Shown: positions 1-64,000 of the stretch, piece by piece
Position numbering within the stretch: position 1 is the first letter of the stretch
Layout of the letters: each line of letters begins with the position of its first letter
Assembly: GCF_040954835.1 (NCBI RefSeq)
Contig: NC_090714.1
Span: forward strand, 3,522,501-3,586,500
Length of the DNA stretch: 64,000 nucleotides
Direction of reading: 5' to 3'
Origin: Lepisosteus oculatus
Lineage: Eukaryota > Chordata > Actinopteri > Semionotiformes > Lepisosteidae
Notes under the pieces: model-generated
The model's input: the letters and a program-made list of their open reading frames with translations, nothing else
Told to the model about the DNA's origin: nothing
Databases searched by the model: none
Translations under genes and position numbers: made by a program

Positions 1-930
1 AGACACGCAATATAAGATCACACACTGCTCAAAGGAGCAGAGAAGAGAAGAACAAGGGAGGAGAGAAGAGTTTGAAAGAGTTGGGACTTGAAGCTTGCAC
101 CAGGTAGGAGCCTCTTCTTCATGATCGTCTGAACCAAACCTGACTGGAGCTGAGTATTAGAACCGTGCAATAGATAGTGTGCTGTTCTGTGTATTTAGGA
201 AACTTGGATTTCCTGGGTAAAAGATGCGTCAGTTAGAAACTGACTTTCCTGCCTAGGGTGCATTTTTATGGATAGGAATATAGGCTCCCATTTATTTTGT
301 GGCATTTGGGGTGCAGAGAGAGAGACTGCAGGTTTCATTGTATTTAATTATCTCTTGTGTGGCCTCTGTCGGCATTGAGAGTTTAATGCTTAGTAACAGT
401 CTGGCGTTTTCTGCGTGACCAGAATGTTAGGTCTCCAAAACATCTTGTTTATAAATACTATACATAGAGTAACTTATGTGTTGTATGTTTTGTTGTGTGT
501 AGTGTAGTTTGTGTCTTGTGATCATTACTATTTGTTTCACCAAGTGTGTCTGGATTATTACTCCTCTCACCAAAGCTGTCAGAGAACAAGGAATTCACAT
601 GCCTCTAGTTATACTAGCCTCTCGGGTATATTGCTAGAAATCACTTACAAGTTGGGGGTTATGCATAATTATTTCACTTATTGACTAAACCACTCTAAAC
701 TTATCCTGATTTTCACAGTTAGGGAACCCCCCATTTGTAACAGTACGTTATTGGATAGCTGTGCTGACGTAAGATGGTTCAGTTTCACAGAATAGCAGGC
801 TGTGCTATAAGTATAAAGACCGCTGAGGATCACTGTCTGATCCCTGGGTGTGCAGACTCAGCGAAGTGGCGTGCATGTTGGTGGGAGATTCAGCGATGGG
901 TGACCTGGCTCTCCGCTGTCTTGTTTCCAG

Positions 931-1049
931 GTACAAGATGCTGATCCACATCCGCACCCACACGAATGAGAAGCCACACCGCTGCCCCACCTGCAACAAG
1001 AGCTTCTCGCGGCTGGAGAACCTCAAGATACACAACCGCTCGCACACGG
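931..1049 (+). CDS. glis2: glis2 penultimate coding exon (finger 2 end, finger 3)
   Basis: Acceptor ttgtttccag precedes 931 and donor G|GTCAGT follows 1049. The exon is 119 bp, enters in phase 2 and leaves in phase 1. It encodes [18 protein letters not shown] and the third C2H2 finger up to HNRSHTG. Confidence 0.92.
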
Positions 1050-2455
1050 GTCAGTGCACACAGCGCCTGCTGCCTCAGTCACGCTTCGCGCTTCATGATG
1101 CATTCCAGCAGGTCTCAGCCCCTGGCACTAGCAGTATGTAATCGCCTTGTCTGAAGGTGCTCAAGGTGGGACAGCGCAGCGGACAGACACAGTACAGGCA
1201 CAGGGGGGCTGTCCAGGACACGAGGTCAAAGCAAGACAGCATCCAAGCCGAGATAAACGCTGTAGAAAGTAATCAGCACAGGGGTGTTCCGAGAGACGTA
1301 GCAGAGGTCAGGAATGCAAAGCAAGTACAAACTCGGGAATGCGGGAACTAGAGACGCTTCTTGTCAAAATTCTATAAACAGGGCCCAGAGCATTGTCAGA
1401 GCAGATCTTAAACAGCCTGAGCCACCTGAGACAGGAGTGGTCGAATACTGCCTACAGGTGGTGCAGATCTTTTGTCTGAGCGAGTTTCCTTGGCAACCAG
1501 GACTGACAGACAGGGGAGCAGAGGCGTGGCCAGCTGCCGTGGCAACACTAACTCGCTGCGCGGCTCTCCAGCCTGGATGGGCCTGACAGTGACGGACTTA
1601 AGCCACCAGTTTTGTTTTGGGGGGGGCAGATTGTAGGATGCAGGCGATTATTCCAAACTGAAATTGTTTCTGAAAGCCGGCGGTATGCGGCTCTCCTCTG
1701 TGTCTGCAGGAGAAAAACCCTACATCTGCCCCTATGAAGGCTGCAACAAGCGCTACTCCAACTCCAGCGACCGCTTCAAGCACACGCGCACGCACTACGT
1801 GGACAAGCCCTACTACTGCAAGATGGTGGGCTGCCTGAAGCGCTACACGGACCCCAGCTCGCTGCGCAAGCACATCAAGGCGCACGGGCACTTTGTGGCT
1901 CACGAGCAGCAGGGGGCGCTGCTGAAGGGGGCGCGGGCGGTCCCGGGGGGCAAGGGGGCGGGGCTGCCCTACGTGAGCGGGGCGCACATCATCATCCCCG
2001 GCCCGGCCACGGCGGCCGCCATCCTGGGGAGCCACGCGCTTCAGGGACTCGGCGCCTCCCTGCCCCTGCCGCTCAGCCCCCGGCCCCTGGACCTCAGCAC
2101 GCTGGGGTGCCCGGCTGTCGGCTCCTCTCCGCTGGGCGCCCCCGTCCTCTCCCTCAACGGTACGCCCCTGGGCCTGGCCAAGAGCCCGCTGGTCTCCCCC
2201 GGCTTCCCGGCGGCCGGCCTGGGCCTGCCACTGGTCTCCGTGCTGACCTCCGAGAAGAGCCCCGGCAAGCCGCACTCCAGGCACCCCAGGGCCCGGCCCA
2301 AGCCCGACCGGGAGGAGGGGCTGGCGGGTCTCCCCGGGGCGGTGCTCAACCTCTCCGCGGGGGCTGCGGCCCTGGCCAAGCCCGACGCGCTGGCCCCGGG
2401 CTGGGTGGTCATCCCCCCGGGGTCTGTGGTGCTGAAGCCGGCCGTCGTGAACTGA
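931..2455 (+). CDS. glis2: GLIS2-like Kruppel zinc-finger factor, 3' two coding exons (partial)
   Basis: Two exons, 931-1049 and 1710-2455, join in phase (phase 2 in, phase 1 at the junction) and encode the C-terminal part of a GLI-similar transcription factor. Visible are the last His pair of finger 2 (HIRTH), then three complete C2H2 fingers: CPTC...HNRSH, CPYEGC...HTRTH and CKMVGC...HIKAH. A Pro/Ala/Gly/Leu-rich tail follows and ends [17 protein letters not shown]. That ending and the linker HTNEKPHRC are what I know from vertebrate GLIS2. In the family this nuclear protein binds GLI-type sites and mainly represses transcription; human mutations cause nephronophthisis. The N-terminal part and fingers 1-2 lie left of the window. 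The tail is very GC-rich, which creates long antisense shadow frames. A GLIS1/3 assignment is less likely because of the C-terminus. Confidence 0.93.
1050..1709 (+). other. glis2 intron
   Basis: A 660-bp GT-AG intron between the two zinc-finger exons. I see no repeat or further exon in it. Positions 1-930 are likewise intron or flank: I see no coding exon there with acceptable splice sites. Confidence 0.7.
1710..2455 (+). CDS. glis2: glis2 last coding exon (fingers 4-5, C-terminal tail)
   Basis: Acceptor tgtctgcag precedes 1710; the TGA stop is 2453-2455. The junction restores [13 protein letters not shown]. It holds two C2H2 fingers, a low-complexity tail with the motif [13 protein letters not shown] and the conserved terminal block. 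Confidence 0.93.
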
Positions 2456-4204
2456 ACCACATTCCCGAGGGAGGGAGGGAGGAGGAGGAGAAGGGGGTCG
2501 GGTGGGGTACTGGGGCGGTGCAGGGCAGAGGGGGCCCCCGTTTCGGGCTCGGATTGAAAACGCGTTTTTTTCCCGAAAGGAGGCGAGCGGCTGGGGTGGG
2601 CCCCGACGGGGTGTCAGTCATCCATCCCACTGCCTGTCCGCCCTTGTCTGAAGCTCTCGACGGGGTCTGGAGTTGCAGGAACAAATTTCGTAGAACTCCG
2701 GATTCGAATAATTTGCTATCCAGCAGAACACTCCTTTCACCCAAACGTACCAGAAAACCTCAAGAAGGAAAGAAAATATTTTCACCTCCAAAAATCTTTG
2801 GTCTCCTTTCAGAAATACCCCTTTCCTTCGAAGCGGAGGCCCTTCTCAGTTCAGCACTTCCTCACCAGACCCATTCCCTCTGTTTCCGTATTGTGTAGTT
2901 CTAAGAACCCTCTCATGTATTTATGTACTTTAACGACAGCCTTGAGCTCGATGCCCTTGACCAGATTCTTAATGATGTTAACGTGCTGCTTGGATTTACG
3001 TCCTCTGCTGCTGTCTGATAGTGTTCCAAACCAAAGCCGCGTAGTTTTATTTTAGGTCTTCAAAAAGATGCTTCAGGTTTCTTTGATAAGCCATTTGTAC
3101 TAAATACTGTGAACTGTTCTGGAAGTCCTTCAATTTTAAAAACGAATTTCTTGATCTGTATTGCTGGAATTCTATGGGAAAACGCATCATCAGAAGCACT
3201 TTTTGCTCCACCCTGGCAGAGTGGGGACAGAAGAAGGTGCTAACTGAATGACAAAACTGCCTGCGCAGCCCTTGTTCCAGGCAGCAGATTTGCACCTGTG
3301 AGCGCCCTCTGCACACAGAGCCCCATAATTCTGGTCGGGTAGCACAGAGCAGCATTATGGGAATTGCCCAAAACAGCCGTGAAATCAGCCATGCTGGTTT
3401 GCAACTTTGGATTTGAACTTAGTAGTTTTTGACCTGCTTGTGCAGAGCTCTTTGGAGTCCGTGGAGCTTACTGTTGCAGATGTGTCCCTTAGCAGGCCTG
3501 TCCCATGGGTCTGCACGCACAATAACAAGTGAGGTCCAGCAGGCTTTATTGTAAGATCTTTTATGACACCCAGAAACAGCAACAAGTCTGTACTAAAGGA
3601 AAACCCCAGCTGACTACTTGCATTATGCAGAGCCTTTATTAACAAACTTAAAGCTTAATTGCACCCAATTAAGGGTAAAACCCTTTACCATTTAATTGAA
3701 ATTTGCACAATTAATCCCCTGCTGTGGATATTTAAAAAGATTCGAGGCTGTGTAGTGGTCTCTGGTGGTAGGTCAGTTGCAGTTGCAGCCCTTTCGCTGG
3801 CCTTGAAGAGCACACTTGAAGAGCAGCTGTCTCGCCCTGTTCCTGTCTGTTATAACCTAGAGCTCTTGCCCTTCACCCTCACAAGTCAATGCAAGGTCAA
3901 ACTAGATTCCTCTTATTCTGACTGTTGTTATATATTTGCAGCATCATTGCAGTCTTTTTTTAGTTATGCCATATAATTGCACCACAAGACTGAGTGCTTC
4001 TTAAAATGCTTCTGAATTATGCAGTGCAGCCTATCATCTATATAATGGTCTATAAAGACCTTTACTTAGACTTGACACAAAGGCTAATAATACTGTCTTA
4101 ATATAAAGTAAAAAATAGATACAGTAACAGCTTTTGCCCTTATTCCTATACTTCTAGTGTTACTTTCATAATGACTGGTTACAAGGCATTTGACCCTGAA
4201 CTCG

Positions 4205-4262
4205 ATTCAGTTCAATTCAAGATGCTTTATTGGCATGACCGATGGGAACTCTCTTACCGTGA
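4205..4262 (+). repeat. short dispersed fish repeat fragment
   Basis: The phrase TTCAATTCAAGATGCTTTAT followed by TGGCATGACC resembles a motif that recurs widely in fish genomes as the end of interspersed elements. Only about 55 bp is recognisable. Confidence 0.35.
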
Positions 4263-4435
4263 TGTAATCGGAATCCATGTTTCAAGCAATTTGTCCTGAA
4301 TTATTTTTCAAAAAAATAATTTAAAATGAAATCAAGTACATGAAAAACAATATTTCTCATTCAGCACCATTAATGCAGTTAGTGGGGCTAAAAGCTGAGG
4401 GGACTTGTGAGGTCAAAGGTTAATTGCGTTATGAG

Positions 4436-4560
4436 ACAGCAGTCAGGCTTGTGACTGGAAGGTTGTGGGTTCGAACAGCCAATGGAGTGCTGCTGCTGTA
4501 CCCTTGAGCAAGGCACTTCACTTGGAAGGCTGCAGTTCATCACCAAGCCGGGCTAAATAT
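4436..4560 (+). mobile_element. tRNA-derived SINE fragment
   Basis: It contains a B-box-like GGTTGTGGGTTCGAA preceded by a degenerate A-box region, then GAGCAAGGCACTTCACTTGG, typical of tRNA-headed vertebrate SINEs. The 3' body is missing or degraded. Confidence 0.55.
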
Positions 4561-4620
4561 TAGCCAAATACATTAATAATAGGAACTAATAAACCTTTTT
4601 CATTTCCCAATAAATTTGAG

Positions 4621-7600
4621 CGTTTAGGGGTCCCAAAAACCTTTATTCACTTAAAATTGTCAAGTGTTTTAGGAAGTGAAAGTGACTAAAATGTCCAGTT
4701 CAGCAAATTGTCAGTATCGTGGTGAAGTGACAAGAGTGCTCTTCTGATTCGGGATCCCTCCAGTCTTAAATGTGTTCAAGCACAGGGGCTGTTGTGCTAA
4801 AGAAATGTGTGTTAGTGAGGTTTTACCAATAATGGTGTAAATGCAAAGTCGTGGTTTTACAGATAATGCGGTTTCTCCACCCTGGCCTCTAGGGTTTTGT
4901 GGTTTTCACCCTAGCTCGATATTATTATTATTAACTATATAAGCACCTAGAACAAATGTTCATTTAAACCATTTCCATCGCATTTGAGTGCTCAACTTGG
5001 TGGGAACAGAAGGCAAGATGCTGTCTGCTGGATTGCGCCACTGAGCCTCAGTGATAAAGGGGGAATGCTGGTCAGACTGACCAGGCGCTGTTGGGAAACA
5101 GGTAGGGTTTGGCTAAGGGTATCGAGCTGAAAAGGTTAAAACAGACAAGTGTGGACAAGACCATGCAATGGCATTCCTGATTTGCAGATCTGTACAGGGC
5201 TGGATCGGAGCCCCCTGGTGGTCGCTTCTAGTAGGACGTGCAAAGAAATGTTACTTTTCAAAACCAGTGTGTCTCGGTGTTTTCAGACTGTTGTTACAGA
5301 AACCATACAACTTGAAACCTCTAAAAGCTCGGAAAAGATTGCATCGGCAAGATGATGTGCGTCAGCCACTGCGGTCCAGTTCTAAAGGATATAAAAATCA
5401 TCCCTGTTCAAAGTCTTTTCTGAAACAGGGTGAATGATGTTAAATTGTGTAAAGGTGGGCCAGCAGATAGCTTAGGAGCTGCCGCACCTTGAACATTAAG
5501 ATTTGATTACGGCAACGCATGAGCAACACTCTTCATTGAAAACGATCCCAGAAAGTGCAAGAGGTGCTTTTCCATCAGGGCTCGCAGTGCTGAACGGACC
5601 CTGTCAGTGGATCGTTTTTCAGGGCTGGGTGTCATGAACAAGCATCCTGTCCGCCTGAAGGGACCTATAAAAAAAAATAGATCACTGGCAATTAACGCGC
5701 ACGTCTTGGGATACTGGGCTGAGTTCGGCCTCAGTAGTTATTGTCCACCAGGCTCTCCATCCAGCCCTTTCTTTCCTCTAGGCCTCTGGTGGCCGATCTT
5801 GAGCCAGCAGGGCCAGGGTCCTGCAGGATCCCCGAGGATCTTGGTATGCGCTGTTCTAGGGCTAGAGACCTAGAAGAGATGGGGAAATCTCGGCTGATCC
5901 TCCAGGACCCAGGCTGGCCATCGCTTTTTTTTTTGTAATCCAACCTCCCTCCCCTCCAACTCGCCCCATCTCCCTTCCTCCTCTCCAGTAATGACCAGGG
6001 AGATCACCGTCTCCCACCGGCCAGCCCCCCGGGGCGTTCGGCACCTCTGAACTGCTAGAACTTAAGGTGCTTGTTGAGGAATCTGTTCAGCATCTTCCTG
6101 TGGGTGGCGGCCTGCAGAGGCTCTGAGATGGGGTTAGAGAGGGTGAGAGAGATCAACACAGGGAGCATTCCCTAAGAACACACAGAGACCTGCCTCTTTG
6201 CTTCTTGTCATGATAGTTCTCTTATTTGTTATTTTGTTCCTAGACGAGACATTTCTTCATGTTGAAGTTGCTTTTGCTTGTTCCACTATCACTGCTTAAC
6301 TTGGCTTCTCTGGTAGAGACGGTGCTTCCGGCTCCAGTGTTTGGCAGGCTGCTGCAGGGGTTACAGTGGCAAGTCACGTGAATGGATGTGTTCAGGGCCG
6401 TGAGATCACACTTGTCCGATACCTGTCTTGTAAATTTGTAGAATGAATTGCCAGCCCCATGTGGAAGATGGTCAACTGACTGGCCCATTTGCATGGACCC
6501 CACCCAGAAACTGTCCATCTCTTGTGATGCAGTGTTCAGTTACGTCTGGGTTACACAGCAGTCATCCAAGACTGGACTTGGAGTGTCCTGCCTAAGGGTT
6601 TCCTGTATGGATGAGGCTTTAGTTTGTCGGTGATGCTGAGCAGTTCAAGCCTCAAAAGTGTTTAAGGAGACATGAAGAAGGATGGTTTTGGAAATAAGTA
6701 CCTGCTGCTGCACAGATCCCAGGACAGCCCGATACTGTTGAGCAGTATGTTGAACAGCAGAGCAGTCCTTTGCTGTAGTATAACAGGGCCATTGGCTTAT
6801 ACTGTCTTGATTCTGGAAGGACAAGTGTATCAGCCAAATATCTCAGACAGGTACATAAAAACTGTCTAGATTTTCTACAGTCTTTTCCTGTTCTGTAGGC
6901 TCCAGTACAGCAGTGCCCATCTGGATGAATGTTAATTTAAAACCTGTTAGCTGCTAGCTTGTAGCTGCAGTGATCGGAAGGAGATCCTGCCCACACGCTG
7001 TTTTAAGTGTGAAGGGTGCAATGATCTCGATGCCAGTGGCGGAATCGATCACAGCCCGCGTAGATGAGTAAATTGAGCCTTGGATCATCTCTAGATATCC
7101 AAACTGTGCATTTGGCTTCGGTCCTGACAGACAGGGTTTGAGTCATACAGCCTGCCTCAACTGCACAGCTGAGGGTGATGATATCCTTCCCTGTGGCTCA
7201 GGAGAAGATGCCATGTATGTAAAATGTCTGTAAAAATAAATAATGAATGGGAGAGCATTGAAAGCATTGTCCACAGGTGGAGCAGCAGACCAGGTGAAGC
7301 TCTGAAAGCTTGCCCTTTCAGGAACTGCTGGCAACAGAACAACTTTATTTAATCTGGAGAAACAGCGGCAGGGACATTTATCTGGCACTTAAACACAAGC
7401 AGGGTCAGTTGGCTCAGTACAAATAAAGTCACCCTTCCTGTGTGATTTTAGGTGAAAAGACCTGAATATTCTCAGATGGGGCTTTTTGGGACTGTTCTGC
7501 AGCAGTCAAAAGAAATTCAAAGAATAATTCGAAACACTTCCAGCAAAACAGTTCTGTTCGAGCGCCACAGTGACGGTGGGCAGGCTGTCAGGTGGAGGTC

Positions 7601-9480
7601 AAAAAGAAACGCGTTCCTTTTTACTGTAACAAAGATCCTATATACTAGGATAAGCTGTCCAGGATTACAGTTTACTACAACACAGCTCAGAAATAGGCAA
7701 CAAACAAAACTCCCCGAAACGAACTGAAGGATTTTAATCATAATAGGAGGATAAATTCTCCACATGGACAAAAGTTTGTACTGCAGACTCTATTTGCTAG
7801 TAATAATAAGGTGTTTTATCTGATTTAAGGTGCAGCCATGGATGTATATAAGACTTTATCACCGTAAGCAGAACCATGACCGCTGCTGTATATCCTAATG
7901 AGCAGCAGAACTGGGAGGTGGCATGGACTTAGCGGTTAAACTTATGGATGGTGACCCCCCCCCTCCCCCATTTCTGCCCCTGCCCACCCACCTGTATCTT
8001 CCAGTAGGACTGAGGACCGCCCAGGGCTAGCTTCTCCTGCCGCTTGGTGCAGGTGGGTGCTCCAGTCAAACAGGCGATCAAGTCCTTTTAAAGTCAGGAG
8101 GGTGAAAGGTGACACCTGTAACCCACTCCTGGCCTAGTGAAGCAAAGAGGCTATCCCAGGCTGCCGAGGAGAAGACCTCGGCCTGCCCCGCTAGACAGAG
8201 AGGGCGCTTGGCAACCTGTCTCTGTCTACGCGCCCACTAGGAGGCGCTGTCGGGGGGAGGGGGGGTCTCTACTGGAGAAAGCCAAGACTGACACAGACCC
8301 TCCAGGGGTCCACACAACTTTAAAATGTTAATAAGCTGTTTTGACGTATTAACCCTTTGAGCACTTTAAAGGCGTGCGGGTCACATCCCGCCCTGGAATA
8401 ATTCAATTCCCCACCACCCCCCCCCAAGCCCTAGATTGCAGAAGAAGAGAGACAGAGGTGCCTCTCAACTTTAACTTGCAAACGAGGAATCGTTTGATCC
8501 CTGTTTCATCAGATAAAGGCCTAAGGTACTGTAGCTTCATTGTACTGGCTGATGTGAAGAGACACTTAAAAGATGTGGCACAAATCAGAATTCTCAGAAA
8601 CCTGCACTGCAGTATTCAAAAACCTTGCAAGGCAGAAACCTCCAACCATTATCTCCACTGTCACATTTACATCTAAGCTGGCAACTTGGTTTCTCTGGTG
8701 AACTTTCTAACTGTGTTTAATTGTAATTTTAAGAACCGCTAAAATGGTTCTCTATGGTTCACCCTGGTATTTTCTTCCACACAGAGTAAAACAGCACAGC
8801 CAAGGTCTCACTTTAAGTGACTGCCAAGCAGCTGTCTTATCTCAGCAAAGCCTTTGATCCAAAGCGAAGAGATGGGGTGGGATCGCATGTTTTCTTTCTC
8901 CGAACACAACTTGTCTCACTGGACGAGTTTATACTGCTCTATAATGCATTTGTAGCGATCATTAAAAATGTAGTACAATATTTAAGAAGGGACGCCATAA
9001 TTGAATGTGCTGTAGAGGTGCACAAAGGGTTAATAATAATAGACTAAGGCCTGAGAAGGCCTGTATCAGAGGTTTTTTTGTTTTTGCACATTGAGATATT
9101 TTAATATCAGTATTTTTAATGGTTCTAAGTGCCTTCTATTATAGTTGAAATGTAGAGGATATACAGTATATTAAATATAAATATATATTTTTTCTCCGGC
9201 TCCAATATTGAAGCCGCACGTACAGAGTTGTAAAAGTCTTAAATTGGTACAAGTTAGCAGTGTGCTCCTGTTTTAGAGGAAGTTTATTATGTCGACGAGA
9301 AAACAAAACAATTTAATAAAGTTGCATTTGATAACTTTACTGTGTCATCTTCTGGGTTTTTTTGTTTTGTGAATTCAGGGGCGAGAGAACCCCGATAAAA
9401 AGTTTGACCCTTGAAGACCTGTGTGTGTAGGTGACTTGCGATCGTGCCAGTGTCCGTAGCGTTCCCGGTAATGACTTTAA
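4621..9480. other. intergenic, no gene recognised
   Basis: Open frames here are short and lack family resemblance or convincing splice sites. An element-like block at 5740-5930 (ctccaggacc...ggctggccatc) has a related phrase at 36,870-36,900, suggesting a dispersed repeat. Poly-C tracts occur near 7,957 and 8,420. I see no RNA gene. Confidence 0.5.
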
Positions 9481-9486
9481 TTACTA

Positions 9487-9670
9487 AGCTCCCGGGTGGC
9501 GCAGTGGCAGGGCAGGTAGTGTTATAGCTTTGCAGTACTTCGGTCCCAGGCTTCGTTCCGGCCTGCTGCCCCTTCTGCGCGGAGTTTGCATGTTCTCCCT
9601 CGGACTGCATGGACTTTGACCCATCACCCCAGGTCCTCATTTCCCACTTGCTGCCCTGGTTAACTGGCAT
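9487..9670 (+). mobile_element. tRNA-type SINE (HpaI-like head and common tail)
   Basis: It opens CCGGGTGGCGCAGTGGCAGG, has a decayed B box, and continues with GGAGTTTGCATGTTCTCCCT, the widespread conserved SINE tail. Orientation is plus. Confidence 0.65.
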
Positions 9671-9743
9671 ATCTGAATTGCTCCGTGTACATGAGCGAGT
9701 GTTTCCTTCAATGACCTGGCATCAAGGCTGTAGTCCTGCCTTT

Positions 9744-9805
9744 TAGATAGATAGATAATACTTTATTAATCCCGTGGGGAAATTGATGAAATTTCAAAAT
9801 TGATG
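9744..9805 (+). repeat. LINE 3'-end-like tail with GATA repeat
   Basis: TAGATAGATAGATAATACTT followed by TATTAATCCCGTGGGGAAAT is a phrase often seen at the 3' end of dispersed vertebrate elements. Confidence 0.45.
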
Positions 9806-9984
9806 ATTTTGTCCAGTGCTGGTCCAGATTAGCCTCACTGCAGCCCTGAAGAATAAATCCCGGTCCAGAAAATAGCCAACACCACCACACAGTCATTCGG
9901 AGGACCATGGGACACGTTCCAGGTTAAATCACGTCACAGCACACTGTTGCTAAAACGCGCCAGTGAGTATGAGCTCTGTGAGGC

Positions 9985-10175
9985 TGCCCCCCTTCAAACG
10001 GCACAAACCATTGCGTTTGTGCAGCTGGAAGTGTTGCTTTTGTTTCCGAGCTATAACGCCTTACGTCTTCGGGGGGCGTGACGTCACTCTGCCCCCTACA
10101 ACAGCGCAGGAGACCCGAACCGGTCGGGTTCGTTGGGGATGCGTCTGGACCGGTTTGTGCCGTTGAAATCAGTTT
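9985..10175. mobile_element. copy of a foldback-like repeat related to 42,170-42,555
   Basis: This block shares phrases, in order, with the left half of the 42.2-kb element: CCCCCTT(a/c)AAAC.GCACAAA, then GTTTGTGC, then ACAGCGCAGGAGACC and a closing TGTGC(T/C)GTTG. The shared order supports one repeat family. I cannot assign a superfamily. Confidence 0.5.
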
Positions 10176-12235
10176 CCAAGCTGCTTTTGTGCCTTCTTTT
10201 TCTGGTGATCACATAACCAGGTAGGTTGACTTTGACCGCCAGCTTCCCGTCCGGAAAGTCCGAGCGCCGTATTACTGGTGCGGAGGTACTGGAAGGATAT
10301 CTGCAATTTCGTTTCGCTTTTTGGGGGCGGGGGTTGAGTTTGCATTTAATACCACTATTTTCTGCGAGTTTATGCGAACAGGAAAATTAGGTTTGTCTCC
10401 AATATCACACCGTAATCACAAGAGTTGCGGGTTTAGCCTTAAAAATCGAGTATTATCAAAGAACTATATGTTCTGAGAAAAACGCTTTAACTAGCACGTC
10501 TTTAAAAAAAAAACTGTCATCGTCCCGTTATCCATGTCTTTGTAATGAACTTTTTAATTGAACATTTACGATTTGTTTTCGGTTCAACTCAAACTACTTT
10601 ATTCAGATCATGAATAGTAAAAGGTTAGAAATAAGCGTCACCCTCGCGCCATCTACGGCGTTTACTCCTGTGTTTGGAGTTCAGATCGAGCAGTAAGAAT
10701 TATACTGTTAGTGTTTGACAGTCAGTCTCACCTGTGATTACGGTACTGTACGTCACTCATTGACTGTGCTTCCGCAACACTTTTCACTGTATTACCTGTG
10801 TGCACAGTGTATAACACTATATAGAGTTTTTAATGACTTTTTTAAATAATCGAAATTAATTTGCATCTCTGTCTTACAGATGACAATTATGAGTTCATAT
10901 AAAGCCCCTAAATACCTGCCGCACACTGTTTCAACTAGTTCATTGCCTTCACTGAAATTCATAGACTCCATTTTCACCACCTGCACTCTTTGCACTTGAC
11001 TACAGCAACTTTCATATCTTATAGTATATAAAATAACATTTTCTCTAATATTAATAATAAGGAGTGATGTGATGTTCCATTATTTGCAAAACCTGTTTTT
11101 TCCGTCCTCATCGCTATTCTGTTTTCTAGGCATACAGCATTTCACATTCTATTTACATGCGTCGCTTTTGATTTTTACATCTTGAATCTGAAGGATTAAA
11201 CTTCTGTGTTGAACTTTGTCAAATGCCAATGGAAATATATCATATTGTGACACCTACTGGTATAAAGGAACTAAAGAGATACTCCGCCCAGCCACTAGTT
11301 AGCTAGAGTATAAAACATTTATTTCAATTTAATCGTTCATGCAGTTTTTTATAAGTTGTCTTTAGATTAATTTCGGACATATTTTTAAATTTAAAAATCA
11401 ACATTTTAACCTCTCAGGCTTCACGTCTGACGCATGACATACAGGATCCCTCAATCTACTGTAAACCTTTTTAACTATCATTCGAAAAGATGAACAAGTC
11501 GTGTCCAGTCGCACAAAATGCTAGAAAAGCGCTTTACAAAGGCGTTTCAGTAGCTTTATTGCTTGAAATGAGAGTAAACAGGCGAACCGCCTCGTCTCGG
11601 AACAGTGAATTGGCTTTAGTCTGAATAAGAGATGTACATGGCCGGTATTTTGCGTGGCCGGCCTGGTGGCTCCGCGGGCTGAACCATCGGACACTTCTAA
11701 AGTTCAGAGAGCAGATCGACTCCCGGAGAGTCTTGAGTTGAAGTCGAGCCCCGAGCCTCCCCGTCAGTCTGAGACCTAATCCCCGGTCTGAGACCTGATC
11801 CCCGGGTGAAGCTCTCATGCTGTCTGGGTGAGTTTGTAGAAGGGGCTGTTCTCTACCACGCCGGCCGTTTTGGGGGGCTCCATTTTCGGGGCCTTCCAAA
11901 ACAGGGAAAATGGGGGGTTTAAGTCCTTTATAAATGCATAGATCGGAATTCAATTCTAAAAAGCAGCCCCTTATACCACTGAGACACCTGCAGGACAGGT
12001 GTGGCACTAGCAGTGAAAACGAGGTGCAGTCCTAACTAGGAGCGACAGGGGTCTCTCTCCAGCACATTTCTCTTGATTCGACCAGGTGGCCGCAAGCTAA
12101 ACGGGTCGGGCAACAGTTTTGTAGGAGAATGTCACTGTATAAGGTTGTCTGAAAATCTTCAGCCGTTACATACTTTATGTATGATTTGGTGAGTTCAAGT
12201 TTCTATTTATCTTCAGTAGCGTGAGTGTTGAGCCC
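10176..12235. other. intergenic, no gene recognised
   Basis: AT-rich DNA with several TA-rich stretches and no supported coding exon. A more GC-rich patch at 11,640-11,900 has only weak open frames. Confidence 0.5.
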
Positions 12236-12352
12236 TTGTAACCGAGCGCACAGCTGTCATTCAGGAGCCGAGCCCGCCCCCAGAGTGACCTTCCTCAGCG
12301 GACACGCCCCGTCCACCTGTTCCACAGGTGCGCCCGGCAAGATGGCAGCGGG
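12236..12352 (+). promoter_or_regulatory. CpG-rich promoter and first exon of unrecognised gene A
   Basis: GC-box-like AGCCCGCCCCCAG and ACACGCCCC precede CAAGATGGCAGCGGG, which is followed by a strong donor GTGAGT at 12,353. The GC-rich island in AT-rich surroundings looks like a promoter with a short first exon. The transcription start is not determined. Confidence 0.5.
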
Positions 12353-13438
12353 GTGAGTTTCTGCGGCGTGAGGTGCGTTTGCGTTTAATGTCGCATTTTC
12401 TTATTTTAAATACAAAAACTCAAATTTCACTTTGAGGAAAGCTAGACAAATTGTATTGTTGTTGCAACTTTTGTTAATTCAATTTGTTTTTGTTTAATTT
12501 GTGTTTTAGGACGCCGAAATGAGTCTTCTGTTTGAGCGTGCTCTCGAAGTTTTAAAAGTCTGCATTCAGCGTTTTTATAGTACCTTTCATGTAAGTATGT
12601 TTTGTAAGATAAGGTCTGTTTCTTCTAACGAAAAAAGGCTGTATTTTATCTGCAAACATTTACTTCCTAAAGTCAGTAGCTGTGTAATCTCTGCTTTTCG
12701 GATTCGGGCTTACCGCTCAGAAGTTATAAAATGTTGTAAAGATGAAATTGACTAATTCGTAGGCTTTTTTTATTTCTCTAGGTCATTAAAAAGGATTTCA
12801 AGAACGGACCTCTTATGAAAGTGTTTTTTCCAAGGTAAGTTCTATTCCTACCTTCCGCTAACACTATTTGTGTAACTCGATAAAACAACACGTATTTCCC
12901 AGCGTTTTAACAAAAGAACAGTTTTATACCAACTTGATCACTTCTTTTCGTTTCATGGTGCTTTTGTGGAGTAAACTCTAAGGCGCTGGTTCTTTTTTAT
13001 GCTACTTTTATTCATCTTTAGAATTCATTGGGTAAACATGGATATACCAACACATTTTATCGATGATTTTAAAGCAGAGTTAATTCGAATTATATACACG
13101 CTGTAGGTGTGAGGCTGAATGTATTTTCTAAATATTGGAGTAGTAGGACTGAGATGCATTGGTGATTTTCGATGGTTTATTGGTTGAGTGTTTTTTTTTT
13201 ATTTCGGCATTTTATTTAAACAGTTAATAGACTTCAGAACTTCAAGTGAATCGATTCTGCAAGTCCGATATCTTGTTAACTTGCTCCTTTTTCTTTTGCC
13301 TTCAGTTCTGCGGCTCCTGGTTCTCTGGGCTCTGACGATCTCCTTTCCAATCCACTCCAGCAACTCGACGAGCGTTGGCAGGTTCTTCTCTACAATGTGT
13401 GCTTTTTCTTGAATTTTAGTTTGATATCTGTGGCTTGA
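12342..13438 (+). CDS. unrecognised small spliced gene A, 85-residue ORF with upstream mini-ORF
   Basis: Four exons are supported by good splice sites: a first exon ending at 12,352, then 12,510-12,590, 12,782-12,834, and a last exon from 13,306. After splicing, an ATG in exon 1 opens a 7-codon frame (MAAGTPK) whose TGA overlaps the next ATG as ATGA at 12,519-12,522. That second frame runs through the three later exons with phases intact, giving 85 residues to TGA at 13,436-13,438. It starts MSLLFERALEVLKVC and ends in a hydrophobic stretch. I recognise no domain. It could equally be a non-coding transcript; the splice evidence is stronger than the coding evidence. Confidence 0.4.
12510..12590 (+). 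CDS. gene A exon 2
   Basis: 81 bp between acceptor tgttttag and donor GTAAGTATG. The ATG of the 85-residue frame is at 12,519, and the exon leaves in phase 0. Confidence 0.4.
12782..12834 (+). CDS. gene A exon 3
   Basis: 53 bp between acceptor tttctctag and donor GTAAGT. It encodes VIKKDFKNGPLMKVFFP and leaves in phase 2. Confidence 0.4.
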
Positions 13439-14003
13439 TCTGTAGTGTACCCTTTGTATACCGATTTATGTTATTGTTAACCTGCATGTTTCCTGTTGAC
13501 TGCTGCTATTGTATGTGCTGCGGCTCCTGGTTCTCTGCGATCCGACGATCTCCAGCAATTTATTCTTGACAGTGTGCTTTTTGTTACATTTGATTTTTGT
13601 TACCAGTTGCTTGATCTGTAATGTCCCGATTCAGTGCTGTATTTTATTCTTGACCTGCATGTTTTCTGTTGACTGCTGCTATTGTATGTGTTGCGCTCCG
13701 ACGATCTCCAGCAATTTATTCTTGACAGTGTGCTTTTTGTTACATTTGATTTTTGTTACCAGTTGCTTGATCTGTAATGTCCCGATTCAGTGCTGTATTT
13801 TATTCTTGACCTGCATGTTTTCTGTTGACTGCTGCTATTGTATGTGTTGCGCTCCGACGATCTCCAGCAATTTATTCTTGACAGTGTGCTTTTTGTTACA
13901 TTTGATTTTTGTTACCAGTTGCTTGATCTGTAATGTCCCGATTCAGTGCTGTATTTTATTCTTGACTACTGCTATTGTATTTGCTGTGAATTCTGCAATA
14001 AAA
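13306..14003 (+). other. gene A last exon with long repetitive 3' UTR
   Basis: Acceptor ttttgccttcag precedes 13,306. The coding part ends at 13,438. The remainder is mostly tandem repeats and finishes with AATAAA near 13,998, a natural polyadenylation signal for this strand. Confidence 0.45.
13331..13995 (+). repeat. 156-bp tandem repeat array in gene A last exon
   Basis: The phrase TC(C/T)GACGATCTCC recurs at 13,331, 13,541, 13,697 and 13,853. The first interval is 210 bp (a diverged unit); the next two are exactly 156 bp and almost identical, and the last unit is cut short. Because 156 is divisible by three, the array carries a long open frame that looks like a repetitive protein but is most likely an artefact of the repeat. 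Confidence 0.85.
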
Positions 14004-14043
14004 ACTCTCATTTCATTGTCTGCATTGTCCTGTATTTTCGAAG

Positions 14044-14100
14044 GTGCGAAGGGTTGTCTTGCGCGTGCGCCACGCACCGCAAGGCGACAACCCATCGCAC
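14044..14100. repeat. 57-nt near-perfect hairpin between convergent genes
   Basis: Left arm GTGCGAAGGGTTGTCTTGCG pairs with the right arm ending in CAACCCATCGCAC; one A/A mismatch and a 3-nt bulge interrupt it, and the loop itself can pair (GCGTG/CACGC). It lies just after gene A's polyadenylation signal. Confidence 0.7.
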
Positions 14101-14537
14101 TGACCTGGAAAAGTGCGAGGACGCCCGCCTTTTTAGATAGTCTGGGGGGGAATAGGGTCCCTAGGAGGGAGCGTGGGTCTAGCCCTGGGGGGAGGAGAAG
14201 GGAGGCTAGCTCTAGCCAAGCCCCCTCACTCCCAGCAGGAGGGGAAGGCAGGCTGGAGATGGCCTCGGCCCGAGAGAGAGGAGGCACCCAGGGCGGACTC
14301 AGCCCATCAGTCACAGCTTGCAACTGACAGCTTTCTAAGTCCACACCCCAGGAGACCTGCCTCTCTGCAGGGACCAAAGCCACCACCAACCTGCCATCCT
14401 CTCCTGCCGGGAGCGAGTGGGCCTGGCTAGAGCTGCGGTCAATCAGCCAGCCCCCGCCTACCCCTCTCCAATGAGGGGGGGTGGGCGAGGCTCGGCTTGA
14501 TTGCTACCAGACCCCGAGAGAAACCCCAGATACTAAG

Positions 14538-14660
14538 TTTTTTGGCGGGAAAATCTGGACACGCTTAAAAAGGGGGTAGCCTTTGACCTTTTCAAGTCAA
14601 AAAGCGATAGGGCGTCCCCTTGCGGCCACAAACTGTTAGCAAAATCTCTCCGCCAAAAAA
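14538..14660. repeat. nested inverted repeat with E2F-like arms
   Basis: Outer arms TTTTTTGGCGG (14,538-14,548) and CCGCCAAAAAA (14,650-14,660); inner arms TTTGAC (14,582-14,587) and GTCAAA (14,596-14,601), flanked by CGCTT/AAGCG. The left arm reads TTTGGCGGGAAA, which matches an E2F consensus. It may be a decayed foldback element rather than a working regulator. Confidence 0.55.
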
Positions 14661-14746
14661 CTCACCAACACCGGGGTTTTTCAGGGCCAAGGGGTACAAA
14701 ACTCTGCACAAGAAATCAAAGAACAAAATCAAGGTTCAATCAACAA

Positions 14747-14752
14747 TTTATT
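14747..14752 (-). terminator. polyadenylation signal of small gene B
   Basis: AATAAA on the minus strand, about 190 bp past the stop codon of gene B and in a sensible position for it. Confidence 0.55.
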
Positions 14753-14943
14753 GAGCGAAAATGGCATACAAAACAAAGCATTACAATACGTCGGATGCAC
14801 AGGCTTCAAAGTGGAAATAAACATGCATTTCAATTACAAAGTGTCAAAGCACGGCAACATTAACGCTAAATACTGTTACAAGTCAACAGAGTAAGAAACA
14901 TTTGCATGCAACTACAAGAAAAAATACAGAAACACACAGCACG

Positions 14944-15009
14944 TTACTGTTTCTCCGAGTTATCAGTCGAGGCAGCGACTGGAATGAAGACTGGAACTTC
15001 GTGCGCTTC
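14944..15009 (-). CDS. gene B last coding exon
   Basis: Acceptor tttttttgcag; 66 bp including the TAA stop at 14,944-14,946. It enters in phase 0 and encodes 21 residues beginning EAHEVPVFIPVAAS. Confidence 0.42.
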   Translation of the reverse strand, partial: EAHEVPVFIPVAASTDNSEKQ

Positions 15010-15785
15010 CTGCAAAAAAACAAAAATCAGTATTAACTTTTTAATATAAACAGCAGGCCTACAATGTTGTCGGGTGAAAACCATTTCTGCCCGGGAGAAA
15101 TCTAGTATCTCCTAGTCTGAGTCTTCTTTTGACAACAATTCTCGGGAGATACTTCACAATGATACGTGTAAACGAATAAAAAGGTTTATACTTACATCGG
15201 TAATTCCAGTAGCTGAGCCAAACATGTTCTGCCCGCAGACACCAAACTGAAAACACAAGAACACACGTATTTAGACGATTATTTAAAGATAATTGAAAGC
15301 AAGGTTTCTTAGTAGGAAACGGCGTTTTCACCAGGATAGATAGCGCCGAAAATATGTTAATGCGATACGTGTAAAGAAATGAATAAAACGTTTATACTTA
15401 CTTGGATAATTGCAGCAGCTGAGCCAAGCATGTCCTTCCCAAAGACACAAAACTGAAAACACAAAAATGCAGAATTTTGAATTTAAAAACCATTTAAAGT
15501 AATAAGTATATGTTGCAAGCTATTTTTTACCACAAACACACAAAATACACTGGAAAGTAATGACAAAAACTTTACAAATCTAAGTAAGCTATTTCGGTTT
15601 GAAAACATGCACACCCTTGATTTTGTGAACAAAGACTTAAAAATTAAAAATGCTATTCAGCTCCCAACGTAAATACTTGTTTTAACCCTTTCTCCTGGGA
15701 AGTTTACACTACATTCAAATAAAATAAAAATAAAAATAATCATAAAAGACGCGGAACAAACGCACTCAGCTCCGCTCTCTCCAGC
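14944..15785 (-). CDS. unrecognised small spliced gene B with a duplicated 51-bp exon
   Basis: Three in-phase exons are clear on the minus strand: 15,402-15,452, 15,196-15,246 and 14,944-15,009. The first two are homologous, each 51 bp in phase 0, encoding FCVFGKDMLGSAAAIIQ and FGVCGQNMFGSATGITD. The last encodes EAHEVPVFIPVAASTDNSEKQ-stop in pieces typical of a short acidic tail. A start is less certain: a hydrophobic MIIFIFILFECS frame near 15,750 could end at a GTAAAC donor in phase 0, giving 67 residues with a leader-like N-terminus. GC boxes (GGGGCGTGGC, GGGCGTGGC) lie just upstream at 15,808-15,850. I recognise no family. Convergent with gene A. Confidence 0.4.
15196..15246 (-). CDS. 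gene B duplicated exon, downstream copy
   Basis: 51 bp, acceptor tgttttcag, donor GTAAGTAT. It encodes FGVCGQNMFGSATGITD and matches the exon at 15,402-15,452 in length, splice sites and flanking intron sequence. Confidence 0.5.
15402..15452 (-). CDS. gene B duplicated exon, upstream copy
   Basis: 51 bp, acceptor tgttttcag, donor GTAAGTAT. It encodes FCVFGKDMLGSAAAIIQ. About 38 bp of following intron is shared with the other copy, so the duplication unit was larger than the exon. Confidence 0.5.
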
Positions 15786-15890
15786 AGAACCTGGCGCACA
15801 GGTGCGCGGGGCGTGGCCTGCGAGAGATGTCATGCGGGTGGGCGTGGCTACAGACTGACGCAGGTTGCTTTTTTTCTCGGCTCCACGTGA
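15786..15890 (-). promoter_or_regulatory. probable gene B promoter
   Basis: A GC-rich patch in AT-rich DNA with two CCACGCCC/GGGCGTGG boxes (KLF/SP-type) upstream of the hydrophobic start frame on the minus strand. Confidence 0.35.
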
Positions 15891-15899
15891 AAACCTGTG

Positions 15900-16640
15900 G
15901 AAGAAATCGATCATGTTTACAGAAACCCTCTGAGTTACAAGCTTCAAAATGTTTTTTTTTTTCCCCATGGGCATTGAGTAATCACAGTACTTTTAATCCT
16001 TACTAGTATTTGAGAGCCACAAGATTGTGAATGAAAGAATTTAGAAATATGTGTTTTTTAAACATCTTTCCAGGACAATTACTGTTCTATAGCCTGATTT
16101 ATCTTAACGCTGGACCAATAAGTAACATTTTCCATCTGTAAACGTTTATCATACTTAATTTACTACCTTTTTACTCATTACTCATGCAGCTGATGTGTTC
16201 ATTTAAGAAGTCACAGAACATGAGAAAGTTCAAATGAGAGGGCAGTATTCAATTGATGTACACCTTTTGGTTACTGATATCAGTTAATCTTACAAAGCCA
16301 TTGCTCAAAAGAAGACAGGCTGTAGGTTTCAACAAAATGTCTAGATCACTTGTGCTATTCTCCTGCAACTCTTTGTGTAAAGAACTTTTAACTACACTTC
16401 CCTGTGACATCCTTTCACATTTCCCTTGGTTCCTGTCAAAGTAGTTCACACAGTATTACTGCAACTTAATTTTATAACTGGTTAACTGCAGTAATTCCTT
16501 AACTTGGCATAATTTTCAACACTAGTGCACTGAACTGTACATTTTACATTCAAATAAATTCAAATTTCTCAACCTCAGTGCAACCCCAATTTTAAACTTT
16601 AATCCTTAGCCTCAGCACTAAAAATGGATAAAAGATCAGG
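15900..16640. other. intergenic, no gene recognised
   Basis: AT-rich sequence without supported exons or clear repeats. Confidence 0.5.
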
Positions 16641-16644
16641 AAAG

Positions 16645-16960
16645 CTGGAGTTTACGAAAGAGGAGGCGGAAGAATATTTGTTAGAATCCACAGCGACCCC
16701 AGACATGAGAAGGAGCTGGAGCTCGTTAAACCAGACAGACCCACCAGTGCTTTTGAAGAGCCAGATCCTACCTGGCGGGAGATGAACGAATTCCTAAAAA
16801 GCTCTTGAGCAGGATCAGCACCTGAGCCTAATGGTGTCCAGGACAAGACTCCCAAGTACTGCGAGAGCTCAGGCGCAGACTCTGGGAGCTGGTGAAAGCA
16901 GCAGGGAGGAAGAACTACTGTAACTCAAAGAAAACTGGGTGATTTCCCTGCAAAGAGGTG
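16645..16960 (+). mobile_element. degenerate non-LTR retrotransposon, reverse transcriptase fragment
   Basis: Across shifting frames one can read a TSAFEEPDPTWREMNEFLK-like segment, then an APxPNGV motif and an RLWELVKAA segment. This resembles the N-terminal side of the reverse transcriptase of R2/NeSL-type LINEs in fish. Stops and frameshifts break it; it is a relic. Confidence 0.5.
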
Positions 16961-19320
16961 TGTGATGCCATATACAGGCATATCTACCTCTCCAGACACA
17001 AACCTAACACCCTGCTGGGGAACATTTTCCCAGTTTTTCTCTCTTTACTCTCCTCCAACAGTGGTGATGATCACAGCCCACTCATCTGGGGAACCGGGAC
17101 ATGTGGAGCACACCCGCCTGTGTCGAGATGTCTGGACCCCCAGCTCCTGGAATCTCTGTCCCAGAGTCTTGCGTCACGGAAGTCTTCACTTGTGGTTTCC
17201 TGAGCTCGATGAGCTTCAGCTCTACCTCTCAGCCTCGGGCTAGTCCTTTTCGGGGAGTAGCAGTGGAACACCCTCAAATCGGTCAATCCTGTTTCACCAG
17301 ACATGGCCACAACAGAGCCTGCTACTCCTCCAGACCTTCCTTGCACCTCAATGTCACTACTTGATCTCTCCAGGAGCCTCCTGCTCCCTCCCTGATCTGG
17401 AGCCTCCTGCTCCCTCACTGTAGCCACTGGTCCTCTCATGACCAGCCAAGCTCTTGGACTTCCAGGTCCACCACCAGCCCATGACATCATCTCCCGTCTC
17501 TTTAAATAATCACATCTTTCACACCGGACGATTCCCTCTGGAATAGCTGCTCTCAATTGGTCCCTTCCAGGATTCCATGGATATTCGTCTCCACAGTCGT
17601 CTCTGAGACTGTTGATCTCATTTAAGGTTTTTTTTTAAATTGCAGCCACCACTCTGCTCTCACAGATCTGGCAGACCTGTTGTTCTAACGGGAGCCCAGG
17701 CTTCAAGTCTGCTTTGTTCAGCCACTACCTCACTGATGTCCTGGCTTCAGTTTTCCCCAGGGAAGTTTTCAGCCAGATCTTATAATCATACTTCCAACTG
17801 AATCTCTTTAGCTTCCAAACGCTTTTCAGCTGTAATGTGTAGTTCTCTATCAAGAGCCCCACCTCCCTGCCAAACACACCACAGGTGCTCTCAGGAAATT
17901 CCAAAACATTTCACTTCTTTACGTGGAAGGAAAAATGTGTTTTGCAATTTGGGTTGACTAGGTTCACGTTGAACAATAATTCTATTGATACATGTGTTCA
18001 AAAGAGTGGAGTTTCAGGAGTGTCTGGCTGCCTGGAACATGCTAGCATCATTTGTATGATCACAGGAAGTACAAAGCAAAATCAAGGAGACCTTGTTGTC
18101 CTGTGGTCAGGGCTAGATTTTGGTGTTCGTAGGCCCCAAGCACTTTCACTCTGAAATGTGCAAAAAGTGGGTAAATGCCAATTGAATTATGTAAATTGAC
18201 ATGATGCACTTTAAATTCTTCTCATGCTAAACCACGTGATTGATGGAGGGAGTTGAGCGACCATTGTTTTGATACTTCTAGTTTCTAGAACAGCCACTAG
18301 ATATCGAATGATTATTGATTGGGAGAGGACCTGAGTAACAACATATGTACCGGAAACAATCAAGGAATTCTTCGAGAAAATGAGGGTTATATGCCTTCAC
18401 ACCCCCTGTGTTAGTCTGTTGTAAATGCTCCTCTGGCAGGGATTGCGCTAACAAGACGTCTCCGGCGAGTCGCTGGTCCTTCTGAGAGGGGGATGTATGA
18501 AGATATTAGAGGCAGATGTTCATGTTCTATTTCCCCATCCCTGGATTTTTCGAAACAGTAGAAGCAGTAAGAGCAGTTAATTAATATTGGATTGTGCCTA
18601 AGAAGGGGAGGCCAGGAGAAGACGATGATGCCACATTTTTAGGAGAAGAAAGGATTCAGAGAAATCAAGGGATGAAAATGAAAACTCATAGGTGACGGGG
18701 TTGTTTGAGTACATGAGAAAAAACCAAAACCACACAGAGAAACAAATAAAATGTTATCTCAGACTCTACTGATGATGAAAAAAGTCACCCTGCTAGTTTA
18801 TTTAAATGCCTACTTGCCAAACCACCAATTCTCAGCGAAAATGGAAAGAGGCTCTTCAACAGGAAGAAACTTTAAAAAGTCATCAGCCAATACAGGCTGG
18901 CCATTACAATGAAAAATATTGGAAGGATAATTCTATGTCTCAAAGTAATGCCTCAATCTACTTTGTTAACTGAAATAACAACACTCTCAGCAATCATTAT
19001 TTTAAAAAAAAAACAGAGGACTCTATTAGCAAAGCATGTTTTCATAATGGGTCTTTAGCGCTGACTTTCTCCTTTGTGATACATCAACTGAGAACACCAT
19101 TCCAATCATAGCAGGCATCGACAAGTTTTCTGATGTATGAAGATAAATACTATTGGGTGATGATGTGATTTAAGAGTTAAACTCACAAAACTATATATGT
19201 ATAAAAGCATATAATATATATATATAAAGTATAATCAAATAATTATCTTTCTCTCTTTATGTGTTTTTAAAATAGATTGTGGTATACTGAAATGTTTAGA
19301 AAGAACACATTTCCAATAAT
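16961..19320. other. intergenic, no gene recognised
   Basis: No supported exon. The first part may continue the retrotransposon relic. There is a TA-rich run at 19,190-19,230 with (TA)n. Confidence 0.45.
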
Positions 19321-19332
19321 GTTCAAGGAAAC

Positions 19333-19554
19333 TTTATTAAAGCAACATCACAGTGTCCCAGAGAAGGCTTCTGCAGGAACCTTACATTTTGGCTCAAGCC
19401 CAGGCTGTGGTGCTTCTCTGAGCCAAGATGGCTTCTGAGCAGGCAGGGATCTGGAAGCAGGTGTGTGTTATTGAGCTGGACACACCTGGACTTTTGGGAT
19501 AGGTTCCTACAGAACAAGCCCAACCCCTGTAGTTAATGAAGAGGCTTATAAAAG
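19333..19554. promoter_or_regulatory. TATA-box-like block with nearby opposite-strand AATAAA
   Basis: TATAAAAG lies at 19,547-19,554 on the plus strand in a GC-moderate context; the minus strand carries AATAAA at 19,333-19,338. This could be a promoter, a solo long terminal repeat or an element end. I see no gene attached to either signal. Confidence 0.25.
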
Positions 19555-21483
19555 CGAAGCCCGGGAGACAAAGGCTTAGATTGTATTTGGAGCTAGAGGA
19601 GAACATGAGAGGTGTTTAGTGGGAGCTGTATTGTCAATGGTCCTGGGGCCTAGAGTACTAAGGTGTTTTGTGAGAAGAGGAAGATGTCACTAGCTTAGAA
19701 AATTCAACCAGAACACCGTTAATGAAGCCATCTGATCATCTGTGGGACTTGATGAGCTGTTTGGAAATGCAGGGAGTGATGCTGTCTAGTAGGGAGTGCC
19801 ACGTGAAATGGTGTGAAAAGTGTGTGTGCCAGCTAATGGGGAAGCCATGTTGGGGTGAGTTAAAGCTGTGAAGTAAATTGCCGTTGCAGAAACGTTGCAC
19901 TGATCTATCTTGTATGTCTTTTGACATCTTAGATTCTACAAGAACCCCATTCCAAGGGACTAGGTTTGGAGGCTCTTGAGGAAAGCTGTATACCAGGAAG
20001 AGCCCAGTGTGTTTCTGTGGGATCCAGAAACGCAGCTTGACCCTCCTGCACAGCCAGTGGGGAGAGATCCCTGCACTGAGATCCCAGGTAGGACACTGCT
20101 GTACTCTGCTTGGCTGTTGCTTTTATCCACAGTACCTTCAAATTGCTACATATCGGTCTAACAACCCCGTCCTTTTGTACTAAAGGGAGCTTCCCCTCAG
20201 CAGTATCTCCACTGGACAAGTTTGTGGGATGGTGTGGCAGTCCAATAATGGCTCATGATCTGTGTAAGGTTGAGGAGCTCATGTTCTCCAAGTCTGGGAG
20301 TCCAGAATGTGACTTGTCTGGGTAGGAATGTTCGTATTGATATGTTCTAAGACCATGCTACTATGACCAACAGTGTCCATACTTGGTTATGTAACCTCTT
20401 TCCTTCCTTTTTTTTATTTTTTTTTTCCCCCCTACTGAAAAAGCCCTGTTGATCATGGAAGGGGAAATGGAGACTGGCAGCTGAAGCTCTCCAACAGGAA
20501 TGGGACATCCTCCACACTGCATCAGTAATGTGGAACAAAGATATTTGGTGTGTGGCGATCCTCTGACCTGTCATGTCCTTGCCCCTGATCTTGTAACAAA
20601 GTGAAGTTGTCACTGGATGTCTTTGTATACAGCTATGATCTGTTCTCTAGTGTTGTGGTACCAAGGGATAACATCTTGATGCTTTATTGATCAGTGGGAG
20701 GACAGTAATTTAAGGTACTGTAATCCTCAGTGGCAGCTTTGCTTGGATGACCATTTTTTCTAACTTCGAGTATTTTACATCAGTTTGGGTAATGCAGGTC
20801 CTAAAATGATTTCAGTATAGAAGCTGCTGTGCTCCGGCTCCCCAAAAGCAGGGCTGCAAGAGTCTCTTCTTAATCCAGAGCACATACAGCTTTGTTACTA
20901 AAGTGCAGGTAGAGTGCATTTGAGTGACTTTGGGGAGTGAGGGGAAGGCATGGAATTACTTGGTAATTTAACAAATGTAGGGGGTTTAACAAAGCTTGCA
21001 TAAGTGTCGCATATGCAGACTTCCTTGAAGGTGTGCAAGACTAGAATTGGTCCTTAACATTTCAGGACCAAATAGTTTTGATGGTTAGAAGGGTTGTACC
21101 CCCACTGTAGTCACTTTACTACCATGCAAAACTGTCCTTTTTCATAGTTTTTGTCCCAAGTATTTTATAAATTGCTTGCAATTGACTTCATCTGTTGGGG
21201 GAGGGAATGCACCAACCCCTGCCAATATAGCCTCTACCAGCTAGAGAAGTGAGATGTATAATGAAGGGGAAATTACAGTAATGGTCTGGATTTTCATGTT
21301 CTGTACTAATCTTGAGTAAACTTAGACTTTCTTTGTATGAGATCAAGCTATAAGGTAGTAATACTGTTCTTGTTTTTCCAGATCTGCTTCTGAACTGAAG
21401 CGGTGGGGAGTTGGTTTAACAAAGCTTAGAAACCGGAGATGAGCGCTATTGTCGGCTGAGAGGCTGAAGTACCTGTAGCTCCT

Positions 21484-21586
21484 ATTGGTCAGTTGTTCAT
21501 AAACTGAGGAGAGGTTTCTATTGGTCAACAAGAGGAGGCACCTGTTCAATTCCTATTGGCCAGACGTAAGGAACTGAGCAACCAAT
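21484..21586. promoter_or_regulatory. cluster of four CCAAT boxes
   Basis: ATTGG occurs at 21,484, 21,520 and 21,555 and CCAAT at 21,582, with 36-, 35- and 27-bp steps. Three carry the extended (T/C)TATTGG(T/C)C context of NF-Y sites. No coding exon follows closely on either strand. Confidence 0.45.
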
Positions 21587-21599
21587 CAAATCGTTACCC

Positions 21600-22905
21600 A
21601 GGTAGCCGGTGACGCTAGATGACAGTCTTCATATCCTCCTGTATGAAAGAGAGGATATTTGAAGTTCCTGAACGTATAGAAGTAGTAGGATTACAGACGC
21701 ATTTAAATTAAATAGAAGGCAACCTTCTAGCCTCAGAATTTACGTCTTTATAAATTATAACATTTTGACCATAAACGAATTGGAGCAGAGGTCTTCTGTT
21801 TGACAACATAATCCACCTATAACGAACATCGTTGTGTGTGTACATACACACGTGTTTCGTCTGTGTATTAAATGGTGTTAATTTTGAACGCTGTGGACGT
21901 GGTTTCTAATGCAAACTCTTCGCTAGAAGAGCCTTGAGCCGTGTTACTGTGACAGAGGTGTAGAAGCCAGAAAATACATTATACTGTAGCGCATACGCAC
22001 GATGGATTTTCTTTTTAAAAAATAAATGGTTACATTTTTATGAGGGGTGAACAATTTTCAAATATTTCCGAGGTCTGCATATGTGATGCAAGAGTTTCCA
22101 ATGTATTGTGAACTAGCTCGGTCTACGCACTACATAGAGCCCCTTACAGCACTTCTGTTTTTCACGTTTCCGAATTTTTCTTCGCGTAAAATAGTATTTC
22201 TTTGTCTAAAATAACAGTGGTGTTTGTACTACAAAACGTTCCTAACTTTAATCATTTTAAAGACGGCTTGAATCTTAAAATGTCCTTATACTTCCATATT
22301 AAACAGATACAAGGAGACTCTAACTTCTTTACGATACAAGTGACATAGCTACGACATACTAGTCCTAGTTAAAGCCTCTTGCAAATTGCATGCTCGCTTT
22401 TTAAGAGTAAACCCGTAACTCTTGTAAGTAGGGGATGATATTGGAGAAACTTATTTCTGTTTACACACAAAATACCAGTATAAAGGCAAAATTAACCTCC
22501 GCTCAAACACAAATAAAAACTGCAGAGCTAGTTTTCTTCTTACCAGTAATCGTCCTTGAATTCGAGGTCACGTAACTACCCGAAACCGAAGTCGTTATAT
22601 AGCTACTTTCAACTGCATCTCGTTTGCAGAGGGCGGAGCTCAATTAACCTGCAGTAGTTGCCTTGAACTGTGGGAGAAAACCAGAGCTCCCAAAGCAAAC
22701 CCCCGTGAACACTGGAAGGACATACAGACTCCACACCCCCAAGAGTTTAACCCACGGTTGGTGCAAGTCAGATAAGGTGACGACGGAGTCCAGGATAAAA
22801 CATAACATTTATTAGTGTAAGCACAATCGTATGATGATCTCACAGACATGGACAGTGTAAAAATACATTGACCTCTGCTTTCTGAATATGATCAAAAATA
22901 CTGGG
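21600..22905. other. intergenic, mostly unremarkable
   Basis: AT-rich. Apart from the SINE at 22,640-22,770 I see no gene. Confidence 0.45.
22640..22770 (-). mobile_element. SINE tail, minus orientation
   Basis: On the minus strand it reads GTGTGGAGTCTGTATGTCCT... then a TTTTCTCCCACAGTTCAAGG-like block, the conserved tail of tRNA-type SINEs. Confidence 0.55.
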
Positions 22906-22908
22906 AGT

Positions 22909-24275
22909 GCTTGAGCTCTAAAAACACCTGTGATCTGGTGTCTATGTCTTAATATTATTTTATCTTACCTCCACAAGAGACAGATCCAGCAAGAGCAGGC
23001 TTCCTAGGAGCAGCAGGGCAGACCAGACGTGTCTTGACAGACTCGGGTATCGACCCCATGAAGACATAAACCACAGAAATCACCATCACAGCAGCCAGGA
23101 GCAATATCACACACGAGACATTTTTAATGGGTTTTCAGAAAATCGAGCTGATCACAGTCTTCGGCTTGTCCTCTTTTTTTCTGTCCTGTTCCACTTAAAA
23201 CTAAAGGTTAACTTAAAGGTCATTATATTTACGGTACACATAGTGCCTCAGTATCACACTTACCAGACCAGTATTACTGGAACATACTGTAAGAGTTAGT
23301 TTCACTCGAGAGGATCAGGTGTTCAAGGCAACTGCTCAACAGGCAATAGTGAGTAGGCATCCCCCATGTTCACAAAACCAGCAGTCACAGTACATTTAGT
23401 AAATCCTAAATGTTATTTTTCAAATTAAAAAAAATATATAATTTTAGGCAGTCTTCAGTTTGAGTGGTTTAACCTACAAAACTGTACCCAAAGGATCACA
23501 ATGTTGGCCTACAAACATGTTCAAAAGTTACAAAACTATTAAAACTGGGTGTGCTATACCTCCTCTATCTCCTTGTCCTACTTTGTCGCACCATGAACAC
23601 AACAAAATCCTGAAACACACCTGCAGTTGAGAAATGAGAAACGTGTTTACTATAAATTTTTATCCAGGCTACGCCCTCAACATGGGAAAAATGGGCACTT
23701 GTTTGAAAAAAACAGTTAATAAAAACTGGATAAATATTTACTTAATTTTACCCCTTATGTCTAGCCATCCTGCCCTGTGGGAAACTGCTTCTCATTTATT
23801 TAATGTTCATTAGGAAATTAACAAGTTCATAATTTGCGGAAAACAGTTTTAATTAAAAACCGTACAGTTCTCCAGGTTAGTGCAATAGTACCGTACATTA
23901 GATTGCAGCAGAATTCCATTTTACAGTACACAGTTTGTTTCATACAGTAAATACTATAGGTCAGGCTTTCTAGATTTTGTACAATGCAAGGTTTTTCTAG
24001 AAGCAGATCTGCTGATGTCCAGCGTCCCTTTATACTAAAAAAATCACACTGGTGATCAAATGGATGGATATTCCCAGAGAGCCACATAAACATGCTCTCT
24101 GGGAACTTTTTCAGCTGCACTGTCCTGTTGGATATCGTATTGGACACTGTTTCTTAGTGACAGTTTAGTTCCGGTACAAATGGCAATGAAAGCAATAGCA
24201 AGTTAAATAACTGAGAAACTGTGCAGAAAATCAACAATCTGTAACTCAATAAGGGCTGGAATCGTCTTTTTAGAG
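22909..24275 (-). pseudogene. decayed duplicate of CYP2K exon 1 and its upstream region
   Basis: The minus strand at about 22,970-23,110 matches exon 1 of the P450 at 33,072-33,269: it preserves VISVVYVFMGSIPESVKT, then has a 5-bp deletion in the proline-rich hinge (frameshift) and a 15-bp deletion, and lacks a start codon. The GTAAGA donor region is still recognisable. Homology to the intact gene continues past the exon on both sides; 23,830-24,270 matches 34,560-35,025. Exons 2-9 of this copy are not found to its left. Confidence 0.8.
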
Positions 24276-24636
24276 AACAGCACCAGCCTCTCAAACTCAA
24301 CCAGAACTCAGGGGGAGGGTTCTATCCCCTCGGTATAATAAAACAAGACCAGCAACAAGAGGAGAGGCTCATCTTTCAGCAGACTGAGTGGATCAGCCCT
24401 TCACAGGCACGACGAGACAAGATAGAGGGATTCCGCGAGGAGCATGCACTCATGAGTTTTTTAGAATGATGCATTTTTGCATAATAAGGCAATAAGACAA
24501 TGTGTACAAATTGAATCAAATACTATAAAATATGTAACAGTCATTAACACTCAAACAGATCTAGATCACGAGGATGGTACATTTTACAGAGGCTTGTCAG
24601 ATGAATTTGCTCTAATCGTAGACTATCTCATGTTGA

Positions 24637-24642
24637 TTTATT
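24637..24642 (-). terminator. probable polyadenylation signal of cyp2k
   Basis: AATAAA on the minus strand about 120 bp beyond the P450 stop codon. Confidence 0.5.
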
Positions 24643-24723
24643 TTTGTAAATTAAGGGATGGGTTAGTAGTAGTTTCTTAACTAGGCTCAGAAGCCTTTTT
24701 TTGTGTGAGCTTAACTAGAATAT

Positions 24724-24793
24724 CTGGTGCCCTAACCCGGTCTCAGAGCACACAGCTGGTGCCCTACTCCCGTCTCACAGCACACAGCTGGTG
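24724..24793 (-). repeat. 32-bp tandem repeat spanning the cyp2k stop codon
   Basis: CTGGTG(C/A) blocks begin at 24,724, 24,756 and 24,788 with a 32-bp step; two full units are closely similar. The stop codon lies in the unit nearer the gene. Confidence 0.75.
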
Positions 24794-24951
24794 AGGCTGT
24801 GGGTTCATAGTGATGCCCAAAACAGGAGTGAGGTCCAGTTCAGACTCCTGCACTCCTGGAGGGGGAGAGAAGGTGAACTTCTGCAACAGCGAGGTGAAGA
24901 ACAGGAACAGCTCCATCCTGGCCAGGCTCTCTCCGAGACAAGCCCTGCGTC
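24764..24951 (-). CDS. cyp2k-like: cyp2k exon 9 (heme cysteine, stop)
   Basis: Acceptor ctgtcccag, stop TAG at 24,764-24,766. It holds [18 protein letters not shown], with the heme-ligand Cys, and ends HQLCAVRRE. Confidence 0.93.
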
Positions 24952-27900
24952 CTGGGACAGCAAAAACCACAGGTTAGCCCTCCTCCTCATGGTCTGTGAG
25001 TGTCTGTGCTGAATCCCGCACTGCAGAACTGGGTGTCAATGTGTTTAGGCTGTATTGCCCACTCATCACGCTACTTGAGAAATGATGAAGTGACCCAAGT
25101 TTCTTATTTAAATGTTCAGACTGTGTTATTATCTCTGTTCTATCCAGGGTCATTCATATTAGTGATGCAACATGAGATATAAATACTTTTTACAAATGAG
25201 CTGCACACCGCAGTCCTGTACCTGCAGAAAAAGCCATGAAGGCGTCCTTCTTCACAAACTGGCCCTCAGGGTCCAGGAAGTGAGCAGGGTTGAACTGATG
25301 AGGCGTCTCCCACTGGGTCTCATCCTGGAGCACTGTGGTCAGCAGAGGAAAGACAGGGGTCCCCTGAAGTGAGCCAATGACAAGCAGAACTTAGAGCCTC
25401 ATTCATTCATAACACATTTAAACTAAGAATAATTTTCAATAAGATCTTGTCAGTTTACATCCTTTCCTAGAAATCTGGCAATTTCAAGTTCTAAAATCAT
25501 ACAGGAAAACACTCTTTTGTATTCTTCCCAGATCCTTTATTCTGATTATCCTGGAGTCTGAACCATCTGGCCCAACACACACCTGATCAGCAGTATGAGA
25601 CGTCTACATGCCTTTTTGATGAAGTAGCCCTGGAAGTGAACATCTGCCGCTGTCATGTGAGGAAGGTTCAGTGGAACGATATTTGCCAGGCGCTGGATTT
25701 CATGTATCACAGCATCGGTGTAGGGCATGCTTCTCCGATGTTCAGCCCTCGGCTGCTTTGTGCCGACAACCTTCTCAATTTCCTCCTGAACCTTTTCTGT
25801 TTGCAAAACAAAAGAAACATTGAAACCTGAACCATACAGCACAGGGTTAACTATATGGAAGTACATTTAAACCCAAGCACAGGAAGCGGTTCTTTACCCA
25901 AAGGGCAGTGGGAGTCTGGAACAAGACAACCAGTCATGTGCTTGAAGCCGATACTCTAGGTTTCTTAAGAAAACAGATGGCCTTACTTGTGTTCTGTATG
26001 TGGAAATGTACAGAGAGGTTGCAGGGACATCTTGTCCTGTTCACCACCATAATGAACACCCTGTGGTCTGGGAAAGAAAGGACTGAGGCTCTACAGCCGT
26101 CTTCAGTCACTGGCTAGTAATTTATTCCATTAAGTCATGGAGACCTAAAATATAATCAAAACTCTTGCTGGTCATGATTAGGGCTGGAGAAGCAATTCTA
26201 CACTCTGTGTGGATGGTCTATTAAATCGAACATTTAGAATGTTTTGTAAGATATTTGCGCTGAGGGACAAATGATCCATTTTGCTTGAGAAAGAGAAATG
26301 GTGTGTGATGAGTCATTTCTATTTACAGAACAGGCCGAGTTGGACGGGTTTTCACCAGGTGCTCTGATGTCCTTTCACCATCCAAAGACAAGAGATCAGG
26401 TCTGATTAGAAACACTGTTGGCCAGTTTTGGGGGTGGGAAGGGTTTGATCCTGAACCTCATTATTTTTCTGCAGTATTATCCAATGGTCTGAAGGCTTGA
26501 TATAAATTAACATGCCCTCCATTAGTTGTTATGCAATATGTGCACATCTAAAACTGTACCACAGGGGTTTTCCCTGGTAATTCAGAGTGTTGAGAGAGTC
26601 AGCAGGGGGGGCTCTTACTTTGGATGTGGGGATATGAAGCCATCAGCAGCAGCCCCCAGCGGAGTGTGGTGGCTGTTGTGTCAGTCCCAGCAGCAAACAG
26701 GTTTGAAACCGTTTGTGTCAGATTATCCTCATGGAAATGGGAGTCTCTCTGTCCTGAAACCTGAATACATTTTTTAAAAGGAAAGATGTTGAGCAGCTGA
26801 CAATTTGTCCTTTAAATATGTTATCAATCACACAGATTCCAGTGCCAAGAAAGAGCGGGAGCAGTAAAGTCTGAATTTTCACCGTGAACTGTAAAAATTT
26901 CTCATGACAATTATGTGACGGAAGTCCAAGCCGTACCAAACACATAATTTTATTATTTATTAAACACTATTGGCAGGAGACAAATCCCAGTTTTGTTTGT
27001 ATTTGAAAACCGGCATTTCAGAGTGTCTGTTAATGCAGCCTGGCCAGTGCCCACTTCTTCCCTCTTCTTTGGGAGAAATCGCCCAGTTTGCTCACCAGTC
27101 AGTGTGAAGACTCACCTCCTGCTGCTTGATCAAGAACGCATCCACAATTCCCCTCTTATCGTGCTCCTGTAAGGTCTGCTGCAGCTGCCCCACGAGTTGT
27201 TTTATACTGGCAATGTTCTCTGTAATGTTCATCAGAAGTTTCTTCCTAGCTTTCAGTAAACACCCAAGGAAGGGGAAGATGTTGTAGAGCTACAGAGCAA
27301 AAGAAAATATTATGTTTCTAAAATATATCCCCACCAGAGCACTTCATAATTGTGCAGGTCTTATTTACTTCAAAAGCTTTTCTTTTCCAGATCACAACAC
27401 AAGCTGATGTTCTTTTGTTTTCACCAAAATGTTTCTAGATTTAGTCAGGGTGCCAGAGTGGCTCTCCCTACTCTCCCTATGAATAATACTGTTTAAAGAC
27501 CACCAGTAGCCCGGACCCTGGTTTACTGTCTCATCTGAAGGCTGAAACTCCTACAGCACAGTGTCTCCGGTCACCTGGAGATGATACTGAAGCCCTCAGC
27601 TCAATTAACTACCTGCAATCAAACAGGCTCGATGGTCTGAATGTACATGGAGAGCAGGGTGGGCCCAATCCCTGGATGGGACACCAATCCACTGCAGGGT
27701 CCACACAGGGGAAAATAGGGACACTTGTAGAGACACTTGCTAACATACAGTACAATTATTAGGAAGCCATGACTGGTGAAGGCCAGCAGGGGGAACTTGG
27801 CCAAGACACTGGGGTAATACTACTCTTTTAAAGATATGCCCTGGAATTTTTCATGACCACGGAGAGTCAGGACCTCGGTTTTATGTCTCATCCAAAGGAC

Positions 27901-30900
27901 AATATCTTTTTAACAGTGTAGTGTCCCCGTCACTCTACTGGGGCATTAGGACCCACACAAACCGTGGGGGTGAGCGCTCCCCACTGGCCCCACTAACAGC
28001 TCTTCCAGCTGCAACCTCAGCTTTCCAGGACGTCTCCCATACAGGTACTGGGCAGGCTCACACATGCTGAGCTTCAGTGGGGCTGCCAGCTGGGAGTTGC
28101 AGGGTGATGGACAGTAGCTGCTGGATTATGTATTTGGAAGTGATTGAGAAGAAATGGATCCTACTCAAATCTCACACAACCGCAGATGCAGATCACACAG
28201 TATGTCCCCCTGTCTAGAATCAAACCACAGCTTCAGGAGCTGTGAGGCAGCAGCACTGCCTAATGTGCCTCCAGGTCAATCAGACAAGAACACTGGTTTG
28301 GAACTTCTCTGTGAGAAGTCCAATTCACATACATTTTTAATGTTCTGGTTTTCTATTAAATACAGTATGTTTATTTCTAATAGGATTTGATTACATTGTT
28401 ACAAAATCCTAATATTAGAGATTCAGCTTTAAAAACACGTTAATCATATTGTCCATGACTCCTCGAACTGTGAATACAGAAAGTGAAAAAAAAAAACTAG
28501 ACACATTTTACGTACATTTTGGATTATACTGAAACTGAAATTTGCTTTCCTGTATTTGTAGTGGTTTTTTAAGAACATCAAAAAGTTTCTCTTGATCTTA
28601 TTTTCAATATTTTAAATATTTAATTTTAAATATTTAAAATATTACCTGGATAGCAGGAGATCCACTGAATTTGATATTCTGAGTAAATCTATTCACCATA
28701 GCCTGGAAGACAGGATCGGCATAATCAAACCTGTCTCCATACACTATGGAGGATATAATGTTGGAAACAGCACAGTTTACAGGTTCCTTGGTGTCAAATG
28801 GTTTTCCTGCCAAAGGAAAGAATACAGCATCAGTCTGGAATACCTGCTGCAGTTGTGACTCTCTAGTTTGTCAAGTTAGTCTGAAAGTTTGTAATGAAAC
28901 CATGAAAATATGCATTGGGGGGAAAAAACATGATATAGTCCCATGCCTCAGCAACAGTGAAGAAAAGAGAGTTTGTAAAAGGTAACAAAGAAAAGAAACC
29001 TCTGGAAAACAGCCTTATAAATAAATTTCAATTTATTTCTCCTGTTCCTTCAGATCATGATATATCCTGTCCAGTTCAATGCTGAATTTAAGGTCCTTCA
29101 TTTGGCATGTACTGTAAATCTGTATCATGGTCTTTCTCCCCTACAGCTGAAAGATTTGCCTGTGTCACCTGTATCAAGCCACCCAGATACAAAACAGACT
29201 ATTTGAAGACACTCCCATAGGTCACTGGCACCTGGACACCATCTGTCCTCAGATTATCCATTGACATAATATCATTTCGACCAGTTGAATTACATTTCAA
29301 AAGAAACGATGCTTTTGTATCTTGAAAACCGACAAAGACCCCTGTGAAAATGAATGCCTAATCCTTCTACCTCCATGTGCTTCAAACACTTCAATGAGGT
29401 ACTGGATTTCCTCGATGATCTTTTCCTCACTCCCTTTCCTTCCCATTCCAAAGTCCCGCAGATTAGACAGAGCAAACCTCCTCATCTCCTTCCACGAGTC
29501 CCCGTTTGCAAAAATGATACCTGCATTCGAGCCAAACACAAATGAGAGATAAATCACACACACTTAATATTGTCTCTACAGTGGACGTACTGCTCAAGGA
29601 GCAGCTGAAAGAGGGAGTTAAAGAGCAGCAGGTACTGTACCAGCTTGAGGCTAAAACTTGTATTTGTGGCACAATGAAGCTTCTCTACATTTTCTGTATA
29701 ATGAAAAAGTGCTATATAAGTGTAAGGTATTATAATAATAATAAGTGCAGTAAACTTGAATGTGTATTTAAGTTATAAACAAGTCTTCTTGTACATTAGC
29801 AGAAACATTTTGATCCAAACACAAATTGAAACAGTCAGACTGATGAAAAGATCTACAAATGAGTAATAACTCACAACGTGGAATAGTCTCGACAATGGAC
29901 ATACCACTGAAGAGATAAGGGTGTCTCCTGGGAAGTGAGATAACAACATTTTTTGTATTATCATTTTTGTATTTTTGCAAACTATGCAGTCTAGTGGCTT
30001 GAACCCACATATATAAATATGCTGCCTGTCTTTGGTCTTTGGTTTGGTTAGTAAGCTGGCTGTGTGCCCAGAACATATGGAAAGAACTGACTGTTGTCTA
30101 GTCTGCAACTAATTGATAACAATCTTGGCATGTGTTGCTGTCTTATCATTTGCTCAAAATGTGACGTAGTAACTTGTTTGTTTAAAGGTATAAAAGACCA
30201 TCTTTAGTTACTTATTTCTGAGTCCAGTGGTTGCACGCCATTCTCCCATATATATATAAAACACTACTCAAAAAGCAGCTGAAAGAAGGAGTTAAACCCA
30301 GCACAAAGTACCACCTAAACTTGAAATAATGCTGATTAAAGCTCTGAATGGAGCAAGTAAAGCCTGTTTTGGGGGCACAATGAAAATACTCTAGATGTTC
30401 TTTATCATAAAGTGCAGTAAGCCTGAACGTGTGTTTAGGTTAGAAAGATCCTGTGCTTCAGCAGAAACATTTTTACCGTGTCCTTTACTGATATCATGAA
30501 ATATCGGTGTGATGAGTCTGCTCCCAAACTCCTCAGGGTAGTCAACAAGCGCCTCCTTCACTGTCTTGTAACCAGCCAGGACCACTACTCTCATGGGGCC
30601 GAGGTGCACAGTGAAGACACTGCCATATGTCTTAGACAACTGGGGCACAGAGAGAGAGAAAGAATTGCACAGCAACATTCAGCAGTTTAACTATGACCAA
30701 AAATGTGTAATATGATAATAGGGGAAATCATTTCAATTAAGAAAGACAATCAATAGCCTTTTTTCTTCTTCATTTCACATGGTAAGTAGGACAGGTCTAC
30801 ACAGACGCTCAATCCTCTAAAACACAGACAGTAAATCGTTACACTTTCAAAGTACAGAAGGTCTCTTCTCCAACTAACGCTGAATGTCGATGAGATATTC

Positions 30901-33269
30901 AGCATGGGGGTAAATTCCAGAGCTGAGCTTTACTTTCTCATTTATTGGCAGGGTCAACGTTATATGATGTCATGGAATGGGGACGCAAAGATTGATTTTG
31001 AAGTCGATGCCCTAGTTTTCTTTAAAAAGAACCCACCTAGATGAGCTCCTTAAACGAAAAGCAGCTGACCACCAAACCACATATAACCAGGATCCCCCCA
31101 AAATGCAGGTGCAGGCAGAATTTAGGGATGATACTGGATTTGGGAAATAAAGACAAATGTCCCTTGCATTCACTACATTGTCCAACACTATTAAAAACTA
31201 ACAGAGAACGTGATCGGAGAAATAACAGGCACAAATCTAGGAAAACGTTGTTTTGTCTATTTTAGTCGTCATTGTTACTTCTGACAGGCTCAAAAAGTGT
31301 CTTGAGCAGAATGATCCAGGGCGTTATTGTTATTTTACCCCTTTACACACTGTAGACGTTTCAAAGGCTTCTGTGCGTGAGTAAAATATATTTAAAGCAG
31401 AAAGACTTTCTCTGGCCCACAGCTCACATCGTAACATAAAAAAATAATCCGTTCTTACTGTATGTGAAGGCGTCATTTATAGCGTCGGAAGAATGTGTTA
31501 AAGACGAGCGCATTATGGGTTAATTGCAGCCAACTTCAGATTTCGCACGCAGTTGCGCACTAAATTGCGGGCTAGTTAATGCGGTACAATCTGGATTTAA
31601 TCTCCACCTCTGAGCTCAGCTGCAACGAGAAACGTGCGGAATGAAGCTGGAGCCCAGCTGAACTTGTGCTCAGTGCGGCGCTGAGCGCTCAGCATCGCTG
31701 TTGTTCTGATTAGCACGAACTGCAGCTCTGAATCAGAACATTTCAACTCATAAATTTATAAATTCATATACAGGCCATGATCATTACTTTTTCTGTTTCC
31801 TGTTAGTATATAGGAGCAAACGAGAACAGCAGCTGCGGGTTTGAGTTTGAACATGTGTCGTATTATAGAAGCATTTATTTCCTGTGATAAACGATAAAGA
31901 TTCATAGGGAGATCCTTTAGACGAATAAGCGAACACATCGGTGTTTGGGTTTTATGTATACGTTACATTTGTGTCTGCAATAGTATAAATATAAATGTTA
32001 AGATATTTTAAGGGGTTACATTTGTTGCACTCCACCTAAGAGTTTCTTTTTTGTTCGTGGATGTTCTCAGTTAGAGACACCAAGTTACCTAAATTACAGG
32101 TATTTTGAACGATGACTGACAAAGGCATGTGCTACAGTTTCCTTACAGCGGCGTTAGCAAACCGTTACAAAAAGCACGAGTTAATGTTCCATAGCGTGAG
32201 CAATCTTTTTCACACTTTTGTTAATAAATCAGGCGTGTATTCTTGAACTTCAATACGAATAGGTGGGATGTGTCTGGAAAGCAATTTTAGTTATCACAAC
32301 AATCTTCAAAAGACGTATGTATAAATTCATAAGTGACGAATTTATATCCATGAAATGAAGATGTGGTTTTAATTAGCCCTCTACTTCAGCAACATATAGA
32401 CTGTTATTTTGGGCTCGTTGAGGTTGAGCGCAGATTTAACGCGGAGCTGCGGATTAATTTCTGCGGTGAGTTTCGTTGCTGTTGGGTTTAAGGCAGCCAG
32501 CGCATCAGTTTATCGCGCAGATGAGTGCCGACCACAGGTTGAACTCCAGTTATTAAGCTGCTTCCAGTCCGTTGCAATTGATGCCTATACGTGGTTTTTA
32601 AAAGTTTTCTCCGGTGCTGGTGTGGGGTTACTCGCCATCATAAAACTCAACTGGAAGATCGCTTTCGGTGTTATCAGAATTCCAATCAAACATACAGTCA
32701 AATCCGGCTTTGTTTTGTTGTTCGACAGGTTTCAAAATATGGTAAATATTTTCCTTTCTTAAACATAAAACCTGTTAGGGGCTTTCGTTAGCAGCAACCG
32801 TCCTCCGCAGACTCACTGTTACGAGATTACAAACTCCGATTACTTTTTAACGATTTACAAGTTAATCAGAAGCGAGTCAGTTTAATCATAAGGAACTAAA
32901 TTAGACGAGGTTGCAAAGCGCAATACTACGGGGAGTGTTTACACGTACGAGTAAATATGCATTCACCCCTGCTTTTACAATAGTATGATAAAAAAATATA
33001 TATGGGTGGTGCCTGAGCTCACTCAGCACCCACGGAACTGATCTCTATGCCTTAATATCATGAAATCTTACTTCCCAAAGAGACAGATCCAGCCTCTTCA
33101 GATCCATCGAGAGCAGGTTTCCTAGGAGCGGCAGGGCTGGGGGTCCCGGAGGTGTCTTGACAGACTCGGGTGTCGACCCCATGAAGATATAAACAACAGA
33201 AATCACTATCACCGCAGCCAGAGACAGCGCCACGGTGGAGAGCTGCAGAAAGTCTTCTAGGAAAAACAT
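24764..33269 (-). CDS. cyp2k-like: CYP2K-like cytochrome P450, complete nine-exon gene
   Basis: Nine exons join with unbroken phase to 500 residues: 33,072-33,269; 30,477-30,639; 29,371-29,520; 28,646-28,806; 27,116-27,289; 26,619-26,760; 25,612-25,796; 25,222-25,363; 24,764-24,951. Sizes follow the CYP2 pattern (163, 150, 161, 142, 142 bp). Landmarks: N-terminal membrane anchor (residues about 8-30), [12 protein letters not shown] hinge, I-helix AAGTDTT (305-311), EIQR of the K helix (362-365), and heme loop [11 protein letters not shown] with Cys443. Wording such as GYFIKKGT and [11 protein letters not shown] matches fish CYP2K. Such enzymes are ER-bound monooxygenases oxidising fatty acids and xenobiotics. 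Oddities: Ala435 where CYP2 proteins usually have Pro before the heme-loop Phe, a GC donor after exon 7, and a 32-bp tandem repeat over the stop. Confidence 0.9.
25222..25363 (-). CDS. cyp2k-like: cyp2k exon 8
   Basis: 142 bp, acceptor cacttcag, donor G|GTACAG. It encodes [15 protein letters not shown] to AFMAFSAG. Confidence 0.92.
25612..25796 (-). CDS. cyp2k-like: cyp2k exon 7 (K helix, GC donor)
   Basis: 185 bp, acceptor gcaaacag. It holds EIQR and ends GYFIKK. The only in-phase donor is AAG|GCATGT, a GC donor differing by one base from a consensus GTATGT site. Confidence 0.87.
25880..25985 (+). mobile_element. CR1-like LINE 3' end fragment
   Basis: TGGGAGTCTGGAACAAGACA...GTGCTTGAAGCCGATACTCT is a recurring phrase, with related copies at 54.2, 58.4, 44.6 and 36.2 kb in this window. 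Confidence 0.5.
26619..26760 (-). CDS. cyp2k-like: cyp2k exon 6 (I helix)
   Basis: 142 bp. The acceptor at attcag|gtttcag gives the family length and correct phase; the next AG seven bases in would break the frame. It encodes the oxygen-binding motif AAGTDTT. Confidence 0.9.
27116..27289 (-). CDS. cyp2k-like: cyp2k exon 5
   Basis: 174 bp, one codon shorter than the usual 177; acceptor gctctgtag, donor GTGAGT. It encodes [18 protein letters not shown] through AFLIKQQE. Confidence 0.9.
27480..28118 (-). mobile_element. 5S-derived SINE, minus orientation, with a more diverged copy beside it
   Basis: 27,822-28,118 contains, on the minus strand, the 5S-like head (CCCTGCAACTCCC... then CTGAAGCTCAGCATG... 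TACCTGTATGGGAGACGTCC) and the GGGGCCAGTGGGGAGCGCTC body. A second, older stretch at 27,480-27,600 shows parts of the same body. Both sit in cyp2k intron 4. Confidence 0.6.
28646..28806 (-). CDS. cyp2k-like: cyp2k exon 4
   Basis: 161 bp, acceptor tttggcag, donor GTAATA. It encodes [16 protein letters not shown] and [14 protein letters not shown]. Confidence 0.92.
29371..29520 (-). CDS. cyp2k-like: cyp2k exon 3
   Basis: 150 bp, acceptor aatgcag, donor GTAGAA. It encodes [18 protein letters not shown], the conserved C-helix W-x3-R motif, and [10 protein letters not shown]. Confidence 0.92.
30477..30639 (-). CDS. cyp2k-like: cyp2k exon 2
   Basis: 163 bp, acceptor ccccag, donor G|GTAAAA. It encodes [19 protein letters not shown] through ISKGHG. 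Confidence 0.92.
30640..33071 (-). other. cyp2k intron 1
   Basis: A 2.4-kb intron. It holds GC-richer patches at 31,480-31,740 and 32,400-32,560 and a perfect 10-bp inverted repeat at 31,702-31,740. No further exon is supported. Confidence 0.6.
31702..31740. repeat. perfect 10-bp inverted repeat in cyp2k intron 1
   Basis: TGTTCTGATT at 31,702-31,711 and AATCAGAACA at 31,731-31,740, 19-bp spacer. Confidence 0.6.
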
Positions 33270-35025
33270 TTTTTCGCTTTCCCCCGCTAAGCTGGCAAGG
33301 CTAACTTTCAATTGGTTTTCGGGAAAACTAATTTTCGCAGGAAGTACAGTATTTCCGCTGTTTTTCCCAACTTCAAACTGAACTGACGGGGGGAACAACA
33401 CCCCGGTGTACAAACCGCCTCACACCGCTCAGTGCTCCGGCACGACAGGCGCTACGGCAATGGGCGTAGAGGAGGAGGCGTTTCGCCGCTGAGGAGACAT
33501 CTTTAATTTCCCACTACTACTAAAGCCATGCCTGATCTAAATACTAAACATTTCAGGCTTGGAAAAAAATGATATTGTGCTTTTATATGCAAAGAATAAG
33601 AACGTATTAGGCTTTATTTTGAGTCTTGGAATTAGAATAAAAATGTAACAGGTGTCTTTTTCACATACTGTGGCGGCATCTTTACGAAAACGCACAACTA
33701 CAAAAGCACAATGGAAATGAACTATCAAACTATGCCGCCTTAACCCATCTTAACTTTGTGAAATTAAACCTAAAATGAGTCGAAATCTGTGGACTTCTAA
33801 AAGCATTTGTCATGAGAGATTCGACCAGTTGTAATTTTCAGAATGTAACTCATTTGTACAATACCCCTACCATCCCTTGGTTTAATGAACTTTATTCGTT
33901 CCTCGAAAACTATAAAGTGAAAACTCGTATAGGGAAAAACGAAATTCAATTTATAAATAAAAACTTCATACTGTTCCCCGAGGTCTAGAAAATCACCACT
34001 TTTACTCTAATGGAGCACTTAATAATTGTTGAAAAAAAAACATTATAGCTTGTTTCTGTTAATTAACCTATTTACACTAGACCACTAGTAAATAAATGCA
34101 CCATTTCAATGCTTGAAAACTCCAAGAACAATGAAGCGCGGATTAACCGAGTTTTAGGACAGACTACAACAACGGCGTCATCTTTTCGACTACAGAGCAA
34201 AAATTGGTAAACCAAGTGTTCAAGAATCGATGGGTGGATGGATTCTTCATCACTATGCGTGTGTACCTTAACTTGTACCGTAACATGACTGAAATAGCCT
34301 TTATATCCAGGTTACACGCACATCCTGAGAAAACTGTGCACTGGTGTCGGTAATTATTGAATAAACAAGCTATGCAAAGTGAGGCACTTAGGACTCTGAA
34401 GGTGCCAATTACAAAAAACGGTAAATATTGACAGACGTTTTCCTCTTAGAGTATGTCTAACCCCTGCTGTTGAAATTTGCCGCTCATTTATAATGTGCAA
34501 TGGGAAATTCACCTGCAACTGCTGTCAGTGTCCACTAAACTACTGGCACAAGGCACCCGGTGAAAATTCTTGTAGCACCACGATTCTGATTTGCATAAAG
34601 CCGTTTTAATTTAAAAAAAATTACAGTAGACAAGGTTAGTTCAATAGTACAGTACATTAGTTTGCAACATAATTCCCTTATATAGTACATAGCTTGTTTC
34701 ATTACCATAAATAGTTCAAGTTTCTTGATTCTGCACAATGCAATCGGTTTTCCAGACACAGCTCTGCTGATGTCCAGTGTCCCTTTATAAACAGAAAATC
34801 GCACCTGTGATCAAATGGATGGATATTCCCACAAAGCCACATAAACATCCTCTCTAGGATTTAAGTTTTTAACTGCACTGCCCTGTCGAATATTGTATTG
34901 GACATCGTCACTGAGAAACAGTTTGGTTTGGGTACAAATGGCAATGAGAGCAATAGGAACTTAGATAACAGAGACAACCTGTACAGAAAACCATCAATCA
35001 GTAACTCACTGAAGGCTCTCACCCA
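33011..35025 (-). repeat. parent copy of the cyp2k exon 1 / upstream duplication
   Basis: The segment containing exon 1 (33,072-33,269) and 34,560-35,025 is matched, in the same order and orientation, by 22,909-24,275. The middle portions differ in length (about 1.6 kb here, 1.0 kb there between anchors), so insertions or deletions have occurred. Confidence 0.75.
33072..33269 (-). CDS. cyp2k-like: cyp2k exon 1 (start, membrane anchor, Pro-rich hinge)
   Basis: I chose ATG at 33,267-33,269 because [17 protein letters not shown] begins a typical CYP2 anchor; the frame is open further upstream. The donor is GTAAGA, phase 0, 66 codons. Confidence 0.88.
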
Positions 35026-38000
35026 CTTTTCTTTTCTCTCATACAGACATTTGGTCTCTTCTCTCTTAAATGAGATCCCTGCATGTAAATAAACACGTTT
35101 TCATGCGCACATTCAACTGAGCTGAAATATTTTCCATACCAGAGATAAATGATAAAAATTGATTTTGTTTGCAACAGTGATATCAATGTATTATTTTACA
35201 AGACGTACTGTAAACATGTCTTGGGACATGTACTACAGCTGGGGCCACATTTCCTGTTCTGCAATACGGGTTCTTATCATCCGAGGCTCAAGTCTGTTTT
35301 TTCAAGGTGAGCAGTCAAACATTATCACTGAAGCCAAGTTACTGCTGTCCCTGTTCACAGGCCTGTGTTCTGCACACTATTATCCCAAGCATTTTACACA
35401 TTATAACCCACCTTCTACAACCCTCTGCATTCAAGGTTCATAAAAAGGTAAATGGCAATCAATTATCAAATTTTAATCACAAGGTGAACACATTATTCAG
35501 AAGATGGACTAAACAGGATTTTAAGATTAAGAATTTACACAGAAGTTTTAATGCATCCCCTGGGCATTACAAATTACATGTACAAAATATGTATTCATAA
35601 CTTAAAATCAGACCAAAATAAAAAAAAAGGAAACATAAGAAGAGCAAAGTTACAAACATTACTTGTGCAAAAAAAGATGTCCTATTTATTAAAGAACACA
35701 CACACATACGTCTGTCACTGAAGTCTGTGCACACAGCTATTATTTAATGTCCTTTTGTCTGTGCAAGTTTCATAGTGGTGCAAATTGGATTAGATTGCTG
35801 CTGGAATCAATTAATTCAACTGATACCTTTAGTACTTAATGCTAATTCATCCTAGTGTTAAATCTACATTTAAAAGAGCAGTAAGTGGTTTAAATAACCA
35901 TATGCAGTCAATTTTAAATGAACTGAACTGGTGAATAACAGCTCTAAATGAAGGATGCCAAACCAGTTATTTTGCCTGTAACTACTTCTGCAAGGTGGAT
36001 GAGTTATAGGCAGACAGTTATGCTACTGGAAATGAAACCATCATTGAAACATGAAGCAGAGGACACTGGGTGATATCATGTGGTTGATATTATGTCGAAC
36101 TGGACTTCAGAGAACAAAAGGTATCATTTTACACTTTACACAAACGGGGTGTGGATTAGGCTACCCAAACCGACACCCTGGATTTAAAAAAAAAACAGCT
36201 GGATGAGATCCTCGAACTATTAGCTAGTAGCAACCCGGCAAATGAGCTGAACCGAATGGCTGGGAGTCCCTAGGGGGTTTAACAGCAACCTCGAAGGAAA
36301 GAGCTCAACAGACACCCCAGCACCCTCACGCACTCTTCGACACGTCCACTGGAGGGCGTACAAACGCGTAGTCTCGTTCCGTTTTTGAAGGTGGCTTCCA
36401 TTTTCACGAAACGTCCGAAAGCTGCTCTGGTGGGCCGGTCGTTCTACGGGCCGAGTGGGCGGCCCTAGAGACAAAAACCCCCCACCGGGCAAAACTCGGA
36501 ACAGGTGCAATCAGATCGGCAGCCGGCACAGCGCCAATGCTCTACGGATCCTTGTAACTCCGACTGCGGCTCCCTCACATTACAGGTAGACAGCCTCGGC
36601 CATGAAGAGCCAGAATCCGAAACATTCAATGGGTCACCCTTAAGTCAGCAATTTGAGAATGCTTTTGTTTCGATCAAGTTAGTAACTGAATTGGACGGCC
36701 CATCTGGCAACCTAGTGAGCCATAGGGGAGCTGGTATTTTAATTTCAAATACCCAAATCTGTTAAAATTAAAATCAGATGCCAAAGTGGTCTAATCTCAT
36801 GTGTTCCAAGTCTAAACAAACTGATGATATGATGATGACATACAGTATACAAGCTGTTGGATGGTGGATCTCCAGGACCAGGGATGGCCATCCTTGCTCT
36901 AGATTACACCCTTCATGAATCTGATCTGTGCCGTAAGCCCAAACTCCTTTAGTCTATTCAAAACAACAAGTCTCATGTCTCAGCTGCACAGCATTGTTTT
37001 TAAAGGATCAGAAAAATAAACTCTGTAGAAAGAAGTTTTTTTGACCTGTCATAAAATAAAATTCTGTCGGTGCCTTTTAAATTCTCAGTAGCGCACGAGC
37101 CAGCCTGACAGGTCATAAAACACATGGGTTTGAAACAGGAGACATTGGTGACCAATCCCTCAGCAGATCAGGAAAACTGCCTCTAGCATCTGCAGCCATT
37201 GGCTCATATCTGTAACAGAAAATTCCAGAGATTCCCAAAGAGGCGGAGAGATTACCCACGTGCCTTAGGAAAGGCTGTGTGTTACGTTTCCCAGAGTCCT
37301 CTCCACTTGCAGGCAAAGAATATCTCCTGTGACCTGTTGGGCACCTGGAGGCTTGCAGTGACATCAGTGCGAGATATACCACTCCTCCAATCAGTATTTA
37401 GATCTCCCATAAGGCACCATGGAGCTTGCAGTGCGTCAAAAAATGAAAGGCTCTGACGGGTGGGCACGACAGAGGAGCATGTCTGTAGGTCCTCATTCTT
37501 TCAGTGCAATGCAATTCAATGCAATTTAAAAGAAAACATTTTTGCAGAAAAAGTCATAGCTTCTTTGCACAGTCATAACAGAATTCCCACTAACACATTT
37601 AAATATGATCCTTTAAATATTCCCTTATTTGTCACAATTAGTCCCTTCATATACATGGTGTATGACACCATCTTGAATAACAAGCTGTGTGCTGCATGCT
37701 GGGATTCCTAGTTCTCCCCTATCCCTTTTCCAGCTTTATGGAATCTGTGCTGCTAACGTCACCCATCTGACTTTAAAGTGGCCAGAAGAATAAAAAGAAC
37801 TGTACATCGCTGTTTGTCAAGCTCTCCAGAAAACGCATTAGGCTGCTGACGTTAATCGTGCAATCACTGAACAAAAGGAAAGCAGGAGCAGTAAACAAAG
37901 CAGTTAAGTAAAATGCTGAATTTAGGGTGTGGCTAAGACACCAACTCAAAATTTGGCCATTGGGTCTCCAATTCTGCATCCTGCATCCTGCGTTGCTATG

Positions 38001-38725
38001 AGAAAGATGCTATTTGCATTGAACGTTGCAAGAAAAAAAAATCATAAACTTTCACACTGGAACGCACAGGCTGTGGAAACAACCAGGGGACTACTTGGTC
38101 CTACCAGCTTGGTCCTCTGAAGGAGCAGTGTCTGCTTATCAGTATCACTGTGGTCAGCAGAATATGTCAATCATTAGTGGACGGCACAGAGACGGCTGTG
38201 AAACAAACAAGACCTGTTTACAGAACTCTAGCAGGGGTGGGGGGGTCAGAAAAACAGCAGTCGTTTCACTCACACCCCGCAGTTCAGAAAAACCTAACAC
38301 CTGGAAACCTGCCGAAAGTACCCTGGGCAATTCCAGACAGGCTGCACTTGGGAATCAGGCGCTTTCAGGAGATGAAATGGATGGAATGTCAGTGATTTAA
38401 AGCAGGACCTTCTCACAGAAGATATTCCCAGGACATAGCGCAGACCTCATACACAAAGACTAGGAAATGCCATTGAGTATATGGTCCAGACGTCCACCCC
38501 ACCACGTTCTCTCCTGGTTACTGTGGCTTTAACAGTTTTTACACCCGCAGAGAGAGCAGGACCAGTTACCCACTCAGCTACATCATAGGAAGGGGGGGGC
38601 GATTTCAGAATCACAGTCACAATCAGCGACGCACTGGTGTGGCATGTCTCAACCAGCCCCTTGTGAAAACAGATTGTGAAATACGCACCACATTTCTACC
38701 GATTCAAATTTCAGTAAGTACGAGA
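35026..38725. other. cyp2k-abca3 intergenic region
   Basis: No supported gene. A CR1-like 3' end lies near 36,188-36,262, followed by a CpG-rich patch at 36,280-36,520 without a clear exon. A ZNF143-like motif is at 37,693-37,712. Confidence 0.45.
36180..36262 (+). mobile_element. CR1-like LINE 3' terminal fragment
   Basis: AAACAGCTGGATGAGATCCT...TTAGCTAGTAGCAACC...GAGCTGAACCGAATGGC matches the terminal phrase of the CR1-like elements elsewhere in the window. Confidence 0.5.
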
Positions 38726-38726
38726 T

Positions 38727-39601
38727 TTTATTTTTCTGAAGAAAGCTCAATGAACATCTCTAAGAAGGTTTTTTTTGGCTAAGTTTTCTAGCAGGCACCT
38801 ACACTTTCCTTTCTCATGCTTTGCAACTGGAAACATATTTGAATGTAGTCATGCAATTCTATTTTAGATATAACTACAATGCCTAAGGTACTTATCGTTC
38901 TTTAAATTTTTTCTGCTATTTGTACTATTTACAGTTCAGACATTTTGAAAGAAAAAGCTACTTTGTGCTGACATGCAAACGTGAACGACACCACAAAAAC
39001 ATTCTCAGAGATTTGCCATGTGAACTCCATGCAGATTGTTCTTCTGACTTTAACTTTAACTGACTTTAATGATTCCAGCCACAGTAAGATCTTGTAGCAT
39101 TTGGGTGATTCTGCAGAAAAGGCCGTTTCAATCCAAGTTACAAATCCAGGGTAACTGGCATTTTCATCTTCCAACAGTTAAAACCACAGTAAGAACCAGG
39201 TGGAACCAAGAAATAATAATAATAAAAAACATTACACACAAACAACACATAGACCCTGACTGTCACACAATTATAGGCCTTAGTGTCAGTCCCTTTTAGT
39301 GTCACAAGAGGTCCTTAAACTGAAGGTGCAACAATACAATTCATACTTGGTGTACAAGGAGGTGCAAGTCTCAAAACATACTGCAGGGTCCTTTGTCAAG
39401 TACGTTTTGGACACAAAGTCTAAAGAAAGCAGGCATCTTGCTACTGCAGGCTGCTTCCAGCACTGTGGTCTTTTCCTGGTGTAGACTGGGTGGTGGTGAA
39501 GGCCAGTGTGTGGGAAGGTAGACCTGAGGAGGATGTAGCTGCCTCGCGCGCTCCCAGCAGGAGTGTCACGGCCTTCTTCACAGTAGGGGGGCTCAGCTGT
39601 C
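38727..39601 (-). other. probable abca3 3' UTR
   Basis: Minus-strand ATTAAA at 39,065-39,070 and AATAAA at 38,727-38,732 follow the abca3 stop at plausible distances (about 0.5 and 0.9 kb). The used site is not determined. Confidence 0.4.
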
Positions 39602-39733
39602 TTATTTCCTACCGCTCTCCAAGCAGTGCTGGAACTGGGCAAAGCTTAGGAAGACCTGCTCCAGAGAAATCTGGCTCACACAGTAGTCCTCAATCCCATA
39701 CTTCTCTTTGGCAGCTTCCAGGGTTCCAAACAC
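39602..39733 (-). CDS. abca3: abca3 last coding exon
   Basis: 132 bp; acceptor tttgtctag, stop TAA at 39,602-39,604. It encodes [34 protein letters not shown] and a short tail. Confidence 0.92.
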
Positions 39734-42700
39734 CTAGACAAAGAGTTGGATTCAAGAGCAGACTGGGTTACAAAGCTGCATAACAAAATAAGGGTCTCAC
39801 AAGAACAGAAGGTTTTATGATCTTGGACCAGCTGCATGCCCATCAACAACAGCTTGCATTTAACAGCTGTAGAGAAAGCAGACCCAGAATGGAGCTCTCT
39901 GGGATTTGTGATACGGCACGGAGAAGGGACTACATCGATTCAATCCCCACGCCATTTGAGAATGTTTCACAAACTCCAAAGCTACGGCAATGGTGCGGGA
40001 GATGCCTCCTCGCCGGGTGAAAGGGGAGACGGGGATGAAAATGAAGCAGCAGGAAGAGGGGCAGGACAGAGAAAAGTACTACCTGTGCCCAGGTGAGGCT
40101 CTTGTCAGTCAGGTGATAATGGACCATGCCCTGGTGCTCATCCTTCAGCATGCTCCCTGGCAACGAGAGCACCGCGGTGATCAGACAGAAACACTCCAGA
40201 CCCCGGGACCAGCCGCGACCTCCGAGGGCCACACTGTCTTCTGGCCCTTCACCGCGTGAAGTCTCTTAGCCTCTTCTCAGCACTCAAAGTGCTTAAAGGA
40301 AACTTCAGCGGCTGTGTTATTAAGGTTCTATATAACCCCCCCTTGGCACGAGACAGGTGCGATCTGCGCCCCAGCCCGTGGAGAGTCGATTCGGAGCCGT
40401 TCGCTCACCTGGGAAGGTGCTCTCGATGAAGTCCTTGAAAGGCTGCAGGTCGGTCTCCTCAAACTCCACCCTCACCTTGGCCAGGAGGGTGTAGCCGCTG
40501 CCAAACTTGCTCTTGAGGTGCTGGGGGCTGCCCAGGCATTTGAACTGGCCATTGACCATCACAGCCAGCCGGGTGCACAGCGCCTCGCATTCCTCCATAC
40601 TATCGCACAGCAGTTCAAGGGAAGGGTTAGACACAGCGGGGACACACACGGCCATAGCAGCCAGGGACATACCACACGTCTGCAAGAAGACCTTCCTCTG
40701 ACGGGTTACGCCACTACTAATGAAATAAAGTCATTCTTCAACCACACCTGTCATCACAACGGATCCCACAGCCCTTTGCACATACAAGGGGACCACTCTG
40801 GTGAGATGTAGCCCTTCAACTCCAGTATCCCCACTGCACAGTACAGTACATTGGGCAAAGTAAGAAAGTTCTTCAACTATATTTAGGGGGGAGAATGTTA
40901 AGGAGGCCAGACTGAGCAGAAGTGGATTTCAGCCATCACTACTGATCGCCATTGACAAGGTACCCAGGACCTTGGTTTCACGTCTCATTCGAAGAGCACT
41001 GTTCACTTCACTAGGGCACTAGATTGGAAATTACGGTCCAGAAGGAACCTACTGCCACCTGCTGTTCCACCAACATCACTTGCAGGAGCAACCTGGGTTT
41101 TCCTCGGAGGCCTCTCATCCCAGTACAGACCAGGTCCAGCCTTAGCTTCTGAGATCAGGCTAGCAGGTGAAAATGCGGCTTCCCAAATATAACACTTTAA
41201 TGTATTAGAGATTTAACCAGTGGTGGGGGGGGGGGGGGGGATTAAAAACACCACAAGAAAAAAGTCTATTACAAGATTTTCTAAAAAGACATTAAGCAGC
41301 TGCTAAAACATACTAAATCACATTACAACATTTTGCATTAGATTTGCAAAAGGCCAGAGACTTCCAAAACCTGTAAAGACTGAAAACCTGGAATTGCCTA
41401 AGCAAGCCTGAGAATAAATGTTAAGAAAATTAATCCCTATCATGTTCATGCTAAGCATTCACTAACATACTTTATCTGGCTGGTGCAACTGTCACATGTC
41501 TTTAAAATAACAAGTTCCAGGATACAATAATGAATGCATTCTCGCACTAAATCTACGTGATATGCACTGTGCTATCTTTATTAATCTTATAAGAACCAGA
41601 GGAGGTAAATGAAAACTTATTGATAGGTTCTTTACCATCTTATGGCCCAAATTTTTCTTTCTGCATAAAAAGAAGAATATTTTGTAGGCTATACAGGAGG
41701 ATAAACTCTAGCATGATTCTGCCGTCTGAATTCACTGCTCACAAAAATTCTCCTCCTCCTCCAAGTCCAGATTCAGAGTTCATAGACCTTTTCAGTGCAA
41801 ACAGGGCTGAAGTAGGAATTCAGGGCACCCGATGGACCGATCAGTGATTCTAGTAAAGAATAACCAGCAGGAGGACCACAGAGTTCCGATGGCAGAGCAG
41901 AGGAGAGGGACGTACCTGTGAGAGGTGATGATGATGGCTTTCCCCGATTCTCGCGTCCTGGTTACCGCATCCCACAGCAGTCGCCTAGCAACGGGGTCCA
42001 TCCCCGTGGAGGGCTCGTCCAGGAATATGACGGGTGGCCCCCCGATAAGAGCCATCCCTGCACTCAGCTTTCTTTTATTCCCCCCGCTGACAGAGGGAGG
42101 GAGAGAAATGCGTCAGTCTCGCCAGCAGGCCGCAAGATCCACGATGCTTCTGGGCTGTTAGGGAGCTGGGTGAAATGGCCCCCCTTACAAACAGCACAAA
42201 TGGTGTGCTCTGTTTGTGCCTTGAAAGTAGCATTTGTGCCGTTTTCTTTCCTGAAATATAGCGCCCTTTTTCAGGGAAGTGACTTTATTCAATCCCCCCT
42301 AGGACAGCGCAGGAGACCTTAACCAGTCTCATTCGTTTGTCCTGGTCTGTGCTGTTGGAAGTAGTGTCTGAGGTAATTTTGCCCTCAAGACATAGCTCCT
42401 TCTTTTTCCAGGGTGACACGTGACTTATGTCACCATCGTGGGGAGCTTGCGGACATCACACCCCAAAAAAGAAGGAGCTAGCACTCTAGAATGAAAGCAG
42501 CACAAATGCCACGTTCAAAGGCACTGACCAGCACAAACAAATGTGGTGGGTTTCACTGTACTGTCTGAAGGGGGACCAACTCCACTGAGCTAATTTTGGG
42601 GTACTTCTTCCAACTCACTGAAAACAGGTGCTTCAGAGAAGCAAATGAATTCAGACCCAATAAAAACCAGAACGCTGTGAATCACAAGTCAGTGGTGTCC

Positions 42701-45700
42701 TCATTTTAAACCTGAAAAAAAACATCAACACAAGCTGAAAGAGTGAAATGGCTGAAAAATAGGTTACAAACGAGAGGAGATCACCTGGCTTGTCTGGCCT
42801 GTTTAGTATTTAGGAGCTGATTGATCCAAGGATCTCCTCCAGCTGTTTCCTGAAGGAAGCCAGGAATTGGCTATAACTTTGTTGCTTTGCAGCTTGTTCC
42901 AGACTCCTACCACCCTTTATGTAAAGAAATGCCTCCTGCTCTCGGCTTTACATGGAATCCTGCATAGTCTCCACTTGTGTTCTCAGATTTGTGTTTTTGT
43001 GTTCCATCTGAATAAAATGTTCCTCTGTTGCTTTGTTGGTGTCTTTGAGGATTTTGAATAAGAGTAGGAGGGTCCCCTTGTCTCCTCCTCTGTCAGACTA
43101 AAAAGGTGAAGCTCCTTCAAAGTGTCAATTTGGGACATTCGTTCGAACTCAGGAATAGATCTGGATGCTCTTCTCTGGACTGACTGCAGAGAAAGCAATA
43201 ACGTTCCTACAAGGTGGTGACCAAAACTGCATACACATTTCTAAATCAGGCCCTATCAGTGTGTTCCACAGTGATTTCAGTCCTTGATCTCAGTTCTACA
43301 CTTTGAAATATACAGGGCACCAGAAAATGAAAGAGCGGCGGGATGAACTGTACATCCTAACTCGAGGCGCAGGGTCTCCAGCAGCTGCGCTCTCTGCTCC
43401 GGGGCTGAGCTGTACCTGTAGTTGCGGACCAGCTTGTCGGCGTGTGGCTCCAGTAGGAGGGACCGCAGCACGTTCTCCACGCAGCCCGCCACGTACTTCT
43501 CCGGGATGCCCCGCAGGCGTGCGTACATGTTCAGCGTTTCCCGTCCCGTCATGTGGTCCAAGAGGGCGTCAAACTGGGGGCAGTAGCCAATCCGCTGCTG
43601 CACCTGCGGAGGAAGACAGGTTCCATGGTGGATTTAATGGGGAAGTGCAGAGCTGTGTCCTTAACGTTGTTCCCCGAAAAAGGCACATCTCCCCTCTCTT
43701 TGGCTCATACACGGTGCGAGAGTGCAGTCAGTTCAGACAATGGAGCTTCTTGTCTGGACTACATTTCCCAGAATGCTATAGGGGAATGACCCGCTTCTCT
43801 TGGTCACCTGACCGATTGCCGTGCACCAGCTGGTCAGGTGACCAAGGGCAGCAGGTCATTCCCCATAACATTCTGGGAGAGAAGGAAGCCACGGACTGAC
43901 CAAGTGACTGATAAATAGTGGGTTTAAAACGTCGGAGATGTGATTTTGAGAAGAGTCTGTTAGGTGAAAAACATACATGTATACAAATGTAAATATATTT
44001 TAAAAAGAGATTCCAAAATTTCCAGTGAAGGTGAAACTCATACAGGTTCCACAGTCTTGGGTCAAACTTGATCCACTCACACAAATAAAGCATCTAACTC
44101 CAAACATAGAGCAGAAGCTTCCCACCACACCTTCTTGATATCCCTCAGGATGCTGTAGCCATCGATGAAGGCATCTCCACTGGTCACGGTCTCGTCCCCG
44201 GTCAGCATCTTGAAGGTGGTGGTCTTTCCGGCTCCGTTGAAGCCCAGCAGCCCGAAGCACTCCCCCTTCCCTACCGCCAGGGACAGGCGGTCAACGGCCA
44301 GCAAGGTCTCTCCGCTGCTGTAGACCTGAGAGGAAGACGAGAGCCCGTTTCACACCACCACAGATCCGGATGACTCGCCAACTGGCCAACTAGCATAAAA
44401 AAACATGAAGCATTTTCTGCCTGGGCAACTGCTGGTATAACGGCTGCTGTTTCCCTAACTTTTAGACCAGAACATAGGAAAAAGCATTTTACTGAATGCT
44501 TTCATACCTGACTTCACGAGGCAAGAGCGTTAAGAAAGATCACCAATGAGGACAGGCTTAACTGGGTAGTCTAACACAGCTGGTTCCCAGCAGCCTGATG
44601 TCACAAGAATCCTTCCCCGTTCACTTCTTGAAGAAAGGCTGGGTATGAGCTTCAGCAACACGGCTGGGATGCTCGGTCCAGACTCCCGCCACAAGTCTTT
44701 GTGTGCTTCCTCTGCTTTCTACTTGCGTCTTCTAGTCTGATTTGGCTGATGATGTGGAAGTCCTTTGGGCATTTCACGTACTTGGATCGAATCCCCTTTG
44801 GTTTTTGCCAGACCAAACACATCCTTTTACCCCCTCTTAAGAGATTCCCCGAAGACCAGGAATTAAGGTAGTCGCCCGTCTTGGGTCTGATCCAGAGCAA
44901 CATGTACTTTTCGAAACGTGGCAGCCAAAACAGTAAACGGTATTCTACATAAGGTCTGACTAATACACTGGGCAGTTTGAGCGTTCCTTTCCTCGATTCC
45001 TGGATTCAAACGTTTTTACCAGCCTACCTACCAGGACGATGCCAGCTGTCAGGAGCGGCTGGCACAGCTCCGTCAAGTCAAGTGCTCCGATGGGAGGCGG
45101 CTGCTCCTACCTTGCTCAGCTCCTGCAGGACTAGAGGGCTTCCCATCATGGACTCCACGGCAGGCTGGCACTCCAGCACGCGCTTCCTCTCCTCCGCCAC
45201 GTCCCTGTCCTCCGGCACCAGGGCGGCCTCACTCGTCACGGCCACCTGCAGCCGAGCCAAGCCACCGCGGAAACCAGGAAGCGTCACGTACAGCGGAATA
45301 GCCACCTGGACCGTTCCCCATGCCCCGCTAGACGGCTGGTTTACCAGCCCGGGCTTTGCGGAGTCGTTCTCCCAGAGGTTCTTTTTAATTCGATTAAAGC
45401 AATTTAGGCAAAAGCTGAGCTGGAGTGCCGCCGATAGGGTTCGGGGTTTGCAAAAGGCGCAGGAGCTGACCAATCAGCGATCCGTGTGAGTTTAGCTTCA
45501 ATTTAAGCCCTGAACCCAAGACCACTGCTGTCTATGCTCACAAAGTTATCACACGCTGTTTATGGGGGCGTCATTCCAGGCTGAAATCGCCTCTGGAGGC
45601 AACATGACACCTGGGAGTACTACAAGATTAAATGTATTGTGGGGGTCACAGGCTGACTCCTTAGGGCAAAATACAACACCCAGAGTGCAGAAAAAAAAAA

Positions 45701-48700
45701 TTAGAACCTGTACTCTTGACAACAGTAACTGTAGTTAATTCCGAACTGGGTTCCTATGTTACTGGGGTATCCTGGCTATGCTATAAACCTGCAACCTCCT
45801 AAACACCTGCGGAATGGGGCATTTGTATATGAAAACATCTGTCCTTTTGCCGACACTTCTTACGTCAGGCGACAGACGTGCCTGTCTGCTCCTGCAATTC
45901 AAGCTTTTTGCGTGTGTGATTGCGTAAACCTAATTGTAAGCCTTGCATCAGTGAGGAGCACAGTGCTTGGCTCAACAATGCTTGAAAATTCTAGTCCCAA
46001 GCCCTTCTTAAGAGCATGCAGGGGTCACAATCCCTTAATAAAAGCTCCTCATAAATATGCTGGGATTGTCCAGTTGACCCCATACGCCCCTTAGATATAT
46101 GCCAGCTGTATGCACCAGCATCTTCATCAGGGCCTCCAGGGTGCATGTCACCAAGCTGGTCTAGTGTTCAGGCCTGCTGATTATTGTGCTTGGTGTTTTG
46201 TCCCTGCCGCACACCAAGGCCGCTAAACGGAACCCCAGCTCGGGGGCAGGTGTCAGGAGACTTCCTCAGCACACGCAGGAGAGGACGGCACTCACTTTCT
46301 TGCGCCTCCTGAAGAGGGCGCCGCAGAGGCGGCAGAGAGTGCGGAACCAATGGAGCTCGATGACGAAGAGGAGAACGAGGAAGACGGCGCCCTGTGAAGA
46401 CAAGGCCACTAGGAACCGTCCCACCCCAGGTGCTGCCCAGTCGAAGTAGTTCTCCTGATAGGTGAGATCTGCAAAACAAATAAGGCACTGGCCTTTACCC
46501 AAGAACACTGCCGCTACCCGTGATACATTCGTATTCATCAATGATATTATATTTTCCACGGCTGAGCTTGGTTTAATTTTCAAATCAAGCTTGATGTGTC
46601 TTCAGTCTGGAACATCCCAAATTCCAAGTTCGTTTCAAACCTAACACGAATCGACACCGCTGAGCGGCCACCTACCTGAGCCGAAGCTGGCCTCACGTCA
46701 CTCAGGAGAAGCCGATTAGTGAAAAGCCACTCTCGAGCAAAGACAACCAGTTTCTACAATCTGACCTACAAAGACCTTCGTCGCCTTGCAGCAGGGAGCT
46801 GGATCGGTCATGTTGATCAGCGCAACAGTCAACGGTCAGATCGCACTTTCTCTGACATTATTGTGACAGTGGATTGATGGACCGTGGCTTATTTTCACAA
46901 TGGGCAGATTAGGGCATCCCAGTCTTGGCCCTGGAGAGCTGGTCTGCCTGCCTGCAAATCTCTACTGAAACCCAGTGAAACCCAGTGAACCCAGCTACTC
47001 AGGATTTAAATCTTCTCATTGATTTAACTGGAGTAATTCAACAGCTTCTGCGGACTGTGCCATTTTTAATCTCACCCACAGCAAAAGAACCATTAATGAG
47101 GACTGTAAGATGAAGTAAAATGTATCTGAGACATCAATAGGAAACCTGTAGGTAAAGAAAGGGAAATGGCTCATGTACTAAATGAGTATTTTACTAGGAA
47201 GAAGTCAACATGTTCTCAGGCAGCAGAGTGAAGCGGTTTATCAAACAGTATTAGCATAGAAAATGGAAAAATGTTTCAGGGACTAGAAGGACTCAGGATA
47301 AATAAATCTCCAGGGCTTGATGGCATCTTACCAATTGTGTTCAAGGGAAAAAGAGATGTTCAGAAGCCACAGACACAACTCTTCCAGCAGTTGCTCAGAC
47401 AGGGGTAATCCCCTTTAACAGTTGCTAATGTAGTGTCCATCCGTTAAGAAAGGTGACAATCATACACCAAAGTCTGACTTCTATTATACATAAGATTATG
47501 GAAAAAATTATTAAAAATCGAGGATCACCTATATTGAAATAACATTATAGGGAGAACATGCATTTAGAAAAGGTAGGTCTTGCCTAACCAGCTTGTTAGA
47601 GATCTCTGTAAAGCAACAATAGGACTCATGAGCATATGATATTTTCAGAAGGCATTTTGATAAAGCTTTTTATAACAGATTAATTCTCTAATTATACATG
47701 ATTGGCATTCAGGGAAATGCATACACTTGTACTGGTCAATTAACTCTCTGTCAAAAGGTAAAAGTTCAAACCGGGGAGATGAAATTAGTGGAGTACCACA
47801 GGGACCTGTACTAGGACCACATGTGACTCTGGAGTACAGTCTACTCGGTGGTGGATTTCAATCAGACGAAATGACATTCAGAAGCAGTCACAGGACGGAA
47901 AACAGCCTCGGAGTTCTCTGTACTTACTGTACATTTGACAAATTGCTTCGCTCAAGCTGCTGGAAGGGCAGAACTTCAGCAGCTCATAGTTCTGGTAGAA
48001 CTCGCTGAACGCCATGCCCAGGCAGTAGTTAGGGAAGACCAGGAAGACTTTGTCAAGAATCTTGGAGAGGTCTACAAGCTTGAGTTCTGGAGGGGTGGGG
48101 GGGAGGCGGAGGAACAAAACAGGAAACTCTTAATACAGAGCGCCGCGGGCTGGCTTCACGAGGGACGACGGCAACAGCAGGCACCGGCCCTCACCAGGGA
48201 TGGCCATGATTGTGACGGTGAGGAAGGTGGCGGTGCCGCTGATCATGTTGAAGATGGTGAGGCGGGTGTAGGCCGTGGCCGCGGTGGAGAAGAGGAAGCT
48301 CAGCAGGTACATCAGGGGGATGACGGCCCAGCCGTACAGCATCAGGATCAGCATGACGTCCACGAGGTGCGTGTCCTGAGTGAAGGCCTGCACGCCGAAG
48401 GCCCTGAACACCACCTGCGTGCACACACGCACACACACACACAGACATGGGAGAGACCCGCTTGAGACGCAAGAACTCAACTGGCTCTGAAAGTAAAACC
48501 AGAACGTGGGTGAATTCAGGTCTCGGGTGAGCAGAACATTCCCGCAAAACCAGAAATCCTACATTTAGCGTTTCCTCCGAGTTCAGGTCTGGTGTAGTAT
48601 GCTCTCTGTACATTTTGTCCTCCCAATTATCTTTCGTAAGTCATAACCGGAGCAGAAAAATGGGAAATCGGACTGAGAAGCTACATCTTTGAGGGCACTG

Positions 48701-51700
48701 GGCTACCTAAATGTAAAACTAGAGAAGAAAAGGAGCACCAAGGTGCAGCTGTTGTCGGGGCTTCTGGACTTGTAACTGGAAGGAGGTGGGTTCCCATCCC
48801 AGGTGAGACAAGACAGGTGTACTTTTGAACAAGCTGCTTCACCTGAATTGCTCCAGTACAATACCTGGCCGGGTCAAAAGAGAGGCCGCTTTGGACTAAA
48901 GCATCGTCCACGTAAATCAGCAATGAGAAAGAGTGAAACACTGACCAGCATGAGCACGCAGGGCAGCAGGAAATTGATGAGGTCCCACAGCAGTGCAGAG
49001 AACCAGAAGTTGGACAGGTAGACACCGCTGACCTGCTGCACGTGTTTGGACTTGAGGGAGCGTTCGGTGACCAGGAGCAGAGCGAAGGTACTGGACAGGG
49101 AGGCCATGCCGTACATCAGGTTAATGGCAATGGCAAAGCCTGTCTGGCCCCTGTAGCAGAGAGAAGAGAGTGAGAAACGCAACTTCAGAGCCTGTCAAAG
49201 ATCATCCATCCCCTTTCTAACTGCTTTATCCAATACAGGGTTGTAGGGGAGCCGGAGCCTATCCCAGCAAGCAATGGGTGCCAGGCGGGATACACCCTGG
49301 ACGGGACGCCAGTCCATCGCAGACACACACACTCTCACACCAGAGCCGATTTTTAACAGAAGCCAATTAACCTGGACTCTGGGAGGAAACGCAGTGAGAC
49401 CATACCAGTTTCACGCAGACAGCACCCCAGGAATTGAACTCGGAGCCCCAGAGCTGCAAGGCAGCCAGGCTAACCACTGTGCCACCCAAGTTTGGTGTTC
49501 TCATTTCACAATTCACAAATCCTGTAGTAGTCACATAAAAACGTGAGGTTGAACAACCGAACAATGAAGCATTAACCAGCTTTGGGGAAACAAAAACCGC
49601 GTGTAACGAATCAGGATTATCAGTGTGAGTCTCACGAACGGAAACAACATGAGAGTTCTGGCTTTTTACTCCATTTTGCACTGGATTTTTCAAAGGGTTT
49701 GGAAAAAAGAAAGATTTCACTAGCAATTGTCTAAAATGTGCTCATTTTAACTGAAAGGAGAGTGAAACTGGCGAGCCACTCGGCACGCTTATATTTTCCA
49801 ACGCGGCAAGGCGCTGGCTGGCAGTGAGCCACCACAGGGCGCCCCCCTGGAAACGCAGGGCCCCGGCACCGGGTCCGACCGCTCCTTACTCCGTGAGCTC
49901 GTCGCGGGCGGTCTCCGAGACGTTCCGCGGCATGGGGTAGTTCCCGGCGCGGATGGAGGCGTTGGGCCCCGCGATGAGCCTGTAGATGGCGTTGTCCACC
50001 AGCAGCAGCGCAGCGGGGGGGGTGTGGTAGCCCTGGTTGTTGAAGTAGGCCGTCGCCTCCACCCCGCTGGGGCCGTCCCTGACGGACGCGCCCGCCACGC
50101 AGTGCTCGTTGAAGGCGCCGCCCTCGTCCTCGGCCGCCCGCAGCACGTACTCTGGCAGGCCTGCAGGGGGAGACAAACGCAACACTCAAGCCCTGGGCGG
50201 AGAGGCCGAGCGCCAGGAGAGGCTAGACCTGCAGTTTATCAGCAGGGTTTTAAAGGTTTTGTGAACAAGCAGCAACGGAGAAATAGAAAAGGAGCTGTGC
50301 ACTCGCGTTGCCTTGAAATTAAATTTTGATGGGGGTCAGTTCCTTTCAAACCCCCCCAGACTGCTGTTCCTGAAGGACGACGAGCTGGGCTCTCACCGGA
50401 GACGTTTACGGCCCGGGCCTTCTCCGCAGGGAGCTGGCCCCGGTACGCCGCAGCCAGGGCCGCCGCCAGAGAGCCGGCCCCGGGTTCCAGGGCCACGGGC
50501 ACAGCGGTGGGGCCGTAGAGGCTCAGGGCCAGGCGCAGCTGGGGCGAGTCCTGGGGCCCGGGGAAGGCGCGGGCCACCACCAGGGCCAGCACGGTGAAAA
50601 TCAGCGGCACCAGGAACTGCGCCACCATGACCTTCCAGTTGCGCCAGCTGTACAGCGCCCTCTTCAGGAACATGGCGTAGAACTGCTGCAGGAAGAGCTT
50701 GGCCTGGCGAGGCGGGGGAGAGAGAGAGGAGCCGTCAATTTCCGAGCGCACAAAGGACTTTCAAAGGTTTCAAACCTCTTTGTTGATCCAACAGCCGTAT
50801 CTGCCGGAAGAACAAAGCCCGCCCTCGAGCTTCCGAGTCCCACGTGCCTCAGATTCAGACACTCTCCTAAAACCGAGAAGGGCGACACTGCACTGGTGAG
50901 TGATACCAGAGTGACTACATGTCAGATGTGGCATAACAAAAGGAGAGCAGTTTTTTTATCGACCCTTTGGAATGGAATTCCTGCTTTTCTTTCTCACCCA
51001 AATTCTTTCGCTCTCGTGCACTTCGCTTCTGCTGGTGAAAACTGGCGATGAACATTCCCACCTATCGCTGCCCGCCAGGCAATGAGGGGATTCTGAGAGA
51101 CCTCCATTTGCGGTTTTACTCTAATTTTTACTAAAACTGTAACTCCGAGCAAATCGGAGCCATCAGAAACTCTCGATTTCATGACAAAGTAGTGTGAAAA
51201 GCTACATTCCTGGCGGCGTACGTGTAGAGCTATACTCTCGCCCTGTTGCACAAGCAAATCTCCCCCAGTCGCACGCACAGCTCTGCTCCCTAGAAGGCGG
51301 ATCATCCCGCCAGGCCACAAGACTGGGATCTCTGGCCCGACAGGATCCTACACTGTCCAGCTTTCAGAGGGGCTGGCATCACTCCTCTAACTGTCTCAGA
51401 GTATGAGCCCCGTCACTCCGCTGCACAACCCCTCCCTGTAAATGAGCCATTTCCATTATTTTACAGGCCTTCTACCCTCGTCCCAGCACTGGACTCCCCT
51501 TGTACAGCGGCTTATTCCAATCAGGGTTTTAAGGGCTGCAGACTCTTAAAATTACAACCCAGCAGAATTGGCTCATCTCCCTCTCCGGTGGCGTGGATTC
51601 ACTTCGAAGACGGGCACTGCCGCCCAGCAGGGGACGCTCATTCCTCAGCGCCCCCCCCCCCCCCATGCAGTGGTTCAGCCCCCAGCGCTCCCGCACCCCC

Positions 51701-54700
51701 GTGTTGAGCTTGATGTTGGAGCCGTCCTCGGAGATGAGCGTCCCGCTGTCCGTGAAGTCGGTGACGTCCGTCATGCCGCTCATGCTGCTGGCATCGTCCA
51801 TGCTCCAGTCGTGGGACCGGCGCTCGTGCTGGTACTGCAGCGCTGGCAGCTGGATGGCCTGGATGTCCAGGCTGGAGTCGACCAGCTTCCCCACCCTGCA
51901 CGGCACACACACACACACACAAGAAAAACACCTGGTTTACATCTACCAGGATCCTGGACCAGACTGTGGCCAAAAAGGCAGAGAAGCAATCATCCATCTA
52001 TATATCATATCATAGCCATATCACCCTGCAACTCAAAACTGGCACCCCCCTGACACTCAGCAGGTGTAAGCCTGGCCAGTACCTGGATGGGAGACTCCTG
52101 GGTTGCTGCTGGAAGAGGTGTTTGTGGGGCCAGTAGGGGGCGCTCACCCTGCAGTCTATGTGGGTCCTAATGCCCCAGTATAGTGATGGGGACACTATAC
52201 TGTAAAAAAGGTGTCATCCTTCGGATGAGACATAAAACCAAAGTCCTGACTCTCTGTCTTTACAAATCCCACGGCCTTTCCTCGAAAAGAGTAGTTACCC
52301 TGGCGTCCTGGCCGAATTTCCCCCTGGCCTTTACCAATCATGGCCTCCTTATAATCCCCATCTAGGAACTTTGTTCTCCTCTCCACTGATAGTTGGTTTG
52401 TGTTGAGAGTCCTGGTGCACTATGGTTACTGTCGCATCATCCAGGTGGGGGCTGCACACTGGTGGTGGTGGAGTCCCCATTACCTGTAAAGCGCTTTGAG
52501 AGGAGTGCCCAGAAAAGCACTTTTAAGTGTAAGAAATTCTTATCAGATGGGAGAGAAGTGACATTTTCACCTATCCAAAGGCACTTGGCCAACCACAGCA
52601 GCCACAGTGGCGTAGTGAGTTTACGCTGGTCTGTGAAAGCCCTCCAGATCTACAGCACATTACCAGCTAACGGAACAAACACATTGTTTGAACGAATATC
52701 GCTTGATCACACCTCTCCAAAAGCAAAGCAGCTCCAACCCCTACAGTCAGCCCCTTCCTAAACATTAACTGCACAGGTCTGTAATTGGTGGAGTGGTCAA
52801 TCGATTCTTACACTGCTTCAGCTCTACGGCGCTGGCTGTGTCTCTCCAGTGCGCGTGGAAATTCGCAGGTGAATGCAAACGAATGGAGCTGCACTCCCAA
52901 GCTGCCACTCCAGAGCCACTGCAGTGTAGCGCTGATTGCTTTAAACTTCAGAAATGTCAAGGTCCACCGCTCAAGTCTCCATCATTGTGAGCCACACGGC
53001 TCCGTCGTGTGCAGGTCGGTGCATTATCATCTGCGCTTTCTGCTTTCTCGCCGGGGCCCTGCACTGATTACTCAGATAAAACGGAGCCCACGTGCATTCG
53101 TCCTTTTACACAATCCTTTCCTCGCGTTTCTCTGGCTGCTAATGGCAGCCCCGAGAGGAATAAGAGGGCACTCGGGGAGCTATTAAAGAACTTCAACAAA
53201 AAGAGGGAAAAAAAAAGACAAACGAACAGAAAAAACCCACAAAGAGCTGAAGGCCGTTGGGCCCTCTTCGCCTCTGCGGCGTTTAGAGACCGCTGGGTTG
53301 CGGGACCCGCGGTGCTCAGCTCCATCACGGCTTGTGGAGAGGTGGTGCTGGCTGATAGTCACGAGCCTCTCCCTTCCTTCAACCCCCCCACACCCCCAGG
53401 GGACCCTGCGGAAGATCCTCCCTAACCTGTCGCAGGGCTCCGGCTCCTGCTTCTTCCCAGAGTTCGGAACGGTTTTCTCCCCTCCCGTCGGCGGCATCGC
53501 CAGTTACTTGCCAGGACTCCCCGTCCAGACCGAACGGACGAGAAGACCAGTTTCTACTCTTCCCAGCAGCCCTCGCTCTCGCAGGCGCCTGTCTAGCAGT
53601 GACTGGAGGAGGGGAGACGAGGCTTTCGAACGCGTCCTACCAGCTCGCAGAGCGCCACTACATCCCAGCGGTCACCACCGGCTCCTGAGCAAACCGGGCT
53701 CGAGCCCTGCGAGACCGCACCACCTCGATCTCAATCACCACAAAGCTGCACTACGGTTTCATTTAGAGCTCACCAAAAAGAAAAGGGAAAGGGATTACCC
53801 TGCAAAATATGACTTTTGGGTCCCAACAGTCCGCATTCTGTTGCTTGAACCCAAAAGCTTCATTGGCATTAATCATCACCTGCTAATCCTCTCTAAAAGA
53901 ACTGGCGCTGGCTGATGCGCTGGGTCCAGTACCTGAGGAAAACCTCTTCCATCGTCGTGACTGAGGCCCCATAGCTGGCGATGCCCAGGCCCTCTCTGTT
54001 CAGCTCCAGCTCCGCAAACAGCAGCTCAAACCTGCAGGAAGGCAAAAGGAGAACATGGACACGGGGAAACGTGCGCGGCCCGGCCCCAGGGGAAAGGACG
54101 TGGATGTGCAAACGAACTGCAGACTGGGAGCACGTTCCAGAAACAAGTGGATGCTTCCGGCAGTTGATTCCTGCAGTTGAACTGCCGTATGATTCCTGTC
54201 CAATCGGGACAGGAGGAACACTCTACACAAAGGGTGGTGGGAGTGTGGAACAGGCTGCCCAGCCATGTGGTTGAAGCCGATACCCTGGGATCTTTTAAGA
54301 AACAGCTGGATGCACAAACAGGCACAATGTGCAAAATGGCCTCCTCTGATTTGTAACCATCGTTCTAACGTTTTCCCACAACTCTCTGCTAACTAGAAGG
54401 GATCCAAATTTTCAGACTCCACCACTGTAGGACAGGCAGATACGGCTCCCTGCTGCCCATGTTGCACATACTGTACCTGAACAGCCAAGTCTATAGACGA
54501 GACCCAATCTCCTCCTGGTTTTCCTTACAGCCCGGCTAAATTACCTAATCAAAGCCTTAACAGACCTAGCAAGTTGCTTGAATGGAATATTTGCAAGCCT
54601 TTCTTTTACTCCGTATCGTGAGATTTCGTTTTACCTATGAAATGCAAACATAGGGCCTCCTCCATGTTTAGAAAACAAGTCAACACAGGTCAGAGGAATC

Positions 54701-57700
54701 CTGCGATGAAACCGATTAGGGGTTCAGCTCTTAAACCGAGAAAGCTGGGCTGGAACAAAAACCAGCCGGTGTGTGAGCCTTCGGGAGCAGGACTGGAAAG
54801 AGCTGCTATCGATAAAGCTTTTGTGCTCAGCTTTTAAAATTAAGACATAGAAAATAAACATAGCCTCACATGTTCATTGCTTTTGGACATTAGCACTGAA
54901 CTAACCTAGTTTTCCAAACGTTTTCGAGTATCACAAATTAAATGGCGGCACACTGTCTACTTGCAGCCTGCATTGGAGACCTCTGCCCCGGGCAGATGTA
55001 GCAGCTACAGTCTGTAGAGTTTTCTTCGCCTGGCTCAGGACTTTCTTAATCTTCCAGTGCCCGTTATGGAATATTAAAACAATGCTCTGATGTTCCACTT
55101 TTCAAGGCCAACCAAAAAGAAAAAGAAAGAGTCTTTGAAAACGTGGAACTCCGCAATCAATATCGTTGAAAAGGCAAGTAGCGGGACTCCAACAATTCTG
55201 CCCGCCACTAAAGCCAAGCAACAGAGTTATTTTCAGCGAAAGGCTAAAGTCTGTCTCTCTAACTCACTCACTGTTTGGGGGTTTGGGGCGGGGGGTCACA
55301 GTGTTCTCTTTTGGGGTTATCCTTTAAACCGTGCTGGAAAAGAGCCGAAAAAAAAACAGGAAACGTTTTGGCTTCACTGATTCCTCAGTTATTGCCAAGT
55401 TACCAGTTCAGGGGTGTAGGTAATAATTATCCGCCAGGGCACTCGCAGTGTCTTTTCAAAGCGTTATTGCTAGAGCGGTAATTGGTCACGAGCGAGGACG
55501 ACACAGCGCCACTGTAGCATGAAACACATTAAGGGTGATGAACCCTTTAACTGCATGAGAAAAGCTCTGACAATCAGCCATGGACATAGAGCTGTACTAC
55601 AAGGATGCAGTGGTACTGTAGCTCGCGTAGTGAGGCCCCTGCCCCTTGTGGGTTCAAATTCAGATTGTGATGCGGCAACACAAGTCAAGGGGCGAGATAC
55701 CAAATACAAATTAACTGAATCCCCCATACACTTCAGTTGCCAGAGGTATTTATTTTCTTTCTCATTTTAATAATTGTACACCCAACAGAAATGAAAAGGT
55801 ATAAAAAAAAAAAACATCATTCTATTTATCATACAGGTGCCAATTCCACTTTACCTTACTTATTCAAACAGGCGTTTGCTTTGCTGGCTGCGGTAAATTG
55901 GGGATAGTGGGCGTGCTTCAGTTTCTTTAAAGAAAATCGCCAGTTTAAAAATAACACTATTGATTTCCGAGGGGGCGAAAGCAGAGGAAGAGCTCTGTGC
56001 GGTAAGGTTAGGCCTTGGTCAAGTCAGAGGAGCAATTATATACATCCAATTGATGAGTACCAAATGTTTTCTCGTCCAGGAATTGTGTTCTGTTAAAGTA
56101 TGTTAAATAAGAAAGGTACTGGGAGCAGTCTAGAGAGGAGATGCATAGCTTAAAGTTTTCTAAAGTGATTAAAATCCTTGAAAAGCTTTTCTGAAAAACC
56201 ACATAAGCGCTTCTCCAGGCTCTGCATTTTTTACGCATTTTACCGTGTATAGGGCTTGAAAGAATCGAGCTTTTATGTTTTTCCTTTCCTGAATTTTGAA
56301 CAATAAATGTTTGTACTGCAATTGAAATTGTGTAATTGTGACAAATAAAAGAATATTGTACTTCCTTTTTAAATGACTATATACGCAGCTAAGTGCTTGA
56401 AAAGAAGGCAAACCAAAAAGGGGGATTATACACTTTATGAAGCATTAAGCTGCTTTACATCCACTTACACTAATTTTTGATTTCTTGTAAATACAAACCA
56501 CAGTTGCATAGGGCTATCTAAATTATGGAACTGGAGATATCTAAAGTAAACATTCTCTATATCCATCGTGTGAAGTGATCAACCTGCCAGTATATGATAC
56601 ACAGGAGAGCATAGTAAATCACGACACAGAGGGCAGCAGGGAAGAGAGCAGACTGAGTGGGTATAAATATAAGACTGAGACTGAGACCGGGGGTTTTCGC
56701 GAGAAAAGAATCTGAAAATAAGAGGAGTCTGTGCTGTCGCTGCATCGGTAAAACCAAGAAGGTGTTCATTAACGTGTAATAAGATCTGAACTGATTTCCT
56801 GCGGTCTGGAAGCCCAATGCCAATGTGAAATTGAGCTCGTATGTGACCCCACAGACATTATTTGAAGGTTACTACAGCCTTCTAAAGAGTCACTTTCAGA
56901 GTTGTTTTTTTCCCATTCTTTTCGTAATCCGGGGAATGATTAACAAACGTCTACAGATCGGGCTAGGAGTGCTTCCCAGAGATGGGAACAGAATGAATCA
57001 TGTTTACGGATAGCGGGAGCAACGTCTTGGCAGTCCAGAATTAAATCCAGGGAACAGTGCAAGTCAGTCAGACTGCTGCACCTCAGTAGTGATCCTGCCT
57101 AGCTGCACATCTTGGCATTACTCTTTACAAATGGATCAAAACTGCATGTTAAGCAGCCATATCACCCTGTAACGCACAACTGGCAGCAGCAGGTGTGAGC
57201 CTACCCAGTATCTGGATGGGAGATCTCCTGGGAAAGCTAAGGTTGCTGCTGGAAGAGGTGTTAGTGGGGCCAGTAGGGGGTGCTCACCCTGTGGTCCATG
57301 TGGGTCCTAATGCCCCAGGATAGTGACGGGGACACTATACTGTAAAAAGGCGCCGTCCGTCAGATGAGACGTAAAACCGAGGTCCTGACTCTCCGTGGTC
57401 ATTAAAAACCCCAGGGCGTTTCTCGAAAAGAGTAGGGGTGTAACCCCGATGCCCTGGCCAAATTTCCCATTGGCCCTTACCAATCATGGCCTCCTCATAA
57501 TCCCTATCTATCAATTGGCTTCATCATTCTGTTCTCCTCCCCACTGATAGCTGATGTGTGGTGAGCGTTCTGGCGCACTATGGCTGCCGTCGCATCATCC
57601 AGGTGGGGTTGTACATTGGTGGTGGTGGAGGGGAGCCCCATTACCTGTAAAGTGCTTTATAAGTGTAAGCAATTATTATTATTATTATTATTATTATTGT

Positions 57701-60700
57701 TATTGTTATAACACATTAAATATGTGGTAACAGCTGCATAACGTGCAGCATTTCCTTATTTGTCCTCAGGGTGGCGGTATTTTATTCAGTATTATCGATA
57801 CCTACCGGCTGGTGCTTTCCTTAGGCAGGATATAGGACAGCTCGGCTCCTGCACTGCTTTCCAAGGTGGCGTTGGGCACGTACATCTTCACCAGCCGCGT
57901 GATCTCCGACACGTTGCACAGGGAGTCCTTCACTATCACCATGTGGTAGCCTGCGCCTGCAATCACAGGGACACCACAGTCACGGGGGGCGCGCTGCTCG
58001 CTGCACCGGGGAGATCTCGTCCCATCTTTGCATCATCACGCCTGCCTTCAGCACGGAGACACTCTCCCAAACTCCCACTGCATGCATCCGCTTAAAGCCT
58101 TTACTGCTTTGCAATACTGTGTTGTGTGGCCTAGCTGGAAGAGTCAAGAGCAGTCCAGAGGAGGTCATTCATGGGCTGAACGGAACAAACTACACTGACA
58201 GGCAGAATGAACTGAACCTGTTTAAGCTTTCAACAGAAGGAATACCAGCATTCGAAATCCTCGGAGCCAACCCAGCAGAACGCTGTAAGAATGAACAACG
58301 AAACACAGACCAGAGGGCACGAGGGGAAACTACGCAGAAACTGCGCACTTAAATCCCAGAACAGGAGGCACTCCTTTACCCAGAGGGTTGTAGGAGTAGG
58401 GAACAACCTACCCAGTCGTGTTGGTGAAGACGAGATGCTGCCTTCTGCCAGGAAACAGCCGCTTGGGCTCCTTGGATCGATTAACTACTAAACTACCAAA
58501 CTGGCTGGATGGTCTGTGACCTTTCTTATGCTCTTACAACTGTGTGCTCCAGGAGTCTATAAAACCCAACCACCCTTTATTCCCATGTAATTGTTTTATG
58601 AGGCGGTGAAGGCAGATTGAGAGCTCTGTGCGGTAAGGTATGGACTGGGTCAATTCAGAGGAGCAATTATATACACCCAATTGATGAGTACCGAATTCCC
58701 TGCTACAGATTGGTTACGTTTTCTCTTCCAGAAATCTCTCCCTGCAAACTCTGGAAAAAGCACAGCCGTGGGGCGCAGTGGATGCCCCAGACGGTGCGGG
58801 GAAAAGGAGGTGCTGGGCTCTTACCGTACTTGTTCTTGAGGAACAGGGGCGACCCGCAGCACTGCAGCTCCCCCTGTGCCATGATGGCGATGCGGTCGCC
58901 CAGCAGGTCGGCCTCGTCCATGAAGTGTGTGGTCAGCAGGATGGTGCGGCCCTGCTTCTGGCTCTGCAGCAGGTCCCAGGTGGCGCGGCGGGCGGAGGGG
59001 TCCATGCCCGACGTGGGCTCATCCAGCATCACCACCTGGCACGGGCGGCAGGAGGAGGAGGCACACCGCTAAAACCCCCAGCCGCTGGCCGGCTGCAAAC
59101 GACATCCTGCAGCCTCGCTGCGGCGTTCTGGTTGCTACACATGTCCGCCTTTTGACCCAGTGGTCCCGTACTATGAAGCCGAGGTTTTTCAATTTGTTTC
59201 GGGCAGGTGGGTCAAAGGTTTGGTATAATGAGCGTCTAGAAATGGGCTTTCAAAACTATTCACATCCCCGTGCAACAGTAACAAAGAGTATTTGACACAG
59301 GAGACCAGCTGACCTACAATCGAAGGTAACGATGGACTAACGTCAAGCAAGGAGCTTCTGGGGAGCTAGCTGCAGTTTTTAAGTTGCATGACTCTGATGA
59401 ACAAGTGAAGGTTTATTCCATGCTGAAAAGAGAAGAAAAGAAACACAAAAAGTTTCGGCTGTGGAGTCTTCTTCAGGTGACTTCAGGTGGAAATCGACCC
59501 CCGAAGAAGGCTCCACAGCTGAAATGTTGCGGTCTTTTTCTTCTCTTTTTAGCAGGGAATAAACCTATGACTTGTTCCTTTGCAGCCTACGCATGCTGAC
59601 GCAGCTCCCCACTGCAAAGTCATTCGTGAACAAAGCGCATCTTTCATCACCTGGTGGGGCAGCAGCCATTTCCTGCTGTTATTTAAATGACTCTGAGGAC
59701 GCGGGAATCCGAAACCAGCACTCGCAGATTCAAAAGAGAACACTCACAAGTGATTGATCATGAGCATTCAAAAGACCGCCTAAAAATTTCACATATCCAT
59801 CAGGCTGCACTCAGTAAGGGCATAAATTCAAACAAGAGTCACGCAGGATGCATGGAAGGGTCTGAAATGTGTTGCGACACCAATAATCCCAGTGCAGTTA
59901 AAACTGCAGGGAAAAAATACAGGGAGCTCTGGACTGCACCTCAAAGTCAGGCTGGGTTCTAAGTCTTGAGGGTGAACTTGACATAACTGTTCTTGCAGAC
60001 ATCCCAGATTAATAAGATCATATCTACGAAGGCTTTAAAAGGTAAAAATGCTCAATGTTCACTTAAAACTTTTGTTTTTTTTAGATCATAACCATAAGAT
60101 AATTGACGCAATACAGAGTTGGAGAAACAGCCTGCGTTTGGGAGAGTGGGTCAGGGTTCCAGTCAATATCTCAGCGCATAAAGGTGACAAGTTGGATCCT
60201 TCTCCCAGGTGACCTGCAGCAGCTGATGAATTAGACAGACTCCTGTGACTTGGAGGTCAATGAAAGACCTCATGGTTCTCATTCAGCAAACAGCCTTAAC
60301 AGAGGAGTTCTACCCCCTTCACCATTACTGCAGTGACCGTTGGTAGTGTGGGATTGTGGGAGCTGAACTGAACAGTCTGGCCCTTAGGGTGTCCAACACA
60401 ATTCCTGGAGTCTGCAGTCTTCAGTTTTGACATCCCCCTCAGCTCTGTATAGCTGGTCTATTTTATTAAAGCACCAAGTTAATACGTATAACCAGGCTGA
60501 CAGGTTTTGTACAGGTAACTGTAGATTTTTTAAGCCATCAAAAGACCTTGAGAAAAATCCCTTTTATCACTCACTGAGAAAATGAGTGAAAGTGCTGAAC
60601 GGGCTACTCAGGTGGGGCGAATCTCCAGAAGCCAGCAGGCACCCGAGAGACTCCTGCCCCAGAGGCTCACCTTGGAGTCCCCAATGAGGGCAATCCCGAT

Positions 60701-62486
60701 GGACAGCTTGCGTTTCATCCCGCCCGACAGAGTCCTGGAGTGGGCGCGGCGCTTGTCCTCCAGGTTCAGGATGCGCAGGATGCGGTCGACCTCCTCGGGG
60801 GTCTTCTCCTGGGGATACCCTTTCAGCTGGGGGGGGGGGGGTGATAAATGGCCGTATTGAGAAACGGGGGGGCCCGGCCATTTCAAGAAATAGTCAAAAT
60901 TGCCGAGCACTTTGGAAGAAACAATCATAAATGGGACTGTAAATCATAAAGTTATATTTGGCCAGCAGCCATATCACCCTGCAACTCCCAGCTGGCACCT
61001 GACTCTCTGTGGTCATTAAAAAATCCCAGGGCATTTCTCAAAAAGAGTAGGGCTGTTACCCCGGCATCCTGGCCAAATTTCCCATTGGTCTTTTCCAATC
61101 ATGGCCTCCTAATCATTCCCATATCTGAACTGGCTTAATCACTGTGCTCCTCCCCGCTGATAGCTGGTGTGTGGGGAGCATACTATGGCTACCATTACAT
61201 CATCCAGATGGGGGCTGCACATTGGTGGCAGTGGAAGGGAGACCCCATTCCCTGTAAAGCGCTTTGAGTGGAGTGTCCACTCCTTTCATTATAAATGAAA
61301 AAAAAATCACAAATCCTTTCCTCTTCTTGTACCCGCTGACTGGAGCTGCGGTACTTCAGCCCGGAGAGCAGGACTGTCGCACTGCCGCACACTGATACAG
61401 GATGTACCTGCCCTCCCCACGTACCTGCGCGTAGAAGCTCAGGTGCTCCTCCACGGTGAGGTTGTCGAAGAGGACGTCGTGCTGCGGGCAGAGCCCCAGG
61501 CTGCGGCGGATCAGGGCCATGTCCTGGGAGATGTCGTAGCCACTGATGTAGGCCCGGCCGCTGGACGGGGGGAAGAGCCCTGCGGGACAGAGACAAAGCC
61601 CCATCACCCTCTTGCTTGAACCGTGCTGCGACTCTCTGCGCTGTGATCTCTACAAAGACCTTCCGGCATCATTGGAATGTCTTTCCGCCGGGTTGTTCAA
61701 ACAAGCACAGAATCCCTCGAACGGTGTGTCTCTGATGACAAGAGTCTCCTCTCACCGGTCAGCATGGACAGCGTGGTGGTCTTCCCAGCTCCATTGTGTC
61801 CAAGGAGGACCGTGATCTGCCCTTCGTACATGTTAACGGTCAGGTCTCTCACTGCCTCACGGGTCTTACTGCCAACCTTGAAAACCTGCAGCGAAGAAAT
61901 AACGCCACTGCAGAAGCAATTCGGGATGAGGTTGCTAATACTTTACCGATTACTTGCGCAGAGGAGGAATGCTGCAATGCCTACTACCGGGGCTGCTTTT
62001 TTTCCCCTCGATATATACTTTCCCAAAATGCACTGCACATCTGCACAAAATGCTGCAACACGGCAGCCAAATACCTTCCTGGCTTTCCTGTGCCCGGAAT
62101 ACGATAAAACACAAAATCTTGTCTTTGCAGCAAGCAAGTCGAGAAACACTTCATGAATCTCTGTCAAACGACAGCTTAAAAACTGCACTTTGGCTGACAC
62201 AGGCTGCGGTCTTCGCCTCGCACTCCGTGTCAGATTCATGAGAGGCATCCCAAGTCCCAGCTGAGGGGAAACGTCAAAATAAACAAAGTAGATCGATTGA
62301 CCTGAGGATTGTCAAAAGCCAGCCAGCAGTGGTACCCACCTTGGCGAGGTGTTTGATCTTGATCCCCGACACCAGGCCTGCCGGCTCCTCCTCGATAAAC
62401 TCGCCCTTCAGCGCCTTCTCTGCATCCTCCTCTTCCTCCTTCTCCTTCAGCAGGGCCAGACGGGGGGTGCCACCCCAGTAGGAAGG
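39602..62486 (-). CDS. abca3: ABCA3-type phospholipid ABC transporter, last 21 coding exons (5' part missing)
   Basis: Twenty-one exons join in phase to 1,222 residues plus stop. Order: end of membrane domain 1 (PSYWGG), nucleotide-binding domain 1 with Walker [10 protein letters not shown], signature [10 protein letters not shown] and Walker [13 protein letters not shown], then a linker, second membrane domain with its large lumenal loop, and nucleotide-binding domain 2 with [18 protein letters not shown] (split across two exons) and [12 protein letters not shown]. Phrases such as [21 protein letters not shown] and [12 protein letters not shown]-like text match vertebrate ABCA3. In mammals it loads phosphatidylcholine and phosphatidylglycerol into lamellar bodies for surfactant. 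About 500 N-terminal residues must lie beyond 64,000. All ATPase motifs look intact and no frameshift was seen, so I read it as functional. Fish carry ABCA3 paralogues; which one this is remains open. Confidence 0.92.
40083..40156 (-). CDS. abca3: abca3 window exon 20
   Basis: 74 bp; acceptor gttgccag, donor GTAGTA. It encodes [18 protein letters not shown] then SLTWAQ. Confidence 0.88.
40409..40599 (-). CDS. abca3: abca3 window exon 19
   Basis: 191 bp; acceptor tgcgatag, donor G|GTGAGC. It encodes [19 protein letters not shown] and [14 protein letters not shown]. Confidence 0.92.
40930..41165 (-). mobile_element. 5S-derived SINE, minus orientation
   Basis: On the minus strand it begins CCTGATCTCAGAAGCTAAGG...GTACTGGGATGAGAGGCC, clearly derived from 5S rRNA, and continues into the decayed body. 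It lies in an abca3 intron. Confidence 0.65.
41222..41240 (+). repeat. poly-G tract
   Basis: A run of about 16 G in an abca3 intron (poly-C in the transcript). Confidence 0.8.
41916..42086 (-). CDS. abca3: abca3 window exon 18 (signature and Walker B of NBD2)
   Basis: 171 bp; acceptor ctgtcag, donor GTACGT. It encodes [34 protein letters not shown] and AIIITSH. Confidence 0.93.
42170..42555. mobile_element. foldback (inverted-repeat) element
   Basis: Outer halves are mutually inverted (left ACAGCACAAATG...TAGCATTTGTGCCG; right CAGCACAAATGCCACG... CAGCACAAACAAATG). Inner perfect arms AGCTCCTTCTTTTT (42,394-42,407) and AAAAAAGAAGGAGCT (42,465-42,479). Related sequence occurs at 9,985-10,175. 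Confidence 0.6.
42785..43270 (-). mobile_element. LINE remnant (CR1-like C-terminal region)
   Basis: A minus-strand frame reads [15 protein letters not shown] and [16 protein letters not shown], resembling the end of CR1-like ORF2 proteins. The 42,785-42,960 part is related to 63,170-63,330. Confidence 0.5.
43416..43603 (-). CDS. abca3: abca3 window exon 17
   Basis: 188 bp; acceptor ctccgcag, donor GTACAG. It encodes [19 protein letters not shown] and [14 protein letters not shown]; it ends within the signature-motif serine codon. Confidence 0.93.
43758..43877. repeat. foldback element carrying a ZNF143-like motif
   Basis: Outer arms 43,767-43,791 (CCCAGAATGCTATAGGGGAA...) and 43,854-43,877; inner perfect 14-bp arms TTGGTCACCTGACC (43,800-43,813) and GGTCAGGTGACCAA (43,832-43,845). 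ACTACATTTCCCAGAATGC at 43,758-43,776 fits the ZNF143/Staf consensus. Confidence 0.8.
44131..44325 (-). CDS. abca3: abca3 window exon 16 (Walker A of NBD2)
   Basis: 195 bp; acceptor cctctcag, donor GTGTGG. It encodes [18 protein letters not shown] and [16 protein letters not shown]. Confidence 0.93.
44615..44960 (-). mobile_element. CR1-like LINE 3' end, minus orientation
   Basis: On the minus strand GGCGGGAGTCTGGACCGAGC...GTGTTGCTGAAGCTCATACC precedes a TTCTTCAAGAA end, matching the other 3' fragments. Confidence 0.45.
45111..45245 (-). CDS. abca3: abca3 window exon 15
   Basis: 135 bp, phase 0/0; acceptor cggctgcag, donor GTAGGA. It encodes [16 protein letters not shown] and LVLQELSK before nucleotide-binding domain 2. 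Confidence 0.88.
46296..46468 (-). CDS. abca3: abca3 window exon 14 (last membrane helix)
   Basis: 173 bp; acceptor gtttgcag, donor GTGAGT. It encodes [16 protein letters not shown], a hydrophobic helix and FRRRKK. Confidence 0.9.
47130..47880 (+). mobile_element. CR1-like LINE, reverse transcriptase fragment
   Basis: Plus-strand frames show [13 protein letters not shown]-like text and [13 protein letters not shown], the RT motif G(V/I)PQGS-x-LGP, separated by frameshifts. It is inserted antisense in an abca3 intron. Confidence 0.65.
47928..48086 (-). CDS. abca3: abca3 window exon 13
   Basis: 159 bp; acceptor cccctccag, donor GTAAGT. It encodes [19 protein letters not shown] and [15 protein letters not shown]. 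Confidence 0.9.
48195..48414 (-). CDS. abca3: abca3 window exon 12 (membrane helices)
   Basis: 220 bp; the acceptor tgcacgcag follows a (TG)n tract; donor G|GTGAGG. It encodes [33 protein letters not shown]-like text and [14 protein letters not shown]. Confidence 0.9.
48421..48446 (+). repeat. (CA)n tract at an abca3 acceptor
   Basis: In the transcript it reads as a (UG)n run directly upstream of the exon starting at 48,414. Confidence 0.75.
48946..49150 (-). CDS. abca3: abca3 window exon 11 (membrane helices)
   Basis: 205 bp; acceptor tgctacag, donor GTCAGT. It encodes [34 protein letters not shown] and hydrophobic helices. Confidence 0.88.
49205..49492 (-). mobile_element. tRNA-type SINE with conserved LINE-like tail
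   Basis: The right end on the minus strand reads GGGTGGCACAGTGGTTAGCC...CCGAGTTCAATTCC (A and B boxes). The left part has GGGATACACCCTGGACGGGA and GCCAGTCCATCGCAG, a common vertebrate element tail. Confidence 0.65.
49890..50160 (-). CDS. abca3: abca3 window exon 10 (lumenal loop)
   Basis: 271 bp; acceptor ccctgcag, donor GTAAGG. It encodes [17 protein letters not shown] and [19 protein letters not shown]; two NxS sequons (NASI, NVSE) are present. Confidence 0.9.
50397..50703 (-). CDS. abca3: abca3 window exon 9 (start of membrane domain 2)
   Basis: 307 bp; acceptor cctcgccag, donor G|GTGAGA. It encodes [19 protein letters not shown], the first helix of membrane domain 2 and an Ala-rich loop start. 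Very GC-rich. Confidence 0.9.
51648..51665 (+). repeat. poly-C tract in abca3 intron
   Basis: About 15 C just beyond the donor of the exon ending at 51,697. Confidence 0.75.
51697..51895 (-). CDS. abca3: abca3 window exon 8 (inter-domain linker)
   Basis: 199 bp; the acceptor gtgccgtgcag follows a (TG)n tract; donor GTGCGG. It encodes [29 protein letters not shown], an Asp/Ser/Thr-rich stretch and KLNTG. Confidence 0.87.
51903..51922 (+). repeat. (CA)n tract at an abca3 acceptor
   Basis: Becomes a (UG)n run in the transcript, immediately before the acceptor of the exon starting at 51,895. Confidence 0.75.
52010..52545 (+). mobile_element. full-length-looking 5S-derived SINE
   Basis: The head ATAGCCATATCACCCTGCAA ... 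CCAGTACCTGGATGGGAGAC derives from 5S rRNA. The body includes GGGGCCAGTAGGGGGCGCTC, and the tail is TGTAAAGCGCTTTGAGAGG. Confidence 0.75.
53933..54031 (-). CDS. abca3: abca3 window exon 7
   Basis: 99 bp; acceptor cctgcag, donor GTACTG. It encodes [19 protein letters not shown] and TTMEEVFLR. Confidence 0.9.
54140..54360 (+). mobile_element. CR1-like LINE 3' end
   Basis: GGGAGTGTGGAACAGGCTGC...TGTGGTTGAAGCCGATACCC...AAACAGCTGGATGC...AATGGCCTCCTCTGATTTGT is the best-preserved copy of this 3' terminus in the window. Confidence 0.6.
57150..57712 (+). mobile_element. 5S-derived SINE with (ATT)n tail
   Basis: The head GCAGCCATATCACCCTGTAA...CCAGTATCTGGATGGGAGAT and the same body as 52,010-52,545; it ends TATAAGTGTAAGCAATTATT with an ATT microsatellite at 57,672-57,705. 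Confidence 0.75.
57806..57956 (-). CDS. abca3: abca3 window exon 6
   Basis: 151 bp; acceptor gattgcag, donor GTAGGT. It encodes [17 protein letters not shown] and [19 protein letters not shown]. Confidence 0.9.
58340..58525 (+). mobile_element. CR1-like LINE 3' end, diverged
   Basis: GGAGTAGGGAACAACCTACC...GGTGAAGACGAGATGCTGC then GGAAACAGCCGCTTGG... matches the 54.2-kb copy with many changes. Confidence 0.45.
58825..59035 (-). CDS. abca3: abca3 window exon 5 (Walker B of NBD1)
   Basis: 211 bp; acceptor cgtgccag, donor G|GTAAGA. It encodes [12 protein letters not shown], the H-loop [15 protein letters not shown] and [18 protein letters not shown]. Confidence 0.93.
60671..60826 (-). CDS. abca3: abca3 window exon 4 (ABC signature of NBD1)
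   Basis: 156 bp; the acceptor follows a run of about 14 C on the minus strand, donor GTGAGC. It encodes [13 protein letters not shown] and [20 protein letters not shown]. Confidence 0.92.
60828..60842 (+). repeat. poly-G tract forming an abca3 polypyrimidine tract
   Basis: A run of about 14 G, poly-C in the transcript, directly upstream of the acceptor of the exon starting at 60,826. Confidence 0.8.
60966..61285 (+). mobile_element. internally deleted 5S-derived SINE
   Basis: The 5S head GCAGCCATATCACCCTGCAA is joined directly to the later body (GACTCTCTGTGGTCATTAAA), so about 200 bp of the middle is missing. The tail is TGTAAAGCGCTTTGAGTGG. Confidence 0.7.
61425..61579 (-). CDS. abca3: abca3 window exon 3 (Q-loop region)
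   Basis: 155 bp; acceptor tcccgcag, donor GTACGT. It encodes [19 protein letters not shown] and [15 protein letters not shown]. Confidence 0.93.
61756..61885 (-). CDS. abca3: abca3 window exon 2 (Walker A of NBD1)
   Basis: 130 bp; acceptor cgctgcag, donor G|GTGAGA. It encodes [15 protein letters not shown] and [15 protein letters not shown]. Confidence 0.93.
62340..62486 (-). CDS. abca3: abca3 window exon 1
   Basis: 147 bp, phase 0/0; acceptor ctctcccag, donor GTGGGT. It encodes [17 protein letters not shown], an acidic run, and IKIKHLAK leading to nucleotide-binding domain 1. Confidence 0.9.
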
Positions 62487-64000
62487 CTGGGAGAGAGCCA
62501 CGGAGAAACACCGACACGCGCTCAGGATTTGATTTGACACCCACTACAGCTCCCCATCTCGATCTGGGGGACACCCGTGAAGAGGGTGTCCAGGAATCTG
62601 TTGCAAATGGCCCCCCGTCTCCACTTCAGCTCAGGACCAGCTGTCCCCTGGTCAGGAGTGTTAAACTGCATTATTCCCAGATCATTCCTATCCCTTTCAA
62701 CAGCAATAGTGATACCTAGTGCTAGATCCCTAACTCCCACCGAATAAGCCAACAGGATGGATGCAGGATCCTAATGAGTGTAAAAATCTGTGCCCTGTCA
62801 ATCTCAGAACATACAGAGGGAGATTGCAACAGCAATATATCAGCAAGCAGATACTACCGAAGGCAATTAAACTACATTTGTGAACAAACACATTATTAAT
62901 ACCAACATGCTGATTTGTTACACGTTTCTAAGGTTTGCTAAACCAAAGGATGCATCAGCAATGAATGTTTACAAGGCACGCAGACTTGGCCGGAGTTTAA
63001 AATGAAACAAAGTAAAAGCTAACAAAAAAAATGCATACAAAGCACTGGTTATTAAAGAACATGTCAGAATCTTTGGGAAGAGTATGTGTACAATGCCATT
63101 TTCATCCTGCGGCACAACATGGACACCTAGTGCTCCTTGTCACAAGCAGAATTAATGCAAACCACTGGCAGAAACATAAGACACCAGCACCTAGCATCTT
63201 TGCTAGCAGCCAACTGATCAAAGAATCTCTTCAAGCTGCCTCCTGGAGGATTCAAAGGAAACGTTTTTTCTACAATGCGTCTGAGCAGCTTGCTCCAGAC
63301 ACCCACAAATCTTTGTGTATAAATAGTCCATATGATTCAGGCCTAAATGCTTACAGCACTCCACCCATGTCCTCAGGAACTGATTTCGAGGAGGATCCTA
63401 AAGTAGCCCCTAGGGTTCATTTCATCTGTATCTTCAAAACTATAATAACAATGTTGAATATTTATTATTCCGCTTTCCACATAAGACACTTTAAGTCCTG
63501 TCTATTAAAACTGGCTTCTAAAAACAGAAAGGACTGAGACAGCACCTCCCACAGAATCAATGTTTTTTTTGCAATGATGTGATCGAAGCTGAAAATGATA
63601 ATGGAACTGTGGTTTGGAAGGTAAAATTTGTATATTACTTAGAATTACAGTATATTCTGCATGTTGCAAGCAGATACAGTACAAGCAGCTGGATTTATTT
63701 TAGATCACTCATTTTAGATCAAAGAAATCAACCTCTCCATTTTTCTGTCACGTCTGTCAAGTATCTACAAGATACGTCTTGTATAATCTACAGAAGAATA
63801 AGCAATGTAAACAACTGAATCCTAAACCTTTACCCTCTGGCGTTCTGGCCAGGCCAGAAGGTAGCAGCTCCAGGAGCAGTTTAGCGACAAGACTCTCACC
63901 TCCCATTCACCGTGAAGAGAGCTCTACACTTCTGTCTCTAGGCAGAATGCAATTCTTCACAGCAATTTCTTCTGGTGTTAAAAAACATGAAGCATCTTTT
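62487..64000 (-). other. abca3 intron and window edge
   Basis: No further abca3 exon is seen; the exon before PSYWGG must lie past the edge. The part at 63,170-63,330 is related to the LINE-type remnant at 42.8 kb. Other open frames here are unsupported. Confidence 0.5.

Follow-up and report, generated by a model that had tools for sequence, protein, structure and literature searches.

Tandem duplicated exons, the substrate of homologous exon substitution, are adjacent and homologous, carry their own splice sites and have a symmetric length that permits in-frame inclusion or skipping (PMC9741552). Most of those known in human are described there as ancient and highly expressed, with important residues kept. 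Tandem exon duplication as a mechanism, and the in-frame exon repeat as its form, are already well known. Long non-coding RNAs with conserved promoters, as presented in PMC4739325, retain the promoter and align poorly along the transcript body; of the candidate human-mouse pairs there, about 61% are given as low in identity and without conserved splice sites. PMC7005711 deals with small orphan genes whose membrane segments are encoded by T-rich sequence. Here we describe a locus in a 64,000-nucleotide stretch of Lepisosteus oculatus DNA (the window) that has something of each: a duplicated symmetric exon with predicted splice sites on either side of each copy, a candidate promoter resembling that of a neighbor whose transcript body aligns poorly with it, and a short open reading frame (ORF) with a hydrophobic tail in T-rich 3′ sequence.

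The original prediction placed two exons of equal length, with the same donor and acceptor, on the minus strand, and exon-like segments answering to this, with near-equal acceptors, were found within a longer tandem duplication. Two reading frames recur below, the one proposed originally (the proposed frame) and the one shifted by one base (the +1 frame).

15402..15452, minus strand: exon A, 51 nt; proposed frame FCVFGKDMLGSAAAIIQ, +1 frame FVSLGRTCLAQLLQLSN
15196..15246, minus strand: exon B, 51 nt; proposed frame FGVCGQNMFGSATGITD, +1 frame LVSAGRTCLAQLLELPM
15364..15502, minus strand: upstream copy of the tandem duplication (BLAST within the window)
15161..15302, minus strand: downstream copy of the tandem duplication (BLAST within the window)

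The two exons are identical at 40 of 51 positions (11 differences) and have the donor GTAAGTATAAAC in common, and their acceptor windows (−15 to −1), both of which terminate in tgttttcag, differ at a single position. When the 11–17 kb segment was compared with the window by BLAST, 15364–15502 matched 15161–15302 at 76.6% (E = 1.8e-23), and local alignment of the repeat scored 146, whereas no score above 69 arose from 500 dinucleotide shuffles. The repeat is therefore far beyond chance, and the tandem exon duplication is real. Its unit of about 140 bp, repeated at a spacing of 206 bp, consists of the exon, about 50 bp of upstream intron and 38 bp of downstream intron; the roughly 38 bp of intron reported originally covers the downstream side and so understates the extent. 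The copies are adjacent, homologous and in the same orientation, each has its own predicted acceptor and donor, judged by sequence and matrix rank, and each is symmetric in length, so that the frame is preserved. Since 51 is divisible by three, either copy can be included or skipped with no change of the downstream frame. Microexons usually stay within a limit of about 27–30 nt, and at 51 nt these exons are too long for the name first given to them.

Around the duplicated exon, the following features can be arranged into a gene model on the minus strand, in which exon 1 is predicted.

15740..15900, minus strand: CpG-rich promoter/first-exon region (G+C 0.60, CpG observed/expected 0.98)
15766..15833, minus strand: candidate coding part of exon 1, from the ATG at 15833–15831 to the proposed donor TGA/GTGCGT at 15765, in phase with the +1 frame
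15247..15401, minus strand: intron A, 155 nt
15010..15195, minus strand: intron B, 186 nt, with a strong 3′ acceptor
14735..15009, minus strand: terminal exon, with the proposed-frame stop at 14946–14944 and the +1-frame stop at 14885–14883; 3′ end assumed near 14735
14747..14752, minus strand: AATAAA polyadenylation signal, with T-rich sequence downstream

Splice sites were scored on a textbook frequency matrix over both strands of the 64 kb window (8916 AG and 7247 GT sites). Among all AG sites, the acceptor of the third exon at 15009 ranked 2nd and those of exons A (15452) and B (15246) 59th and 91st; among all GT sites, the donors of exons A (15401) and B (15195) ranked 30th and 92nd. Within 14900–15900 on the minus strand, no donors other than those of exons A and B scored above 3.5; five acceptors scored above 4, three of them belonging to the gene model and the remaining two lying at 15894 and 14911. 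The third acceptor was found as predicted, as was the AATAAA that follows it, at 14752–14747. The exon-1 donor at 15765 is weak, being absent from the sites that score above 3.5, and aligns with the donor GTGAGT of the plus-strand gene described below. Eleven acceptor-donor pairs, 20–200 bp apart, equal these site scores on the two strands of the window, so a single such exon is unremarkable; the duplicated pair is what is remarkable. Since promoter, splice sites and AATAAA follow in order within 1.1 kb, the arrangement fits a small spliced gene, and a compact minus-strand gene of four exons is probably real.

Neither intron has an unusual predicted fold: intron A folded no better than its shuffles (z = 0.02) and intron B was ordinary (z = −0.89). 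Pairing of TACACGTAT, located downstream of the exons, with ATACGTGT, located ahead of exon B, was considered as a docking-site mechanism and rejected because intron A has no perfect 9-nt Watson-Crick stem, whereas a perfect stem of 9 was present in 28 of 500 intron A shuffles. Just downstream of the polyadenylation signal, at 14536–14662 on the minus strand, perfect inverted arms of 13 nt (AGTTTTTTGGCGG) are separated by about 100 bp.

A second candidate small gene lies on the plus strand, tail to tail with the first.

12256..12369, plus strand: promoter/first exon, related to that of the minus-strand gene; donor GTGAGT at 12353
12510..12590, plus strand: exon 2, 81 nt
12782..12834, plus strand: exon 3, 53 nt; donor rank 1 of 7247, acceptor rank 8 of 8916
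13022..13106, plus strand: exon 4, 85 nt; ends the 69-codon ORF MSLLFERALEVL...IRIIYTL
13306..14020, plus strand: last exon, containing tandem duplications and an AATAAA at 13997; its end is assumed

The likeness of the two putative promoter/first-exon regions is new here. In a comparison of 2.1 by 2.5 kb, 15749–15859 (minus) matched 12256–12369 (plus) at 69% over 115 columns (E = 1e-5), and the same blocks were recovered in a search of the whole window (67.5% over 114, E = 1e-4). Past the first exon there was no clear similarity between the two genes, the next best of 20 exon comparisons giving P = 0.048 (last exon to last exon) and 0.05, both uncorrected. The products of the minus-strand gene showed no protein similarity to the plus-strand gene (shuffle P = 0.25–0.36 against the plus-strand ORF and 0.28–0.89 against the frame of that gene's last exon). 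The plus-strand ORF is open through exons 2–4; of 3000 shuffles, 2.8% had any frame open there. Its codon score, a measure that penalizes stops strongly, exceeded those of all 400 shuffles. Tested as the longest reading frame of its transcript, it had P = 0.046 when the last exon was shortened and 0.28 when it was complete. The exon 2 acceptor (rank 372 of 8916) and exon 4 donor (rank 230 of 7247) are weaker than the sites of exon 3. If the donor at 12353 is used, a short upstream ORF precedes the 69-codon ORF, and its stop overlaps the ATG. Inside the presumed last exon, a 156-bp tandem repeat (13536–13966) comprises 2.8 copies with 99% matches, and the start of the exon (13305–13343) is repeated at 13515–13553; tandem duplication of exon sequence is thus seen in both small genes. 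Between them, at 14208–14434, lies an inverted repeat with 64-nt arms that are 81% complementary, possibly the remnant of a mobile element.

Neither small gene had a recognizable relative in the collections searched. Pfam, searched with the products of both at E ≤ 10, gave no match for the two open frames of the minus-strand gene or for the 69-codon plus-strand ORF, and a suspected resemblance of the latter to S100 proteins is therefore not claimed. In the PDB, the open frames of the minus-strand gene gave single, non-significant matches (E = 0.39 and 1.2) and the plus-strand ORF none. Prokaryote genomes scanned with the +1 frame returned 343 pattern matches and viral contigs 9 for the plus-strand ORF and 10 for the proposed frame, with no relative among them. 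The original remark that no family with this sequence is known accordingly holds for both open frames in Pfam and the PDB, for the proposed frame in viral contigs and for the +1 frame in prokaryotes; ‘unrecognised’ means without a match in these collections, and nothing wider. At a relaxed threshold, Rfam gave six matches in 14400–16000, all below the gathering score (best E = 0.051), and none at E up to 5 in 11900–14100, so that a snoRNA host gene is not supported at either locus. The tRNA scan was empty.

The surroundings in the window have a vertebrate appearance and include, by Pfam, a cytochrome P450 gene and a C2H2 zinc-finger gene, which we take to be GLIS2, together with an ABCA3-like transporter, whose best match in the PDB is ABCA3 (E = 2.3e-54). 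An unrelated ORF near the P450 gene had a sub-threshold Pfam match to LURAP (E = 0.1). The sole Rfam match in the window at gathering thresholds, far from the small genes, was a 5S rRNA (41.8 bits, 57149–57254, plus strand) between exons of the ABCA3-like gene; our guess is that it is a 5S pseudogene or a 5S-derived SINE.

Two of the three frames are open through exons A and B and the 63 bases that follow, a condition found in 1.6% of 3000 shuffles (at least two frames open; at least one was open in 29%), and because of this any peptides read from the exons are an interpretation. Between the copies, the proposed frame has 1 synonymous change and 10 non-synonymous ones (dS = 0.09, dN = 0.31, dN/dS ~3), the +1 frame 5 and 5 (dS = 0.54, dN = 0.16, dN/dS ~0.3; Fisher p = 0.11) and the third frame 2 and 8. 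Relative to simulated neutral divergence, the BLOSUM similarity of the copies had P = 0.88 in the proposed frame, 0.025 in the +1 frame and 0.78 in the third (per-frame values, with three frames tried); for the +1 frame, identity had P = 0.076 and the synonymous count P = 0.15. As tests of coding these comparisons are weak, and none is decisive. When exon 1 was compared with the plus-strand gene, the +1 frame gave the largest contrast between pS and pN of the three (0.48 and 0.30, compared with 0.39/0.31 and 0.35/0.35 in the others).

If exon 1 ends at 15766, the +1 frame would join the exon-1 ATG at 15833 in an ORF of 98 codons, which no other ORF of the modelled mRNA exceeds in length (both transcript ends assumed; P = 0.022, 500 region-wise shuffles). 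The last 19 residues of its product have a mean hydropathy of 2.72. Codon scores did not tell the two open frames apart: over exons A and B and the 63 bases they were −2.8 for the proposed frame and −5.9 for the +1 frame (best-of-three P = 0.07), and −11.7 and −8.5 when the stretch was extended 27 bases past the proposed stop (P = 0.05); exons A and B alone had P = 0.17 and the last-exon piece alone 0.56. This test has little power on short pieces, a known P450 exon giving P = 0.27 and an intron piece 0.15, while two ABC exons gave 0.045 and 0/400. The exon-1 ATG is in poor context and corresponds to GTG in the plus-strand gene.

The related 17-residue peptides of the original prediction are thus present in the proposed frame, but the counts of synonymous and non-synonymous changes and the BLOSUM comparison indicate that the protein so read is probably in the wrong frame; there is support for a small unrecognised gene with a duplicated exon of symmetric length. 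The suggested change of length by exon skipping also works on paper, in that all three skipping variants of the modelled mRNA keep the +1 ORF.

We give a probability of about 0.4 to the reading that the gene with the duplicated exon codes for the +1-frame protein of ~98 residues. Such a gene would begin in the CpG-rich promoter near 15.8 kb and end past the AATAAA at 14752. Its internal 51-nt exon would have been tandemly duplicated along with the flanking intron (about 50 bp on the upstream side and 38 bp on the downstream), so that both copies inherited splice sites. The product would carry a basic stretch as well as two 17-residue repeats (FVSLGRTCLAQLLQLSN and LVSAGRTCLAQLLELPM), and would have a hydrophobic segment at its C-terminus that might serve as a membrane anchor; skipping of one or both exon copies would shorten the product to 81 or 64 residues. 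It counts against this protein that T-rich 3′ sequence tends to encode a hydrophobic tail anyway. A fuller version is doubtful and offered as speculation: a fast-evolving orphan gene for a small tail-anchored membrane protein, with the number of 17-residue repeats set by splicing, as one member of a fast-changing convergent pair that has a promoter in common and no recognizable common protein sequence.

How the copies diverged bears on whether the gene codes for protein at all. In the splice windows, 1 position in 27 has changed, whereas the exon has 11 changes in 51 and the remaining intron 12 in 58 (Fisher p = 0.045–0.054); the splice windows thus appear kept (p ~0.05), and exon sequence and non-splice intron have diverged at the same pace. 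Since the exon is no better kept than the intron, these values suit a non-coding RNA or a protein under little constraint. A spliced non-coding RNA gene, in which promoter and splice signals are kept, exon content drifts and the duplicated exon is a neutral copy, is nearly as probable as the +1-frame protein. It would account for the first exons being the one clear match among the 20 exon comparisons with the plus-strand gene and for the absence of significant Pfam or PDB matches in either open frame (the third frame of exons A and B likewise had no Pfam match), and the promoter conservation described even for poorly aligning lincRNA pairs (PMC4739325) is in keeping with it. It counts against this reading that the +1 frame appears constrained and holds the longest ORF, that two frames are open through exons A and B and the 63 bases, and that the exon lengths are multiples of three.

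The short phase-0 protein proposed originally, with its ATG in exon A and 48 codons from MLGSAAAIIQ to an acidic C-terminus (EAHEVPVFIPVAASTDNSEKQ), is unlikely. Its frame is open across three segments to a stop (14946–14944) at which G+C drops from 0.50 to 0.37, the codon score over that stretch is slightly the best, the exon A ATG has G at −3, and a transcription start downstream of 15833 would make this AUG the first. Yet the copies resemble each other in this frame no more than randomly diverged sequences, and 10 non-synonymous changes against 1 synonymous would require diversifying selection or an absence of constraint. It is similarly improbable that there is no working gene, and that a chance or decayed locus had its splice-like sites copied by duplication; the 11 equally strong exon-like pairs in the window and the weak exon-1 donor would agree with this, but the duplicated splice windows appear kept while the rest diverged by ~21% (p ~0.05), and a CpG-rich promoter, a strong third acceptor and AATAAA are aligned in order within 1.1 kb.

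If the +1-frame gene, or its non-coding counterpart, is transcribed, the locus would offer a clean tandem exon duplication in which splice signals are kept while exon content drifts, in a gene that has a promoter in common with a convergent neighbor of otherwise unrelated sequence. It would then be a convenient place to ask whether a product can be outlived by its own promoter and splice sites. Unlike the human tandem duplicated exons as characterized in PMC9741552, this predicted pair comes with no known important residue or splicing pattern. The orphan genes of PMC7005711 are from budding yeast, and any origin of the present gene from non-coding sequence is hypothetical. Finally, unlike the low-identity pairs described in PMC4739325, the exon copies here keep their splice windows, and a 98-codon frame of low dN/dS is present; non-coding status is putative.
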